A DNA stretch of 64,000 nt, taken from positions 1 through 64,000 of the forward strand of contig JAJYYK010000014.1 of NCBI GenBank assembly GCA_021801025.1. The letters run 5' to 3'. A program made the translations under genes and the position numbers. Under the pieces are notes generated by a model. That model saw nothing but the letters and a program-made list of their open reading frames with translations. It was not told where the DNA came from and did not search any database. Source of the DNA: Pseudomonadota bacterium (GTDB taxonomy: Bacteria; Pseudomonadota; Gammaproteobacteria; Burkholderiales; Sulfuriferulaceae). Below, one piece after another: positions 1-64,000 of the stretch (positions within the stretch are counted from its first letter, which is position 1; each line of letters starts with the position of its first letter).

Positions 1-1
1 T

Positions 2-256
2 CATCGGGACGATGCGTGCGCATTGGGCCAGTGGTTGCATGGCGAGGGGGAACATCAACATGGCACTCGCCCCACATTCACCCATCTGAAAACCGTACAC
101 CAGGATTTTCATCGCAGCGCAGGCACAGTTGCCGACGCCATCAACGCGGGGCAAACCGACAAGGCGCAGCGCATGCTGGGTTCAGGAACCGACTTTGCTG
201 AGACCACTGAACGCGTATTAACCGCTATCCAAACCTTAAGACGAGAAATAAAATAA
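2..256 (+). CDS. C-terminal end of a CZB (chemoreceptor zinc-binding) domain protein, cut by the window edge
   Basis: The reading frame is open from base 2 to the TAA at 254-256, so the start lies upstream of the window. The visible part has the second half of a CZB domain: a Cys in C-A-L-G-Q-W, then HQDFH, which gives the H-x3-H zinc ligands. The first His ligand would lie upstream. CZB domains bind zinc through three His and one Cys and usually sit on chemoreceptors or diguanylate cyclases; which of these this is cannot be seen. It ends 27 bp before the next gene, which also carries a CZB domain, so the two may be co-transcribed and sense the same signal. Confidence 0.75.
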   Translation, partial: HRDDACALGQWLHGEGEHQHGTRPTFTHLKTVHQDFHRSAGTVADAINAGQTDKAQRMLGSGTDFAETTERVLTAIQTLRREIK

Positions 257-283
257 CGATACCATTTCCGTCAGGAGCATGAA

Positions 284-2713
284 ATGTCACGTTGTAAAGT
301 GTCATTACAGATGTTAATCGATGCCATGCCCGATGCGGTGTGCTTGAAGGACGTTGAAGGTCGCTGGCAGTTCACCAATCAAACAGCCAGGCAGATATTC
401 CGGCTGCACGATATGTCCTGGCTGGGTAAAACCGAAGAAGACCTGGCGGCGTTGCAACCCGCATTCCGTATCGGTCACGAAGCTTGCGAGGTGAGCGACG
501 AAGCAACCTGGCAGGCCGGACATCCGTTGGCGGGTGAGGAAAACTTTGTCGGGGAAGACGACCGATACATGACCGTAGAGACGCGCAAAGTGCCGATGTA
601 CGACCACATGGGGCAACGCAACCTGTTGATGGTTATTCGGCGCGACATCACCGAACGCAAGCAATATGAAACAAAACTCCACCTCATCGCCAGCGTATTT
701 ACCCATGCCCGCGAAGGTATAGTCATCACTTCTGTTGACAATACAATCATTGAAATCAATGACGCCTTTAGTCGCATCACGGGTTACGGCCGTGATGAAG
801 TGATTGGCAAAAATCCGCGCATCGTCAGTTCCGGTCATCATGGGAAACAGTTTTACGCTGCGATGTGGCGCGATCTGAACGAAAATGGGTACTGGTCGGG
901 TGAAATTCAGAACCGGCGCAAAAACGGCGAGGTGTATGACGAGCGTCTTGCCATCAGCGCCGTACGCGACAAGCAGGGGAACATCGAACACTATGTGGGC
1001 ATGTTTTCTGACATCAGTGCACTCAAGGCGTATGAGCGGCAAATCGAACGGATTACCTACTATGACGCACTGACCAATTTACCCAACCGTGCGAGGCTGG
1101 CTGAGCGACTGCAACAAAGTATGGCTCAGGCCCGGCAATGCGGACAACGGCTGGCAATCGTCTATATCGATCTGGACGATTTCAAAGTGGTTAATACCCG
1201 GCATGGGCTGGAAATCGGCGACCAATTGCTGGTGGGGGTGGCCACGCGCATGAAGCAGGCTTTGCGGGAAAACGATATGCTCGCCCGTATGGGCGGCGAC
1301 GAATTTGTCGCCGTGCTCAGCGACCTCGACAGCATCGAAGCCAGTACACCGATACTCAGTCGCTTGCTCACTGCCGCTGCTCAACCGGTATATCTCCACG
1401 ATACCCTGCTCCAGCTTTCAGCCAGTCTTGGTGTCACCTTTTACCCGCAGGAAGAAGACATTGAAGCGGATCAACTGCTGCGCCAGGCCGATCATGTCAT
1501 GTATCAGGCCAAACTGGCCGGAAAGAACCGTTACCATATCTTCGATACCCAACAGGATCGCGGTATTCGTGGACATTACGAAAGCCTGGAACGCATCCGT
1601 TGCGCGCTGACCGGGCACGAATTCGTGCTGCATTACCAGCCCAAGGTGAATATGCGCACAGGAACAGTCGTCGGTGCCGAGGCACTGATTCGCTGGCAAC
1701 ATCCGGAGAAAGGGCTATTGCTGCCGGCAGCCTTCCTGCCCGTGATCGAAAATCATCCGCTGTTCGTCGAAATGGGAGAATGGGTGGTCGACACCGCTTT
1801 GACCCAGATGGATATCTGGCATGCCGCAGGACTGGATATCCCGGTGAGCGTCAATGTCGGCGCCTGCCAGTTGCGGGAACCAAACTTTGTCGAGCGCCTG
1901 CACGCGCTGTTGACTGCACATCCGAACATCGGGGCAGGCGAGTTAGAACTGGAGTTGCTGGAAACCAGTGCACTGGAAGACATGGCTCGCGTCTCCCATG
2001 TGATCGAGCGCTGCAGGAAAATTGGGGTGTTGTTTTCCCTGGACGATTTTGGCACCGGTTACTCTTCACTGAGCTATCTGAAGCACCTGCGGGTTGCCAT
2101 GCTCAAGATTGACCAAAGCTTCGTGCGCGACATGCTCGGCGACCCTGACGATCTGGCGATTTTGGATGGTGTGATCGGCCTGGCCGCCGCCTTCCGCTGC
2201 AAGGTCATTGCTGAAGGTGTGGAAACCGTGGAACATGGCGAGATGTTGTTGCAACTCGGCTGCGAACTGGCTCAGGGCTATGGCATCGCACGTCCCATGC
2301 CCGCACATGAGATTCCCGGCTGGGCAGCGACCTGGCGGCCCGATCCGGTTTGGGCTGATCGGCCTGCAGTGAGTCGCGATCATCTGCCGCTACTCTTTGC
2401 AGGCGTCGAGCACCGCGCCTGGGTTGCTGGCATAGAAGACTTTCTCAAAGGCAAGAGCGAAACACCCCCGCTGGATCCTCACGAATGTCGCCTGGGCGCA
2501 CGGCTGGACAGCGAAGAGGCTGCTCACCATGGTTCGCAACCCACTTTCCGCGAGATCAAACAGTTGCACCAGCAAGCCCATACACTGGCACTGAATTTGC
2601 TCGCGCTTCATACCGAAAGCAGAAAATCGGAGGCGCTGGCAAGGCTAAGCGAACTCCATGCCCTGCGAGACGATTTGCTTGTAAAGTTAAGAAGTGTCGT
2701 ATTGGCGCTGTAA
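284..2713 (+). CDS. PAS-PAS-GGDEF-EAL c-di-GMP enzyme with C-terminal CZB domain
   Basis: An 809-residue soluble signalling protein with no clear membrane segment. Order: PAS (about 10-125), PAS (about 130-250), GGDEF (about 255-425), EAL (about 440-690), CZB (about 700-800). The GGDEF motif is intact at 337-341, preceded by an RxxD inhibitory site (R-E-N-D) five residues upstream. EAL is intact at 466-468, with the DDFGTGYSS motif and KVIAEGVET further on, so both synthesis and hydrolysis of c-di-GMP are possible. Zinc ligands of the CZB domain are H710, C735, H762 and H766. AGGAG at 273-277 supports the ATG at 284. E. coli DgcZ carries CZB at its N-terminus without an EAL domain, so this arrangement is different. 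A link between zinc or oxidant sensing and c-di-GMP is an inference. Confidence 0.9.
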   Translation: MSRCKVSLQMLIDAMPDAVCLKDVEGRWQFTNQTARQIFRLHDMSWLGKTEEDLAALQPAFRIGHEACEVSDEATWQAGHPLAGEENFVGEDDRYMTVETRKVPMYDHMGQRNLLMVIRRDITERKQYETKLHLIASVFTHAREGIVITSVDNTIIEINDAFSRITGYGRDEVIGKNPRIVSSGHHGKQFYAAMWRDLNENGYWSGEIQNRRKNGEVYDERLAISAVRDKQGNIEHYVGMFSDISALKAYERQIERITYYDALTNLPNRARLAERLQQSMAQARQCGQRLAIVYIDLDDFKVVNTRHGLEIGDQLLVGVATRMKQALRENDMLARMGGDEFVAVLSDLDSIEASTPILSRLLTAAAQPVYLHDTLLQLSASLGVTFYPQEEDIEADQLLRQADHVMYQAKLAGKNRYHIFDTQQDRGIRGHYESLERIRCALTGHEFVLHYQPKVNMRTGTVVGAEALIRWQHPEKGLLLPAAFLPVIENHPLFVEMGEWVVDTALTQMDIWHAAGLDIPVSVNVGACQLREPNFVERLHALLTAHPNIGAGELELELLETSALEDMARVSHVIERCRKIGVLFSLDDFGTGYSSLSYLKHLRVAMLKIDQSFVRDMLGDPDDLAILDGVIGLAAAFRCKVIAEGVETVEHGEMLLQLGCELAQGYGIARPMPAHEIPGWAATWRPDPVWADRPAVSRDHLPLLFAGVEHRAWVAGIEDFLKGKSETPPLDPHECRLGARLDSEEAAHHGSQPTFREIKQLHQQAHTLALNLLALHTESRKSEALARLSELHALRDDLLVKLRSVVLAL

Positions 2714-2740
2714 TCAGAAAAAAAGAATAAACAAATTAAA

Positions 2741-2771
2741 AAGCGTTTACGAAATGAATTCGTAAACGCTT
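2741..2771. terminator. Bidirectional intrinsic terminator
   Basis: A perfect 13-bp stem (2741-2753 with 2759-2771) and a 5-nt loop. A-rich sequence lies to the left and T-rich to the right. It sits between the converging c-di-GMP gene and tRNA-Pro and could stop transcription from both sides. Confidence 0.75.
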
Positions 2772-2811
2772 GAGTTATCTTTGTTCCTTGCTGGTTTAAA
2801 ACCTTATTACC

Positions 2812-2888
<77 letters not shown>

Positions 2889-2969
2889 AATTTTCTATTA
2901 TAGCAAACTACTCATCGAAAATGAAGTAGCTTGCAGCCGAGAACTTGTTCGTGGGACAAAACAACAGGT

Positions 2970-3386
2970 TCAAGCGGCAGACGAGGGCGCAAGAAGAGAC
3001 AAAATAGCCAGAATTTCTTGCCGGACAAGCTGATAATCGATACCCGAATCAGTATTGATATGGGTGCCGGATTGAATCGGCGGCGCAGACTCTGCGACAG
3101 ATTCAGCGGCAGACAATTCCACACCATCGAGTCGCAACCGCGCCCCATTAATTGTAAAACCATGTCCATAGAGCAACTCACGAATACGCCGTATCAACAA
3201 CACCTCATGATGTTGGTAATAACGACGATTTCCGCGTCGCTTGACCGGTTTTAATTGTGAGAACTCTTGCTCCCAGTAGCGAAGCACATGCGGCTTAACT
3301 TCACACAACTCAGCAACTTCGCCGATAGTGAAATAGCGTTTCGCGGAGATGGGTGGCAGTTCACTGCTGGGTCGGTATTCCGCCAT
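2970..3386 (-). CDS. MerR-family HTH regulator downstream of ihfA
   Basis: A 138-residue protein with an N-terminal MerR-type winged HTH ([20 protein letters not shown], then RRGNRRYY). The C-terminal part is short and lacks the metal-binding cysteines of MerR or CueR, so the inducer is unknown. Starting at the ATG at 3386 avoids a TTG four codons upstream; the gene overlaps the ihfA 3' end by 26 nt. A MerR-like gene directly after ihfA is a conserved arrangement in beta- and gammaproteobacteria. It would be transcribed with pheST-ihfA. Its targets cannot be deduced here. Confidence 0.88.
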
Positions 3387-3669
3387 AATTGGATTCAACC
3401 AATGCTTTCAGTTTATTGCTCGGATGAAAAGTCACCACACGCCGGGCTGTGATCGGCATATCTTCCCCGGTCTTCGGGTTACGTCCGGGACGTTGTGGTT
3501 TGTCACGCAGCTGAAAATTACCGAAACCCGATAATTTAACGGTATCCGAGGCTTCCAGTGCGTTACGGATTTCCTCAAACATACCTTCAACCATATCTTT
3601 GGCCTCGCGCTTGTTCAGGCCCACTTCTTCATACAATAAATCAGCCAATTCGGCTTTAGTCAATGTCAT
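3361..3669 (-). CDS. ihfA: Integration host factor subunit alpha
   Basis: A 102-residue DNA-bending protein of the HU/IHF family, usual length. It starts [12 protein letters not shown] and has the signature [12 protein letters not shown] in the DNA-contacting arm, ending with the [13 protein letters not shown] segment. IHF works as a heterodimer with IhfB in recombination, replication and sigma-54 promoter activation, which is relevant to the sqr promoter in this window. GAGG seven bases upstream supports the start at 3669 rather than an upstream in-frame ATG at 3699, which would overlap pheT. It lies 7 bp after pheT in the same operon. Confidence 0.96.
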
Positions 3670-3676
3670 AGTTACC

Positions 3677-6034
3677 TCAAGAACGTAATTGTGCGCCAAA
3701 TTGGCGTTGCATTAAATCAGTCAACTGGACGACAGCCGCGTCCACCTCACCATCCGTTAATGTTTTGTGATTGTCTTGCATGTGCACACTAAATGCAAGA
3801 CTTTTTTTATCGTAATCAATGTGTTTTCCCCGATAACTGTCAAATAATGCAATTTCTGTCACATAAGGCACATTTGCCGCACGCAAATGATTGAGGATGG
3901 TTTGCGCCGACACATCCTGACCGACAATGACCGCCAAATCTCGCCGTACGGCCTGAAATCGTGACATCGCGCAATATCGGGGAAGCTCGCGCAACAAGAG
4001 CGGCTCAACATTCATCTCAAAAACGATGGGCGCACTGCCCCACTGCCTGCGACGCACCAATTCCGGATGCAAAGCGCCAAGCCAGCCAATAACCTGATTA
4101 TTCAGCACAAGCTGACCGCTTTGTCCGGGGTGCAACGCTGGATGCTGTGCCGCAAGCACCTGCAAGGGTTCAGGCCAGCACAACGCTTCAAGGTCAGCTT
4201 TCACATCGAAAAAATCCACATTACGTGCCGTCAAACCCCATTGTTCTGGCGCAACAGACCCATAACACAAACCGCCAATACGCAGATTTTCAACAACACC
4301 GTCTCCAGCCGCCTGATAACAGCGCCCAACCTCCATCACTCGAACACGTGGCTGCCCACGATTGAGGTTGCTGTCCAACACATCCAGCACACCCCCAAAC
4401 AAGGTCGATCGCATCACTCCCATCTGACTGGCAATCGGGTTTTTGAGCACAATGGCCTGGTTCTGTGGTGCCAGTTCAGTTTCCCATGCCTGATCGACAA
4501 AACTATAGGTAATGACTTCCTGGTAATCGCGGGCGGCCAGGATTTCACGCAAGCCTTCGACTGAACGCAATTGCTCCGAATGGGCCGTCATACTCAAATC
4601 CGCGCGGGGCATCTTCGGGAGGATACGATCATACCCGTACAAGCGAGCCAGCTCTTCGATCAAATCAACTTCTATCGCCAAATCAAACCGATAGCTTGGT
4701 ACGCTCACTTGAAATCCGGTTTCTGTTTCTTTCAGCACACAACCCAGCCGCTGCAAAGTTTCCTGAATATCCGCGCCATCCAATGCAACACCCAAAATCC
4801 GGGCCACGCGCGCAACGCGTAAATGAATCGGCGTACGCACAGGCAATTCATGTAATACTTCGATAGCGGGATGCGCCACGCCGCCGCAAATCGATAACAG
4901 CAATTCAGCCGCACGATCAGCCGCCTGTTGTGTGGCACCGAAATCAACACCGCGCTCGAAACGAAAAGCCGCATCCGTCGCCAACCCCAATCGGCGTGCC
5001 CGCCCTGCCATAGCGTCCGGATCAAAATAGGCCGACTCCAGCAAAACAGAGGTTGTGCTTTCACTCACCGCGCTGGCCGCTCCGCCCATGATGCCGGCGA
5101 TCGCTTGTGCGCCTGCATCATCGGCGATCACCAGCATATCGGCATCCAAACGGGCTTCCTGCCCATTCAGCAACACAATCGATTCCTGCGTTTGTGCCCA
5201 ACGGACCCCGATCGCGCCACGGATTTTATCGGCATCGAACGCATGCAAAGGTTGCCCTGTTTCCAGCAGCACATAATTAGTCACATCCACAATGGCGCCC
5301 AAAGAGCGGACACCACTGCGCGCCAATCGTTCGCGCATCCATTCAGGCGTTGCGGCGAGTGGGTTCAAACCGTCCAGCCGTTGTACCCGATAACGGGGAC
5401 ACGCAACCGCTTCCACATCACCCATGTCAAATCCGGGTGCACCGCTGACTGAAACCGGGGCTGTGGGAAGGGTATGTAATTGCGCACCGGTAATCGCGGC
5501 CACTTCCCGGGCAATGCCTTGTACGCTCAGACAATCGCTGCGATTGGGTGTTAATTTAAGCGTCAGCGAGTGATCATTCAGCTGCAAGTATTCGCGCACA
5601 CTCAAACCCACTGGCGCATCGGAAGGTAAAATCAGCAAACCATCGGAAACATCGGTGATGCCGAGCTCCTTGCCCGAACACAACATGCCGGATGACGCCA
5701 CGCCACGCAGTTTGGCTGATTTTATTTCCATGCCGGGTAAACGTGCGCCCACGACGGCGCAAGGCACCCGCGCATCCACACACACATTCGGTGCGCCACA
5801 TACGATTTGCAACCACTCTCCAGTACCCACATCAACTTGACATACCCGCAAACGGTCCGCATCGGGATGCGGTGCAACAGTGCGAACATGACCGACCACC
5901 ACCCCTGAAAAATCACCTGCCACCGGCTCAATGGCCTCGACTTCCAACCCGGCCATTGTCAACACATGCGCTAAAGACGCCGTATCAAGCAACGGATTCA
6001 CATACTGACGCAACCATAATTCCGAAAATTTCAT
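3677..6034 (-). CDS. pheT: Phenylalanine-tRNA ligase beta subunit
   Basis: A 785-residue protein, typical of bacterial PheT. It begins [14 protein letters not shown] and carries the tRNA-binding OB fold near residues 40-150, the B3/B4 editing region (about 210-380), the B5 domain, the catalytic-like core, and the C-terminal anticodon-binding ferredoxin-like (FDX-ACB) domain with the FDSYRGKHI stretch. Together with PheS it forms the alpha2-beta2 enzyme that charges tRNA-Phe and hydrolyses mischarged Tyr-tRNA-Phe. It starts 11 bp after pheS and is followed 7 bp later by ihfA, the standard order. Confidence 0.97.
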
Positions 6035-6045
6035 ACCAGATCGCC

Positions 6046-7080
<1,035 letters not shown>

Positions 7081-7130
7081 TCAGTGATGCGCCCCGACTC
7101 GCACAACTCGGGGGAAGTTCGATAAAAAAA

Positions 7131-7147
7131 GGAGGCCAGCGGCCTCC
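7131..7147 (-). terminator. Terminator or attenuator between rplT and pheS
   Basis: A 7-bp GC-rich stem (7131-7137 with 7141-7147) and a 3-nt loop, with A and T runs on the two sides. On the minus strand it is followed by seven T, a full intrinsic terminator. It lies where E. coli has the pheM-dependent attenuator of pheST, but I see no Phe-rich leader ORF in the 105 bp between rplT and pheS. Confidence 0.8.
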
Positions 7148-7170
7148 TTTTTTGATCTAAAATAGCTGTG

Positions 7171-7530
7171 TCATACAGCCAGTTTGGATTTGGCCTGCTC
7201 AACCAATTGCGCGAACGCAGGTTTGTCAAAGACCGCCAAATCAGCCAGCACTTTACGATCCAGCATAATCTCGGCTTTTTTCAAACCATTCATGAATACG
7301 CTATAACGCAAACCGCACTGCCGTGCTGCCGCATTGATCCGTGCAATCCACAACGCACGGAACTGACGTTTACGTTGACGACGATCCCGATAAGCATATT
7401 GACCGGCTTTCATTACTGCCTGTTTGGCAATCCGGTAAACATTTTTACGACGACCGCGGTAACCCTTGGCCATGTCGATGATTTTTTTGTGCCGCGCATG
7501 AGCGACCACACCACGTTTAACTCTTGGCAT
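7171..7530 (-). CDS. rplT: 50S ribosomal protein L20
   Basis: A 119-residue basic protein starting [18 protein letters not shown], the family signature, and ending in the LAV tail. L20 binds 23S rRNA early in large-subunit assembly. In the E. coli group it also represses translation of rpmI-rplT from the operon mRNA. It lies 11 bp downstream of rpmI, so translation of the two is probably coupled. Length and composition are normal. Confidence 0.97.
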
Positions 7531-7541
7531 AATCTATCTCC

Positions 7542-7739
7542 TTACGCGTAAGGCATCATTGCACGTACAGAACGCATATTGGTGGCATCCACCAACAGCA
7601 TCCCGCGCAATTGCCGTTTGTTTTTAGTCGTTTTTTTGGTCAAAATGTGGCGCTTGAAAGCTTGACTGCGCTTGATCCCGCCACTGGCCAGCGCTTTAAA
7701 CCGCTTGGCTGCACCTGATTTAGTCTTCATTTTAGGCAT
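7542..7739 (-). CDS. rpmI: 50S ribosomal protein L35
   Basis: A 65-residue basic protein starting [15 protein letters not shown], the L35 signature, with the usual length. CAGGAG upstream of the ATG at 7739 fixes this start; in-frame codons upstream run into unrelated sequence. The 165-bp gap to infC is where the L20 autoregulatory site of E. coli lies, but I could not confirm the pseudoknot by eye. Second gene of the infC-rpmI-rplT set. Confidence 0.96.
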
Positions 7740-7904
7740 TACACTTACTCCTGTTTTGACAACGCTGGGCAGTTTCACTCCGAAACATTTAGGAACCCAG
7801 ACATTGCCTGCACTGCGGCAGGCCTCCCGGCCTCCGTTTTGCGACACTGTCGCAAATTTTTACCGCCCCCATACCCAAAGGTACGCGGGCCGCATTTCTA
7901 TCGC

Positions 7905-8423
7905 TTATTTTCGCTTCGGTGCAAGCACCATCACCATCTGACGGCCTTCCATTTTGGGAAACTGTTCCACAACCGCCAGTTCCTGCAAATCAGCTTCCAC
8001 ACGTTTAAGTTGCGCCAAACCAAATTCTTGATGCGCCATTTCTCGCCCACGGAAACGCAATGTCACTTTGGCCTTGTCACCCTCTTCCAGAAAACGGATC
8101 AGGTTGCGTAATTTAATCTGGTAATCACCCTCATCCGTACTGGGACGAAACTTGACTTCTTTGACCTGAATCTGTTTTTGCTTCAGTTTGGCTTCGTGCT
8201 GACGCTTGCTTTGCTGGTATTTATACTTACCATAGTCCATCAGCCGTGACACAGGCGGTTTGGCCAAAGGCGCAATTTCCACCAGATCAACTTCAGCTTC
8301 TTCAGCCATTTTCAACGCTTGTGCTGCGGAAAGTATCCCCAGCGGCTCGCCATCTATTCCGATGACACGAATTTCTGCACCGGTAATTTCACCGTTGACA
8401 CGTGGTTCTTTATCCTGAGCGAT
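7905..8423 (-). CDS. infC: Translation initiation factor IF-3, starting at a rare ATC codon
   Basis: Homology begins well upstream of any ATG, GTG or TTG in a sensible place. The frame reads back from [15 protein letters not shown] through RVNGEIT and AEIRVIG, as in IF-3 N-termini. The only start placed correctly behind a Shine-Dalgarno (AGGAG, 8 nt spacing) is ATC at 8421-8423, giving 172 residues, close to the usual 175-180. An in-frame stop lies just upstream. IF-3 itself discriminates against non-standard starts, so infC genes use them for autoregulation (AUU in E. coli). The TTG at 8313-8315 would drop about 36 residues of the N-domain and is unlikely to be the start. Confidence 0.93.
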
Positions 8424-8454
8424 CGCTACAACTCCTGAAAATTAAAATTAAAAA

Positions 8455-8474
8455 GGAGTGAGATCACTCACTCC
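8455..8474 (-). terminator. Intrinsic terminator between thrS and infC
   Basis: A perfect 8-bp stem (8455-8462 with 8467-8474), 4-nt loop, then a T run on the minus strand just before the infC leader. It ends 6 bp after the thrS stop and would make infC partly independent of thrS transcription. Confidence 0.75.
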
Positions 8475-8480
8475 TCGCGT

Positions 8481-10391
8481 TTATTGATGCAAGGCGGTTT
8501 CTGTCTTAATGCGTGTTACCAGAGCGTCGACGGGCATTTGCCCCAAGTCTTCGCCATGACGGGCTCGCACGGCCACGACATCCGCAGTCACTTCTTTATC
8601 ACCCAAAATAACTTGGTAAGGTAATTTTTGTAGACTATGTTCGCGTATTTTATAGCTTATCTTCTCATTTCTCAAGTCTAAAGATGAAAAAATACCTGCG
8701 GCGATCAAAATAGCATGAATTTTTTTCGCATAATCGGCTTGCTGATCAGTAATACTCATCACCACCACTTGTTCAGGCGACAACCATGTCGGCAAGGCGC
8801 CTGCATGATGTTCGATCAGAATGCCGATAAACCGCTCCAGTGAACCGAACATCGCACGGTGCAGCATCACGGGGCGGTGACGGGCATTGTCTTCACCCAC
8901 ATAATTCAAATCGAACCGTTCAGGCAAATTCATATCCACTTGTAGCGTGCCGCATTGCCAATCGCGACCAATGGCATCGCGCAACACGAATTCCAGCTTC
9001 GGGCCGTAAAACGCGCCTTCCCCGGGAAATAACTCATACACCATCCCCATATGATTCAGCGCACCGGATAAAGCGCCTTCCAGCTGATCCCATACCTCGT
9101 CGCTACCGATACGGTTTTCAGGACGTGTGGACAATTTAATGCGGACCGCATCGAAACCGAAATCAGTGTAAATATCAAGAATCAAAGCCACCACATCGCG
9201 GCACTCCTGCTCCATCTGATCCAGCGTACAAAAGATATGCGCATCATCCTGCGTAAAATGACGCACCCGCATCAGGCCGTGTAGCGCACCGGAAGGCTCA
9301 TAACGATGCACCTTGCCGAATTCCGCCATACGCAAAGGCAAATCACGGTAACTTTTCACCCCTTGCGCAAACATTGACATCGCACCGGGGCAATTCATGG
9401 GTTTCAGCGCAAAAACACGCTCATCTTCTGTTTGGGTAATGAACATGTTTTGGCGATAGTTTGCCCAGTGCCCCGAAGTTTCCCATAATGAGCGATCCAT
9501 CACATCCGGCGTATTGACTTCCACATATCCTGCACGGGCCTGACGTTCCCGCATGTATTGAATTAGCGTCTGGAACAAACGCCAACCTTTGGGGTGCCAA
9601 AAGACAGATCCTGGCGCATTTTCTTGCAGATGGAACAAATCCAGTTGCTGACCCAACTTGCGGTGATCGCGCTTCTCGGCCTCTTCCAGCCGGTGCAGGT
9701 ACGCGTCCAGATCCTCTTTTTTCGCCCAAGCCGTGCCGTAAATGCGCTGCAACATTGGATTGCGATGATCGCCTCGCCAGAAAGCACCGGCCAGCTTCAT
9801 CAATTTAAAATGTTTTAACCGACCCGTAGAAGGCACATGCGGACCACGACACAAATCCGTAAAAGCGCCTTCGGTATACAGGGAAACATCCTCGCCAACC
9901 GGAATCGCCTCAATCAGCTCGGCTTTATAATGTTCGCCCAATCCCTTAAAAAATCCGATCGCCTCATCACGCGGCAACACCCGGCGCGTCACCGGAACAT
10001 CCTGTCGCGCCAACTCAAGCATCTTGCGCTCAATGACCTGCAAATCTTCCGGCGTAAATGGGCGCGGCGAAGCAAAGTCATAATAGAAGCCGTCTTCAAT
10101 CACTGGCCCGATGGTCACCTGCACATCCGGGTACAGCGATTTCACCGCATAGGCCAACAAATGTGCGGTTGAATGACGAATGACATCCAACCCGTCCGCA
10201 TCCTTATCCGTCACAATGGCCAATCGCGCATCATGTTCAATCGAATAACCGGTGTCCACCAAACGGCCATCCACACGACCGGCCAGGGCCGCTTTCGCCA
10301 ACCCGGCACCAATTGACGCGGCCACATCGGCCACGCTGACTACATGATCAAAGACTCGAACAGAGCCATCAGGTAAAGTAATTTGCGGCAT
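8481..10391 (-). CDS. thrS: Threonine-tRNA ligase
   Basis: A 636-residue class II synthetase of normal length: TGS domain (about 1-60, starting [10 protein letters not shown]), the editing domain with the [10 protein letters not shown] and later C-R-G-P-H motifs, the catalytic core with motif 2 around [10 protein letters not shown], and the C-terminal anticodon-binding domain. It charges tRNA-Thr and clears Ser-tRNA-Thr. The ATG at 10391 has AAGG upstream. An in-frame upstream extension would run back through the terminator and tRNA-Val, so it is rejected. Start of the thrS-infC-rpmI-rplT-pheST-ihfA cluster. Confidence 0.97.
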
Positions 10392-10411
10392 GATCACCTT
10401 CTCCGAAACGC

Positions 10412-10442
10412 AAAAAAGCGCGGATATTTGCCGCGCTTTTTT
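10412..10442 (-). terminator. Terminator after tRNA-Val, 20 bp upstream of thrS
   Basis: A 12-bp stem (10412-10423 with 10431-10442) that includes A6/T6 ends and a GC-rich core, loop of 7 nt. On the minus strand the T run ends only 20 bases before the thrS ATG. It may be both the tRNA terminator and an attenuator in the thrS leader, since no room is left for a separate promoter between them. Confidence 0.8.
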
Positions 10443-10469
10443 AACCAACATTGCAATATTATAAAATCC

Positions 10470-10546
10470 TGGTAGGACCGACTGGAATCGAACCAGCGAC
10501 CTTTGCCATGTCAAGGCAACGCTCTAACCAGCTGAGCTACGGTCCT
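10470..10546 (-). tRNA. tRNA-Val(GAC)
   Basis: A 77-nt cloverleaf on the minus strand: acceptor stem AGGACCG/CGGTCCT, anticodon stem TTGCC with loop TTGACAT (anticodon GAC), T-loop TTCGATT, encoded CCA at 10470-10472. It reads GTC valine codons and lies directly upstream of thrS on the same strand. Confidence 0.96.
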
Positions 10547-10783
10547 GCATACCGGCTTGCAGTTGGTCTTCAAAAAACCGACTGCCGGAACCTGTAAAGA
10601 GGCGAAAGGATACTACACCGTCCAAAAATCAGCAAGGAAAAATATTTGCCAGCGTCAGCGCTGAAGCACAACGCGCCTTGCATGCGGCACCCGGGCGGGA
10701 TACCATGCAGCTCAAACATGGTTTGATTGTGTCAGTGCGACAGGCACACGCGCCGAACCGCTTGAACAGATCCGGGAGAAATG

Positions 10784-11386
10784 ATGCAGTACATTGAAGC
10801 GTTCAACCGCAGCCTGTTTTTACGCATCAACGGTGGCAACGGCACACCGGCCTGGTTGATCCAGATGGCCACCGTCATTGCCAACGACCTCATCGATCTG
10901 ATCCCGTTGCTCTTGCTGGGTATGTGGCTGTGGGGCGGCAACTCACGCCGCAATCTGGCAATCAAGGCATGTCTGGTCGCCCTGCTGGCGCTCGGCGTCA
11001 ATCAGGCGATCGGTTTGGTCTGGCAGCATCCGCGGCCCTTTATGATCGGACTCGGCCATACCTGGATACCGCACGCAGCCGATTCCTCTTTCCCCAGCGA
11101 CCACATGACTGTATTTGCCAGTATCGGTCTGACCTTGCTGTTTGGCGGCGCATTTCGACTGGCAGCCGCCATCTGGACAGCAGGCATTGCCGTTGCCTGG
11201 GCACGGGTGTTTCTGGGCGTACATTTCCCGCTGGATATGGTGGGTGCCGTCGCGGTGGCCAGTGCAGCCCATGTGGTCATCTCGCCACTGTGGCGGAGAG
11301 TTGGCAATGCTGTCACCCATGCGGCCGAACAGATGTACCGTACAGTCCTGGCGCATCCAATTGCTGCCGGATGGATTCGGCGCTAA
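10784..11386 (+). CDS. PAP2-family phosphatase, undecaprenyl-diphosphatase (BcrC/YbjG) type
   Basis: A 200-residue membrane protein with several hydrophobic helices and the three PAP2 motifs: H-P-R-P near residue 82, P-S-D-H near 107, and a third with catalytic His in GVHFPLDMVG near 152. Members of this group remove a phosphate from undecaprenyl diphosphate on the periplasmic side and so recycle the lipid carrier for peptidoglycan; bacitracin resistance follows from this. Two ATG codons in a row are possible; GGGAG favours the second, at 10784. The next gene follows 36 bp later on the same strand. Confidence 0.88.
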   Translation: MQYIEAFNRSLFLRINGGNGTPAWLIQMATVIANDLIDLIPLLLLGMWLWGGNSRRNLAIKACLVALLALGVNQAIGLVWQHPRPFMIGLGHTWIPHAADSSFPSDHMTVFASIGLTLLFGGAFRLAAAIWTAGIAVAWARVFLGVHFPLDMVGAVAVASAAHVVISPLWRRVGNAVTHAAEQMYRTVLAHPIAAGWIRR

Positions 11387-11422
11387 CCACGCGATGTGAC
11401 GCACCCCCAAAAAATACCCGCC

Positions 11423-11917
11423 ATGAAAAAACTGTTCGATGAGAAAAGCATACACATCGCCTTTGAGATCAGTCTTGCGTTCAAAGGGGTGTTTGCACTG
11501 ACGGAAATCGCTGCCAGCATGTTTACCTGGTTCGTGACCAAACCATTTCTGCTCAATCTGGTGCGCGCTGTCACACAGGCGGAATTAACGGAAGACCCTC
11601 GCGACTTCGTTGCCAATTACCTGTTCCATATGGCGCAAGGTCTGTCCATCAGCAGCCAGCACTTCACCGCCTTCTATTTGCTCAGTCACGGCGTCATCAA
11701 ACTCTGGCTCATTATCGGCCTTTGGCAAAAACGGCCAGGATACTACCCGGCCGCGCTGACGGTTTTCAGCCTGTTCATTCTTTATCAGATGTATCAATAT
11801 CTTTTGACACATTCATTGTTATTGCTGCTCATCACCGCCACGGATGTCATCGTCATTGGGCTGACGTGGTTCGAATACCGGCATTTATCGCGCATCTTGT
11901 CCAATGCGCGAAAGTAG
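11423..11917 (+). CDS. DUF2127-like integral membrane protein
   Basis: About 164 residues with an N-terminal KKLFDEKSIHIAFEISL segment and three to four predicted transmembrane helices, ending in a short basic tail. This pattern matches DUF2127 membrane proteins of unknown function. The ATG at 11423 is preferred because the family begins at this point; an in-frame ATG at 11396 adds nine residues. It probably forms an operon with the PAP2 phosphatase. Convergent with the decarboxylase, whose stop is 18 bp away. Confidence 0.75.
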   Translation: MKKLFDEKSIHIAFEISLAFKGVFALTEIAASMFTWFVTKPFLLNLVRAVTQAELTEDPRDFVANYLFHMAQGLSISSQHFTAFYLLSHGVIKLWLIIGLWQKRPGYYPAALTVFSLFILYQMYQYLLTHSLLLLLITATDVIVIGLTWFEYRHLSRILSNARK

Positions 11918-11935
11918 CCTGCGGCAACTAGGCGA

Positions 11936-13399
11936 CTAACCGGAGTTTGGCTCACCCAATTTCTTCCCCCAGTCACACACCGCTCGCACCAGTATCTCTA
12001 CATCTTCATTTTCGGTGCGATGATTGACGATCGCAGCACGTATCGCCAATTTTCCGCCAATGGTGGTGGTGGAAGGGACTGCCACGCCGGAATTTTGAAT
12101 CGCTACCACAATGGCCGCATTCACCGCATCGGCATCTGCGCACACATATCGAAAACACACGATATTGAGCGACACGGGCACCAGCAATTCCAGATCGGGG
12201 GCGTCAACGACCAACTTGCCCAGATAACGCGCCACAGCACAGGTATGAGCAATGCTTTGTCCCATTTTTTCAGCACCGTAAACCTGCAAAGTAAACCAGG
12301 TTTTTAAGGCTCGAAAGCCGCGCGATAAATCAGGGCCAAAATCGCAAGGCCAGGGTGAATCACTCGCCAGGCCATCTTCTTCGCGTCGCAAGTAAGCTGC
12401 GGGGGAGGCAAAAGTGTGTTGATGCAATGCACCATCCCGCATCAGCACAAAACCTGCGTCATAAGGCACTTGCCCCCATTTATGAAAATCAAAGGCAATG
12501 GAATCGGCGAGTTCTATTCCCTTTAAGCGGGGCGCGATTTCCGGACTAAACATCCCCAGCGCACCCAGGGCGCCATCCACATGAAACCATGCACCGCATT
12601 GGGTTGCGCGATGAGCCAGCGCCTCCAGCGGATCGATCGCACCGGCATCGACCGTGCCTGCATTGCCCACAATCATAAATGCTTGCAGTCCGGCCTGCCG
12701 GTCCGCCTGTATCATCGCATCCAGCGCATTCAGGTCGATCACTTCGAACCCGTTCATGGGTACGCTACGCAAACACATCGTACCCAAACCTGCCAAATCC
12801 AGCGCTTTCGCGAAACTGCCATGCGTGGCGGCCGAAGCATAGGCGATCAAATTGTGCGCTGTTTGAGGCAATCCGTCCCGGCGCACATCCAGGCCGCAAA
12901 ATTTGATGCGCGCCACCCACACCGCCATCAAATGGGCCATTGACGTACCCGTGACAAACAAACCGCTCGCGCCCTCGGGAAATCCGAATAAATCGCGCAT
13001 CCAGCGCGTCACCTGGCGTTCCACTTCAACGGGTATCTGATTACGCCCACCCAAATTCGCATTCAATCCCGCGCTCAGCATTTCTGCCAGCATCCCAACA
13101 GCGGTTCCCCCGCCATGCACCCACCCCATAAAGCCTGGATGAGCATTACCCACCGCATAAGGCAAAATAGACTGCATAAACTGTTGATGCACGGCATTCA
13201 ACTCACTGGGCTGTTGCGGCAAACCGGCATGAAATACCATGCGGGTTTCAGGCGGTGCAGGTTGCCAAACAGGTCTCTGGCGAATATGTTGCAGGTAATC
13301 CAGCATGTCATCAAGCATACGGTGCCCCTGCTGACGCAGGTCATCCCAATCTTCCGGATCAAGAGTGGTCGATTCTGAATTCTTAAAAGACTTGGTCAC
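11936..13399 (-). CDS. Group II PLP-dependent amino-acid decarboxylase family protein
   Basis: A 487-residue protein of the aromatic-L-amino-acid/glutamate decarboxylase superfamily. It shows the cofactor-stacking His in the A-T-H-G-S segment, the GTVDAGAIDP motif that holds the PLP ring, HVDGALG, and FHKWGQV with the Schiff-base lysine K307. The N-terminal helical region with VGNAHPGFMGW is typical of the group. Substrate is not predictable: AADC-like enzymes act on tyrosine, tryptophan, aspartate or cysteine sulfinate, and sulfur amino-acid chemistry would fit the neighbouring sulfide genes only as a guess. Transcribed in the same direction as the regulator upstream, 107 bp apart. Confidence 0.85.
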   Translation of the reverse strand: MTKSFKNSESTTLDPEDWDDLRQQGHRMLDDMLDYLQHIRQRPVWQPAPPETRMVFHAGLPQQPSELNAVHQQFMQSILPYAVGNAHPGFMGWVHGGGTAVGMLAEMLSAGLNANLGGRNQIPVEVERQVTRWMRDLFGFPEGASGLFVTGTSMAHLMAVWVARIKFCGLDVRRDGLPQTAHNLIAYASAATHGSFAKALDLAGLGTMCLRSVPMNGFEVIDLNALDAMIQADRQAGLQAFMIVGNAGTVDAGAIDPLEALAHRATQCGAWFHVDGALGALGMFSPEIAPRLKGIELADSIAFDFHKWGQVPYDAGFVLMRDGALHQHTFASPAAYLRREEDGLASDSPWPCDFGPDLSRGFRALKTWFTLQVYGAEKMGQSIAHTCAVARYLGKLVVDAPDLELLVPVSLNIVCFRYVCADADAVNAAIVVAIQNSGVAVPSTTTIGGKLAIRAAIVNHRTENEDVEILVRAVCDWGKKLGEPNSG

Positions 13400-13506
13400 G
13401 CTTATTTTCTTTCCCTTCGTTTATCCTGAAAACAGGGGTTGAACTCATTGCATACTCACTCAGGAGATGAAAGATGAAACAGTAAAAATCTTGTGGCATG
13501 TCGTGA

Positions 13507-14892
13507 CTACTGTTCAACCGCCGTTTCCAGGGTTAAGCCATACAGCTTGATCTTTCGATACAACGTGCGTTCACTGATGCCAAGTATATCAGCCACCTTA
13601 CGCCGATGTCCCTGGTGAGACCGCAAGAGCTCAGTGATGTAGGTCGCTTCCATCCTGGAAATTGGCACGTTGGCGGCAGGCGCCTGTGTGCTGTGGATCA
13701 CCGGCTCACCGTCAGAAATAAATGAAGGGACTGAACTGGCATACCCGGACACACCCACTTTTGCAAAAGTGATGTACGCTTCGTCAATGATATGATGCTG
13801 GCACAAAGCCACTGCTTTCACCAGAATATTGCGCAATTCGCGCACATTCCCAGGAAAATCATGCGCCATCAATTTCCGGCTCGCTTGTTCACTCAACTTG
13901 CAACGCTGCGCACCCGATTCGGCAATACGCCTGAGAATGACTTCTGCCAGAGCGGGGATGTCATCGCGTCGCTCGCGCAAACTGGGCAATTGCAAATCGA
14001 TCCCGGCAATGCGGTAGTACATGTCCAGACGAAAACGGCCCGACTGCGCCAATTCCAGCAAATTGCGATTGGTAGCGGACACAATGCGCACGTTAGCCTG
14101 CAACATCTGCGTCCCTCCCACCCGGCGAAACTCGCCATTTTCCAGAACACGCAGCAATTTGGCTTGCAGGGTGAGCGGGATTTCCCCCACCTCATCCAAA
14201 AACAGGGTCCCCCCGTTTGCCAGTTCAAATAACCCCTGTTTTCGCCCGATGCAACCGGTAAATGCACCGCGCTCGTGACCAAACAGTTCATCCTCGAACA
14301 TGGATTCGGGAATCGCCGCACAGTTGATCGTCAAAAATGGCTGACCGCGCCTGGGTGAGCGTTTGTGCAGATATTGCGCAGCCAGTTCTTTACCCACCCC
14401 GCTTTCACCCGTCAGCAATACCGATGCTTCGGATTCGGCCGCACGGGATAACTGTTCCACACAATGCAAGAACACTGGCGAACTGCCGATCATGCGCATC
14501 TCTTCACAAGTCATCCCCTCAGGGTCCTTCACTCGCACAATCGCTTCTCCCAAATAACGCAAACCGTCACGCCCAAAAACCGGATAACCTTTGATACGCG
14601 CATATTCCGGGTGCTGATGTTGATCGAAATGGGTATGCATCACCTCATAGGGTTTTGCAGTCCGGAATACCGTTTGATGCGGGCAATCCTCCCCGTTTTG
14701 ATGACATGGCACTGACGAACGGTGAGACACCTCATGACAACTTCGCCCGACAACCTGATCTCGGGTCAAGCCATAGTTATCACAATAAGCCTGATTAGCG
14801 CCCACAATTCGGTAATGTGCGTCAATCAACACAAAAGGATGAGTTTGCGCCTCAAGCAATGAATAAATTTCCGGCTCTAATGTTTGCATCAT
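13507..14892 (-). CDS. fisR: Sigma-54-dependent sulfide/polysulfide-responsive activator, FisR-like
   Basis: A 461-residue enhancer-binding protein: PAS-type sensor (about 1-125), AAA+ domain with Walker A GESGVGKE at 162-169, and a Fis-type HTH at the C-terminus (RKVADILGISERTLYRK). In the sensor, C52, C63 and C70 have the spacing 11 and 7, the same as the three redox-sensing cysteines reported for Cupriavidus FisR. It is divergent from sqr, whose upstream region has a -24/-12 promoter and two palindromes, so sqr is very likely its target. GGAGG fixes the start at 14892 (or the next ATG). Oddity: the sigma-54 contact loop reads GAFTGC (209-214) instead of GAFTGA. Confidence 0.88.
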   Translation of the reverse strand: MMQTLEPEIYSLLEAQTHPFVLIDAHYRIVGANQAYCDNYGLTRDQVVGRSCHEVSHRSSVPCHQNGEDCPHQTVFRTAKPYEVMHTHFDQHQHPEYARIKGYPVFGRDGLRYLGEAIVRVKDPEGMTCEEMRMIGSSPVFLHCVEQLSRAAESEASVLLTGESGVGKELAAQYLHKRSPRRGQPFLTINCAAIPESMFEDELFGHERGAFTGCIGRKQGLFELANGGTLFLDEVGEIPLTLQAKLLRVLENGEFRRVGGTQMLQANVRIVSATNRNLLELAQSGRFRLDMYYRIAGIDLQLPSLRERRDDIPALAEVILRRIAESGAQRCKLSEQASRKLMAHDFPGNVRELRNILVKAVALCQHHIIDEAYITFAKVGVSGYASSVPSFISDGEPVIHSTQAPAANVPISRMEATYITELLRSHQGHRRKVADILGISERTLYRKIKLYGLTLETAVEQ

Positions 14893-14907
14893 TACGCCTC
14901 CAGACAT

Positions 14908-14966
14908 TCTGTCATGACAGATGTTGACGATATTAGTAGATACCGGTCATTTTGTCATGACAAAAT
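14908..14966. promoter_or_regulatory. Twin palindromic operators in the fisR-sqr intergenic region
   Basis: Two perfect palindromes share the core TGTCATGACA: a 14-bp one at 14908-14921 and an 18-bp one at 14949-14966. Their centres are 43 bp apart, about four helical turns, so two dimers would sit on one DNA face. They lie 57-115 bp upstream of the sigma-54 promoter, as expected for an enhancer, and just upstream of the fisR start, which allows autoregulation. Confidence 0.8.
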
Positions 14967-15022
14967 TTTATCATTCTCAACAAATTAAAAATTATTTAAT
15001 TAAATTCATCATGCTAAAAATA

Positions 15023-15037
15023 TGGCACGCATACTGC
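15023..15037 (+). promoter_or_regulatory. Sigma-54 (-24/-12) promoter of sqr
   Basis: TGGCAC, five bases, CTGC: GG and GC are separated by the canonical 10 bp. One base differs from the TTGC consensus at -12. It points at sqr, whose ATG is 46 bp downstream with AAGGA as ribosome binding site. An AT-rich stretch between the palindromes and the promoter could bind IHF. Confidence 0.85.
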
Positions 15038-15082
15038 TTATGATCTTGTGGTCACATCCATAAAATAGAAAGGACAATAAAC

Positions 15083-16351
15083 ATGGCTCATATCGTTATA
15101 CTCGGCGCAGGCATAGGCGGCATGCCAATGGCCTATGAAATGAAAGCACTCGCTCGCAAAGAAGACACTGTCACCGTCATCTCAAACAATGACTACTTTC
15201 AGTTCACCCCCTCCAACCCCTGGGCCGCCGTTCACTGGCGCACCCGGGATGAAGTCACCTTCCCTATTGCACCCTATCTCGCGAAAAAAGACATTCATTT
15301 TATTCCGCTGGGCGCCAAGCGCGTGCACCCCGACCAGAACAAGATCGAATTGATGAATGGCGAACATGTGGATTATGACTATCTGGTCATTGCCGTCGGG
15401 CCAAAACTGGCATTCGATGAAGTCCCCGGCTTGGGGCCAACCGGCTTCACGCACTCAGTTTGCACGATCGACCATGCTGAAAAATCCAGCCAGGTGTGGG
15501 ATGATTTCTGCGCCGCACCCGGCCCGATCGTGGTCGGTGCGGTACAAGGTGCGTCCTGTTATGGCCCGGCCTACGAATATGCCATGATTATGGACACCGA
15601 TTTGCGGCGGCGCAAAATCCGTGACAAAGTGCCGATGACCTTTGTCACGGCAGAACCCTATATCGGTCATTTGGGTTTGGGCGGAGTCGGCGACTCCAAA
15701 GGCATGATGGAATCCATCATGCGCGACCGCCACATCAAATGGATCTGCAATGCCAAAGTCACCAAAGTTGAAGCCGGCAAAATGTTCGTCGCCGAGCACA
15801 ACGACGATGGCACCGTTAAAAAAGAGCATGAACTTCCTTTTAGCTATTCCATGATGTTGCCCGCTTTCAAAGGCATTGATGCAGTGTTCGGCATCGAAGG
15901 CTTGACCAACCCGCGCGGCATGATTGTCGCAGACCCGTATCAACGCAACCCGAAATACAAAAACATTTATTCTGTTGGCGTATGTGTTGCGATCCCCCCG
16001 GTTGAAGTGACCCCTGTCCCAACCGGCACACCCAAAACCGGTTACATGATTGAAAGTATGGTGACCGCAACCGCGCATAACATTCGCCTGGCACTGGATG
16101 GCAAGGAACCGGAAGAAAAAGCCACCTGGAACGCTATTTGTCTGGCTGACTTTGGTGATACCGGTGCAGCATTTGTTGCGTTGCCCCAAATCCCACCCCG
16201 CAACACCAACTGGTTCAAGGAAGGAAAATGGGTCCATCTGGCAAAAATTGCGTTTGAAAAATACTTCATCCGCAAAATGAAAAACGGCGCGACAGAACCC
16301 ATGTATGAACGCTTCATCCTCAAAACCATGGGCATTACGAAACTGAAGTAG
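15083..16351 (+). CDS. sqr: Sulfide:quinone oxidoreductase
   Basis: A 422-residue flavoprotein. It starts with an FAD-binding Rossmann motif (VILGAGIGGMPMAYE, 5-19) and has the second nucleotide-fold segment near VIAVGP and FAD-contacting SVGVC near 297-301. Cysteines C127 and C159 match the spacing of the catalytic pair C128/C160 of Acidithiobacillus ferrooxidans SQR; C301 is a candidate third one. The C-terminal amphipathic helices would anchor it to the membrane. SQR oxidises sulfide to polysulfide sulfur and passes electrons to quinone. No NADH-binding specificity signs dominate, which argues against NDH-2. It is monocistronic between a sigma-54 promoter and a terminator. Confidence 0.88.
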   Translation: MAHIVILGAGIGGMPMAYEMKALARKEDTVTVISNNDYFQFTPSNPWAAVHWRTRDEVTFPIAPYLAKKDIHFIPLGAKRVHPDQNKIELMNGEHVDYDYLVIAVGPKLAFDEVPGLGPTGFTHSVCTIDHAEKSSQVWDDFCAAPGPIVVGAVQGASCYGPAYEYAMIMDTDLRRRKIRDKVPMTFVTAEPYIGHLGLGGVGDSKGMMESIMRDRHIKWICNAKVTKVEAGKMFVAEHNDDGTVKKEHELPFSYSMMLPAFKGIDAVFGIEGLTNPRGMIVADPYQRNPKYKNIYSVGVCVAIPPVEVTPVPTGTPKTGYMIESMVTATAHNIRLALDGKEPEEKATWNAICLADFGDTGAAFVALPQIPPRNTNWFKEGKWVHLAKIAFEKYFIRKMKNGATEPMYERFILKTMGITKLK

Positions 16352-16440
16352 GCAACACGCCGACTTGGGTCGGGAGGCACAAATCCCACAGCGAAGTGTC
16401 TGCAAAACCTGCCCAAAAATTAAAAACAGGTCTTTCTCCA

Positions 16441-16481
16441 AACGTCTGCTTGCAAAGCGCCTGCAGGCAGACGTTCTTTTT
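16441..16481 (+). terminator. Intrinsic terminator after sqr
   Basis: A 9-bp stem (16441-16449 with 16467-16475) followed by C and T5. It is 90 bp after the sqr stop and faces the end of the convergent ATPase gene. Confidence 0.75.
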
Positions 16482-16517
16482 AGCCGCTACAACACCATCC
16501 TTTCGTATTCACTTGTC

Positions 16518-18947
16518 TTAAACCGTTTGGGTTGAAGTGTCCAGGCCATGCAAAATACGCATTTTGACAAAATCCAGCCCCAACAGATAAATCATCACTA
16601 CCCCCGCCAATGCCAGCAGCAACAAAGGGGAAATGGCGCCCATCCATATCCCTTGCGTGGCGAAAATGCCGACCACCAGCACATCGGCCAGCGCACTGAA
16701 GATGAGCACGCGGCTCGGACGTGATTGCCAGAAATGTCGCCGTTCGCGCACCAGAAACACATTACCCAGGCCGGTAAACACCAACATCACGAAAATCAAT
16801 GTTTGCAATTGCAACAAGGGCAAATGCAATGCATCGCGCCCAAAGAAAAACACACTGAACGACAGCAACAAATTGAATGCCGCCAAGGGCGCTGCAGTAC
16901 GCATCAAATTGGGAATCCGCCACCGCTCGGGTTTGCTGGCCCCGACAACATGATCCGTTGCAATCGACATGGTGACAAAATCATTGGTAAACAGCAACAA
17001 CACGATCAGCAATGGCGTAATGACAAACACGCCCGTAAGCATCACCCCCACGCTCATAAACACGGCAATTTCCAGGGTTTTAATGATTTTATTGAGCGTA
17101 TAGGTCAGCATGCGCTGATAAATGCGCCGGCTGGTTTCCACCGCAGCCACCACATCGCCCAAACCGGGGTTGGTCAATACCAGGCTGGCCGAGGCTTTCG
17201 CCACATCGGTGGCATTGGATACCGCGATCCCCACCTCTGCCTGTTTCAATGCTGGCGCATCGTTGACGCCATCGCCCGTCATGCCGATGACTTGCCCATG
17301 CTGTTGCAGCGCCCGCACCAGATTAAATTTATCTTCCGGGAAAACCTGCGCGAACACATCACAATCGGGCAAAGCTTGCGTGGCACCCTGCGCAGGATGC
17401 GTTCCCTGCGACACGACAGATTCAGTAATGACCTGTGCCGGGCAAGCCCGGTTACCAATACCGACACTTTGGGCAATATGCCGCGCAGTAGGCTGGCTGT
17501 CGCCAGTGACCATCATCACACGCACCCCCAACTGTTGTAACTGCGCGATGACTGTGGCCGCATCCCCACGAGGCAGGTCTTGCAGGGCAATAAGCCCAGC
17601 AAAATGCAATTCATTTTCTGTCCCATTCGCCACGCCCAGCACACGGTAACCGTTTTCCGCCAGCGCATCAATGTCTTGTGCGATATTTGGTACACCAGAC
17701 AAGGCAGCCACTTCCAGCGCTGCGCCCTTCACGGCACGTGCAATGTGCTCGCCATCTTCATACAGCGTTTCAGAACGGCGAGTTCGTGGATCGAAGGGGG
17801 TAAAATGGATACGACGAGGTGGCTGATCAAGCAGATGCCGCTGCTGTGCATACTGAATAATCGCCAGATCGATGGGGTCTTGCGTGGCTTCGTCGCAGGC
17901 CATTGCAGCATAACGCAACAAGGCATTTTCATCCATGCCCGCATACGGTTTGAGTACCGCCAGTGTGAGGCGGTTTTCGGTGATGGTGCCTGTTTTATCG
18001 CTGGCAAGCACCTCCATCGCGGCAGCCTCTTCTATGGCTGACAAGCGCGTCACCAACACCCCATGTTGCGCCAGTTCCAGCGACCCCAGTGCGGTAGCCA
18101 AAGTAAAAGTGGCCGGCAAGGCGACCGGGACGGAAGCCACCAGCAAAATCAGTGCAAAAGGCACCACATCGGTCCATGCCATGCCGTGGCTGAGGGTATA
18201 GGCCAGCATCACCAATACCAGCGCAATATCCAGCAGCACCAGATACTTCACAATACCGAAAATGACCGATTGCAGATGACTCACGGTTTTCGCATTGCGC
18301 ACCAGTTCAGCGGTTTTACCGAAACGGGTGTGTGTGCCGATGTCCGTAATCTCGCCGCCAGCTTCGCCACGGGTCACCACAGAACCGGAATAAGCCTGTC
18401 CACCAACCGCCGCTTCAACCGGCAGGGATTCACCAGTCAGGCTGGATTGATCAAGCTGAATCTGCCCTGCCGTCAACCGCACATCAGCCGGAACGATGTC
18501 GCCCATGCGAAGATGCACGCAATCTCCGGGCACCAATTCACGTGCGGGCAACCGTTGCCAGCGTCCGTCGCGCATCACCCGTGCCTGAATGTCCAAGCGT
18601 TTTCGCAACAAAGCCAATGCTTTGTTGGCGCGCCCCTCCTGCAACAAACCCATCACGGCATTGACGCACAACAGCGATGCAATCACACCGGCTTCGTCCC
18701 ATTTACCCAAAAACAATTGCAGCGCAATCGTGATTTCCAGCATCCAGGGGACTGGCGCCCAAAACTTTTCCAGCAGCTTGCGCAGGGGATGCGATGTTTC
18801 CGGCGGCAGCTCATTAACACCCTCTTTTTGTCTGCGCAGCACGGCTTCGGCGCTGGTCAAACCTTGGGATGAACACGCGGCATCCGTTAAATCAACCGAA
18901 GTTTCCACCGCACGGGATTGCGGCATAGCGGAATTGATCACACCCAT
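16518..18947 (-). CDS. Plasma-membrane proton-efflux P-type ATPase
   Basis: An 809-residue type IIIA P-ATPase. The phosphorylated aspartate is D317 in SDKTGTIT; the TGES actuator loop, the VPVALPATFT segment in helix M4 and MTGDGVNDAPALK in the P domain are all present. Lack of heavy-metal domains and of the calcium-pump signatures, and similarity to fungal/plant proton pumps, point to proton export. In acidophiles and lithotrophs this type supports pH homeostasis. GGAG upstream favours the start at 18947 over an upstream in-frame ATG at 19013. No neighbour suggests a partner; its stop converges with sqr. Confidence 0.88.
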   Translation of the reverse strand: MGVINSAMPQSRAVETSVDLTDAACSSQGLTSAEAVLRRQKEGVNELPPETSHPLRKLLEKFWAPVPWMLEITIALQLFLGKWDEAGVIASLLCVNAVMGLLQEGRANKALALLRKRLDIQARVMRDGRWQRLPARELVPGDCVHLRMGDIVPADVRLTAGQIQLDQSSLTGESLPVEAAVGGQAYSGSVVTRGEAGGEITDIGTHTRFGKTAELVRNAKTVSHLQSVIFGIVKYLVLLDIALVLVMLAYTLSHGMAWTDVVPFALILLVASVPVALPATFTLATALGSLELAQHGVLVTRLSAIEEAAAMEVLASDKTGTITENRLTLAVLKPYAGMDENALLRYAAMACDEATQDPIDLAIIQYAQQRHLLDQPPRRIHFTPFDPRTRRSETLYEDGEHIARAVKGAALEVAALSGVPNIAQDIDALAENGYRVLGVANGTENELHFAGLIALQDLPRGDAATVIAQLQQLGVRVMMVTGDSQPTARHIAQSVGIGNRACPAQVITESVVSQGTHPAQGATQALPDCDVFAQVFPEDKFNLVRALQQHGQVIGMTGDGVNDAPALKQAEVGIAVSNATDVAKASASLVLTNPGLGDVVAAVETSRRIYQRMLTYTLNKIIKTLEIAVFMSVGVMLTGVFVITPLLIVLLLFTNDFVTMSIATDHVVGASKPERWRIPNLMRTAAPLAAFNLLLSFSVFFFGRDALHLPLLQLQTLIFVMLVFTGLGNVFLVRERRHFWQSRPSRVLIFSALADVLVVGIFATQGIWMGAISPLLLLALAGVVMIYLLGLDFVKMRILHGLDTSTQTV

Positions 18948-19087
18948 GAATGACTCCACTGACACGGTATTTCCAAATGATTTTGGGCGGCAACCGGCAA
19001 ACCAGTCAACCACCCAAAACAGTACAAAACCTTCCCAAGAACCTGTCGGACTTAAAGGAAATCAGCCGTTATCGAAACACGGCATCT

Positions 19088-20410
19088 TCAACGATTGCGG
19101 CCTCCAGTACGATTCAAAGCCGGTGCGCGCGCAGCAGGCTTTGCTGCAGGACGCGCACCACCCGTCGCACCCGCAGGCTTACCTGAAGATCGTCCGCCAT
19201 GTCCGTCCCGGCGTGGCGCGTTGCCGCGCTGGCTGCCATTCAAAATGGGTTCGGCCTTAATACTTGGGTCCGGTTCAAAACCCGGCAAAACAATGGTATC
19301 CAGTTGGGTTTTTGTCAGACGTTCAATGGCTGTCAATAATTTGTCTTCATCAATACACACCAGAGACACTGCTTCACCCACACTGCCAGCGCGTCCGGTA
19401 CGACCAATCCGGTGCACGTAGTCTTCCGCCACATTCGGCAATTCAAAATTGACCACATAAGGCAATTCGCTGATATCGATACCTCGTGCAGCAATGTCTG
19501 TCGCCACCAGAACCTGCAAGCTGCCGCCTTTAAATTCCTTCAATGCCCGAGTACGCGCCGCCTGGCTCTTGTTACCATGAATCGCCATCGATGGAATACC
19601 ATCTTTCACCAAATTTTCGGCAAGGTGATTCGCTGCGTGCTTGGTACGCGTAAACACCAGCACTTGAAACCAGTTGTTTTCTTTAATCAAATGCGTCAGC
19701 AACTCGCGTTTTCTTGCGCGATCAACTGCATAGGCTTTTTGCGAAATCAATTCCGCAGTCTGGTTACGACGCGCCACCTCGATGGTAACGGGCTGATTCA
19801 GCAAGGTCTCGGCCAGCGTCTTGATCTCATTCGAGAAGGTAGCTGAAAACAACAAGGTTTGCCGTTTTTTGGGAATCAAGGCCATCACACGCTTGATGTC
19901 ACGAATAAACCCCATATCCAGCATGCGGTCAGCCTCATCCAGCACCAAAATCTGAATCTGGGACAAATCGACCGTTTTTTGTTGTACATGGTCCAGCAAA
20001 CGCCCCGGCGTAGCCACCAAAATATCCACACGGCTACGCAATCTTTGAATTTGCGGGTTGATGTTCACACCGCCGAACATCACCATTGAATTTAATTTCA
20101 AATATTTCCCGTAATGCTGCACACTTTCTTCCACCTGCGCAGCCAGCTCACGTGTTGGAGTTAAAATCAGTGTACGGATGGGTGGACGGCCTTCAGAGGG
20201 ACCTTTCACCAGTTTTTCAGACAGGCGCTGCAAAATGGGTAACACAAAACCGGCTGTTTTCCCGGTGCCTGTTTGCGCGCCTGCCAACAAATCGTTGCCT
20301 GCCAGCACGACAGGAATGGCCTGTAATTGAATCGGAGTTGGCTCCGTGTAACCACGCTCTGTCACGGCGCGAACAATATCTTCGGACAAGCCGAGTGATG
20401 CAAATGTCAT
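19088..20410 (-). CDS. rhlE: DEAD-box ATP-dependent RNA helicase RhlE
   Basis: A 440-residue DEAD-box protein with Q motif ([10 protein letters not shown]), motif I AQTGTGKT, motif [13 protein letters not shown], motif III SAT, motif [12 protein letters not shown] and motif [12 protein letters not shown] in order. The C-terminal tail (about 380-440) is Gly/Arg/Ala-rich and likely binds RNA without sequence specificity. RhlE acts in ribosome assembly and RNA turnover with RNase E. It begins [12 protein letters not shown], as in RhlE. The gene stands alone. Confidence 0.94.
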
Positions 20411-20599
20411 AAAATCCCTAAAATTAAGCTGTTATTGTCATCGGCCCCAACATGAGGCGGACGGATAAGACATGAGCGACGATGATCCGCTAACACGATG
20501 ATGACTTACCACAAGCGCGTATTCTAACCCGGAATTTGCGCGGCATCGCCGACAAATACATCAATTAGACCATGTTGGGTGACTTATTCGACAATAAGT

Positions 20600-21472
20600 T
20601 CACTGATGCGCGAGTTTCGCCCTGATCGTTTGCAACTCTGCCAGGCGTTCATCGGACATTTCAGGGTATTCCAGCTTAAGCTCACGCAAAGTATGCAATA
20701 CCACAGCGGCCACCATCAGGCGGGCGTTTTCCTTGTCGTCAGCCGGAATGGCATACCATGGCGCAGTGGTCGTGCTGGTGCCCGCCAGGCAGTCTTGATA
20801 TGCGCTTTGATACTGCTTCCAGTATTGGCGCTCCTCAATATCTGCCATACTGAGTTTCCAGTTTTTTTTCGGTTCATCAATGCGACGAATAAATCGTTTG
20901 CGCTGCTCTTCTTCCGACAGGTGCAAAAAAAACTTCACCACTCGCGTGCCATTGCGATACAAATGGTTTTCAAACTCTACAATGGAACGGTAACGTTCAT
21001 GCCACAAGCGTCCGCTCGACAAATCTTCCTCTGGCAAGTACTGATTGCGCAACATTTCAGGATGCACCCGCACAATCAACACCTCCTCATAATAGGAACG
21101 GTTAAAGATGCCGATTCGACCCCGCTCGGGCAAATCACGCGTAGTACGCCAAAGAAAATCATGCGCCAATTCCGCTTCGCTGGGATGCTTGAAACTGAAC
21201 ACCTGACACCCTTGCGGATTGACCCCAGACATCACATGCCGAATGGTACTGTCCTTGCCGGCCGCATCCATCGCCTGAAAAATCAACAAGATGGAATAAC
21301 GGGATGCCGCGTAATGCAATTCCTGCAAAGCACTCAACTCCGTCACTTGCTCGGTCAACATCGACTGATAATCCGCCTTGGAGGCATATACCGGATCAAT
21401 CCGTGTCGGCCAAAGACTCAGATCAAGTTTCGCATCGGGCAGAACCCGGAACTTTGCCATGTCAATACTCAT
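20600..21472 (-). CDS. ppk2: Polyphosphate kinase 2 family phosphotransferase
   Basis: A 290-residue PPK2 protein. It has Walker A in [14 protein letters not shown], Walker B in the [10 protein letters not shown] segment, and the lid with Arg residues (KRFIRRI). It moves phosphate between polyphosphate and nucleotides. The length and single domain fit class I or III, and which nucleotide is preferred cannot be read from sequence. AAGGAG places the start at 21472, nine codons after an in-frame upstream ATG. A PPK1 gene lies at the other end of this window, so the cell can both make and spend polyphosphate. Confidence 0.92.
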
Positions 21473-21577
21473 CGCGACTCCTTCATATAAGATGCACACA
21501 CATTAATGCGTCACTATCACAACGGGGGATTGAACGGTATGATACGCCATCAACCCGACAAATCAGGAGATTTTGCC

Positions 21578-21967
21578 ATGTCCAGATCGCTATCCGCCTT
21601 TTTCTTGCACTGGGGTGTAACCTCGCTGTCATTGTGGGCCAGCACTTACGTGTTCAATGGCATCAAATTTTCAGATACGTCGACACTGATTGTCTCTGCA
21701 TTGCTGCTGGGGTTTGCCAACGCCATCGTCAGGCCGCTGCTCATCATCCTGACATTCCCCCTGACACTCATCACCCTGGGTCTGTTTCTGCTGGTCATCA
21801 ACGCCTTGATGATTCTGCTGGTATCGCACTTCGTTCGGGGGTTTATGGTAGACAGTTTCTCGACAGCACTTTTCGCCAGCATCTTTATCTCCCTGCTCAG
21901 TTTCTTCATTAATTTTTTCTTCATCGACATCAATCCGTCCGGCTTTCCTCCAGGCAGCGGTTTTTGA
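21578..21967 (+). CDS. Small four-helix membrane protein of the phage-holin-IV/YvlD type
   Basis: A 129-residue protein with four hydrophobic stretches and the conserved NAIVRPLLIILTFPLTLITLG type of loop seen in the family annotated as phage holin family IV or YvlD. Despite the name, chromosomal members are not known lysis proteins and the function is unknown. AGGAG upstream supports the ATG at 21578. The stop overlaps the next gene by 4 nt (TTGA), so the two are probably translationally coupled. Confidence 0.8.
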   Translation: MSRSLSAFFLHWGVTSLSLWASTYVFNGIKFSDTSTLIVSALLLGFANAIVRPLLIILTFPLTLITLGLFLLVINALMILLVSHFVRGFMVDSFSTALFASIFISLLSFFINFFFIDINPSGFPPGSGF

Positions 21968-23136
21968 GTCATACCGAACCACGCGCCTCAGTGAGTGTGC
22001 CCATCACACCGGACACGCCATGCATTTCGACGCTTGACGCCCTGGCCGATCTGCCTGCGGCAGAATGGAATGCGCTGGCAGGCAACGATCCGTTTCTGTC
22101 CTGTGAATTTTTATCGGCACTGGAAACATCGGGCTGTGCCGTGCCGAAAACCGGTTGGTGCCCGCAGTTTTTACTTGCCCATGAAGCCGGCAAACTGGTA
22201 GGCGGCATGCCGCTGTATCTCAAGTCGCATTCCTACGGTGAGTATGTGTTTGATTGGGCGTGGGCAGACGCATACGCCCGCCATGGCCTGGCTTACTATC
22301 CCAAGCTGCTGGCCGCAGTGCCTTTTACCCCCATCACCGGTACGCGGATATTGGCCCAATCGGATCATATTGCAAAACAACTCATTCATGCCGCCCTGCA
22401 GTTGGCAAAAAATCTCAATGTGTCTTCACTCCATTGCCTGTTTCCCGAAGCTGCACAAATTCCCGCATTACAGGCTGCGGGCATGTCCGTGCGTCACGGG
22501 GTACAGTTTCATTGGCAAAATCTTGACTACCCTGATTTTGATGCCTATCTGTCCGGCATGAACAATGAGAAGCGCAAGAAAATCAAACAGGAACGCCGCC
22601 GCGTGCGTGATGCAGGCATCAGCTTCGAATGGGTGCTGGGACACCAGGCCACGGCAGCCCAATGGGCATTCTTTTTTGCCTGTTATGCCCAGACCTACCA
22701 CGCCCACAGCTCGACACCTTACCTCAATCCGGATTTTTTTCAGCGTATTGCCGCAAGCATGGGGGAGAAAATTCTTTTGGTGTTTGCCGTGCGCGAAGGA
22801 AAAATGATTGCTGGCGCATTCAATGTATTCACCAGCGAGCGTTTATATGGTCGCTACTGGGGTGCAATGGAACAGCACTCAGGCTTGCATTTTGAAACCT
22901 GTTACTATCAGGCCATCGAGTTTTGCATTGCGCACCGCATCGCCGTCTTCGAAGGCGGCGCACAAGGCGAACACAAACTGGCAAGGGGGTTTCTGCCCGT
23001 GCAAACCCTGTCCACGCACTGGTTGGCGCATGAGCGATTGGGTCGTGCAGTGGATGATTTTCTGGTACGTGAACAAGCCGGATTAGAACACTACGCCAAT
23101 GAACTGAACGAACGAAGTCCGTTTAAACAGGTATGA
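21964..23136 (+). CDS. FemAB/GNAT-fold protein, peptidoglycan biosynthesis/recognition-like (DUF482)
   Basis: A 390-residue protein matching the DUF482 group: a PFLSCEFLSALE segment near the N-terminus, the KKIKQERRRV basic stretch, and EGGAQGEHKLARGF near the C-terminus. The fold is a double GNAT as in FemAB aminoacyl transferases, but no substrate is proven. The start is TTG at 21964, overlapping the preceding stop; GTG at 21991 is an alternative. Its 3' end overlaps the convergent DUF938 gene by 14 nt. Confidence 0.85.
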   Translation: MSHTEPRASVSVPITPDTPCISTLDALADLPAAEWNALAGNDPFLSCEFLSALETSGCAVPKTGWCPQFLLAHEAGKLVGGMPLYLKSHSYGEYVFDWAWADAYARHGLAYYPKLLAAVPFTPITGTRILAQSDHIAKQLIHAALQLAKNLNVSSLHCLFPEAAQIPALQAAGMSVRHGVQFHWQNLDYPDFDAYLSGMNNEKRKKIKQERRRVRDAGISFEWVLGHQATAAQWAFFFACYAQTYHAHSSTPYLNPDFFQRIAASMGEKILLVFAVREGKMIAGAFNVFTSERLYGRYWGAMEQHSGLHFETCYYQAIEFCIAHRIAVFEGGAQGEHKLARGFLPVQTLSTHWLAHERLGRAVDDFLVREQAGLEHYANELNERSPFKQV

Positions 23137-23727
23137 TGTCGCGCTTGCTCCACACGAGCAAACGGTTGTTGGACGGCATCGCCACATCCTGCATCAACTC
23201 AAATCCCTGCGCTTGTGCGAGTTGGTCTACCGCCTCAAAATCCCGAATTCCACTGAGCGCATCACGCAATTTCAACCACACATCAAATTCGGCATTGCTG
23301 GCAGAAGTAAATTCACCGGCGTAGTTAAATGGCCCGTACAAACACAACACACCGCCGACTTTCAATGTTTGTCTATGCCCGCAAACATGCGCTCCACGCC
23401 CGCCCACGACACGATGTGTACCGTATTGGCGTTAAAAATCGCATCAGCGGTAATGTCCGGCCAGGGATCAACATGAATATCCAGTACGACCGGCAATAGC
23501 ACATTGGGGAGCTGCGCTTCGGCCAGCCACATCGCGATCCCGGCGTGGTTCTGCGGCAACTCACTGGTTTGCCAGGTTAAGTGAGGCAGATTTTTCCCAA
23601 AAAAAACCGCATGCTGACCCGTACCGCTAGCAATTTCCAGTACATGCTTTCGGTCGCCCAATACGGGCTGCAATGCAGCCAGAATATGCGATTGATTGCG
23701 CTCGCATGCGGCAGAAAATGGTTTCAT
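23123..23727 (-). pseudogene. DUF938 SAM-dependent methyltransferase-like gene with one frameshift
   Basis: The first part, from 23727 (MKPFSAACERNQSHILAAL), contains SAM motif I as LEIASGTGQHAVFF and continues to the VERMFAGI segment. The reading then moves to another frame, which carries LKVGGVLCLYGPFNYAGEF through to MPSNNRLLVWSK, the normal DUF938 C-terminus. Both halves are well conserved and join at about 23362-23378, so one base appears to be lost. The complete protein would be about 200 residues. It could be a recent inactivation or a sequencing error in an otherwise intact gene. Confidence 0.82.
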
Positions 23728-23749
23728 GGTATTCAAATGATCATGGAAA

Positions 23750-25147
23750 TTAACGCCATTCTTTCGGTAAATAATAATCCCCATAGCCCTGCTGATCCAT
23801 CGGCACTTCGATCACGCCGCTGGACAGCTTTTTTTGGCTAGCGCTGCCCGTCAAACCGGGGAAAGCGATCACCAGTCCCACCACGGCAAGCTGTATCAGC
23901 ACAAAAGGCAATGCGCCATAATAGATTTTTGAGGAGGGCAAGTTTTTGGGCGCCACGCTACGCAAATAGAACAAAGCGAAACCAAACGGCGGGTGCATAA
24001 ACGAGGTTTGCATGTTCACCGCCAGCAACACGCCGAACCACACCAAATCAATACCCAGTTTCTGCGCAACAGGCGCCAGTAAAGGAATCGCAATAAAAGC
24101 AATTTCAAAAAAATCAAGGAAAAATGCCAGAAAAAAGACAAAAACGTTCACCACAAGCAGGAAGCCCAAGGTCCCGCCTGGCAGGTTGGTGAGCAAATGC
24201 TCCACCCACAAATCACCGTTCACACCGCGAAACACCAAACTAAATACGGTTGAACCGATCAAGATAAACATCACAAAACTTAACAAACGCAAGGTGCGAT
24301 CCATCGCCTGACGCAACAAATCCAGCGACAAGCGCCGTTTCGCCCCTGCCAGCAACATGGCACCGCTGGCACCCATTGCCCCACCCTCGGAAGGCGTTGC
24401 CCAGCCCATAAAGATACTGCCTAACACCAGAGAAATCAGCGCCAGTGGGGGTAATATCGACAACAAAGCGCTGCGCCATAACGTCCAGCCGCGCAAAATG
24501 CGCTCCGATTCCGGTAAAGCCGGTGCGGCATCCGGCTTTACCAGCGTCACCACAAACACAAATGCCACATAAGATAACGCCAGCACCACACTAGGTAGAA
24601 TTGCGGCGCGAAACATATCGCCTACCGGCACGCCAAGTTGATCCGCCAGCACAATCAGCACCAAACCGGGCGGGATAATCTGCGCCAGCGTGCCCGACGC
24701 AGCGATGACCCCGGTCGCCAAGCGCGCATCATAGCCATAACGCAGCATCACCGGCAGAGAAATCAATCCCATGGCGATCACCGAAGCCGCCACCACGCCG
24801 GTGGTGGCGGCCAGCAGCACGCCGACAAAAATCACCGCATAGGCCAGCCCGCCCCGCACGCTGCCGAACAGTTGCCCGATACTGAGCAGCAGGTCCTCGG
24901 CCATCCCGCTGCGTTCTAAAATCAAACCCATAAACGTAAAGAACGGGATTGCCAACAGGGTCTGATTACCGACTATCCCCAACATCCGGTTGGGCAAAGC
25001 CTGCATCAGCCCCCAGTCAAACAGGCCCAGCTTGACGCCAATAAAAGCGAACAGCAACCCGTTTGCGGCCAAAGAAAAGGCGGCGGGATAACCCATCAGC
25101 AGGATAATCACCAAACCGCCGAACATGGCCGGAGCAAGCCAGATCAT
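23750..25147 (-). CDS. dctM: TRAP transporter large permease (DctM type)
   Basis: A 465-residue protein with about 12 hydrophobic helices and the family segments IPFFTFMGLILERSGMAE, ATTGVVAASVIAMG and IIPPGLVLIVL. DctM forms the transport channel of tripartite ATP-independent periplasmic carriers that use a sodium gradient to import organic acids or related anions. It overlaps dctQ by 4 nt. No substrate-binding protein (DctP) is nearby, so substrate is unknown. The C-terminal tail past the last helix is about 30 residues longer than most. Confidence 0.92.
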   Translation of the reverse strand: MIWLAPAMFGGLVIILLMGYPAAFSLAANGLLFAFIGVKLGLFDWGLMQALPNRMLGIVGNQTLLAIPFFTFMGLILERSGMAEDLLLSIGQLFGSVRGGLAYAVIFVGVLLAATTGVVAASVIAMGLISLPVMLRYGYDARLATGVIAASGTLAQIIPPGLVLIVLADQLGVPVGDMFRAAILPSVVLALSYVAFVFVVTLVKPDAAPALPESERILRGWTLWRSALLSILPPLALISLVLGSIFMGWATPSEGGAMGASGAMLLAGAKRRLSLDLLRQAMDRTLRLLSFVMFILIGSTVFSLVFRGVNGDLWVEHLLTNLPGGTLGFLLVVNVFVFFLAFFLDFFEIAFIAIPLLAPVAQKLGIDLVWFGVLLAVNMQTSFMHPPFGFALFYLRSVAPKNLPSSKIYYGALPFVLIQLAVVGLVIAFPGLTGSASQKKLSSGVIEVPMDQQGYGDYYLPKEWR

Positions 25148-25698
25148 GTCATGGTCTCCACATCCACATCCGCAGTTTCACGCTGATCATTGACCTGATA
25201 CCCGGCCAGCCGTGCCAGGGCCTTGATAATCTCTGCCACGCCCTGCAAGGCGAGCAGCGTAAATCCCGCTGGAATCAACAAATCGACCGGCCAGCGCGGC
25301 AGGCCGCCTGCATCGGGCGACATTTCGCCGCTGTGCCATGCCAAAGAGAACAGTGGCCAGGACAGCACCACCATAAAAACAGAAAATGGCAATAAAAACA
25401 GCAGCGTGCCAAACACTTCCACCCACCACTGCGCACGTTCCGACAATTGGGCGTACACCAAATCGATGCGCACATGACCGCGATGTTTGAGGGTATAACC
25501 CGCACCCAACAAAAAAATGGCACCGAACAGATACCATTGCAATTCCAGTCCGGCATTGCTGCCTTTCCCCAACCCATAACGCAACAAAGCATTGCCAGCC
25601 GAAATAAGCGTGGCCGCCAGCACCAGCCATTTCACCTTCTGACCGACCCATTCATTCAGGGCATCAATGCGCAACGCCAAAGCCAGGCTTGCTTTCAT
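25144..25698 (-). CDS. dctQ: TRAP transporter small permease (DctQ type)
   Basis: A 184-residue protein with four hydrophobic helices; the conserved ELQWYLFGAIFLLGAGYTLK and HVRIDLVY segments are in place. DctQ pairs with DctM in the membrane. The ATG at 25698 has AGGGG upstream; an in-frame start six codons further up is less likely because it would overlap pmbA. It starts 4 bp after the pmbA stop, so the three genes are probably co-transcribed. Confidence 0.9.
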   Translation of the reverse strand: MKASLALALRIDALNEWVGQKVKWLVLAATLISAGNALLRYGLGKGSNAGLELQWYLFGAIFLLGAGYTLKHRGHVRIDLVYAQLSERAQWWVEVFGTLLFLLPFSVFMVVLSWPLFSLAWHSGEMSPDAGGLPRWPVDLLIPAGFTLLALQGVAEIIKALARLAGYQVNDQRETADVDVETMT

Positions 25699-25702
25699 GC
25701 TG

Positions 25703-27040
25703 TTATTCCCCTGCAACGGTCATACGGGAAATCAAAATGGAACCGGTCTGGCGCGAACTGCGCAAGTCCACATCGGTACCAATCGCCACGATATCGCGGT
25801 ACATTTGCCGCAAATTGCCGGCAATCGTAATTTCCTCAACCGGATATTTTATCTCGCCGTTTTCTACCCAGAATCCCGCCGCACCGCGCGAATAATCGCC
25901 CGTCACCATGTTGATGCCATGCCCCAGCAATTCCGTCACCAACAAACCCGTACCCATTTTTTTCAGCAAGCCATCAAAATCCTCACCGCTGCTGTTCACC
26001 AGCAAATTGTGGCTGCCTCCCGCATTACCGGTGGTGCTCATGCCCAATTTCCGCGCACTGTAAGTTGACAGGAAATAGCCTTGCAAGACCCCGCCGACAA
26101 TGACTTCACGGTCAGTCGTGCGCACCCCTTCGCTGTCAAACGGGCTACTCGCCAAACCGCGCAACACATGCGGACGTTCACTTATCCGCACCCAGTCCGG
26201 GAAAACCGGCTGTCCCAGCGCATCCAGTAAAAATGAGGATTTTCGATACAAATTACCGCCGCTCACTGCCGAAACAAAATGCGACAGCAAACCCGTGGCC
26301 ACTGGGGCTTCAAACAGCACGGGCACTTGCCGAGTCGACAGTTTGCGTGCATTCAGTCGCCGCGCTGTGCGTTCACCCGCACGCTTGCCCACCTCTGGCG
26401 CTGGTTGTAAATCCAGCGCATTGCGCGCCGAACTGTACCAGTAATCGCGCTGCATCCCCCGTTCGGATTCGGCAATCACCGCACAACTGACGCCGTGGCG
26501 AGAAGTCGGATACCCGCCCATGAAGCCGAGGCTGTTGCCATGCACGAACAAGGATTGCTGGGTACTTACCGTCGCCCCCTCGGAATTGCTGATGCGGTCA
26601 TCCACGGCCAAAGCCGCTGCTTCACATTCAGCCGCCATGGCAATGGCCGCATCCACGGACTGCGCCCAGGGATGAAACAAATCCAGATCAGGCACATTGG
26701 TGGCCAGACGATCGGCATCCGCCAGACCGGAAAAAGTATCTTCCGCCGTATAACGGGCAATGGTCAACGCCTTGTCTACGGTATCCTTCAGCGCTTGTCG
26801 TCCGAAATCGGAGCTGGAGGCGTTGCCGCGACGCTGTCCGATATAAACGGTGACCGCAAGCCCTTTATCCCGATTATATTCAATGGTTTCCACTTCGCCA
26901 CGGCGCACGGTAATCCCCTGCCCCATCCCCACCGATGCTTCAGCCGCACAGGCGCTGGCGCCATGCTTCGCTGCGTAATCCAGCATTTCCTGTACCAGCG
27001 CTTGCAGCGCACCCCGATCATGACTAAATTGTTCTGACAC
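25703..27040 (-). CDS. pmbA: Metalloprotease-like protein PmbA/TldE
   Basis: A 445-residue PmbA. It has the N-terminal domain with VRRGEVETIEYNRDKG, the central RTARRLNARKLSTRQVPVLF region, and the C-terminal GNLRQMYRDIVAIGTDVD stretch. PmbA (TldE) forms a heterodimer with TldD, which carries the zinc site and degrades unfolded or modified peptides such as microcin B17 precursors and CcdA. PmbA itself lacks the HExxxH motif, as here. Divergent from darP, a pairing widely kept in proteobacteria. tldD is not in the window. Confidence 0.94.
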   Translation of the reverse strand: MSEQFSHDRGALQALVQEMLDYAAKHGASACAAEASVGMGQGITVRRGEVETIEYNRDKGLAVTVYIGQRRGNASSSDFGRQALKDTVDKALTIARYTAEDTFSGLADADRLATNVPDLDLFHPWAQSVDAAIAMAAECEAAALAVDDRISNSEGATVSTQQSLFVHGNSLGFMGGYPTSRHGVSCAVIAESERGMQRDYWYSSARNALDLQPAPEVGKRAGERTARRLNARKLSTRQVPVLFEAPVATGLLSHFVSAVSGGNLYRKSSFLLDALGQPVFPDWVRISERPHVLRGLASSPFDSEGVRTTDREVIVGGVLQGYFLSTYSARKLGMSTTGNAGGSHNLLVNSSGEDFDGLLKKMGTGLLVTELLGHGINMVTGDYSRGAAGFWVENGEIKYPVEEITIAGNLRQMYRDIVAIGTDVDLRSSRQTGSILISRMTVAGE

Positions 27041-27105
27041 AAAGACCCCACACTCACTCGGCTAAAGCCGGTATCATAACAACATTTTCGACACTACTGC
27101 GCACC

Positions 27106-27633
27106 ATGGAACAAATCGATCTTCCCGACAACGAAAACCGCCCCCCCAGCAAGAGTGCCCTCAAGCGTCAAATGGAGGAATTGCAACAGCTGGGTAAAGA
27201 AATGGTTGCCCTGCCCAAAGAAAAACTCAAACGGCTGGATTTGCCGGAAAACCTGCGTACAGCCATAGAAACCGCGCAACGTCTCCAAAATGCACGCAGC
27301 GGACTGCGGCGTCAATTGCAATATATTGGCCGTTTGATGCGCGACATTGACGCCCAACCCGTCGCCCACCAAATGCGCAATTGGGAAGCCCACCACACCG
27401 AAGAAAATGCACGCTTTCACGAACTTGAACGCTGGCGAGACCGTCTACTGACCGACGAAAACAGCTTGCAGGCCTTTCTGCAACTCTATCCTGCCGCCGA
27501 CATACAAGCACTACGAACCCTGATACGCAACGCGCACAAGGAAAGTGAAGCGCAACGCCCGCCCAAAAGCACGCGTGCATTATTCAAATTATTGAGAGAA
27601 ATTAGCGAGGCCTCGCCAAACGCCGACGACTAA
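27106..27633 (+). CDS. darP: Ribosome biogenesis factor DarP (YjgA, DUF615)
   Basis: A 175-residue, highly charged helical protein. KSALKRQMEELQQLG near the N-terminus and LPKEKLKRLDLPENLRTAI are the family signatures. DarP acts late in assembly of the 50S subunit in E. coli. It is divergent from pmbA with 65 bp between the starts. Length is normal. Confidence 0.92.
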   Translation: MEQIDLPDNENRPPSKSALKRQMEELQQLGKEMVALPKEKLKRLDLPENLRTAIETAQRLQNARSGLRRQLQYIGRLMRDIDAQPVAHQMRNWEAHHTEENARFHELERWRDRLLTDENSLQAFLQLYPAADIQALRTLIRNAHKESEAQRPPKSTRALFKLLREISEASPNADD

Positions 27634-27735
27634 GCCAGACTTCACGACAGCAGGACCGTCAGCCTCCCGAGTGAGGTTCGGCGTTCCTGGCAACCTGGAA
27701 TCCGGATTTTTAATCCGGCAAAACAAAAGAAAAAA

Positions 27736-28959
27736 TTAACTTGCCAAACGTTGTGCCCACCGCAAAGCTTCAAAATGTGCCTGATTGATGTGGGCAGTTG
27801 AAATTCCCAAGCCGTCGAGATGCGATACATCGGCAGCAATCACCGTTTCACAGCTTTTAGTCAGCACCAAAAATGGATAATACAATCCCGTGCCGTCAAT
27901 CAGGGCTTCTCCCACGGCTTCAGGTAAATTGATTTGCGCCAGGGCATCCGCCATGCTTACCCCCAGCAACCTGTCCAGCAAGGAAAACATACCGGTAATA
28001 AACAGATTTTCAGCATCCGCTTTGGTCAACAGGACAGAACCGAGCAATTCCATCATTCGCCCTCTGGTGAAAGCGGCCTGTAACAGCGCAGCGGAATGAC
28101 GTTCGGGATCGGATGTTGCCAACAATACGGCCAACCAGCGGTACAGCGGTTTATAACCCAGCAACTGTATGACATGGCGCAGGGATTTAATCTCGCACCG
28201 CAAGCCAAAAGAAGCCGAATGAATATAATGCAACAGCTTGTAAGAAACCCCTATGTCATATTTAATCAATTCCTCTAATTCGGTAATGTCCGCATCGGCA
28301 TGCACCGCCTCCATCAAACGCAGCAAGGTAGCCTGGGAGGATGGAATGGTTTTGGATTGCTCTTCGCCTGGAGGCGGTTCCAGAAAGAAATGTCCCGCAA
28401 ACACGTTAAGACCCAGTTTATTACAAATCGCATATTCGGACCAACTGAACACCTGATTCGCAACCATACTCAAAGAAAGCTTTTTTAACAGGGCATAAAT
28501 ACGTGCCTGAGCAGTGAAATTTCCCGCCTCAAATTGCACCTCGACCATTTGGCATATTTCCAGTATTTCCGGTCGTAATACAGCCAAATCGGCACCACGC
28601 AGCACAAATTCATACCCCGCTTTACGCATCGCTTGAACAATCTGGCAGGTTTGCGGATCGCTCAAAGTTTCCGTGGAAACGATCAATCCCAAAGCATGCG
28701 GCGGAAAAGAGACGAAAGCCGATTCGCGCAACATCTCTGCCGGTGCATAAAGATAACAACGATAACCGAACTTGAATGGTTCCTCAGCACCCTCTTCATA
28801 CGGATCCAGTAATTGACTGATCCAACCGAGCACATCCCGTGCCTCCAGCAACAAATCGCCGGGTGTCAATGCGGGCTCACGCCAAAAAAACTGATAACCG
28901 ATCAGTTGCTGATCCGTATTCAGCAGCACATCTCTAACAATTACTTGTGTATCAAACAT
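27736..28959 (-). CDS. EAL-HDOD signalling protein with a degenerate EAL domain
   Basis: A 407-residue YuxH-like protein. The N-terminal half resembles an EAL domain but has lost the EAL motif and most metal ligands (ALGLIVSTETLSD stands where catalytic residues would be), so it probably does not hydrolyse c-di-GMP. The C-terminal half (about 205-400) is an HDOD domain with IKSLRHVIQLLGYKPLYRWL. Such proteins relay regulation of motility or c-di-GMP by protein contacts. It stands alone on the minus strand between darP and the rhodanese gene. Confidence 0.85.
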   Translation of the reverse strand: MFDTQVIVRDVLLNTDQQLIGYQFFWREPALTPGDLLLEARDVLGWISQLLDPYEEGAEEPFKFGYRCYLYAPAEMLRESAFVSFPPHALGLIVSTETLSDPQTCQIVQAMRKAGYEFVLRGADLAVLRPEILEICQMVEVQFEAGNFTAQARIYALLKKLSLSMVANQVFSWSEYAICNKLGLNVFAGHFFLEPPPGEEQSKTIPSSQATLLRLMEAVHADADITELEELIKYDIGVSYKLLHYIHSASFGLRCEIKSLRHVIQLLGYKPLYRWLAVLLATSDPERHSAALLQAAFTRGRMMELLGSVLLTKADAENLFITGMFSLLDRLLGVSMADALAQINLPEAVGEALIDGTGLYYPFLVLTKSCETVIAADVSHLDGLGISTAHINQAHFEALRWAQRLAS

Positions 28960-29026
28960 TCGACATCCCTATCACCTGAAAATAGCAGCTGGATTAATTA
29001 AACACAGCCCCCTCATTCCTGTCAGT

Positions 29027-29410
29027 TCAAATTGTTAACGCAAAACCTTCCGCATCCCAGCAGTCCAAACCACCTGCCAGCGAATATACTTTCTCAAACC
29101 CCATTTGCTGCAACGCCCATGCCGCCAGCGCGGAGCGTGCGCCAGACTGACAATACAGTAGCACATTGTCCGCTTGGGCAATGCACAGTTTGGGGTGTCG
29201 ATAATGGGTAGTGGAATCCGCAGCAGCTTCAATAATGCCGCGCGGGATATTCAACGCACCCGGAATGTACCCCCGCGCAAATTCATCGGGTTCGCGCACA
29301 TCGACCACCAGCACGCCACCGGCACGGATTTTTTCTTCAGCGCTTTCCGCATCCCACTCCTTGATATGTTGACGTGCTTCCTTAATAAAGCAGCCAAAGC
29401 GTTTAGCCAT
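29027..29410 (-). CDS. Single-domain rhodanese-like sulfurtransferase
   Basis: A 127-residue rhodanese fold with VVDVREPDEFARGYIPGALNIP and the active-site loop CQSGARS, which begins with the catalytic cysteine. It moves sulfane sulfur between carriers, for example persulfide from SQR products to glutathione or cyanide. No signal peptide is visible, so it is cytoplasmic. AAGGTG upstream supports the ATG at 29410. It is divergent from uvrD. Confidence 0.92.
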   Translation of the reverse strand: MAKRFGCFIKEARQHIKEWDAESAEEKIRAGGVLVVDVREPDEFARGYIPGALNIPRGIIEAAADSTTHYRHPKLCIAQADNVLLYCQSGARSALAAWALQQMGFEKVYSLAGGLDCWDAEGFALTI

Positions 29411-29461
29411 TATAATGTCACCTTACCTTCGTTTTTATCTTCGTGTTCCTGCAACACCATT

Positions 29462-31738
29462 ATGTCCAAATTACTCGATGGGCTCAACCCCCAACAACTC
29501 GCTGCCGTGACCTTACCTCACCACTCCGCCCTGATTTTAGCCGGTGCAGGCAGTGGAAAAACCCGCGTACTTACCACTCGCATCGCCTGGTTGCTACAGA
29601 CCGGGCAAATCAGCCCCAGCGGGATTCTGGCAGTCACCTTTACCAACAAGGCAGCCAAAGAAATGGTCACTCGTCTGACCACCATGCTGCCAGCCACGCC
29701 GCATGCGGTATGGATAGGTACGTTTCACGGCCTGTCTAACCGTTTGTTACGCACCCACCATCATGAAGCGGGCTTGCCGCGATTATTCCAGATTTTGGAC
29801 AGTGCCGATCAATTATCTGCCATCAAACGCATGCTCAAAGGCTTACAAGCCAACACAGAAAAATTTGACCCGAAAAAAGTGCAACAATTCATCAACCAGA
29901 ACAAAGACCAAGGCCTACGCGGCGAACAGGTTGAGGCTTGGGATACTTACAACCGTCAACTGGTTGAATATTACCTCGCCTACGACGCACAATGCATGCG
30001 TGAAGGCGTGGTGGATTTTGCCGAACTCTTGCTCCGCAGTCATGAACTGCTTTCCCGTAATCAGATCCTGCGCGAGCATTACCAGCAACGTTTCCGTCAT
30101 GTGCTGATTGATGAATTTCAGGACACCAATCGGTTGCAATATCGCTGGCTCAAACAATTTGCCTCAGCCGACAGCGCTTTAATGGCCGTGGGTGACGACG
30201 ACCAGTCCATTTACGGCTTCCGTGGTGCACACAGCGGCAACATGAATGACTTTCAACGCGATTATGCCCACGACAACATCATCCGGCTGGAACAAAATTA
30301 CCGCAGTCAAGGCAACATCCTCGATGCCGCCAATGCTTTAATTAACCAAAATCCCGGGCGTCTGGGCAAAACACTCTGGACGGCGGCCGGACAAGGCGAC
30401 GCATTACAATTGTATGCGGCGGACAGCGATCAGGAAGAAGCCAGATTTATTTGCACGCAAGTGTCCACTTTGCACAAGCAGGGTCATCCTTTGTCGGACA
30501 TGGCCTTGCTTTACCGTTCCAATGCGCAATCTCGCGTGTTGGAACATGCATTATTCAGTGCCGGCATGGCCTATCGCGTTTATGGCGGTTTGCGATTTTT
30601 TGAACGACAGGAAATCAAGCACGCGCTGGCGTATTTGCGGTTACTGGTTAATCCGGACGACGACAATGCATTCACGCGCATCGTCAATTTCCCGACACGC
30701 GGCATCGGCACACGCACACTGGAACAACTCGATGCACAGGCCCGCCAGCAACAAACCAGCCTGTGGCGCGCCGCTGTGGCCGCCAGCACCGACAACAAGG
30801 GGTTAGGCAGGTTTGTTGCATTGATGAACGCTTTGCAAGACCCCATCACTACCCTGCCCTTACCCGAAGCCATCGCACAAGTGCTGGATGGCAGCGGGCT
30901 CAGTATACATTACCAGAATGAAAAAGACGGCCAGGACCGTTTGGACAATCTCAATGAGCTCATCAACGCAGCCAGCGTGTTTGTGCGCGACAATGACAGC
31001 GACACTGACACAGCCTCTGGCGCGAATCAAACAGGCGTGATGGCGGATTTTCTTGCCCACACTGCACTCGAAGCCGGCACGCACCAATCGGGAAACAGCA
31101 ACGATGCCTTGCAACTGATGACGATCCACGCAGCCAAAGGTCTGGAATTTCGGACCGTATTTCTGACCGGTCTGGAACAGGGACTATTTCCCAGCGAATT
31201 ATCCATGCATGAAGCAAAAGGGGTAGAAGAAGAACGCAGATTGATGTATGTCGCTTTAACCCGTGCACGCGAACACCTGTATTTGAGTTATGCCCACACC
31301 CGCATGTTGCACGGACAAACCCGTTATGGCATCCCTTCGCAGTTTCTGAATGAAATTCCGGCCGAATTAGTCCAAACGATCCAGCCCGCTTTCTTCGGCT
31401 CAACCAACAGTCGTCGCACGGATGAACGGGCATTTACCGATGCGTGGGACACAAACCCCAGTGCCGCCTACTCACACGCGAATCGTCGTCCGCAAGCAAA
31501 TTCCCGCACCGCCAGCCTGGGCGCAGCGTCAACAAGCGCATCGAGATCTCCAACATCGTCCAATAGCCCATGGCGCTTGGGCATGAGCGCGCGCCACCCC
31601 AAATTTGGTCTGGGTGTCATCGTCAACCTTGAAGGTCAGGGTGAGGACGCGCGGGTACAGATTAATTTTGGCGCGGGGCATGGCATCAAATGGCTGGCTT
31701 TGGCCTATGCCCGCCTTGAAGCCGTGTCACACGCCTAA
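29462..31738 (+). CDS. uvrD: DNA helicase II (UvrD)
   Basis: A 758-residue SF1A helicase: motif [15 protein letters not shown], motif Ia [10 protein letters not shown], motif II DEFQDTN, motif [15 protein letters not shown], motif IV LEQNYRS, motif V HAAKGLEF and motif [17 protein letters not shown]. The C-terminal tail with [20 protein letters not shown] is the UvrD-specific beta-rich domain that binds RNA polymerase and MutL, which excludes Rep. The ATG at 29462 is chosen because homology begins there; upstream in-frame codons overlap the rhodanese gene. Acts in mismatch and excision repair. Confidence 0.95.
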
Positions 31739-31763
31739 CCCCTATGCACTCAGGACATCGCCC

Positions 31764-33302
31764 ATGAACTTGCTTCACACCCTCGCCAAAATCAGCAGTT
31801 TAACGCTGCTGTCGCGAATCTTTGGTTTTATGCGTGACACCATCGTTGCACGCAGTTTTGGTGCGGGCATTTACACCGACGCATTCTTTATTGCCATCAA
31901 AATCCCCAATCTCCTGCGTCGCCTGTTCGCCGAAGGCGCATTCTCCCAGGCCTTTGTGCCCATCCTGGCCGAATACAAAAACCGGCGCGGACATGACGAA
32001 ACCAAACTGTTGATCGACCATGTTTACACATGGCTGTTCATCGCGCTGCTGGGGGTGACGCTGCTGGGGGTGCTCGCCGCACCGGCAGTGGTGTGGCTCA
32101 GCGCACCGGGTTTTGCCGACTCACCGCAAAAATTTGCCGTCACCGTGCACATGTTGCGCATTACTTTTCCCTACATTTTATTTATTTCGCTGGTATCACT
32201 GGCCGGTGGAATACTCAATACCTGGAGCAAATTCAGCATCCCGGCCTTCACCCCGGTGCTGTTTAATCTTGCGCTCATCATTGCCGCACTGTGGCTCGCA
32301 CCCTACTGCCATCCTCCCGCAATGGCCCTGGCATGGGGTGTGATGCTCGGCGGCATACTGCAACTTGCGCTGCAAATTCCCTTTTTACGCCGACTGGGCC
32401 TGCTCCCCCGTTTTCGCTTCGCGCTGCACGACGAAGGCGTATGGCGAATACTGAAACAAATGGGGCCTGCGGTATTTGGTGTATCCATCAGCCAGATTTC
32501 CCTGCTCATCAACACCATATTCGCCTCTTTCCTCGCCACCGGCAGCGTGTCATGGTTGTATTACGCTGACCGGCTGATGGAATTTCCCACTGGCATTCTG
32601 GGCGTGGCGCTGGGCACCATATTGTTGCCCAGCTTATCGAAGCACTATGCCGACAACGACACCGATCAGTATTCCGCCTTACTGGATTGGGGTTTGCGTT
32701 TAACCTTACTGCTCGCACTGCCTGCCGCCGTGGCACTGGCCGTGCTGGCTTTACCCCTGATCAGCACCCTGTTTTTATATGGTCACTTCAACGCCCATGA
32801 CGCATGGATGACCCGCGAGGCATTAATGGCCTACAGTCTGGGTTTATTGGGACTCATCATGGTAAAAATCCTGGCACCCGGTTTCTATGCCCGCCAAAAT
32901 ATCAAAACACCCGTCAAAATCGCCCTGACGACCCTGGTCGTGACCCAGTTGATGAACCTGCTGTTTATCGGCCCTTTGCAGCATGCCGGTTTGGCCTTAT
33001 CGATCGGCTTGGGCGCCTGCTTCAACGCAGGATTGCTGCTTTGGCAATTGCGCCGTCAACAAGCCTACCAACCCAAACCAGGCTGGACAAGCTTCATTCT
33101 GAAAATCGCCCTTGCAGCCGGCTTAATGGCTGCTGCCCTGTTTTTCGCCAGCGGCTCCGATGCCATCTGGTTGCACAGCAATTTCGTCTCACGCATTTTT
33201 CGTCTGTTGGGTCTGGTGAGCTTGGGGGCAGGCGTATATTTTGTGGCGTTGAGAGTAATGGGCATCCACCCGCGCACCTTCATCCACCATGCAGCAGAAT
33301 GA
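31764..33302 (+). CDS. murJ: Lipid II flippase MurJ
   Basis: A 512-residue MOP-superfamily membrane protein with about 14 helices. The N-terminus [18 protein letters not shown] and [20 protein letters not shown] are MurJ signatures; Arg and Lys residues that line the cavity are in place. MurJ moves lipid II across the cytoplasmic membrane for peptidoglycan polymerisation and is essential in most species. It begins 25 bp after uvrD. The upstream PAP2 phosphatase acts on the same carrier lipid, but is 20 kb away. Confidence 0.94.
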
Positions 33303-33448
33303 ATTACCCGACGGACAAGACAAATTGCCGCCCCGAATCATGAAACAGCACAGTCGCCATACCCGTGCATTTATCAATTAACGCACCCTATATCCACCAA
33401 AAATTTGTTATCATCACTCCCAATTAACCTTTCTGCCTGATATTGTCC

Positions 33449-34318
33449 ATGGCACACGCCGATCACTATTTACTCGAACAATTGTCAACCAACAGCCTGC
33501 CCTATATTGATCCGGTTGCGCGATTAGACTGGGGGTCGCTGGACATCAGCCAGCCATGGCTGCCGGAAGACGCCATATCGCTGTATGGTCTTGCGGAGTA
33601 CCACGACCTGCCGGAAACCACCCGGATACGCCTTTCCCAGCTTGAATTCACCGGCTTTATTCAGGCCGGCATCTGGCTGGAAAGCATTTTTATCGAACGC
33701 CTGTCCAGAAATTTGCGTCATACAGATTCATCGCAAGAACTGGCCTATCATCTGCATGAAATCCGTGAAGAAGCAGGCCACAGCCTGATGTTCCTCAAAC
33801 TGATGGAAGCAAGCGGCATCCACCTGCCCGGCGCCTGGCGCAACCGGCCTGTCATCGCCGATTTTTTAGGCCGCCATACCCCATTAAACAGCACCCTGTT
33901 CTGGTTGGCCGTCACCATCGGTGAAGAAATTCCTGACCGCTTAAACCGGCATATCCGTCAACAAGGCAAAGGGCTGATTGATCAGCTCATCTATCAACTC
34001 TGCACCCTGCATATCATTGACGAAGCACGGCACATCTCCCACGCACACAGCGCACTCAAAGCAAGCCTGACCAACACCGGCAAGCTGAAACGCATGCTGC
34101 TTACCCCTATTCTTAATTTACTCATTCGTCAATTTACCCGCACATTTTATCTCCCCAGTAACGATGTGTATGAAATAGCAGGTTTAACCCCGGGTAAAAA
34201 ATGGCGCAAACTGGCGCAAAACAATCCCGCCCGACAAGCCTTTGTACTCAAATGTCTCAATCCAACACTGAACAACTTGCGAGAACGTGGTTTCCCGGTC
34301 AAAGATCCCAGGCTCTAA
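33449..34318 (+). CDS. Ferritin-like diiron oxygenase (AurF-like)
   Basis: A 289-residue helical protein with two metal-binding sequences of a diiron site: E-I-R-E-E-A-G-H (about residues 107-114) and D-E-A-R-H (about 194-198), plus GEEIPDR between them. The pattern matches the diiron oxygenase group related to AurF p-aminobenzoate N-oxygenase. The substrate is unknown and no biosynthetic neighbours are seen. It is the last gene before tRNA-Ser and the genomic island. The ATG at 33449 is taken; a TTG two codons upstream is possible. Confidence 0.75.
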   Translation: MAHADHYLLEQLSTNSLPYIDPVARLDWGSLDISQPWLPEDAISLYGLAEYHDLPETTRIRLSQLEFTGFIQAGIWLESIFIERLSRNLRHTDSSQELAYHLHEIREEAGHSLMFLKLMEASGIHLPGAWRNRPVIADFLGRHTPLNSTLFWLAVTIGEEIPDRLNRHIRQQGKGLIDQLIYQLCTLHIIDEARHISHAHSALKASLTNTGKLKRMLLTPILNLLIRQFTRTFYLPSNDVYEIAGLTPGKKWRKLAQNNPARQAFVLKCLNPTLNNLRERGFPVKDPRL

Positions 34319-34427
34319 CCCACGGCAACAAACGCCTTGCCGCAATATCACCGATACGGTATCATGTGCGGCACTTTACGCTAGTCTAATGCCAAGAAAC
34401 CGGCAACACACACAGCCTGAAAATCCC

Positions 34428-34518
34428 GGAGAGATGGATGAGTGGTTTAAGTCGCACGCCTGGAAAGCGTGTTCAGGATAATATCCTGACGGGGGTTCGA
34501 ATCCCCCTCTCTCCGCCA
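34428..34518 (+). tRNA. tRNA-Ser(GGA), integration site of the island
   Basis: A 91-nt cloverleaf with acceptor GGAGAGA/TCTCTCC, anticodon stem CACGC with loop CTGGAAA (anticodon GGA), a long variable arm (class II tRNA), T-arm and encoded CCA. The whole tRNA is intact. Its last 65 bp, from the base just before the anticodon stem, are repeated exactly at 57917-57981. Confidence 0.97.
34454..34518 (+). repeat. Left attachment-site repeat (inside tRNA-Ser)
   Basis: 65 bp identical to 57917-57981. Identity begins one base before the anticodon stem and ends at the CCA, consistent with crossover in the anticodon arm. Confidence 0.95.
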
Positions 34519-34581
34519 AATCAATAAGTTACGGTTATTATTCGCTACTGCAAGTCAGTGTGGATAACCTCAAATAACAGC

Positions 34582-34617
34582 TTTGCCACAATTCAGTGTG
34601 GCAAAATTGTGGCAAAA
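34582..34617. promoter_or_regulatory. Three TGTGGCAAA repeats at the left island end, possible integrase arm sites
   Basis: TGTGGCAAAA occurs at 34597-34606 and 34608-34617, with an inverted TTTGCCACA at 34582-34590. The same motif occurs twice next to the integrase at the other end. Confidence 0.55.
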
Positions 34618-34689
34618 AATCCCGTCAGTGAAACAGACGTTACCAGATGCAACAAGCGCATTGTGCATCCGGTTTCCGTCGTTCAGCGG

Positions 34690-35238
34690 TTAAATCAAGC
34701 CCCGCTCTGCAAAGCTCATGCATTCGGTTCCGGCCACTATGAAGTGATCCAAGGCTTTGACATCAACCAATGCCAGCGATTTTTTCAAGGCATCGGTTAG
34801 CATTTCATCTGCCCGGCTGGGTTCGCACACGCCACTGGGGTGGTTGTGGGCAAATATCACGGCTGCCGCATTGTGATACAAGGCGCGTTTCACTACTTCA
34901 CGGGGATATACACTGGCTTGGGACAAAGTGCCGCGAAACATTTCCTCTGTGGTAATGACGCCATGCTGGGTATCCAGAAAAATCACACTAAACACCTCGC
35001 ATTCCAGCTCTGCCATTTTCAACCGCAAATAGTCACGAACAACGGATGGCGAATGAAAATACGCCTCGGCCTTGCGCATTCTGCGAGTCAGAATTTCCAG
35101 CGCCTGCGAAATAATCTGTTCTTCGGAATTTTGCCGTTTGACAGTGTAAGCTGGTGCCACTTCGTTCTTCACGCATGCGGTTAGGTGAGTGTCGGTTTTG
35201 ATGCGTTTTTTCTGGCTGGTTGTGTTCATTGCGTCCAT
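34690..35238 (-). CDS. radC: RadC-family JAB/MPN domain protein
   Basis: A 182-residue protein with the JAMM metal motif (A-H-N-H-P-S-G, then D in VDVKALDH) in the MPN fold, and a basic N-terminal tail. It lacks the helix-hairpin-helix domain of chromosomal RadC and is the short type that travels on islands and prophages, often near the integration end. AAGGAG fixes the start at 35238. The metal motif suggests a hydrolase, but no activity is established for this type. Confidence 0.85.
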
Positions 35239-35710
35239 GGTTTTCTCCTTCGTTTGTCGGGTTGCTGCGTGCGTTTTGGAGCCGTGTCGCGACAGCGCAA
35301 ACCTCGAAAGTAAGGGAGGAACGGAAAACCCGAAGGCGAAAATTGGTGCGGCCTGCGCGCAAGGCAAAGCCTGAGCACAGCCACGGTTTTTTGCCGAAGC
35401 CAGAATGGTTGGTTTGAAGTGACGAATGCTTTCGGGAGGTTGGTTCAACACGGCCATGCACGCAGGAATCTCGAACGAAGAGATGGCGCATGAACTGGTT
35501 TTAACTAGCCAGAGGATCTAGAACAGAACATTGTTCATTGTTCTGATAAGACATGGTCGAAATTTAACCATTCGGCATATATTAGATGTATGATTGTGAC
35601 CATGTTCGACAAGATATGATCTTGGGCAGGTTAACATCGAAGCAGAGGTTGTTGGATATGACCGCTTAACTCTACTACTACCCTCAACCAAAATTGGGGG
35701 AGATTATCCT
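35239..35710. other. Gene-free region with inverted repeats upstream of the HEPN-like gene
   Basis: 472 bp. Nearest radC the sequence is GC-rich with no supported gene. Further right are CAGAACA/TGTTCTG (35524-35530 with 35539-35545) and ACATGGTC/GACCATGT (35551-35558 with 35598-35605), which may be operators for the gene at 35711. GGGGGAG at 35697-35703 is a strong ribosome-binding site for it. Confidence 0.5.
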
Positions 35711-36979
35711 ATGAACTACAACATCAGTGTTCAATGCGACGTTTGCACAAGCCAGACGAACTGCAGACTTGGCCTATCGAACCGTGCATATCAGCCACTG
35801 CGATTCCGCTGCAAGTCGTGCGGTGCTCCAATCGATGTTACGATGAAGCCTGACTTTGAAACGACTACTTGTGACATTCAAATAATGGGTGCGAAGCAAA
35901 TTGTGGGCAATGAGTTCACTCCCGATGTGAACTTTGTTGACCTTCACCTCGATTTTCCAGTTTCGTTTGATCCATACGTAATGGGGCATACGCCATTCAT
36001 GATGGCTATGCAGAGGATTGGGTTTGAATCGATGAAGTTGCATGCGATGCGTGTCAACTATTTGAATGGTGTTTATGAAGCATCTTCAGAAATTAAGACA
36101 CTGCTCACACTTTACTCCAAGGAAAAACATGACCTGTTTCGTGAAAAGGTTTGGGCTTTTATTGGGGTACAAATGCCGTGCGATAGTCAGCTTGACTTGA
36201 ATCGCGCACTGTACTTTGCAATAGAGAAAGCCTTTTTTCCTTTCGCGGAGCCCGACAAGAATGTTGATGCTGTCGATTCGTTTACTCGGCACCTTGACCG
36301 ACTTGGGCGCAAGAAAAAAGCAGCCCTTGATGCATTCATCACCGAAATTATTGATTCTGGCTTTCTACGGGACGTCCAACTTGATTGTCTTGAAATTTAC
36401 CCGCGAATAATTGATATCGAATTGTTGCTGCGACCCGCGCTATTTTTAGATTTTGATCGAAGCTACTGCAAACAAACAGTTCCGTATCGTGTTTCCGCGC
36501 TTGAATTCCTCGATGCGAAGGATATATTCAAAGACATGACAGAGATTATGTCTCGTCTTCTCGTATTAGTAGCAGGAATAAATAATATAAAACACCGCGG
36601 TGGTCATAATCGGTTCTCTCCGTCAAAGGGGGCGCCTACGAACCTCAAAACGTATGTTGATTTACCATTAGGTCTTAAACTTCAACAGATTGATCATCCT
36701 TGGTACCAAGTTAATGTTGATGCAATCGACAATCGCCTTCGAAATTCAATAGCGCATTATAAGGCTGAGTACGACGAGGTCACTCAAGAACTTGTCTATT
36801 ACCCCAAAGAGGAAGGACTCGAACGAAAAACGGCAATTCGCATGTATTTCTTGGACTTCAGCAGAAAGATACTAAATGTTTTCAGGGAGTTACATCGCCT
36901 TAACCATTTAACAAAATGTCTCTTTGTTTACTACTATCTTAGAATGCTCGAGATCAAAGCGACGTCGATTCAAGCATGA
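35711..36979 (+). CDS. Zinc-ribbon protein with a HEPN-like RNxxxH motif, candidate defence effector
   Basis: A 422-residue protein I do not recognise as a named family. N-terminus: two cysteine knuckles (C9-x2-C12, C34-x2-C37) that look like a zinc ribbon. C-terminus: a helical region with RNSIAH at 344-349, the R-N-x3-H pattern of HEPN ribonucleases and toxins. The middle (about 80-300) is helical and unassigned. It ends 74 bp before a SEFIR/TIR gene on the same strand, and the pair could be an effector-sensor unit. GGGGGAG seven bases before the ATG supports the start. It is more AT-rich than the flanking operons. HEPN assignment is by motif only. Confidence 0.6.
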   Translation: MNYNISVQCDVCTSQTNCRLGLSNRAYQPLRFRCKSCGAPIDVTMKPDFETTTCDIQIMGAKQIVGNEFTPDVNFVDLHLDFPVSFDPYVMGHTPFMMAMQRIGFESMKLHAMRVNYLNGVYEASSEIKTLLTLYSKEKHDLFREKVWAFIGVQMPCDSQLDLNRALYFAIEKAFFPFAEPDKNVDAVDSFTRHLDRLGRKKKAALDAFITEIIDSGFLRDVQLDCLEIYPRIIDIELLLRPALFLDFDRSYCKQTVPYRVSALEFLDAKDIFKDMTEIMSRLLVLVAGINNIKHRGGHNRFSPSKGAPTNLKTYVDLPLGLKLQQIDHPWYQVNVDAIDNRLRNSIAHYKAEYDEVTQELVYYPKEEGLERKTAIRMYFLDFSRKILNVFRELHRLNHLTKCLFVYYYLRMLEIKATSIQA

Positions 36980-37041
36980 CCCACCATTCAACTCGAGCTG
37001 GCGCGGTAAAGCAGCGTCAGTTGGTTAATTTAACGTTAGGT
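36979..37041 (+). other. attC-like sequence (degenerate cassette recombination site)
   Basis: GTTAGGT at 37035-37041 fits the GTTRRRY core. An imperfect inverse core (ACCCACC, five of seven bases match the inverse) is at 36979-36985. Between them, 36986-37001 and about 37015-37030 form an imperfect inverted repeat. The site lies between the stop of one gene and an ATG 12 bp later, as in integron cassettes. Confidence 0.35.
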
Positions 37042-37052
37042 TGCACGAAACC

Positions 37053-38234
37053 ATGTCCACGCCGCCAACAGTTTTCATCTCCTACTCACATGACAACGAA
37101 ATACACAGTCAATGGGTCTACAAGCTCGCTTGCCGTCTCGTAGAGAGTGGCGTTGAGACAATTCTTGATCAATGGGATGTGCAGCTAGGTTCTAATCTGG
37201 TCTCGTTCATGGAGAAAGGACTAAGCAATTCGGACAGGGTGCTAGTTATATGCACAGACAACTACAACAGGAAGTCAAACGATGGTATGGGAGGTGTTGG
37301 TTATGAGAAAAACATCCTTACCGCTGAACTATTTATAAATCAATTATCGACCAAGTTCGTGCCTATCATTCGATCCGTTTCAAATCAAATGAAAACACCT
37401 ATATGTCTCGGTGGAAGAGCATATATTGATTTTACAGACGATACAAAGTTTGAAACCAACTTCAAACAGTTGCTTCACGGTCTTTACGACGTTCCTCTCA
37501 AATTTAAACCAGAACTTGGTAAAAACCCTTTTCAAACCACAGAAGAAGAGCAACTTCCATCCATTAGTGGTCAAAGTAGTTTGGTATTCTTCAGCAACCG
37601 GTTTGCGCAGGCATTCCCCGGGGTTCGTGGCATTCAGTGGTTCCGTGATCCCACCGAAGCGGTTAAAAGGCTTGCCTTGTTCTTCAAGGAGCCATTTTAT
37701 TTTCGTGACAGCCTTCCAATTTGGTGGTGGCGAACAGGGGATATGCATATCGATAATTTTGCCGTGCTGAGTCCTAATACTGTGCTCATCGATTACCAAG
37801 AATTGGTTATAGAGGAAATTGCCGCAGTCAATGCTGGCGAATATTATCAGACATTCATTTATATAAAGACCCGCCCATCGCAGCCGACCGGGCTGTACGA
37901 TCATTCATCAATTGACAAAGAGATCGCCTACTGGGGGTATGCGCGGGAGGAGTTTGCAGTACTAAACGGTAGGCCTATTCGTCGCGCAGAGTATGATGAT
38001 GGAGCGGCCGTAATTGATGGGCAAGTCGTCTCACTAAATGGCGAAGCCGAACTCAGAGTCCGGTATGTAACGCCATACAATTTAATTCTGGCACCACATT
38101 GTAGCCCAATTAACAATAATCAGTTTGATCAAATTCGAGTCAAGTTATTAAATGAAATTTTGCAGGGGACGAGTAATCTAGATAGCCTCGTTGACATTGT
38201 GCTAAAGCTGCGGAAGTTGGAGAGGTGTGCATAA
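37053..38234 (+). CDS. SEFIR/TIR-domain protein with an uncharacterised C-terminal domain
   Basis: A 393-residue protein. The N-terminal 150 residues are a SEFIR/TIR fold: VFISYSHDNEIHSQWV, the LDQWDVQLG loop, FMEKGLSNSDRVLVICT and GGVGYEKN, where E85 sits at the place of the catalytic Glu of TIR NADases. After a linker the C-terminal 220 residues include RGIQWFRDPTEAVKRLALFF and an IWWWRTGD segment; no known family is recognised. Bacterial TIR proteins are often NAD-degrading or signal-making parts of antiphage systems. A role with the zinc-ribbon gene 74 bp upstream is inferred. Confidence 0.75.
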   Translation: MSTPPTVFISYSHDNEIHSQWVYKLACRLVESGVETILDQWDVQLGSNLVSFMEKGLSNSDRVLVICTDNYNRKSNDGMGGVGYEKNILTAELFINQLSTKFVPIIRSVSNQMKTPICLGGRAYIDFTDDTKFETNFKQLLHGLYDVPLKFKPELGKNPFQTTEEEQLPSISGQSSLVFFSNRFAQAFPGVRGIQWFRDPTEAVKRLALFFKEPFYFRDSLPIWWWRTGDMHIDNFAVLSPNTVLIDYQELVIEEIAAVNAGEYYQTFIYIKTRPSQPTGLYDHSSIDKEIAYWGYAREEFAVLNGRPIRRAEYDDGAAVIDGQVVSLNGEAELRVRYVTPYNLILAPHCSPINNNQFDQIRVKLLNEILQGTSNLDSLVDIVLKLRKLERCA

Positions 38235-38363
38235 TATCTCATACCATCAGATATGCGCAAAAAGTCAGCCCGTTGAATTTAAAAATTATATGGGATGTAT
38301 ATGCTTGGCGCTATCATATTTTGCACCTCTGTAAAAGTTCAGGTGGTTGAACCAGTAGCCTCG

Positions 38364-39548
38364 CTAAATTTTCAATCGCGCCATCGCCGGGTCATAGACC
38401 ACCTCGGTAATCGACCCATCCCGTATGCGCTGAACTGCTTCATCAATCACATGAAGTGGTACCAGGAACCACTCCCTCGGTTTGACCGGGTTGCCGAAGC
38501 GGTCTTCGATGGTCAAATCAAGTTGTGCTGCGCCGAACACGCGGTGGAAGATGTTTTCCAGTTTGGTGCGGTTGAGGTTGTGCAGTTTGTAGGTGGCAAC
38601 GACTTCCACGTCGGCTAACAGGTAGGTGGCATCTTTTCCTGCATTTGCGATGCGGGCTTCTACTTTGCCGCCGGTTACGCCAATTTTGTGGATCAGTTCG
38701 CGGTGTTCGGCAACGAATGGGTGGTTGGACAGGCTGCGCAGCACGTAGATGGTTCCGGTTTCAATGTCGTCCGGCTCTGGCGTATCGCCAAACAACGGGC
38801 CCAAGTCCGGCTCCGTCAATCTGCGACCTGTTTCTTCTTTGTAAAGTGCCTTTTGGAGTGAGCGTAATAGTAGGTTGCTTTCCGTGCCATTACTGTAGAT
38901 CACTCGCAAGCGGGCATCGTCATGGCCGCTTATTGTTTTGAGCATTTCGCCTATTTCGGCCACATACGCAAGTTGCCCACCTAAAATGAAGAAATTTCCG
39001 ATGGCAATGCTGGCATCACGACCGAAGCGCCGAGAGATGCGAATGCCGGATTTCAGTTCCCGTTCCACTCGCTCAAATAGCGGTTGAAACTTGTCAAAAT
39101 CCGCACAAGGCGTGCGGTCGGCGATTTCTTCCGCTGCATGTTTTTCTATGGTTGAGCGAACATGGCGCAGCACGGTGATGTCGTTCTGGTCGGCGGGTTC
39201 ATCACCGATACCCAGTTCGGCCAGCAAGGCGTCTTCGTCCAGCTCATCGACATTAACTGGGGTTGCCGCTGCTGCACCAGACAGCAGTCCGGGGGCGTCC
39301 AATGCAGCCAGTAAAGTTTGTGTCCCCGGTAATTTGCGTAGCTGATCCAGACGCACGGCATACAGGCGTTCGAAAATGTCGCGGCCTTCACCGTGCAGCG
39401 GTGCGCGGCCATGGGTCTGATGGAAGCGCAGGATGTCTTCAAAACCGGCGATGATGCGTTCTTCGCGCGGGGTGTGGCGGGAGGCCTTGAGTGGGGTGAC
39501 TTCTACCCCCAGCGCATCCAGCAGCTCGTCATCGTTCATGTCAGCCAT
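38364..39548 (-). CDS. GIY-YIG (T5orf172-type) nuclease-like protein
   Basis: A 394-residue protein whose C-terminal part (about 270-385) has GTIYVLRSLS, IHKIGVTGG with RIANA, and an N-L-N-R-T-K-L-E-N helix followed by EWFLVPL, the arrangement of T5orf172 GIY-YIG domains. The N-terminal 250 residues are helical with ELLDALGVE-type repeats and no named domain. The ATG at 39548 overlaps the helicase stop by 8 nt. It is the last gene of the seven-gene operon and probably provides a nuclease activity alongside the helicase and methyltransferase. Confidence 0.82.
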   Translation of the reverse strand: MADMNDDELLDALGVEVTPLKASRHTPREERIIAGFEDILRFHQTHGRAPLHGEGRDIFERLYAVRLDQLRKLPGTQTLLAALDAPGLLSGAAAATPVNVDELDEDALLAELGIGDEPADQNDITVLRHVRSTIEKHAAEEIADRTPCADFDKFQPLFERVERELKSGIRISRRFGRDASIAIGNFFILGGQLAYVAEIGEMLKTISGHDDARLRVIYSNGTESNLLLRSLQKALYKEETGRRLTEPDLGPLFGDTPEPDDIETGTIYVLRSLSNHPFVAEHRELIHKIGVTGGKVEARIANAGKDATYLLADVEVVATYKLHNLNRTKLENIFHRVFGAAQLDLTIEDRFGNPVKPREWFLVPLHVIDEAVQRIRDGSITEVVYDPAMARLKI

Positions 39549-41664
39549 TACCAGACTCTCCTTGCGCCTGTGCCGCCTTCGCTTGCGCCCGGTAGCGCGC
39601 AAATGCGGCCACGCCTTCGGCCATGCGCTTTTCCCACGGGTCGGCGGCATTGATGTCTGGCACACGTCCACGCTCGTTTTTGAACTGCAAGGCGCGTTTC
39701 GCCAGTTCGCGGGCTTCGTCTTCGGGGATGTTTGCCTTCTTGGCGGCTATGCTGGCCTGCACCTGGCGCAGTGATTTTTCATCCATTGCTTTCGCCAGCA
39801 CGGCATAGGCGGCTTCGAAGGGGTTGATGCGGTCAATCAGGTCAATGTCCAGATCGCGCACATTCACAAACTTGCGCACGCCATCCAGCAAGGCCGTGTT
39901 GCCTTGCGCGGTATCTTGCGTTGAACCATTGGCATCGGCTTGGGCCAAGGCCAGCTTGGCTTGCTGGGTGATGTTCATAGCGGCAATGGCGTGCTGTCGG
40001 ATAGCCTCTTGATCGGCTGCGTTCAAGTCTGGGTAACGCTCGCGCACGATTTTGCCCATGTGCAACTGGGTCAGCTCCTCGGGCAGGGTGTTTTCCTGGT
40101 CGAACAGGCCGTGTTCCAGCACGGATTTGTCCTGCAGGAAACTGGTGACCACCTCGTTCAAGTCCTCTTTGCAGATGCGGGTGGCCTCACTGCTTTGCGG
40201 TGTTGCCAGCCCATTAATTTCGACGTGATATTGGCCGGTGCTTTCATTCACGCCGACGTTGGTGCGGCCTTTCTGATAGCCTTCTGGTCCATAATCAAAG
40301 CCTTCCTTTGGCCCGGTGTCCTTTGGGGTGAACTCGTAACGGGGTGCAAGAACCTGTTCCATCAACAAGCTGGCGGAGATGGCCTTGAGCATGTCGTTCA
40401 CCGCCTCTGCCACGGCGGCTTGTTCGGCTGCCGGTTCGGCGATCAGGTTAGTGAAGCGTGCGCGCTCCTTGCCCACGGCATCACGAGTGGCACGGCCAAT
40501 GATCTGCACAATCTCTGTCAGGCTGCTGCGGTAACCAATGGTTAGCGCATGCTGACACCAGACCCAATCAAAGCCTTCCTTTGCCATGCCCAGCGCGATG
40601 ATGATGTCCACATGGTCGCGGTTGTCTTTCTGTGCTGGGTCTTTCAAGGCGCTCAACACGCGTGAACGCTTGGCCTGGTCGCTGTCATCCACCAAGTCCG
40701 CCACTTTCAGGGTGCGGCCATCACGGGTCTGTACCAGATGAAAGCCGGTAGCCGGGTCTATCCCTTTCCATTCGCCCAAGCCGTGCATGATTTCGTTTAC
40801 TTCACGTTCCTTGTCTTGCAAGCTTTCGCGCGAGTTGACGCTGGGTATGTGAACAATGGTTTTGAGTGCAGGGTCGAGCACTTTGGTTACGGCATCAACA
40901 TAACGGCCTGTGTAGAAGAAATAGCCGATGTCCAGTGATTTAAGCCATTGGTAGCCGTTGAGCTGCTCGTAGTAGGTGTAAGTGATGGTTTCGAATTTGG
41001 TTTCATCGGATGGTGCCAGCACCGCTTCGCTGTCGCCACGAAAATAAGAGCCGGTCATGGCCACCAGATGCACCTTATTGCGGGCGATGAATCCGCCCAA
41101 CTGGCTGCCCAGCTTGTTGTCCGGGCTGCTGGAAACGTGGTGGAATTCGTCAATGGCAATCAGGCGGTCATCGAAAGCCTGAATGCCCAGCTCTTCTACT
41201 GCAAAGCGGAAGGTGGCATGGGTACAGACCAGTACCTTATCGGCGCTTGCCAAAAACTGGCGCACAGCGTCCACTTTGGATTTGGCCACACGCGGTTCAT
41301 CCACACCCGGCGCGTTGCACAGGTTCCACTGCGGCGCGACTTGCCAATCCCAATAGAAGCCATACTGACTCAGCGGCTCATCGGCAAAACTACTGCCAAT
41401 GGAGCGCTCCGGCACCACGATGATGGCTTGCCTCAAACCTTGGTTGTTGAGTTTGTCCAGCGCGATGAACATCAGCGCACGGGATTTGCCCGAGGCTGGT
41501 GGCGATTTAATCAGCAGGTATTGTTCACCGCGCTTGGCATAAGCGCGTTCCTGCATGGCGCGCATTCCCAGCGCGTTGGCCTTGCTGGAAGCACCGGTGC
41601 GTGCCGTGGTGATGGACACCGATGGCACGGTGTAGGTGTTGGTGGGGTTATTATCAGTTTTCAT
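39541..41664 (-). CDS. SF2 DEAD/DEAH helicase whose start lies in 10-bp repeats
   Basis: About 707 residues from the ATG at 41664; other in-frame ATGs in the repeats at 41694 and 41724 add 10 or 20 residues. Motif I is SPPASGKSRALMF, motif II IDEFHH, motif III MTGS and motif VI QIIGRATR, so this is a restriction-enzyme-type SF2 helicase or translocase. The C-terminal region (about 430-700) has no named domain. It lies between the AbiJ-like and GIY-YIG genes on the same strand. The start codon is in the last of eight tandem 10-bp units, see that entry. Confidence 0.85.
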   Translation of the reverse strand: MKTDNNPTNTYTVPSVSITTARTGASSKANALGMRAMQERAYAKRGEQYLLIKSPPASGKSRALMFIALDKLNNQGLRQAIIVVPERSIGSSFADEPLSQYGFYWDWQVAPQWNLCNAPGVDEPRVAKSKVDAVRQFLASADKVLVCTHATFRFAVEELGIQAFDDRLIAIDEFHHVSSSPDNKLGSQLGGFIARNKVHLVAMTGSYFRGDSEAVLAPSDETKFETITYTYYEQLNGYQWLKSLDIGYFFYTGRYVDAVTKVLDPALKTIVHIPSVNSRESLQDKEREVNEIMHGLGEWKGIDPATGFHLVQTRDGRTLKVADLVDDSDQAKRSRVLSALKDPAQKDNRDHVDIIIALGMAKEGFDWVWCQHALTIGYRSSLTEIVQIIGRATRDAVGKERARFTNLIAEPAAEQAAVAEAVNDMLKAISASLLMEQVLAPRYEFTPKDTGPKEGFDYGPEGYQKGRTNVGVNESTGQYHVEINGLATPQSSEATRICKEDLNEVVTSFLQDKSVLEHGLFDQENTLPEELTQLHMGKIVRERYPDLNAADQEAIRQHAIAAMNITQQAKLALAQADANGSTQDTAQGNTALLDGVRKFVNVRDLDIDLIDRINPFEAAYAVLAKAMDEKSLRQVQASIAAKKANIPEDEARELAKRALQFKNERGRVPDINAADPWEKRMAEGVAAFARYRAQAKAAQAQGESGNG

Positions 41665-41737
41665 CCGTTTCCATCCGTTTCCATCCGTTTTCATCCGTTT
41701 CCATCCGTTTCCATCCGTTTCCATCCGATTCCATCCG
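41658..41737 (-). repeat. Eight 10-bp tandem repeats at the helicase start
   Basis: Units read CGGATGGAAA or CGGATGAAAA on the minus strand, with the first unit ending T. Each carries an ATG, and because 10 is not a multiple of 3, the ATGs fall in all three frames. In the helicase frame are those at 41724, 41694 and 41664. The out-of-frame starts meet TGA near the end, one of which overlaps the 41664 start as ATGA. Repeat number could change which start is used. Confidence 0.9.
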
Positions 41738-41826
41738 ATTTTGGTATTTTAAGTGTTGCAAAATTGGCATGTGTTGGTTTATATTTTTGCGTGCATGGCA
41801 TGATGATGCTGTTTTGATGGATCGTG

Positions 41827-42636
41827 TCATGCCAGCGTTTTTAGATAATTTACAAATGCGGTGCATATAATCAAAAAATACTTTGCATCGTCTATGGTCA
41901 AATTCGGCTCATTCATTAATGCATGACGGATTCCATTGGCGTCACTGGTATATGCATAAAGTTTTGTATATCCCTCGCTTAATGCGCCGTGCAACTTACT
42001 GGACTTTTTGAGTTTTGACAGGGCTTGTGCCAGAGTGGCTTTGTCATCATCACATATAATCTTCGCAACCGACTCAACTGCAGAAATGGATTCTTTGATG
42101 GAATTTCGATAATCGGGGTTCTGTTTGTTGCTGAGGTGGCTAATCGCGGTCGCAATATGGGATGCTGCATGTGAAAATTTATCCTTGTTCGCCAGCGCTT
42201 CTTCCAATGCGGCAATTTCATGCTCGGTTGTAATAGGTACGAATTGCTGATTGATAACACGATAAGCAGCTAATTTTATAGAAAGATCTTTATTCACACT
42301 TTTACCAAGCTCTTGTCCTGCATAACCGCTACCAATAAAGAACTCCAAAAAATCATATACCTCGTACCACTTCGCCTCAAAAAAATGCTGGCGAATTATT
42401 TCCAATGCCCGTTTATAATAGTGCGTTCCAGAATAGCTCTGCCCTATTGGGATCTCGTCGATGGGTTTGTTCCAGTACACATGCCAAAGTGCCTCTAGTA
42501 ATTTCGATTTGTCGGGTTGATTCCCGAACCAAACATTAAAATGATTCCACAATACATTCCGCAGTTCATCAGGCATGGCATCAGGCTTGAGATTGGCGGG
42601 TAATGGGGTAATACCTTGGCGTTGACTAAATTTCAT
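41827..42636 (-). CDS. AbiJ_NTD4-type abortive-infection protein
   Basis: A 269-residue protein starting MKFSQRQGITPLPANLK, the start pattern of AbiJ N-terminal domain 4. The C-terminal half has a helical region with ISAVESVAKII and I-R-H-A-L-M, ending KYFLIICTAFVNYL; this resembles the HEPN-like C-terminus of AbiJ, though the RNase motif is only partly matched (R-H). AbiJ-type proteins stop phage growth by harming the host cell. It overlaps the upstream DUF1016 gene by 4 nt (ATGA). The next gene, the helicase, starts after a 102-bp stretch that contains the repeats. Confidence 0.8.
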   Translation of the reverse strand: MKFSQRQGITPLPANLKPDAMPDELRNVLWNHFNVWFGNQPDKSKLLEALWHVYWNKPIDEIPIGQSYSGTHYYKRALEIIRQHFFEAKWYEVYDFLEFFIGSGYAGQELGKSVNKDLSIKLAAYRVINQQFVPITTEHEIAALEEALANKDKFSHAASHIATAISHLSNKQNPDYRNSIKESISAVESVAKIICDDDKATLAQALSKLKKSSKLHGALSEGYTKLYAYTSDANGIRHALMNEPNLTIDDAKYFLIICTAFVNYLKTLA

Positions 42637-43694
42637 TCCAGCATGTCTCCAGTGGTGCTGCCATCGTTTCCCAATTCACGCTCAATCTGTTCGATGCTGG
42701 GCAAGCTGGTTTGTAGATCGGCAGGCAGGCATTGGAGTAATTTGTACTCAGCAATGCCCATCGGCTGGGTTTTATCACCCAAGGCATATTCTGCCACGAC
42801 CTTATTTTTGCTCTTGCAGAGCAACAGACCAATGGTGAGGTTGTCATGTTCGCTTTTGATCTGGCGATCGACAGCGGTCAGATAAAACCCAAGCTGGCCC
42901 AAATGTTCGGGCTTGAATTTACCGCCCTTGAGTTCGATCACTATATAGCAGCGCAATTTCAGGTGATAGAACAACAGGTCGATGAAAAATTCGTCCCCGC
43001 CGACATCCAGCAGCACTTGCCGCCCGACGAAGGCAAAGCCCGCGCCCAACTCCAGCAGAAATTCGGTGACATGCTTTACCAAGGCGTTTTCGATTTCGCG
43101 CTCGCCTGCCTCGCGGCCGAGTCCGAGAAAGTCCAGGCGGTACGGGTCTTTCAATGACTCGCGGGCAAGATCGGACTGTGGTTTGGGCAAGCGGGTCTCG
43201 AAGTTGGTGACGGCCTTGCCTGTGCGTTCCAGCAAACGGGTTTCGATATGGATGTTCAGCACATTGCGCGACCAGCCGTGCGTGATGGCGCTCTGGGCAT
43301 AGGCTAGGCGCTGCTGCGAATCTTTCAGGCGGGTGAGCAACACCAGGTTATGTCCCCAGGGCAATTGTCCAACAGCCTGTTGGACAATTGTTGCATCCGG
43401 CCAGGCCTCGGCAAAAGCCCGCATGTACATCAGGTTGGCGCGGGAAAATCCCTTCATCTCGGGAAAGGCGGCGCGCAAATCCTGCGCCAGCCGCTCGATC
43501 ACCTTTGCACCCCAGCCTTGCTCAGCTTGTCGCGTCAGAATGTCGCACCCAATTTGCCAATACAGCAACACCAACTCACGGTTGACCGCCAGTGTGGCGC
43601 GCTGCTGGGCAGTATGGATGCGGATTTTTAGTTCAACCAACCAGTCGGTGTAGCCCTCGGGTGGCGGGGTCAGGCTGATGGGGCTATCGGTCAT
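42633..43694 (-). CDS. DUF1016 (YhcG) PD-(D/E)XK nuclease-family protein
   Basis: A 353-residue protein with the DUF1016 N-domain (LYWQIGCDIL, GWGAKVIERLAQDL, PWGHNLVLL) and the C-terminal PD-(D/E)XK nuclease domain, where FIDLLFYH and YIVIELKGGKF give the catalytic D and E-x-K. The family is common in mobile islands and beside restriction-modification genes, and its biological role is not settled. Stop and start overlap the neighbours by 4 nt each (ATGA), so translation is coupled. Confidence 0.9.
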   Translation of the reverse strand: MTDSPISLTPPPEGYTDWLVELKIRIHTAQQRATLAVNRELVLLYWQIGCDILTRQAEQGWGAKVIERLAQDLRAAFPEMKGFSRANLMYMRAFAEAWPDATIVQQAVGQLPWGHNLVLLTRLKDSQQRLAYAQSAITHGWSRNVLNIHIETRLLERTGKAVTNFETRLPKPQSDLARESLKDPYRLDFLGLGREAGEREIENALVKHVTEFLLELGAGFAFVGRQVLLDVGGDEFFIDLLFYHLKLRCYIVIELKGGKFKPEHLGQLGFYLTAVDRQIKSEHDNLTIGLLLCKSKNKVVAEYALGDKTQPMGIAEYKLLQCLPADLQTSLPSIEQIERELGNDGSTTGDMLE

Positions 43695-43996
43695 GTGTTT
43701 TGTCCTTTGTCTTTCCCCGCGCGGCTTTCTCCTGCAGCAGTTGTCAAGGAAACCTTGACAACTGAATCCGTGCTTGGCTTTCCCTTGGTTTGAACTGTCA
43801 AGGATTCCTTGACAGTTGCTACCTGGTTCAACTCCCCCTCTTCAAAAATATTTTTTGCGTGAAGTGAGACGTTTTGTTTGGTGGTTTGAAACAGCTCGGC
43901 AATTTCCAGTTGGTTCAACCAGATACTGTCGCCCTCTACGCGCAAATTGATCCGCGTTTGGCCATCGTCGGCAGTATAAAGGATCAGGCTGCTCAT
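43691..43996 (-). CDS. Truncated RhuM-family protein (101 residues)
   Basis: The N-terminal 60 residues match RhuM-type virulence proteins (I-W-L-N-Q-L-E-I-A-E-L-F, KNIFEEGEL), which normally run over 300 residues. Here the remainder is lost. The segment ESLTVQTKG is followed by VVKVSLTTAA; both normally occupy the same place in different family members, so two versions may have been joined. Two perfect inverted repeats lie within (43740-43762 and 43793-43817). It overlaps both neighbours by ATGA, so it may remain as a translational bridge rather than a working protein. Confidence 0.6.
   Translation of the reverse strand: MSSLILYTADDGQTRINLRVEGDSIWLNQLEIAELFQTTKQNVSLHAKNIFEEGELNQVATVKESLTVQTKGKPSTDSVVKVSLTTAAGESRAGKDKGQNT
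43740..43817. repeat. Two similar inverted repeats in the RhuM fragment
   Basis: 23 bp at 43740-43762 (10-bp arms, 3-bp loop) and 25 bp at 43793-43817 (12-bp arms, 1-bp centre). Both contain TGTCAAGG/CCTTGACA. Confidence 0.8.
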
Positions 43997-46767
43997 GCTT
44001 TCTTCCCCATTTTCGCCTTCGGTGCGACCTTGGCCGCCGTCATCTTGGTGTATAACTCAAACAGTTTTTCCAGCCGCTCGGTGTCGTTCTTGAAACGGCG
44101 ACCGATGTAGATGCGTTCCAGCACTTCGTCGTTGCGCTCGTGAGCATGACGCAGATTGTCCGGCATGTTGTCCGGGTCGTACAAGTCGGCGATGGTGGCG
44201 GGGAAATGTGCTTCACGCGCCAGCAGGATGTTCTCGGCGCAGGCTGTCAGGTCGGCTTTGTTCTGCTCAGTGAGCAGCAGAATGGGGAAGGTGTTCCAGC
44301 CGAGGGTGTTGGAGTAGCGGAAATCGGTACGCATCCGAGAGCAGACCGTTGCAACCCAGACCAGATGCAAGCGTGAACACAAACACGCGAAATTCCAAAG
44401 CGGGCTGTCGTAGATCGCAAATGCACTGTCGCCAATAACGAAATTTGATGTCAAGAAATCAACCGGCAGGTAAGGTCGGTTCTCGGACGAAACACGCGGT
44501 ACAACGATAACGGTATCTTTCGCAGCACCCGCGATCTGCACAAAACGATGCGGCTGTTTTGCGAATTGGCGAGTAGATTCCGCGTCAGATTGACTGCGAT
44601 TTTCGGCGACCAATTTGAGGCGTTGTGCGATAAAATTGCTTTTCAGGGCACCCTCAACTTCATCGTCTTCAATCCACAAGCAATATCGCTGCCTTCCGTT
44701 GATGAGTTCGTCAGAGCCGACGAATCGCTTAATGAAGGGCCGCGCTGCGGCATCTTCGACCATGACTTTTTCGACCAAATCACTGTCTAGAAACAGGTTC
44801 CCACCATCGCGCGGCATGTTGCCGAACAACATGGGGGATTGTTCACCGATGGGTTCGCTGGTTTTCCGTATATAAGCCAAACTATCTGGCACCAGATACG
44901 GGCCGATGGAGGAGCATTGCTTTAACAAGTCGCCTTCGTAAAGTAACTTTGGGACGTTAGATTTCCTGCTCAACCCGACAATGACTACGGTAACACCCGC
45001 GTTATTGCTAGCTAGATTAGCCCACTTGAATGAAGTGTGTGCAAAGCGGATTTCACAGCCGCGCTCGAACGCAGCCGGCCACACGTCGATTGCTTGCTGG
45101 CCTTGGCATACGCTGTTGGTTGCCACAAAGGCAGCCACCGCATTGGGCACCCTGTCTGCGTAATCAAAAAAACGGGCAAACCATCCGGTCACAAAGTCAG
45201 TGGTCTTGGCGAGCTTGGAATGCTTGGCCCAAGCATTCGCCAAATCGGCCTTCTGCACATCGGTTTGCCACTTGCTGCCGCGATACGGCGGATTCCCGCA
45301 AATATAGGTTTCACCACCTTCATTCTCGAAGTCGATTTCCGTTTGATCCAGCGGAGTGTTGAACAAATCATCACCAACCACCTTTACGCCCGTGCCCGTG
45401 GGCGGGCAGATGTTCAGCCAATCCAGCCGCAGTGCATTTCCGCAGACGATCCAGTTCTGCGCGTCCAGCGGCAGAAACTCTGCCAGCGCATCTTTCTGTC
45501 CGCGATACAGCACGTCGCATTGAAACTCAGCAATGATGAGTGCCAAGCGGGCGATCTCCGCGGGGAAGTCGCGCAGCTCGATGCCACGAAAATTGGTCAG
45601 CGGAATCTCGCTGCCCAGATGCGCCTCGCCCCGGCGGCGGTTGATTTCGGCCTCGATCTCTCGCATCTGCTTGTAGGCGATCACCAAAAAATTGCCGGAA
45701 CCGCAGGCCGGATCAAATACGCGGATACGCGCCATGCGCTTGCGCAAATTCAGTAACTTGATTTTGTTATCACCTGCCTCTGCCAAAGAGGCGCGCAGAT
45801 CGTCCAGAAATAGTGGGTTCAACACCTTGAGGATGTTGGGCACGCTGGTGTAGTGCATGCCCAAGGCACCGCGCTCATCGTCATCGGCCACTGCCTGGAT
45901 CATGCTGCCGAAGATATCCGGGTTGATGTGCTTCCAGTTCAGGTTGCCCGCGTGCAGCAGATAGGTGCGTGCCATGCGGGTGAAGCGCGGCACTTCGGTG
46001 CTGCCGGAGAACAGGCCGCCATTGACATAGGGGAAGCCGTTGGCCCAGTTGGGCAGGCGCGGTTGGGCCGTGGCGCGTTCATCAGGCTTGGTCTTGATGT
46101 TCATAGCGCGGAATATTTCAGACAGCACCTCATGGGTGTTGGCGCCGTCGCGCTCGCTCATTTGCTCCACGGTTTTGGTAAACACGCCGTCACCATCGAA
46201 GATGTTGGTATCTTCAGCAAAGAAACAGAAGATCAAACGCGCCATGAAATGATTCATGTCGTGGCGGCGTGTGACCCAGTTCGGGTTTTCGCGCAGCAGT
46301 TCGACGTACAGTTTGTTTAGCCGCCCTGTGGCGCGTATGTCAATGGCGTTGTCCTTGATCTCCTTGATGGTGGAGATGCCAGCCAGTGGCAGGAAAAAGC
46401 CAAAATGGTTGGGAAAATCCGGGTAAGCGCAGGCGATGGTTTCGCCACTGGACATCTCTTCTGCTTCAAGCGTCTGCCCGTCGGTGGCGAGAATGAACTT
46501 GGCCTTGGCTTTTGTGGTGGCCGGGCTGACGCGCAACGCTTTGAGCGTTTCGCCCACAGCACCCGCTTCGCATACTGCGATATGAATGTTGCTGCGCTGA
46601 AGTACGCCGCCGGGCACATCCGAAGCGTTGTTGTTGCCGGTACGCAGGCGCTTGAGGGCCGTGTCCTTATTGCCGAAAGCGGCCAGGAAGGCGAACGGGA
46701 ACTCCGTCGCATCGAAAGGCCGAAGGGCCAAGTCTGATATGGCTGCTTCAATTTCTACTGCATTCAT
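43993..46767 (-). CDS. MmeI-like class I DNA methyltransferase (putative N6-adenine)
   Basis: A 924-residue protein. SAM motif I DPACGSGN is at 352-359 and the catalytic motif IV NPPY at 492-495, in the gamma-type order used by N6-adenine methyltransferases. The N-terminal 300 residues (ATEFPFAFLAAFGNKDT, NIHIAVCEAG) and the helical spacer resemble MmeI-like enzymes, but I see no PD-(D/E)XK nuclease triad there, so cleavage probably needs other subunits. The C-terminal half should hold target recognition. Its start overlaps the Fic stop (TAATG) and its stop overlaps the next gene. The target sequence cannot be read off. Confidence 0.87.
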   Translation of the reverse strand: MNAVEIEAAISDLALRPFDATEFPFAFLAAFGNKDTALKRLRTGNNNASDVPGGVLQRSNIHIAVCEAGAVGETLKALRVSPATTKAKAKFILATDGQTLEAEEMSSGETIACAYPDFPNHFGFFLPLAGISTIKEIKDNAIDIRATGRLNKLYVELLRENPNWVTRRHDMNHFMARLIFCFFAEDTNIFDGDGVFTKTVEQMSERDGANTHEVLSEIFRAMNIKTKPDERATAQPRLPNWANGFPYVNGGLFSGSTEVPRFTRMARTYLLHAGNLNWKHINPDIFGSMIQAVADDDERGALGMHYTSVPNILKVLNPLFLDDLRASLAEAGDNKIKLLNLRKRMARIRVFDPACGSGNFLVIAYKQMREIEAEINRRRGEAHLGSEIPLTNFRGIELRDFPAEIARLALIIAEFQCDVLYRGQKDALAEFLPLDAQNWIVCGNALRLDWLNICPPTGTGVKVVGDDLFNTPLDQTEIDFENEGGETYICGNPPYRGSKWQTDVQKADLANAWAKHSKLAKTTDFVTGWFARFFDYADRVPNAVAAFVATNSVCQGQQAIDVWPAAFERGCEIRFAHTSFKWANLASNNAGVTVVIVGLSRKSNVPKLLYEGDLLKQCSSIGPYLVPDSLAYIRKTSEPIGEQSPMLFGNMPRDGGNLFLDSDLVEKVMVEDAAARPFIKRFVGSDELINGRQRYCLWIEDDEVEGALKSNFIAQRLKLVAENRSQSDAESTRQFAKQPHRFVQIAGAAKDTVIVVPRVSSENRPYLPVDFLTSNFVIGDSAFAIYDSPLWNFACLCSRLHLVWVATVCSRMRTDFRYSNTLGWNTFPILLLTEQNKADLTACAENILLAREAHFPATIADLYDPDNMPDNLRHAHERNDEVLERIYIGRRFKNDTERLEKLFELYTKMTAAKVAPKAKMGKKA

Positions 46768-47843
46768 TACTCAATACTCCCGGACAACAGGCGTTGCCAT
46801 TGGGCACCTCTACCTTTGCCCGTTGGGGCGATGATTCCTTCCGCCTTCATCGCGCGCAATACCAGCCGCACCATGTCCCGGCTGATTCCGGGACACGCAT
46901 TCTCAATATCCGAAATCGAAAATGGCATCGTTCGCTTCAAGATTTCATTGCGCACACGATCACCCTTGGCGCCACGCCCGCGTTCAATGTCGCCCACGCA
47001 CTCTTCAAATTCCTTGTGGGCGCGCAATAACGCGCCCCAAAAATAATTCAGCCAGGGGCGCACATCGTGTTTCCCTTCATGCCAGCCTTGTGAACTGACT
47101 TCCAGCGTTTCGAAGTAACTTTCCTTTGATTCCTCAAAAATACGCTCCAGACTGATATACCGTCCCACTGCATATTCATGCTGATACAAAAGCAACAAGG
47201 TCAAAAGGCGCGCCATGCGGCCATTACCATCTGCAAAAGGATGGACACACAAAAAATCAAGTATACACAGTGGCACCAAAACCAACGGATCGGCCAAGTG
47301 CGTAGAAGTTGCTACAGTATAGCCACCTGCTAATTCACCCATGGCCATTGGCGTCAAGTGCGCAGCAACTGGTTGAAAACGCATCTGGCTCGAACTATCA
47401 GGATGCTTTTCAATGATATCGTTGTTGCTTGCCTTCCAATGACCACCCGGTTGTGGCATGTAACGATAGAGCATGGCGTGCAATTGCATGATCATGTTTT
47501 CTGAGAAAGGCATGTGTTCAGCAGGCTCATGAACCAAGGCCAATGCATCGCGATATCCGGCAATTTCTTGTTCAGAACGGCTCTTTGGTGAGGCGTTTTT
47601 GATTGCCAGCGATTTCAATCGGTCTTTTGCCACCACCACGCCTTCCAGTCGATTGGATGACTCGGTGGATTCCATGACTGCGATTTTCCGCAGACCGCTC
47701 AATGCTTCTGGCGACTGGGTGAAGTAAAGCTGCTGCTTACCCTGATATTCTCCTATGGAGCGTAGCGTGGCCATTTGCAGCCCGTCATAACGCAGACTGG
47801 AAAGAAAATCTGGGGAAAGAGAATGCATCAAATAACCGACCAT
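46767..47843 (-). CDS. Fic-domain protein (AMPylator-type), class II
   Basis: About 358 residues. The catalytic Fic motif HPFADGNGRMAR begins at H201, complete for AMP transfer. Upstream, S-N-R-L-E-G gives the (S/T)xxxE(G/N) inhibitory helix N-terminal of the Fic core, typical of class II. An N-terminal Fic_N region and a C-terminal winged helix (SISDIENACPGISRDMVRLV) are visible. The start is uncertain: 47843 is taken, 47828 or 47888 are possible and none has a strong Shine-Dalgarno. First gene of the operon; its stop overlaps the methyltransferase start (TAATG). Confidence 0.85.
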   Translation of the reverse strand: MVGYLMHSLSPDFLSSLRYDGLQMATLRSIGEYQGKQQLYFTQSPEALSGLRKIAVMESTESSNRLEGVVVAKDRLKSLAIKNASPKSRSEQEIAGYRDALALVHEPAEHMPFSENMIMQLHAMLYRYMPQPGGHWKASNNDIIEKHPDSSSQMRFQPVAAHLTPMAMGELAGGYTVATSTHLADPLVLVPLCILDFLCVHPFADGNGRMARLLTLLLLYQHEYAVGRYISLERIFEESKESYFETLEVSSQGWHEGKHDVRPWLNYFWGALLRAHKEFEECVGDIERGRGAKGDRVRNEILKRTMPFSISDIENACPGISRDMVRLVLRAMKAEGIIAPTGKGRGAQWQRLLSGSIE

Positions 47844-48511
47844 TGGAATGAGCAGAGTAACATTACTATAAATGGGGTATTCATGCAATATATTGCCCCA
47901 ATAATGATTGGAATTACCCCATTAAATACGGCTAAATACATTCCAGAGTTGGAGGGAGGGGTTTTTAAGGTTTAATTCGTTTGAATAAAAATTACTGCCT
48001 TAGTTAAAATTATCTTCTTGCACGTGGCTCCATAGAAACGTCTATTGGTTGAAATCTATCTTATTCTTCCAAATAGTTACGGTTTAGATCGCAGTAAGTT
48101 TCACTGCTCACTGACGACGGTTTCCCGGATGTCTATATCGGTGAACAGCGGCGCTCAGCCTGTAATTTTGCTATTTTGATCAGATTGTTTCGACTCAAAA
48201 GAGACATTCGGCCTCTTATGCCTTGACTGCCAGCCATATTGGGAAGAGCCGATATTCGTCAACATTTTGTGGTATATAGCCTTTCAGTCATGACAGACTT
48301 CGAAAATCACATTACTTACTTTGGGATTTTGCTCATAGTGGATGTAACTGACAATAATAGCAGCCGTTCATCATTTGAGATCAGACGAGAAGTAGGTCTT
48401 TGGCTGGGGCGATTAGACCGACCTCGGAACTGCTTCTGCGGACCGTGTTAGCTGGGTTCAAAAAATTCGTTTTTGCCTACTCGTTACCCATTACTTCAAG
48501 ATCATTATCCG
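47844..48511. other. Gene-free region upstream of the Fic operon
   Basis: 668 bp, AT-rich. No ORF here resembles a known protein. It should hold the promoter of the Fic-methyltransferase operon (reading left), but no clear -35/-10 pair stands out. The gene to the right ends here. Confidence 0.5.
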
Positions 48512-49825
48512 TTATTCGGAATCCACATCAGAAGGCCCAGTTTCATTATTAGTGTCCGCAAGCTTTTGAATATGCCATTCGCGTCTACTCTGTACATGTC
48601 CTCCGCCAGTCACTTCATCAATCAGTCCAAGAAGCTGTGCATCCTTAGGAGTCAATACATGCTCACCTTCAAATAACTCTCGACAGAGAAGAACACAAAA
48701 ATTCCACAGCAACCGAGCGTGTGGTGCAGCCTTCGTCAGCAAATCCGCGCATTCATTTTCAGGAAGACTCGCGATATCTAGTGAGAAGAAAATGTGACTG
48801 TGCTGCGCCATCAAATCGGAAGCGTAGCGGATATGTCGTGGATCATTGAAAGACTGCAGTATCCCGTACTCACGAGTCGCTCGATCTAGGATCGCACCCA
48901 AGTTAATATCATTAGACTTCTCAGTTGAGATGTCGGCAATGACGAGGCTGAGGAAGAGTTTTAAAGGTTCTTCAATCTTCTCGAGGTGCTCAGGTTGACC
49001 CTTAAACATCTTATGCAAATGACGAGCCCCATCCAGCATGCCTGGATTTCGTGAACCCTTTTGACGATAAGTTGGGGAATTTTTCGCAATTTTTGTCAAG
49101 TGAATCCACTGCGACAGACGATGCATCACGTTATTGATTAGTGTGTCATTCCTTGATGATAACTTTCGCCAAAGACTAGTTGCGAAGCCTGCGAGGTCAA
49201 TGCACTCAAAACCGTTGATTGGGGGAGCGTACGCGGAGACTATGTCGATATAAGAACTATGCCGCGTGGGAAACCTTTTTTTGATATCGACAAAATCGGG
49301 AAGCTGGTCGATATATATCCAAACGAGACGTTTGATGATTCGCTTCGCGAGTCGCATTGCAAACGCATCATTCGCCTCTTGGAGGGACTTTGCAGCGTCT
49401 CGAGCTTTTTCTGGCGTAACATCGTCCATACCACCATAGCGGACATCATGATACAGAATCTCGGAGTGACTGAGAGCAACCGAATAGGTTCCGAATGCTA
49501 GCAGGTTGGCGGCCGAACTATAGGCACGATGTGTCGCAACAGTTATTATTTTCCCCCTGTGACCGTCCTGTGTTGGCCCCGTTAGCAGTGCCAGCAATAC
49601 ATCAAGAGATGCGAGAGAGCCGCCAGGGCTATCGATGCCGACCGTAATTGGTTCTATTCCATTTTGTCTGAGTTTTAGAATTGATGGTGTCAAACGGCGA
49701 ACTAAATCGTCGTCGATGACAGAATCAATTAGAATTGAACGATCCCAATTGATGGTTAGTTCCTGATGGTCATTCAATTCCTTCCACCCTCCCTTTGAAA
49801 ACCGAATCTGCCAACCAAGTGCCAC
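48512..49825 (-). CDS. Stand-alone ClpP/SDH-fold serine protease-like protein
   Basis: A 437-residue protein. Residues 55-135 follow the ClpP pattern: ITVGIDSPGGSLASLDVLL, then AYSSAANLLAFG with likely catalytic S103, then ILYHDVR with H126. The acidic residue of a triad is not clear. The remaining 300 residues are helical with no named domain and end in a tail from about 400. The start is GTG at 49825, with a weak ribosome-binding site, so it is uncertain. No Clp ATPase or partner gene is adjacent. A defence role is plausible because of the location; it is not proven. Confidence 0.7.
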   Translation of the reverse strand: MALGWQIRFSKGGWKELNDHQELTINWDRSILIDSVIDDDLVRRLTPSILKLRQNGIEPITVGIDSPGGSLASLDVLLALLTGPTQDGHRGKIITVATHRAYSSAANLLAFGTYSVALSHSEILYHDVRYGGMDDVTPEKARDAAKSLQEANDAFAMRLAKRIIKRLVWIYIDQLPDFVDIKKRFPTRHSSYIDIVSAYAPPINGFECIDLAGFATSLWRKLSSRNDTLINNVMHRLSQWIHLTKIAKNSPTYRQKGSRNPGMLDGARHLHKMFKGQPEHLEKIEEPLKLFLSLVIADISTEKSNDINLGAILDRATREYGILQSFNDPRHIRYASDLMAQHSHIFFSLDIASLPENECADLLTKAAPHARLLWNFCVLLCRELFEGEHVLTPKDAQLLGLIDEVTGGGHVQSRREWHIQKLADTNNETGPSDVDSE

Positions 49826-50012
49826 CAGATAGCTTGGTATGCTAACATGAATGTCGGCTGTCGAGTTTGAACCGAACTATCCATGCGCCAATTTTCTTGC
49901 CTCTAGTCTTAAACCCTGAAACACTTCTGAACGCGCGGTTGCACAAATACAAATTTGGGTAAATATTTTCCGACAAATAGATTATTAAGCGACTACCAAC
50001 AGCGTGAGATAC

Positions 50013-50060
50013 GCAAGCAATATGACCTGCGATCAGCAGCAGTATTGCGCGTAGCGTGCC
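50013..50060 (+). repeat. Left copy of a 48-bp imperfect direct repeat flanking abiE
   Basis: Aligns without gaps to 51835-51882, 36 of 48 bases identical by eye, including an identical 11-base AGCAGTATTGC block. Confidence 0.6.
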
Positions 50061-50239
50061 TTAGCCTTTTTCTGGTTCAGTGCTCAGTTTACCACCGAGC
50101 AGATATAATTCTAAAGCTTAGTGTTAAATCGTTATGAAGAATAATTCTCTATTTTAATGTGATTATTTGCAGGGGGTGCCGAGATGATCCTTGCTTGGAA
50201 TGGTTGACTCATTTTCACAACATATATTGACATGATGCT

Positions 50240-50273
50240 AAATGTAGGTAAATATTAACAACTACCGACATTT
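50240..50273. promoter_or_regulatory. Inverted repeat, probable AbiEi operator
   Basis: AAATGTAGGTA (50240-50250) and TACCGACATTT (50263-50273) match as an inverted repeat at ten of eleven positions. They end 10 bp before the abiEi ATG. AbiEi antitoxins are known to bind such repeats and repress their own operon. Confidence 0.7.
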
Positions 50274-50283
50274 GGTATCATAC

Positions 50284-50886
50284 ATGGATGCCTCAAAAAT
50301 TTCTAAAGTTCTAAGTCTTGCTCAAGAAGTAGGTGTTATCCGTCCACGTGATCTGGCGTCAGATGGAATTCCCCGCGTCTATCTTGCCCGTCTTTGCCAA
50401 GCTGGTAAACTTCAGCGTATTGGACACGGCCTTTATATGTTGGCCAATAGTGCTATTACTACCAATCACAGTCTGGCAGAAGCTGCGAAACGGATGCCCA
50501 ACGGAGTGATTTGCCTGCTCTCCGCACTGAGATTTCATGGGATCACCACGCAAGCTCCCTTTGAAGTCTGGATAGCGATTGACAATAAAGCACGCGCGCC
50601 TGTTGATAAGGGAACTCCTCTACACATTGTACGGTTTTCTGGAAATGCGCTTCAAACTGGGATAGAAACACACATCGTAGACGGTGTGCCCACTAAAATT
50701 TACTCCATCGCCAAAACAGTTGCTGATTGTTTTAAATTCCGCAACAAAATTGGCCTGGATGTCGCCCTGGAAGCACTCAGAGAAAGCTGGCGTTCCCGCA
50801 AATGCACCATGGACGAACTTTGGCACTATGCGGCAATTTGTCGGGTAACTCATGTCATGCGTCCCTATCTGGAAACATTGACATGA
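50284..50886 (+). CDS. abiEi: Type IV antitoxin AbiEi
   Basis: A 200-residue protein with an N-terminal winged-HTH (VIRPRDLASDGIPRVYLARL) and the C-terminal antitoxin domain with VDGVPTKIYSIAKTVADCF. AbiEi both represses the operon and blocks the toxicity of AbiEii without direct binding. An ATG at 50284 is taken over a TTG at 50272, which would overlap the operator. It ends with a 4-nt overlap (ATGA) with abiEii. Confidence 0.9.
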   Translation: MDASKISKVLSLAQEVGVIRPRDLASDGIPRVYLARLCQAGKLQRIGHGLYMLANSAITTNHSLAEAAKRMPNGVICLLSALRFHGITTQAPFEVWIAIDNKARAPVDKGTPLHIVRFSGNALQTGIETHIVDGVPTKIYSIAKTVADCFKFRNKIGLDVALEALRESWRSRKCTMDELWHYAAICRVTHVMRPYLETLT

Positions 50887-51818
50887 GCGTAGATCAACCA
50901 CGCAATCTTGCCGCCTCTGTGCGCCAACGCCTGCTCAATGTCGCGAAGCGCAACAGCGAGGCGTTCGATTTGGTATTGACGCGATATGCACTGGAGCGCC
51001 TTTTGTATCGACTGGGGCAATCCGATTACCGCAATCAATTCTTACTCAAAGGTGCGATGATGTTCGCGGTATGGGACGGCGCATCTCATCGCCCGACTCG
51101 CGACATTGACCTGCTGGGATTTGGTTCCGGCGATCTGGCACAGCTGGAACACGTTTTTCGAGAGATTTGCCAGGTACCCGTAGCGCCAGATGGACTGACG
51201 TTTTTTGCGGACAACCTGCGAGCCATTGAAATTCGCGAGAATCAGGAATATCAAGGGGTGCGCGTGCTGTTCGAGGCACGCCTTGAAAATGCCATTATTC
51301 CAATCCAGATTGATATTGGTTACGGCGATGCTGTGACGCCTGCGCCAGAAGAAATCACTTTCCCCACTATGCTGGATTTCCCAGCACCCAAGTTGCGGGC
51401 TTACCCAATCTATACTGTGGTTGCGGAAAAATTTCAGGCGATGGTTTGGCTTGGTATAGCCAACAGTCGTATGAAGGATTTCTATGACATATGGGTGATC
51501 ATGAAAAAATTTTCATTTGAAGGTCACGTACTGGCGCAAGCTATCTCAGCTACCTTTGAACGGCGTAATACGCCTCTTCCTACCGCAGCACCGTTTGCAC
51601 TGACCCAACCATTTGCCAGCGATAAAATTAAACAGACGCAATGGAAAGCTTTTTTACTGAAAAATAAATTGTCCGCAGATAATTTAACACTTGCCGATAT
51701 TATCGCCACATTGCATGAATTCCTGATGCCGCCTACTCTTATGCTCGCAAAAGAACGAGCCTCCGACGCAATTTGGTTGCCGGGCGGCCCATGGCAAACT
51801 TTATTCCTACCAAGCTAA
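50883..51818 (+). CDS. abiEii: AbiEii nucleotidyltransferase toxin
   Basis: A 311-residue DUF1814 nucleotidyltransferase. The core motif is GAMMFAVWDGASHR, then TRDIDLLGFG with the two Asp ligands, followed by the VVAEKFQAMVWLGIANSRMKD motif (two segments). AbiEii-type toxins transfer nucleotides, reported for tRNA by relatives such as MenT. Both motifs needed for activity look intact. It starts at 50883 with coupling to AbiEi. It gives abortive infection against phages in lactococcal and other hosts. Confidence 0.9.
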   Translation: MSVDQPRNLAASVRQRLLNVAKRNSEAFDLVLTRYALERLLYRLGQSDYRNQFLLKGAMMFAVWDGASHRPTRDIDLLGFGSGDLAQLEHVFREICQVPVAPDGLTFFADNLRAIEIRENQEYQGVRVLFEARLENAIIPIQIDIGYGDAVTPAPEEITFPTMLDFPAPKLRAYPIYTVVAEKFQAMVWLGIANSRMKDFYDIWVIMKKFSFEGHVLAQAISATFERRNTPLPTAAPFALTQPFASDKIKQTQWKAFLLKNKLSADNLTLADIIATLHEFLMPPTLMLAKERASDAIWLPGGPWQTLFLPS

Positions 51819-51834
51819 CAGGCACTTGGTTGCG

Positions 51835-51882
51835 GCAAGCAATGCTGCGTATGTTCAGTAGCAGTATTGCACGCAGCGCGCC
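51835..51882 (+). repeat. Right copy of the 48-bp repeat flanking abiE
   Basis: Begins 17 bp after the abiEii stop; see 50013-50060 for the comparison. Confidence 0.6.
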
Positions 51883-52494
51883 CACGCGCGAAGCTGCGGG
51901 ATGAGAGCCCCAAGGCGAGCAAGGCTGAAGTCGCACCCCAGTGCGGCATCAGCCGTTCCCGTCTTGGCAGCCCAACTGGGCAGCCAAGATTGCACCCCGT
52001 TCAGGGGTGCAACCAAGCAGAGATGACAGCGCCCCAGCGCTGGCAAAGCCGATGGACGCGCCCACGCGGACAAGGCTGTGCTCTGCTGCCGTCGTCGGTG
52101 ACAGCGTAAGCTGGCGCTCGACCAAAGAAGAAAACATGGAGCGTCCAGCGGAACCCGAAGGGCAGCACCTCAAGGTTGCGTTAGCAACCCTGAGGCGCAG
52201 TGCTTTTCTTCTTTGGTCGAGCGCCAGCGCAGACGACGGCGGGTGAATTTTTGGTTGAGCAAGCGTCCAGCGCGGCGCAATCGAAAAGAGGGCTTGCCCT
52301 CCCAAGCGAAACGGTCGTCCAGACCGTTCGCGCGAGGTGAATTGGCGTGCTGCCTTGCGTCCAGCCGGGCAGAAGCGCCAAGAGGATGGCTTCCTCCAAG
52401 CATGTGCGCCCTAGCGTGCGTGCGCAATGATGGCGGAATAGATGGAGAACGGAGTTGGGTAAGCGTGATCGGAAAGCACTTATTCCGATGTCGT
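51883..52494. repeat. Palindrome-rich non-coding block
   Basis: A perfect 25-bp inverted repeat (52110-52134 with 52204-52228) encloses 69 bp that contain a smaller hairpin (about 52169-52196). A weaker extension of the arms reaches about 52088 and 52243. A second small hairpin is at about 51987-52008 (GGGGTGC/GCACCCC type). Reading frames run open on both strands but none looks like a protein. The composition is higher in GC than nearby genes. Confidence 0.7.
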
Positions 52495-53232
52495 TTATCC
52501 AACAGAGATGCCCATCCCGCCAACAACAGGCGGCCAGTTTTCCAAAGCGTAGACTGGAAATTTGGCACGATGCTTGTCGGTGAGGGGCACCCGTTCACCG
52601 ACCACTGGCACGGCCTGGATCAATTGAAACAGACGTGACAATCGCGGCGCGAATGCGGTATCCGGGCACACATAGTGAACCATCGCATAATCGCCCTGCT
52701 TGATCATTTGCAAATAGGTCGAAAGTATCGCTTCATAACGCTTGACGGTTTTGATCGAGCGTTCTATTTCGATTGCCACGCGTTGGCCAGATGGATTGGT
52801 GGCCACGGCATCGGGTCGTTTCTTGATGTCTTTCGGCAACCGATTGCCAGGCACCCATTTTGACCAACCCACATGTTCGGCAGCCAGCCGCGCACGCTGG
52901 ATGTCAAGGTAATGGTGTATGGTCACGATGGAAAGTTTGCCCGGCTCGAAGTATGGACGGTTTTCCATAGGCTCATTCTCATCCCATGCGAACAGCAGCC
53001 CCTTGGGCGTAATACCCCAAAGGTTCATACGAAGCTCGGGAACCTTGTGCCGCAGCAGGAAACCATCACGCTCCATCTGGCACAGCGTTTTGAACATGGC
53101 TGGCGCGGATAGCGCCGCCACACCAGTCAGATTTGCAAGGCTACTCCATGATTCATCACGCAAGTAATGCAGCAGGGTGCGACGCTTATGACCTACCCGC
53201 ACCTGTCGTTCATTGAAGGATTTAATCAACAT
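52495..53232 (-). CDS. Replication-relaxation family (MobC-like) protein
   Basis: A 245-residue protein. Winged-helix region at the N-terminus (LANLTGVAALSAPAMFKTL), and a central R-P-D-A ... A-I-E-I-E-R-S-I-K-T segment typical of the Replic_Relax family, which resembles a restriction-endonuclease-like core. Family members accompany VirD4-like genes on mobilisable elements. The start at 53232 overlaps the upstream gene's stop by 11 nt, so an upstream in-frame start at 53310 is less likely. Confidence 0.8.
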   Translation of the reverse strand: MLIKSFNERQVRVGHKRRTLLHYLRDESWSSLANLTGVAALSAPAMFKTLCQMERDGFLLRHKVPELRMNLWGITPKGLLFAWDENEPMENRPYFEPGKLSIVTIHHYLDIQRARLAAEHVGWSKWVPGNRLPKDIKKRPDAVATNPSGQRVAIEIERSIKTVKRYEAILSTYLQMIKQGDYAMVHYVCPDTAFAPRLSRLFQLIQAVPVVGERVPLTDKHRAKFPVYALENWPPVVGGMGISVG

Positions 53233-54964
53233 CGAGCAGGGCCCTTCCGAGTGTTGGTGCATGGCCCACGTTTCCGTCAGCGCCAGATGATTCTGACATG
53301 CTTGGCTCAAAGCTCATTGGTGTAGTTGCCGCCGTGGTTTTGGTGACTGCAATTGGCGCAGTAAAAAAGAATTGGGCAAGGCCTGCCCCATAAAGCACAG
53401 CACAGCGCTCAGGCAACGCTTGCAGCATGTTGGTATCAATTAAAGACCGTTCCGCCTGGCGCAAAGAGCGGTGATTTTCGCGGGTTTCTGCCAATCCGAT
53501 GTTGGTTTTGACTTGGCGGATTTCATCGTCTACCAGAATCTGCCCGCTCATTCTGGCCAGCCAATCGGCGGTGTCTGGGTCTTTGACGGCGTAAGCCATT
53601 TTTATGGCGCAATTTTCATTGACCGAAGCAACTACGGATTCAGGATCAAGATCAGCTGGGCCATCGCGCAAATCACCCAGACTCTGATGAGCAATGATGA
53701 CATGAGCACGCTTGTCACGAATCGCGCCCATGGCCTCAAGTGCCGAGCGTGAGACAAGATACTTGAACTCATCCATGAACAGGCACACATGCCGAGCAGA
53801 TTCACGGTTACGCGCCTCAATATGTTGCATCACCGACAAGACAAAAATGCGCTGCAACTTGAGGGTGCTCGGATTGCGCATTGATCCACGCACATAAATG
53901 ACCGCACCATCATGGATCAATTGGGCAAGATTAACGCCCAGATTGATCTTGGTGGCTGGAATCATGCTTAATTCTTCCAAATCGAAAGCAAATTTTTTCC
54001 CGCTTTCCACAATTTCCGGTTCCTGCGTGGCCAATAGCCGATATGCATCAGTGAGCATTGGTCGCGGAGTTGGCAAGATAGCTGCAAGCACCCGTGCGGC
54101 ACGCCTGTCATCCAACCGATAAAAATCCGCGTCGGTACCTTTCTCGCCCAATGAAAAGCCAGCACCAAACAGCTCTTCAATTTCTCGCGTGCTTTTGTCC
54201 TGCAGTGGGTTCCATTGCGGATTATCAGCCAGCAAATCTATGAACACATATGGCACACCAGCTGCTTGCGCTGCCTGATACATCACATGCGGCAGGAATT
54301 CATCATTTTTTGGATCAAGCACGACCACCGATTCGCCATTCGCAACCGCCTGGGTGAGCAGTACACCGGCAGCGACACCCTTGCCGCTACCTGTTGTTCC
54401 AACAACGTCTATGTGCGATCTGCGCCATTTGTCCCACGGCACATATACTGGCCGCTGACGCTCATCCAGCCCAAAGAAAATTCCCTTTTCGGGTTGAAAA
54501 TATTTGCGTGGATCGTAGCGCTGCTGCGAATTTGGTAAATGCACAGATATTTGACGAATATCAGTCTTGCGATTACGTTCCACCGTGCTGGTTCTGGTGA
54601 ATCGCTGAGCGATGATCTCAATGACATGCGAGAAATAGCGTATCACCAGCCAAACAATCAAAATCCCACTTGCCAGTCCGGCCAGATTTATCCACAGATG
54701 ATTTACGGGTAAATAAGTGGGCTGACCGACCAGCGATGTCGACATGGATGGCAAACCAAAGTAAAGACCAAATTCAAACGCGCTTACCAGTAAACCTACG
54801 GTAAAGAAAAATCGACCTGCTTTGTTTTCCCTGAATAACCAAGAAAGTGCCCAACAAATCCCAACAAATAGGCCGCTAAATCGCCACACCGCGAGTTCTG
54901 CATGCATCCATTTGTTCACAACAAATATGCCCATATTAATGAGGTCATTATTCAAAATATCCAT
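53222..54964 (-). CDS. VirD4/TraD-like type IV coupling ATPase
   Basis: A 580-residue protein. Two to four transmembrane helices in the first 120 residues, then Walker A GTTGSGKG at 189-196, Walker B around VCLFMDEFKYL, and a C-terminal AAD-like part. Coupling proteins recruit relaxase-bound DNA to a type IV secretion channel. No pilus or relaxase genes are present, so it may use the machinery of another element. Start at 54964 has AGGG upstream; the 5' end overlaps the preceding gene by 17 nt. Confidence 0.87.
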   Translation of the reverse strand: MDILNNDLINMGIFVVNKWMHAELAVWRFSGLFVGICWALSWLFRENKAGRFFFTVGLLVSAFEFGLYFGLPSMSTSLVGQPTYLPVNHLWINLAGLASGILIVWLVIRYFSHVIEIIAQRFTRTSTVERNRKTDIRQISVHLPNSQQRYDPRKYFQPEKGIFFGLDERQRPVYVPWDKWRRSHIDVVGTTGSGKGVAAGVLLTQAVANGESVVVLDPKNDEFLPHVMYQAAQAAGVPYVFIDLLADNPQWNPLQDKSTREIEELFGAGFSLGEKGTDADFYRLDDRRAARVLAAILPTPRPMLTDAYRLLATQEPEIVESGKKFAFDLEELSMIPATKINLGVNLAQLIHDGAVIYVRGSMRNPSTLKLQRIFVLSVMQHIEARNRESARHVCLFMDEFKYLVSRSALEAMGAIRDKRAHVIIAHQSLGDLRDGPADLDPESVVASVNENCAIKMAYAVKDPDTADWLARMSGQILVDDEIRQVKTNIGLAETRENHRSLRQAERSLIDTNMLQALPERCAVLYGAGLAQFFFTAPIAVTKTTAATTPMSFEPSMSESSGADGNVGHAPTLGRALLDVD

Positions 54965-55769
54965 GATTGCCCTGTCTTTTAAAGTTAGTTTTATTGGGGG
55001 AAAGTACCTTGCGCAGTTTCTCAATTTGTTCGCGTGGATCAATGGAACTTAATTCGCTTTTGGGGGGTGAAGCTGACGGCTTGATGGCTGCAAGCTCTTT
55101 GTCGCGTTGACGTGTATGTGCTATACGAACTCCGACTTCAGGTTCAAATGTTCCCGCCACTGCCCGAGCAATAAGGGAACGCAAATAGCTTAGTGGAGCA
55201 CCACGCACCGAGTTGGCATTAAGCCGCCCAGCCAGTTCATCAAGTAGTTCCTGCGCTAATTCTGGTGATAACACTTCAAGGTTACGTGTCGCCACCGCAA
55301 TTTCTTTTGGTGAAAATTGTTTCGGACAAATGAGCGGACTACCACCACCTTCGCCAGCCAGTTCAGCACTTGGTTGTGGTGGTTTGGATTGCTTGGTGTG
55401 TTCGGTGGTGGTTTGGGTGACACGGGAACCACCTGCTGGTGTCATGTGTGCCACCACCTCGTGGCATGCTACCGGATTGGGTGGTGGCAATTTGTCACCA
55501 CCGTTTTCAAGAGATAAACGATAACCATTGCTTGTTGCCGAACCATCATTTCGAAACCGATTTTGCACTTGAACCAAATCATCGGCCTTCAGTTTATGCA
55601 AAATACGCTGGACGCTGCGGTCATCCAGAGATGTCTTTTTTGCCAAAGTTGGAATGCTCGGCCAACAATAACCTGTATCGTCCGCAGCGTCGGCAAGTGC
55701 TAAGAGTACAAATTTAATGGAGGGTTTGAGCCGCAATTGCCAAACCCAATTCATCGCGGCGATACTCAT
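54948..55769 (-). CDS. Winged-helix replication-type protein
   Basis: A 273-residue protein. N-terminal winged HTH of HTH_36 type (IKFVLLALADAADDTGYCWP and RSVQRILHKLKADDLV) as in phage and plasmid replication initiators. The middle is Pro/Thr/Gln rich and flexible; a C-terminal part from about 150 (LLDELAGRLNA, PLSYLRSLIARAV) resembles replication-protein ends. GGAGG fixes the start at 55769. It could initiate replication of an excised form. Confidence 0.65.
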   Translation of the reverse strand: MSIAAMNWVWQLRLKPSIKFVLLALADAADDTGYCWPSIPTLAKKTSLDDRSVQRILHKLKADDLVQVQNRFRNDGSATSNGYRLSLENGGDKLPPPNPVACHEVVAHMTPAGGSRVTQTTTEHTKQSKPPQPSAELAGEGGGSPLICPKQFSPKEIAVATRNLEVLSPELAQELLDELAGRLNANSVRGAPLSYLRSLIARAVAGTFEPEVGVRIAHTRQRDKELAAIKPSASPPKSELSSIDPREQIEKLRKVLSPNKTNFKRQGNHGYFE

Positions 55770-55771
55770 TT

Positions 55772-56128
55772 TTAGCCTCCACAATTTTGTTGTTTTAGCA
55801 GTTGTTCCGTCTTGGTTGGCCGTCCGCGTGGTCGCGTACCATTGATACCGCATGGATTTCGTGGAGATCTAACAGCGCGCATTGCTGGCTGTGTTTGAAT
55901 TTCTCCTGATACAAAAAATCGCACCAGATCGGCCAATAATACATATTGTCGTCCACCTGGGTCTTGCCGCACGGCAACTTGGAAGCTTCCGCGACGGATT
56001 CGCGCGCGGATGGTTGGAATGTCCTCGCGTAATATTTCTGCGACTGACTTTATCTGCAGAATGGGTGGATAGTTGCTGTAAAGCTCGCGCAACAGCGCGA
56101 CTTCGATGTCATTGTTAGTGTGTGACAT
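55772..56128 (-). CDS. Small DNA-binding candidate, function unknown
   Basis: A 118-residue protein. A helical region (SVAEILREDIPTIRARIRRG) looks like the HTH of pyocin-activator or excisionase-like regulators, followed by a basic tail with RPRGRPTKTEQ, an AT-hook-like stretch. AAGGAA upstream supports the ATG at 56128. It lies directly upstream of the replication-type gene with 2 bp between them, so the two share a transcript. It might be an excisionase or a control gene for the mobility operon. Confidence 0.5.
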   Translation of the reverse strand: MSHTNNDIEVALLRELYSNYPPILQIKSVAEILREDIPTIRARIRRGSFQVAVRQDPGGRQYVLLADLVRFFVSGEIQTQPAMRAVRSPRNPCGINGTRPRGRPTKTEQLLKQQNCGG

Positions 56129-56222
56129 ATTGAATTCCTTGCTTGGTAGCAAGGCGCAGCGGTTCTACGGATTTTGCCGCGCCAAGCCTGATTGATAAGT
56201 CGGACAACCCGACACTAAAAAA

Positions 56223-56681
56223 TCAAATCAGACGTGGTGCGCGAGGAGGTATGTAAGGTAGAAGAGGAATATAGTTTTGGAAAGGATAACTTTCGTTTTT
56301 GTAAGAAATGAAGCTAAAAGAAGTGAAAAATAATTTTTGATTGAATAATTGATCGATGATAAATTTTTCTAATAAGCAAGCAATTATAAGTATGATTGCT
56401 TTGCCATTTTTTTCTCTGAACAATGTGCCAAAAATCAATACAGCCAAGCCGAAAGTCACGATGATTGTTGCAGTAACAGTTTCCGTACCTGTCAAAAACC
56501 CCTTCAGCATCATGAATTTGAACAATCCAGTCACAACGGTTGAGCTTTGATACCATAACGCAAGTGACATGTATTGTATCGCAAGGGACACGCCAAAAAG
56601 AAAATATGCGCGAACCCCAACGCGTCCCTCCAATTTAGAGGAAAAATTAGTTCGAAAAATTTTTTCAAAAGGAGATTTCAT
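56223..56681 (-). CDS. Hypothetical small membrane protein
   Basis: A 152-residue protein with three to four hydrophobic helices and a Phe/Ile/Lys-rich composition. AT content is far above its neighbours, which suggests a different source. No family is recognised and no good ribosome-binding site precedes the ATG at 56681, so reality as a gene is only moderately supported. Confidence 0.4.
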   Translation of the reverse strand: MKSPFEKIFRTNFSSKLEGRVGVRAYFLFGVSLAIQYMSLALWYQSSTVVTGLFKFMMLKGFLTGTETVTATIIVTFGLAVLIFGTLFREKNGKAIILIIACLLEKFIIDQLFNQKLFFTSFSFISYKNESYPFQNYIPLLPYIPPRAPRLI

Positions 56682-56796
56682 GGTTAAATTTTCGCAGGAT
56701 TATTTGGTGTTGTCAATAGTTTTATTTGAATTAATTCAGTTAGATAGAATATAAAACAGCAAGTAACTACAAACAACCAAAAATAACAGGAAGTGA

Positions 56797-57810
56797 TTAT
56801 CTGGGGACTGTTGCCAACTTCTCAGCCAGTTTTTCAGCTTGCAAATGCGTGTAGCGTTTCAGCATCTGCAAAGTTTTATGGCCGGAAACTGCCGCCAGCT
56901 CCAGCACAGTCATGTCGCCCCGTTCAGCCAACCGGGAAAGTGCCTCGTGACGCAAATCATGCCAGGTGAAATTCTCTATGCCTGCGCGCCTGCATGCAGC
57001 TTGAAAAGCATGAAAGAGGGTCATGCGTTCGACCGGAATGACTGCTCCGCTGATGGATGTAGGTAGTTTTTCAAGCACGGCAAGCGCTGCTGGTGAAAGT
57101 GGAACTGCGCGCACTTCGCCATTTTTTGTATCTTCAAGAAGAGCAAAGCGTCTTTTTGCATCAACTGTTTTCCAGCTTAATCCAAGCAGTTCACCTTGGC
57201 GCATGCCTGTTTCCACCGCCATCTGCACAGCAGGCCAAAGATAAATGTTTCGACTATGACGGCACTCAATTTTCAGATTTTGCCATTCTTCGTCATTTAG
57301 GCGGCGATCACGTGATTTGCTCTCTGTTGGTTTGCGGATTTTATCAACAGGGTTTCCTCTTGGTAAGGTAATTGCGCATTCCGTTTCGGTAAATTTTAAA
57401 ACTTTCGAGAGCATGAACAATTCTTTCCGAACTGTGCTGCTGCCAACCAAGGTAAGTCTTTTATCCCGATACTGCGCGACCAGCTTCTGATCCAGTGCAG
57501 CAAGAGAAAATTGACCAAGCGCTTTTTTTAAATGGGCACATTGAAATCGCCAAGCCTCTTTCCCATCTTTGCGCAACTTGTAATGAAATGGGGCGAACTC
57601 GGTGGTGAAGCGGTCGATCATGTCGCCAACGGTGTTGCGTTCGGCATCGCTACGATCAACAAATACACCGCGCCCCATTTCACTTTCTATGGTTGCGGCC
57701 CAGAGGTCTGCATCTGAACGGGTGTTGAAGGTTTTAGATTGAGGCGGGTAGCCTTTTCTGCGTACTTGGGCTTCCCACTGATAATCACCCCGCTTGCGGA
57801 TTGTTGGCAT
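56797..57810 (-). CDS. int: Tyrosine recombinase integrase of the island
   Basis: A 337-residue phage-type integrase. N-terminal arm-binding/SAM-like part (MPTIRKRGDYQWEAQVRRKG, with RSDADLWAATIESEMGRG), then the catalytic domain: R in GMRQGELLGLSW, H-D-L-R-H-E-A, GHKTLQMLKRYTHL with the nucleophile Tyr. GGGGAG supports the start at 57810. Repeats TGTGGCAA occur just upstream (57831-57850) and at the opposite end. The gene is 107 bp from attR and reads away from it. It should catalyse insertion into tRNA-Ser. Confidence 0.93.
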   Translation of the reverse strand: MPTIRKRGDYQWEAQVRRKGYPPQSKTFNTRSDADLWAATIESEMGRGVFVDRSDAERNTVGDMIDRFTTEFAPFHYKLRKDGKEAWRFQCAHLKKALGQFSLAALDQKLVAQYRDKRLTLVGSSTVRKELFMLSKVLKFTETECAITLPRGNPVDKIRKPTESKSRDRRLNDEEWQNLKIECRHSRNIYLWPAVQMAVETGMRQGELLGLSWKTVDAKRRFALLEDTKNGEVRAVPLSPAALAVLEKLPTSISGAVIPVERMTLFHAFQAACRRAGIENFTWHDLRHEALSRLAERGDMTVLELAAVSGHKTLQMLKRYTHLQAEKLAEKLATVPR

Positions 57811-57830
57811 GCTGAACTCCCCTGAATCAT

Positions 57831-57850
57831 TGTGGCAAAAGTGTGGCAAT
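57831..57850. promoter_or_regulatory. Two TGTGGCAA repeats upstream of int, possible arm sites
   Basis: TGTGGCAAAA at 57831-57840 and TGTGGCAAT at 57842-57850. Same motif as at 34582-34617 near the other border. Confidence 0.55.
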
Positions 57851-57916
57851 AAATCATTATTGCATTTTAATCTTCAGATAACATGCTGTCAATAAAGGAT
57901 AAAGTTTAAATTTTAA

Positions 57917-57981
57917 GCACGCCTGGAAAGCGTGTTCAGGATAATATCCTGACGGGGGTTCGAATCCCCCTCTCTCCGCCA
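57917..57981 (+). repeat. Right attachment-site repeat (attR)
   Basis: 65 bp identical to 34454-34518: tRNA-Ser from just before the anticodon stem to CCA. Without the 5' half, it is not a tRNA gene. Confidence 0.95.
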
Positions 57982-58219
57982 GCGTAATGCTGCAATTAGA
58001 TGATTTATAAAGATTTATTTATTTTTCATTCTTCAAATTCTTACCTAAATTCTTACCCGCCTGTTTTCTATACAGCACATTCAGGGTGTTCTTACCCATA
58101 AGCCCGAAGATGAAAAGGTTAATAACATTCCGTTACTGAAACGAATTAACCTTTACGCATGGGGTTAATTTGATAATTGATAACTCGCTCAATCTGCCGG
58201 ATATTCGGCTGGTGAGGTG

Positions 58220-58397
58220 TCAATCAAGTTTCAGGTCTTCAAGGTCTAGTTGTGGCAATACAAGATTAAAGTCTATGTGTTCCATTTCAGCGAACATGCG
58301 ATTCATCAATTCATCTTCAATCGGCTTTAGGCCAGCGTCTAACGACGATCTGGCACGGCTTACGATGATTTCCAGTGTTGCCGTTGGCGAGGTTATT
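58220..58397 (-). pseudogene. 3' remnant of an unknown gene, cut by the short transposon-like element
   Basis: Reading the minus strand gives a coherent C-terminus, including FAEMEHIDFNLVLPQ and LEDLKLD, then TGA at 58220-58222. Going upstream, the frame hits a stop exactly where the 187-bp element begins (58399). The family is not recognised. Confidence 0.45.
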
Positions 58398-58398
58398 G

Positions 58399-58585
58399 GG
58401 GGTCAGTTCTAACATTACTACAAACCCGGCTATAATCTACCCATGGCGCAGGCGTACCTGTTTGGCGCATATACTATGGTAAAGACCAGGCAACATTTCA
58501 ACGTACATTACATGACAATAAGCTGCGTGGTGCGAAAATTAGAAGGAAATAAAAAAGATGATGTTTGAATGTTAGAACTGACCCC
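58399..58585 (+). mobile_element. 187-bp internal-deletion derivative of the transposase unit
   Basis: Starts with GGGGTCAGTTCTAACATT and ends with its reverse complement, as does the full copy at 60411-61326. Its 5' and 3' parts align with that copy, and the middle is missing. The lost length is 729 bp. In the full copy, CCATGGC occurs at 60453-60459 and 61182-61188, exactly 729 bp apart, so a deletion between these repeats accounts for the size. Point differences show it is not recent. Confidence 0.9.
58443..58568 (+). CDS. 41-residue ORF, HTH tail of the transposase
   Basis: From ATG at 58443 to TGA at 58568. It keeps the TATAAT-like context and start codon position of the full transposase gene but encodes only the C-terminal HTH (MAQAYLFGAYTMVKT, then VHYMTISCVVRKLEGN). 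A short HTH peptide could bind the element ends; expression is not shown. Confidence 0.45.
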   Translation: MAQAYLFGAYTMVKTRQHFNVHYMTISCVVRKLEGNKKDDV

Positions 58586-58678
58586 TTTTAGTGCCCTCTT
58601 TATTCTGAGAATTAAAGCCTAATAATAGTCTGTTAGTAGCAATATATTGCTTATAATAGACCAAATATAGGATATAAA

Positions 58679-58707
58679 TTGACAAAAATAATCTGTTGGG
58701 CTACTAT
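58679..58707 (+). promoter_or_regulatory. Probable hipBA promoter and operator area
   Basis: TTGACA at 58679-58684, 17 bp, TACTAT at 58702-58707. Repeats containing AATAATAG or TAATAGCC occur before and after it (from about 58620 to 58750), consistent with HipB operators. A second TATAAT lies nearer the start at about 58733. Confidence 0.55.
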
Positions 58708-58754
58708 TAATACACTATTTGTAATTTTATCGTATAATAGCCTATTATTAGCCT

Positions 58755-59099
58755 ATGACTATCCAGCACCTAACCAATACCGAAATCGCGATGCGCCTGG
58801 CGCAGAAAGTCCATGACTGGCGTATCTCACCTGAAGGCGCGGGGATTTCCCAAGTAGAGCTCGCGCGTAAAAGCGGAATTGGCCTGACGCCACTCAAGCG
58901 CTTTGAAAAAACGGGGGCGATCACCTTGCGCAACCTGATAGCAGTACTGCGTGCACTCGACTTGCTGGACGGGTTGGATGCCCTTATTCCAGAACTTGGC
59001 GCCCCGGGGCCGTTGGCGCTACTGGAAGCTGAACGAACAAAAATTCGGCGGGTGCGCGCGCCGCGTAGCACTTCAGGCAAAGGAGCGCTGCATGGCTGA
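58755..59099 (+). CDS. hipB: HipB-type antitoxin, XRE-family regulator
   Basis: A 114-residue protein with an XRE HTH at about 30-60 (ISQVELARKSGIGLTPLKRFEKTG). The C-terminal part is longer than in E. coli HipB and basic at the end (IRRVRAPRSTSGKG). It overlaps hipA by 8 nt. HipB binds HipA and represses the operon through repeated operators, for which the TAATAG-rich upstream region is a candidate. Confidence 0.85.
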   Translation: MTIQHLTNTEIAMRLAQKVHDWRISPEGAGISQVELARKSGIGLTPLKRFEKTGAITLRNLIAVLRALDLLDGLDALIPELGAPGPLALLEAERTKIRRVRAPRSTSGKGALHG

Positions 59100-60384
59100 A
59101 ATCAAGGTTGTCGAAGTAAAAATATGGGATCAGTCCGTGGGCGCTGTCGCGCCGTTACGGGGCAAGCCCGGATTCTATGAATTCCAATATCTGCCCGCCT
59201 TTGTAAAATCAGGGCTGGAGCTCTCCCCTCTGCTGATGAAGTTGTCAATTAAAAAACGATTCAGCTTCCCTTTGCTGAGTAGAGAAACATTCCACGGCTT
59301 ACCGGGTATGCTGGCCGATGCATTACCAGACAAATTCGGCAACGCGCTGATCGATGAGTACCTTGTCCGTACGGGTACAAAGGCCACCGATATTACGACG
59401 CTGCAGCGCATGGTGTACGTCGGTCGTCGTGCAATGGGCGCGCTGGAATTCGCGTCGGCCGACGACGATATACGGAGTCCTGGGGTGGCAGTACCTCTTG
59501 AAATGTCAAGCTTGGTGGAAGACGCACGGCGCGCGCTGCGCGGAGAGTTCGGTGCTATTGCACAGGATATCCTCGACGTTGGTAGTTCAGCAGGCGGCGC
59601 CCGCGCCAAAGCGGTTATCGGTTGGAATCCGGACACCCGGGCCGTCGTTTCCGGTCAATTCAAGGTGCCCGATGGCTATGACCACTGGCTACTTAAATTT
59701 GATGTTGGTCTTGATGGGGTATTAAATTATGCGACCGGCTTTGGCCGTATCGAGTATGCGCACTACCTGATGGCTACTGAAGCTGGCGTCCACATGAGCG
59801 AGTGCCGGCTACTGGAGGAAAATGGCCGGGCGCACTTCATGACCAAACGCTTTGATCGGCGCGGCAATCAGAAACTGCACGCCCAGAGTCTCTGTGGCCT
59901 GACACACCTGGATTTTAATATTCCCGCTACCCACAGCTATGAGCAGTACTTGCGCACAGTACTGGAACTGAACCTCGGTGCTCAGGCACTAGAGCAAGCC
60001 TGGATCCGCTGCGCGTTCAACATTGCCGCCGTTAACTGCGACGATCATACCAAGAATCTCGCCTTTTTGCTGAATCCCGAATCCGGCTGGAGCCTGGCCC
60101 CCGCCTACGATGTCTGCTTTTCGCACAACCCGGCTGCTGGCAAATGGACCCGGCAGCATCAAATGCTGGTTGGTGGGAAAGCATGGGGGATCACCGATAT
60201 TGACCTCATAGCGCTCGCGCAAAAATTTGACGTTCGACAACCGCAAGTACTGCTGCAGCGCATTGCTGACGCAGTAGCCCGATGGCCCGAATTCGCGCGC
60301 AATGCTGGCGTCACCCCAGAGGCAACTGAGCGTATTCAGTCATATCACCCCGACTGGTTATCACCCCGCATCACAGGCGGTTAG
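59092..60384 (+). CDS. hipA: HipA-type serine/threonine kinase toxin
   Basis: A 430-residue HipA. N-subdomain 1 (about 1-110), ATP-binding loop GSSAGGARAKAVI near 164-176, catalytic motif NCDDHTKN with base D317 and N322, and the metal-binding PAYDVCF motif. HipA phosphorylates glutamyl-tRNA synthetase (or another target) and causes growth arrest. All kinase motifs look intact. AAAGGAG upstream of the ATG at 59092 supports the start. The operon lies between two related transposase elements. Confidence 0.92.
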   Translation: MAEIKVVEVKIWDQSVGAVAPLRGKPGFYEFQYLPAFVKSGLELSPLLMKLSIKKRFSFPLLSRETFHGLPGMLADALPDKFGNALIDEYLVRTGTKATDITTLQRMVYVGRRAMGALEFASADDDIRSPGVAVPLEMSSLVEDARRALRGEFGAIAQDILDVGSSAGGARAKAVIGWNPDTRAVVSGQFKVPDGYDHWLLKFDVGLDGVLNYATGFGRIEYAHYLMATEAGVHMSECRLLEENGRAHFMTKRFDRRGNQKLHAQSLCGLTHLDFNIPATHSYEQYLRTVLELNLGAQALEQAWIRCAFNIAAVNCDDHTKNLAFLLNPESGWSLAPAYDVCFSHNPAAGKWTRQHQMLVGGKAWGITDIDLIALAQKFDVRQPQVLLQRIADAVARWPEFARNAGVTPEATERIQSYHPDWLSPRITGG

Positions 60385-60410
60385 CCAACCACACTCTGTT
60401 ATGTATTTAG

Positions 60411-61326
60411 GGGGTCAGTTCTAACATTACTACAAACCCTGCTATAATCCGCCCATGGCCAGACCACTCAGACTAGAATTTGCAGGCGCACTTTATCATG
60501 TCACTTCGCGCGGTGATCGTCAGGAAGATATATTTCTGAACGACGATGATCGCAACGATTGGTTGACGGTGTTGGGCATCGTTTGCGCACGGTTCAACTG
60601 GGTGGTCCATGCATTATGTCAGATGACCAATCACTATCACCTATTGGTGGAAACACCGGATGGCAATCTATCTGGCGGGATGAGGCAATTAAATGGCTCG
60701 TATACTCAGCGCGTTAACCGTCGTCATGGTTTGGGTGGACATCTTTTTCAGGGGCGTTACAAAGCCATTTTGGTACAAAAAGAAAGCCATTTACTCGAAT
60801 TGTCGCGCTATATCGTACTGAACCCGTTGCGTGCCAACATGGTGGAATCGCTCGAAGATTGGCGCTGGAGCAGCTATGCATTGATGACCAGCCAAACGGC
60901 GCCACCACCTTGGCTGGATACGGACTGGTTGCTCGGTCAATTTGGTTCGCAACGAGACCAGGCGCTCATGCACTATCGCCAGTTTGTGCTGGCGGGCAGG
61001 AATTTGCCCAGCCCGTTATCGAATACTCGTCATCAGCTGTTGCTGGGCGACTCCGCTTTTACCGAGCGTCACAAAGGGGCAAAAGACGCTGAAGAATTAC
61101 GGGAAGTGTCAAAAGCACACCGGAGATCGCTTGCCTTGTCTCTGGATGAATTTCAGATCCATTACCCGGATAGAAATCAGTCCATGGCGCAAGCATACCT
61201 GTCTGGCGCATATACCATGACAGAGATCGGACGTCATTTCGGCGTACACTACATGACAGTAAGCCGCGTGGTGCGGAAATTTGAAGCAAATAAAAAAGAT
61301 ACTGTTTGAATGTTAGAACTGACCCC
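60411..61326 (+). mobile_element. Complete REP-associated transposase unit with 18-bp inverted ends
   Basis: 916 bp bounded by GGGGTCAGTTCTAACATT and its reverse complement at 61309-61326. It contains one transposase gene (60455-61309). The terminal repeats are those of the short copy at 58399-58585. Tandem CTAGAACT units follow its right end. Confidence 0.9.
60455..61309 (+). CDS. REP-associated tyrosine transposase (RAYT, Y1 family)
   Basis: A 284-residue Y1 transposase. HUH motif in MTNHYHLLVE, catalytic Tyr in GSYTQRVN, then GHLFQGRYKAILVQ; the N-terminus ARPLRLEFAGALYHVTSRG is typical. The C-terminal 40 residues form a HTH-like region. RAYTs are single-strand transposases of the IS200/IS605 type that act on REP-like hairpins; here the gene is also inside inverted terminal repeats. 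The start follows a TATAAT-like sequence at 60443-60448, 6 bp before the ATG. The gene looks intact. Confidence 0.92.
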   Translation: MARPLRLEFAGALYHVTSRGDRQEDIFLNDDDRNDWLTVLGIVCARFNWVVHALCQMTNHYHLLVETPDGNLSGGMRQLNGSYTQRVNRRHGLGGHLFQGRYKAILVQKESHLLELSRYIVLNPLRANMVESLEDWRWSSYALMTSQTAPPPWLDTDWLLGQFGSQRDQALMHYRQFVLAGRNLPSPLSNTRHQLLLGDSAFTERHKGAKDAEELREVSKAHRRSLALSLDEFQIHYPDRNQSMAQAYLSGAYTMTEIGRHFGVHYMTVSRVVRKFEANKKDTV

Positions 61327-61361
61327 CTAGAACTCCTAGAACTCCTAGAACTCTAGAACTG
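61327..61361 (+). repeat. Four tandem CTAGAACT units after the transposase
   Basis: Units of 9, 9, 8 and 9 bp. They resemble the TTAGAACTG part of the element's end, so slippage or repeated end processing could have made them. Confidence 0.75.
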
Positions 61362-61371
61362 CGTACTTATT

Positions 61372-61563
61372 ATGGCTTTATTCATTACCGACGAGTGCAT
61401 CAATTGCACGATTTGCGAGCTTGACTGCCCCAATCATGCCGTTTTTCCCGGATCGAAGCATTATCAAATTGATCCGGATCGATGTACGGAATGTGAAAAT
61501 TTTTTTGCTGCGCCCTTGTGTCAGGAAATATGCCCGGCAGATTGCATCATTCCCCTTTCCTGA
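61372..61563 (+). CDS. YfhL-type 2[4Fe-4S] ferredoxin
   Basis: A 63-residue protein with two cysteine sets: C-I-N-C-T-I-C-E-L-D-C-P and C-T-E-C ... C-Q-E-I-C-P-A-D-C. The extra residues between the Cys of the second set are the YfhL mark. It transfers electrons at low potential; the partner is unknown. Shorter than many YfhL proteins (about 80-105), as the C-terminal extension is missing. Convergent with the DUF1451 gene. Confidence 0.88.
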   Translation: MALFITDECINCTICELDCPNHAVFPGSKHYQIDPDRCTECENFFAAPLCQEICPADCIIPLS

Positions 61564-61595
61564 CATCCTTCCATCGCTGAAGGAATGGGAAGGTG

Positions 61596-62111
61596 TCAAG
61601 ATTCAGCATGCAACCGGTGAAAGTGCGTACCATTGCACTTGGGGCAAGGCGGAATGTGTCCCGGTTGATGGAAATGCAATTTTTCACCGCACTGATCGCA
61701 TACCAGCGTTCCCAATCCGGTGATCTCACCGGTATGGTATTCAGCGTTTTCCGCCTTGAGTTTCAGGAGTACCAGCGCTGTTGTGGTCTGATCTGCCGCT
61801 TTGGAAAACCGCTCCCAAAACTCATGTTTGATGTAGTCCACGTCAAAACCCAGCCATTCCTTCAGTTCCTTGCCTGTTTTATCCAGATATTGCGCCGCAT
61901 CAACCAAATCCCGTTCCACAAATGACGTGAGTTTGTCTATTTCAACATCACTCAATTTATTCAGGGCACCCATGTCATCCCGTATCTCATCCATCACATG
62001 ATGGACGACTGCCGCGCTTTGATGCGCTTTTTCCTGTGCTTTTTCAAGTAAAAATTCATACGCTTTACCCACTGTATCAACGGGATCATGGGGTGGAAGT
62101 GATTCTTTCAT
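61596..62111 (-). CDS. DUF1451 zinc-ribbon protein
   Basis: A 171-residue protein: helical N-terminal 120 residues and a C-terminal zinc ribbon (C-D-Q-C and C-P-K-C, about residues 139-160). The pattern TGEITGLGTLVCDQCGEKL matches DUF1451. Function unknown. Transcribed in the same direction as the partial ppk1 gene upstream, 263 bp apart. Confidence 0.82.
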   Translation of the reverse strand: MKESLPPHDPVDTVGKAYEFLLEKAQEKAHQSAAVVHHVMDEIRDDMGALNKLSDVEIDKLTSFVERDLVDAAQYLDKTGKELKEWLGFDVDYIKHEFWERFSKAADQTTTALVLLKLKAENAEYHTGEITGLGTLVCDQCGEKLHFHQPGHIPPCPKCNGTHFHRLHAES

Positions 62112-62374
62112 TTTTTACGCTCCTTTGTAAATGCAGCATTTCGTTTTATTTGTCCGGAACAAGCAGGCCAGCATGGGTAAAGTACCCACTGATTATAATC
62201 CGGTTTAACAAGGAACATCTGTTTGATTGCTGCGCCTACGCCTGTTTCGCTGGAAATAACATTTCTGCCCCGCGCGTGCTGTATGCTACCGATTTCACCA
62301 CCCATTCCAGTTGTGCAAAGCCACCACCTGTTCCAACACCCAACCCACTACCCATGACATTAAGCCCAATTTTC

Positions 62375-64000
62375 TTACGCACGTTTCGTCAAAGTTTCAA
62401 GCAACATGCACTGCGCCGACCTTGGTTTCGCATGACCATGCGCACGCCGCACGTACTGCCCGTTTGCATTCATTCGCCAAGCTTGGGTATTGTCTTTCAA
62501 ATAAGGTTTAAGTCCTTCATTGATCACCCGCTTCTTCAAACGAGGCTCCAGAATTGGAAAAGCGATTTCGATGCGGCCAAAAAAATTGCGTTCCATCCAG
62601 TCCGCGCTCGAAAGATAAACATCCTCCGCACCATTATTGTAAAAATATAAAATCCGCGTGTGCTCAAGAAAGCGCCCTATCACGGAACGCACATGAATAT
62701 TTTCTGACAAACCAGCCACTTCCGGCCGAATCGCGCATGCACCGCGTATCACCAATTCTATTTTCACCCCGGCTTGCGCGGCCTGATACAAAGCCAGAAT
62801 AACCTGCGGTTCCAGTAAGGCATTCATTTTCACGATCATCAATGCTTTTTTACCCGCACGGGCGTGTGCGGTTTCACGCCCTATGGCCTCAAGCACCCGA
62901 TCATGCAGACTGAACGGCGCTTGCCACAACAGGCGCAAATGCGACGCGCTGCCCAAACCCGTTAATTGCGTGAACACCTCGTTCACGTCGGCACAGATGT
63001 CATCATGGCAGGTCAACAAACCGAAATCCGTGTACAAGCGCGCAGTCCGGGCATGGTAATTACCTGTTCCCAAATGGGCATAACGCCGCAATCGGCCTTG
63101 CTCACGCCGTACCACCAAAACCATTTTGGCATGCGTTTTATAGCCCACCACGCCATACACCACGTGCGCACCGGCCTGTTCCAGACGCGCCGACCAGTTA
63201 ATATTGGCTTCCTCGTCAAAACGCGCCATCAATTCCACCACCACAGTCACTTCTTTGCCTGCCTGCGCAGCCGTAATCAAAGCTTCCATCAGCATCGAAT
63301 CGGTGCCCGTGCGATACACGGTCTGACGTATCGCCAGCACATCGGGGTCTTCTGCCGCAGCACGGATAAAATCAATCACGGGCTGAAAACTTTGAAAAGG
63401 ATGGTGCAGCAACACATCGCCCTTGCGTATCACTGCAAAGATATTTTCCGCCTTGGACAGTTGCGGCGGCACACCGCGCACGAAGGACGGAAATTTCAAA
63501 TCAGGCCGATCCACCTGATCGGGAATTCGCATCAAACGAGCCAGATTAACGATCCCGTTCACCTGATACAAATCATTGCGATTCAAATTAAACTGCTGAA
63601 GCAGAAAATTCGCCATGCGATCGGAACAATTGTCAGCCACTTCCAACCGGACCGCATCGCCGAAATTACGCTGCGACAACTCGCTTTTCAGCACTTCGCG
63701 CAAATTTTTGGTTTCTTCCTCATCCACAAACAATTCGGAATTTCTCGTCACCCGAAACTGATAACACCCCTCCACCGTCATGCCGACAAACAATTCATTG
63801 ACATGCGCATGCAACACGGAAGACAAAAACACAAACCCGTAATCGCAACCCGCGATCTCCTGCGGCATGCGTATCACCCTCGGCAAAGATCGTGGCGCCT
63901 GCACCACTGCCGCACCCGAATCGCGCCCGAAAGCATCGCAACCCGACAACTCCACTGCAAAATTGAGACTTTTATTTAACACGCGCGGAAAAGGGTGCGC
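62375..64000 (-). CDS. ppk1: Polyphosphate kinase 1, C-terminal three quarters
   Basis: The frame is open to the window edge (the extension reads A-H-P-F-P-R-V, a PPK1 segment), so the start is outside; about 541 of roughly 690 residues are visible. Two PLD-like C domains are present, with the autophosphorylated His in VGYKTHAKMVLV and RYAHLGTGNYH, and the SSADWMERNFFGRIE segment. PPK1 makes polyphosphate from ATP at the inner membrane. The visible GTG at 63982 is an internal codon and not the start. Confidence 0.95.
   Translation of the reverse strand, partial: AHPFPRVLNKSLNFAVELSGCDAFGRDSGAAVVQAPRSLPRVIRMPQEIAGCDYGFVFLSSVLHAHVNELFVGMTVEGCYQFRVTRNSELFVDEEETKNLREVLKSELSQRNFGDAVRLEVADNCSDRMANFLLQQFNLNRNDLYQVNGIVNLARLMRIPDQVDRPDLKFPSFVRGVPPQLSKAENIFAVIRKGDVLLHHPFQSFQPVIDFIRAAAEDPDVLAIRQTVYRTGTDSMLMEALITAAQAGKEVTVVVELMARFDEEANINWSARLEQAGAHVVYGVVGYKTHAKMVLVVRREQGRLRRYAHLGTGNYHARTARLYTDFGLLTCHDDICADVNEVFTQLTGLGSASHLRLLWQAPFSLHDRVLEAIGRETAHARAGKKALMIVKMNALLEPQVILALYQAAQAGVKIELVIRGACAIRPEVAGLSENIHVRSVIGRFLEHTRILYFYNNGAEDVYLSSADWMERNFFGRIEIAFPILEPRLKKRVINEGLKPYLKDNTQAWRMNANGQYVRRAHGHAKPRSAQCMLLETLTKRA

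Follow-up and report, generated by a model that had tools for sequence, protein, structure and literature searches.

RAYT-type transposases are widespread, and their effect on, or for, their hosts is poorly understood. The closest described systems are TIRtrons or TIRYTs, in which a RAYT-like Y1 transposase gene lies between long terminal inverted repeats (TIRs) with the consensus GGGGWSAS (Di Nocera 2013, PMC3733652). TIRYTs have been equated with TnpA_Y1 subclass 2.1 and with RAYT group 1, and the same source cites an E. coli REPtron locus that is replaced by a toxin/antitoxin operon (PMC6006769). Here we compare with these systems a locus in the window (the whole 64,000-nucleotide stretch of DNA that was analysed) where a hipBA toxin-antitoxin (TA) operon lies between a transposase element and a miniature with the same ends (Table 1), and we follow the TIRs of this locus through the genome and its relatives.

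Results

An intact TIRYT element

The preliminary description of this stretch reported two elements with common ends, and our inspection bears this out: the repeat GGGGTCAGTTCTAACATT stands at the left end of both elements and its exact inverse at the right end of both, and their sizes differ by 729 bp, the spacing of the two CCATGGC repeats in the full copy (Table 1). At up to two mismatches the 18-mer occurs 9 times in the 2.38-Mb genome, while its reversed control occurs 0 times. The transposase gene starts 44 bp inside the left TIR and runs into the right one. Its product carries a Y1_Tnp (HUH) domain (E 6.6e-12, 46.1 bits against a Pfam cut-off of 23) and, at residues 244-279, the C-terminal HTH_28 extension of subclass 2.1 (E 3.4e-5, at 24.3 bits slightly under the curated cut-off of 25). 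By eye we find the motifs NHYH and GSYTQR, candidates for the catalytic HUH and tyrosine residues. A search at the sequence level returned no relatives of solved structure for the transposase, nor for the second query protein.

Relatives of the transposase were found at 80 loci, including Nitrotoga, Sulfurimicrobium, Accumulibacter, Duganella, Massilia and Thiococcus, and most of them, in Beta- and Gammaproteobacteria, are flanked by inverted GGGGTCA-type or GGGGTCAG-type ends. In the window GGGGTCAG is present at both ends of the element, within a perfect 18-bp TIR that fits GGGGWSAS. Because these ends are GGGGWSAS-type TIRs and not REPs, we classify the element as a TIRtron (TIRYT) with a Y1/HUH transposase, a relative of the RAYTs, of the subclass 2.1 class, an assignment drawn from the HTH extension and the inverted repeats rather than from placement in the tree of PMC6006769. 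A RAYT in the strict sense (REPtron) was considered and rejected: the single ends are non-palindromic, fold no better than shuffled sequences and carry GGGGTCAG instead of GTAG. Paired TIRs, in contrast to single ends, fold as strong hairpins (z -6.8 to -10.3).

Table 1. Features of the hipBA locus, in window coordinates.
Feature	Position	Strand	Remarks
Miniature, non-autonomous TIR element, 187 bp	58399..58585	+	aligns without gaps to the full copy once this is joined at CCATGGC
Miniature, left TIR, GGGGTCAGTTCTAACATT	58399..58416	+	18 bp
Deletion junction, 7-bp microhomology CCATGGC	58441..58447	+	
Residual in-frame ORF, 41 codons, decayed HTH remnant	58443..58568	+	from translation, codon comparison and relatives
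Miniature, right TIR	58568..58585	-	exact inverse of the left TIR
A+T-rich inverted repeats upstream of hipB	58607..58763		repeats I1 and I3; operator-like, putative function
hipB-like antitoxin gene (HTH_3)	58755..59099	+	Pfam HTH_3 E 3.9e-4, slightly under cut-off
hipA toxin (kinase) gene, full length	59092..60384	+	HipA_C E 7.7e-44, Couple_hipA E 3e-13
Full element, assigned to TIRYT (Y1/RAYT group 1), 916 bp	60411..61326	+	intact
Full element, left TIR	60411..60428	+	18 bp, GGGGTCAGTTCTAACATT
CCATGGC repeat 1	60453..60459	+	includes transposase start codon
Transposase gene, 284 aa, Y1_Tnp domain and C-terminal HTH	60455..61309	+	PF01797, PF13518
CCATGGC repeat 2	61182..61188	+	includes in-frame internal ATG
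Full element, right TIR	61309..61326	-	exact inverse of GGGGTCAGTTCTAACATT; overlaps transposase stop codon

The miniature arose by deletion and then decayed

Joining the full copy at its CCATGGC repeats gives a sequence of exactly 187 bp that aligns to the miniature without a gap, with 162 of 187 positions identical (46/49 to the left of the junction, 116/138 to the right), and the positions at which the junction may be placed cover exactly the 7-bp span. The origin proposed in the preliminary description, a deletion at microhomology, is upheld by this alignment, and the extra junction sequence, absent from the full copy, that would have spoken against it was looked for and is not there. Since the junction needs no foreign base, the simplest explanation is a deletion at microhomology, and the miniature is best described as an internal-deletion derivative of a TIRYT element, formed between two CCATGGC repeats. 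The parent, described earlier as a RAYT gene, is here refined to a RAYT relative, the TIRtron or TIRYT; the derivation from a transposase element stands.

The two copies differ at 25 positions, so the miniature was not recently derived from the window's own full copy. All of these changes lie in the interior (25 in 151 bases) and none in the 36 bases of the TIRs (hypergeometric P = 0.003). The miniature would then be old, its interior having drifted and its ends having stayed intact, as expected if the ends alone matter. The deletion is in frame, and 17 codons of the residual reading frame are changed, 12 of them by nonsynonymous differences. The relatives share the residues of the full copy, not those of the miniature, at the HTH core EIGRHFGVHYMTVSR, hence it is the miniature that drifted after the deletion. 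A functional small HTH protein made from the miniature is rejected, given the 12 nonsynonymous changes among 17 changed codons, conserved HTH positions among them.

In the manner of a MITE, the 187-bp form is short, has intact TIRs and a decayed reading frame and has an autonomous parent; it occurs once in the genome and so lacks the multiple copies of such elements. As a model of how a miniature forms, which is how it was first presented, the case therefore holds for formation but not for mobility: the form is single-copy and decayed, and its one copy gives no sign of past movement. It is a clean yet expected example of how a non-autonomous element originates.

A second family gives the stronger miniature case. 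A second TIRYT element, with the TIR GGGGTCAGGCCTTACATTTGACATT, lies at C15:65843-66792, about 2 kb past the window end. Two of its miniatures, 265 bp (C15:64669-64933) and 258 bp (C5:12727-12984), have a common internal junction, so that here, unlike for the window's 187-bp form, one miniature form is present more than once. A third, of 227 bp (C5:11616-11842), has a different internal junction, and the family also includes a 69-bp hairpin pair at C5:708-776.

hipBA between the two elements

The operon positioned exactly between the miniature and the full element is apparently intact: HipA has its N- and C-terminal domains, the antitoxin has an HTH domain, and the two genes, overlapping by 8 bp, form one operon. 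Plasmid relatives of the region were limited to distant HipA matches. On the left, a gene fragment on the reverse strand ends at the miniature's TIR (before 58398) and has no Pfam match, and the left flank of the hipBA region has no match in the genus. A genomic island terminates 0.4 kb left of the miniature.

The preliminary description also suggested that hipBA could move with both flanking elements as a composite transposon. The outer ends, at 58399 and 61326, are indeed perfect inverted TIRs. The other evidence points away from this reading, which we regard as very improbable. The genome has a single copy of hipBA, and among 12 HipA homologues identified in 250 genomes of the order not one lies between TIRs; for one of them, L179, a lone TIR-like GGGGTCAGTTC motif stands roughly 1 kb upstream. 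No target duplication was seen, and the orthologous site in the closest relative, G009, has the transposase end and no HipA. The search for hipBA with the same flanks at other sites, in the genome and among the 12 homologues, gave none. No second site was found for the whole 2928-bp unit, nor an empty site in G009, whose contig starts inside the transposase element.

TIR sites are associated with TA modules

In this genome all six TIR clusters inspected contain a TA module, a count that does not take in two minor sites, the 69-bp hairpin pair of C5:708 and a C12 match with one mismatch. Besides hipBA in the window, these are phd-relE between two same-facing TIRs, with a PIN remnant (C10); hicAB, with a TIR on one side and a transposase remnant on the other (C17); phd/yoeB (C18); MNT-HEPN, identified by reading and with a HEPN partner lacking a Pfam match, flanked by a miniature and a TIR pair (C5); and parDE, lying between the remnant of a transposase end and the second TIRYT (C15).

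The association extends through the genus. In eight congeneric genomes, a set of 79 small ORFs no more than 800 bp from a TIR yields Pfam matches to PIN (5), ParE (5), Phd (4), YoeB (2) and MazE (2), with further matches to NTase/HEPN-type, HicB, BrnT, BrnA and other families. As a control, 400 kb of other regions supplied 221 small ORFs, with one ParE-like toxin among the 25 commonest families; families with a single member are only partly represented among these, and the control counts are therefore lower bounds. A test that uses genome-wide gene positions, independent of the ORF sampling, places 8 of 71 ParE/PIN clusters in the eight congeners within 700 bp of TIR-A against 0.31 expected (P 1.6e-9), and 10 of 71 when the TIR-B subfamily is added (0.42 expected, P 3e-11), the null being a random position, whereas TIRs and TA modules both occupy intergenic, flexible DNA, which counts against reading the excess as causal. 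By inspection of the same genomes, the 47 rve-type IS matches include one that is no more than 700 bp from a ParE/PIN toxin and another at 1.2 kb. The distance from TIR to TA module is often 23-110 bp, and on one contig of the closest relative (G009:C24) three same-facing TIRs have the gene of a PrlF antitoxin and also phd-vapC in between. In another congener, G007, most TIR sites are free of a recognised TA gene. Within the genus there is a strong association between TIR sites and type II TA modules, which belong to unrelated families.

Beyond the genus, the ORFs that lie no more than 1 kb from a TIRYT gene (n=99) include PemK (3), PIN (3), Phd (3), MazE (2), HigB (1) and ParE (1), compared with one YoeB and one PSK_trans_fac, among the commonest families, for ORFs at 3-6 kb (n=125). 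In Tepidiphilus phd-vapC lies about 35 bp before the left end of a TIRYT, and in Thiococcus parDE lies about 70 bp before one.

TA modules differ at TIR sites of the closest relative

We compared these sites with G009, about 91% identical in DNA over shared regions. The parDE cassette (668 bp, 91.5% identical) occupies another locus in G009, where two same-facing GGGGTCAGGTCTTGCCTTTTGCTTCC repeats enclose it; the second of these repeats belongs to a hairpin pair, and the TIR subfamily differs from that in our genome. An orthologous site after a porin gene carries TA modules that differ between the two species: TIR, phd-relE and TIR followed by the PIN remnant in our genome, and in G009 (C46) a hairpin pair belonging to the other subfamily, followed by a CopG-like gene with ParE and by a degenerate TIR. 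A TIR cluster of 0.6 kb on C5 corresponds to about 90 bp in G009, and synteny breaks 19 bp before the TIR at C5:12727 and 68 bp before the TIR at C15:64669, where the adjoining miniatures are two copies of one form. The hipBA site of G009 retains the 3' end of the transposase element (84% identical), the contig starting inside that element so that the transposase copy is cut off, and a search of G009 for HipA gave no match at E < 1e-60. No TA-plus-TIR insertion with an exactly matching empty site was found.

Discussion

The locus is probably best explained as an intact TIRtron and an old 187-bp deletion miniature around hipBA, forming one case of a wider pattern of TIRs and TA modules with turnover of the latter. 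Within the genus, solo TIRs, REPIN-like hairpin pairs, miniatures and full TIRYTs all border type II TA modules directly, and modules are gained, lost or exchanged there. We observe the anatomy, the geometry of the deletion, the decay, the association and the turnover; that the TIRs themselves are the cause is what we infer from them. The TIRs could serve as same-strand recognition sites, with the Y1 transposase moving the DNA that lies between them in the form of a single-stranded circle, or they could act as short homologies for recombination.

TIRs and TA modules might instead gather in the same dispensable intergenic places without any causal link. The TIRs are indeed intergenic, the site after the porin holds different modules in the two species (C10 and G009:C46), as a hot spot predicts, and the island end near the miniature fits as well; the gaps between TIR and module are, however, very short in many cases, the IS matches show no comparable proximity to toxins (the 1 of 47 above), and TA matches are far fewer at 3-6 kb from TIRYT genes than within 1 kb, so that we consider shared hot spots possible though rather unlikely. 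Less probable still is an explanation by addiction, in which direct TIRs invite deletion of the DNA between them and TA-bearing segments survive because their loss is toxic, leaving an association without transposition. The geometry that recombination could delete does exist, with modules between direct TIR copies at C10, C17, G007:C20, G009:C24 and G009:C42, but addiction alone does not account for the same parDE in different TIR surroundings of two species, and direct orientation is not universal, since hipBA and our genome's own parDE lie between oppositely facing ends.

The same framing of several modules by direct TIRs, together with the one parDE in two TIR settings, is compatible with a more active part for the transposase, cutting one strand at two same-facing TIRs and moving the TA module as a single-stranded circle; a RAYT dimer that cleaves directly repeated top-strand REPs was proposed by Nunvar 2010 (PMC2817692). 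Against it, we saw no junction circle and no exact empty site, a TIR that stands alone does not form a hairpin, and the transposase copy of G009 is cut off by the contig end, so we hold this reading only tentatively, as a minority possibility. Its fuller form, which we offer as speculation and think somewhat doubtful, is that TIRYTs (RAYT group 1) could be a dispersal system for TA modules: solo same-facing TIRs would bracket cassettes, the Y1 transposase would move them as single-stranded circles, and arrays of TA cassettes and the exchange of modules at TIR sites between species would result.

The association suggests that the spread or persistence of TIRYT-type elements is tied to that of toxin genes. 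A systematic link between one RAYT class and TA modules, if true, would give these transposases a concrete cargo or partner and would provide a route for the spread of chromosomal TA modules without plasmids or phages.

With the TIRtrons of PMC3733652 the elements described here share, as far as the portions of that paper considered here go, the Y1 transposase, the long GGGGWSAS TIRs and the occurrence of TIRs elsewhere as monomers, dimers and clusters; those portions contain no deletion-derived miniatures, which we find here, and the word 'toxin' is absent from that paper, which makes no TA link. Subclass 2.1 (Quentin 2018, PMC6006769), which is RAYT group 1 of Bertels 2017, has in common with our element the C-terminal HTH_28-type extension and the inverted repeats GGGG[AT][CG]A[CG], whereas that paper reports no REP-like sequences near its genes and we find dispersed TIR pairs and REPIN-like hairpins. 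REPINs and RAYTs (Bertels and Rainey 2011, PMC3116915; Nunvar 2010, PMC2817692) are alike in their paired inverted short repeats, their hairpins and the inverted arrangement around the transposase gene; the ends here are not GTAG-tagged palindromic REPs, and the copy number is low, with 9 sites for the GGGGTCAGTTCTAACATT TIR and 25 for both families combined. TIMEs (PMC4133298) are likewise miniatures that generate mosaic non-autonomous transposons, but their parents, in the part of that work used here, are Tn3-family transposons and not a Y1/HUH element. The E. coli REPtron locus also has a TA module in place of a Y1 transposase unit, yet it is a single locus of another subclass, for which the consulted part of PMC6006769 claims no general association. 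The parts we covered of the open-licence papers that use the term TIRYT, or that join RAYT with toxin-antitoxin, contain no TIRYT-TA link. The class of the element and deletion-derived miniatures are of known kinds, and the association of TIRYTs with TA modules appears to be the new part.

Surroundings of the hipBA-flanking elements

To the left of the 187-bp miniature, the 3' part of the tRNA-Ser(gga) gene is repeated exactly over 65 bp, in a copy ending at window position 57981. The stretch from the tRNA gene to this copy is a putative genomic island, with the copy as its putative attR (Table). A gap of 0.4 kb separates this putative attR from the start of the miniature on its right. Abutting the miniature's left TIR is a minus-strand reading frame (58230-58398), which seems to have been truncated by that TIR so that only its C-terminal end is preserved; a Pfam search with the 58-aa remainder gave no match.

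At the other edge, 9-bp tandem units (TAGAACTCC; 61321-61353) lie immediately outside the right TIR of the full TIRYT element, and at the matching position in the closest relative, G009, the TIR end is repeated in degenerate form over a longer stretch. A different CATGGC repeat is the site of a small deletion in the orthologous transposase end of G009 (G009:C88; L024/L204 1-163), and because this deletion shifts the frame, the G009 copy is probably dead.

Features of the island and of the second TIRYT family
Feature	Location	Strand	Remark
tRNA-Ser(gga)	window 34428-34518		left end of putative island (34428-57981)
Tyrosine integrase gene	window 56797-57849	minus	adjoins 65-bp tRNA-Ser(gga) copy
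Nested miniatures and TIRs of second family	L051 11500-14035 (C5)		surround MNT-HEPN pair
Second TIRYT family region	C15:64669-67518 (L020 8670-11519)		0.7-3.5 kb past window end

Repeats and TIR copies in other genomes

In genome G007 (contig C20; L055 1992 and 4396), 77-bp direct repeats that start near a TIR enclose a 2.4-kb block holding HEPN/MNT and PIN genes. Loci from other species (L102 4116-4852; L136 6932-9002) carry arrays of roughly 10 or more TIR copies near TIRYT genes, mostly facing the same way. In G025, which belongs to another family of the order, a single GGGGTCAGTTC motif (L179 519) precedes a distant HipA homologue by about 1 kb and may be a TIR-like remnant.

The second TIRYT family

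The left part of the nested cluster on C5 is mostly missing from G009. Synteny with G009 breaks at L204 3533 and 6981, against C15:64601 and C5:12708, and since the C15 and C5 breakpoints each adjoin a copy of the same miniature, the sequence comparison suggests a rearrangement through recombination between these two copies. The C15 region of this family contains a 265-bp miniature. Also on C15, parDE has a full second-family element on one side and the remnant of a transposase end on the other, an arrangement that matches the hipBA locus.
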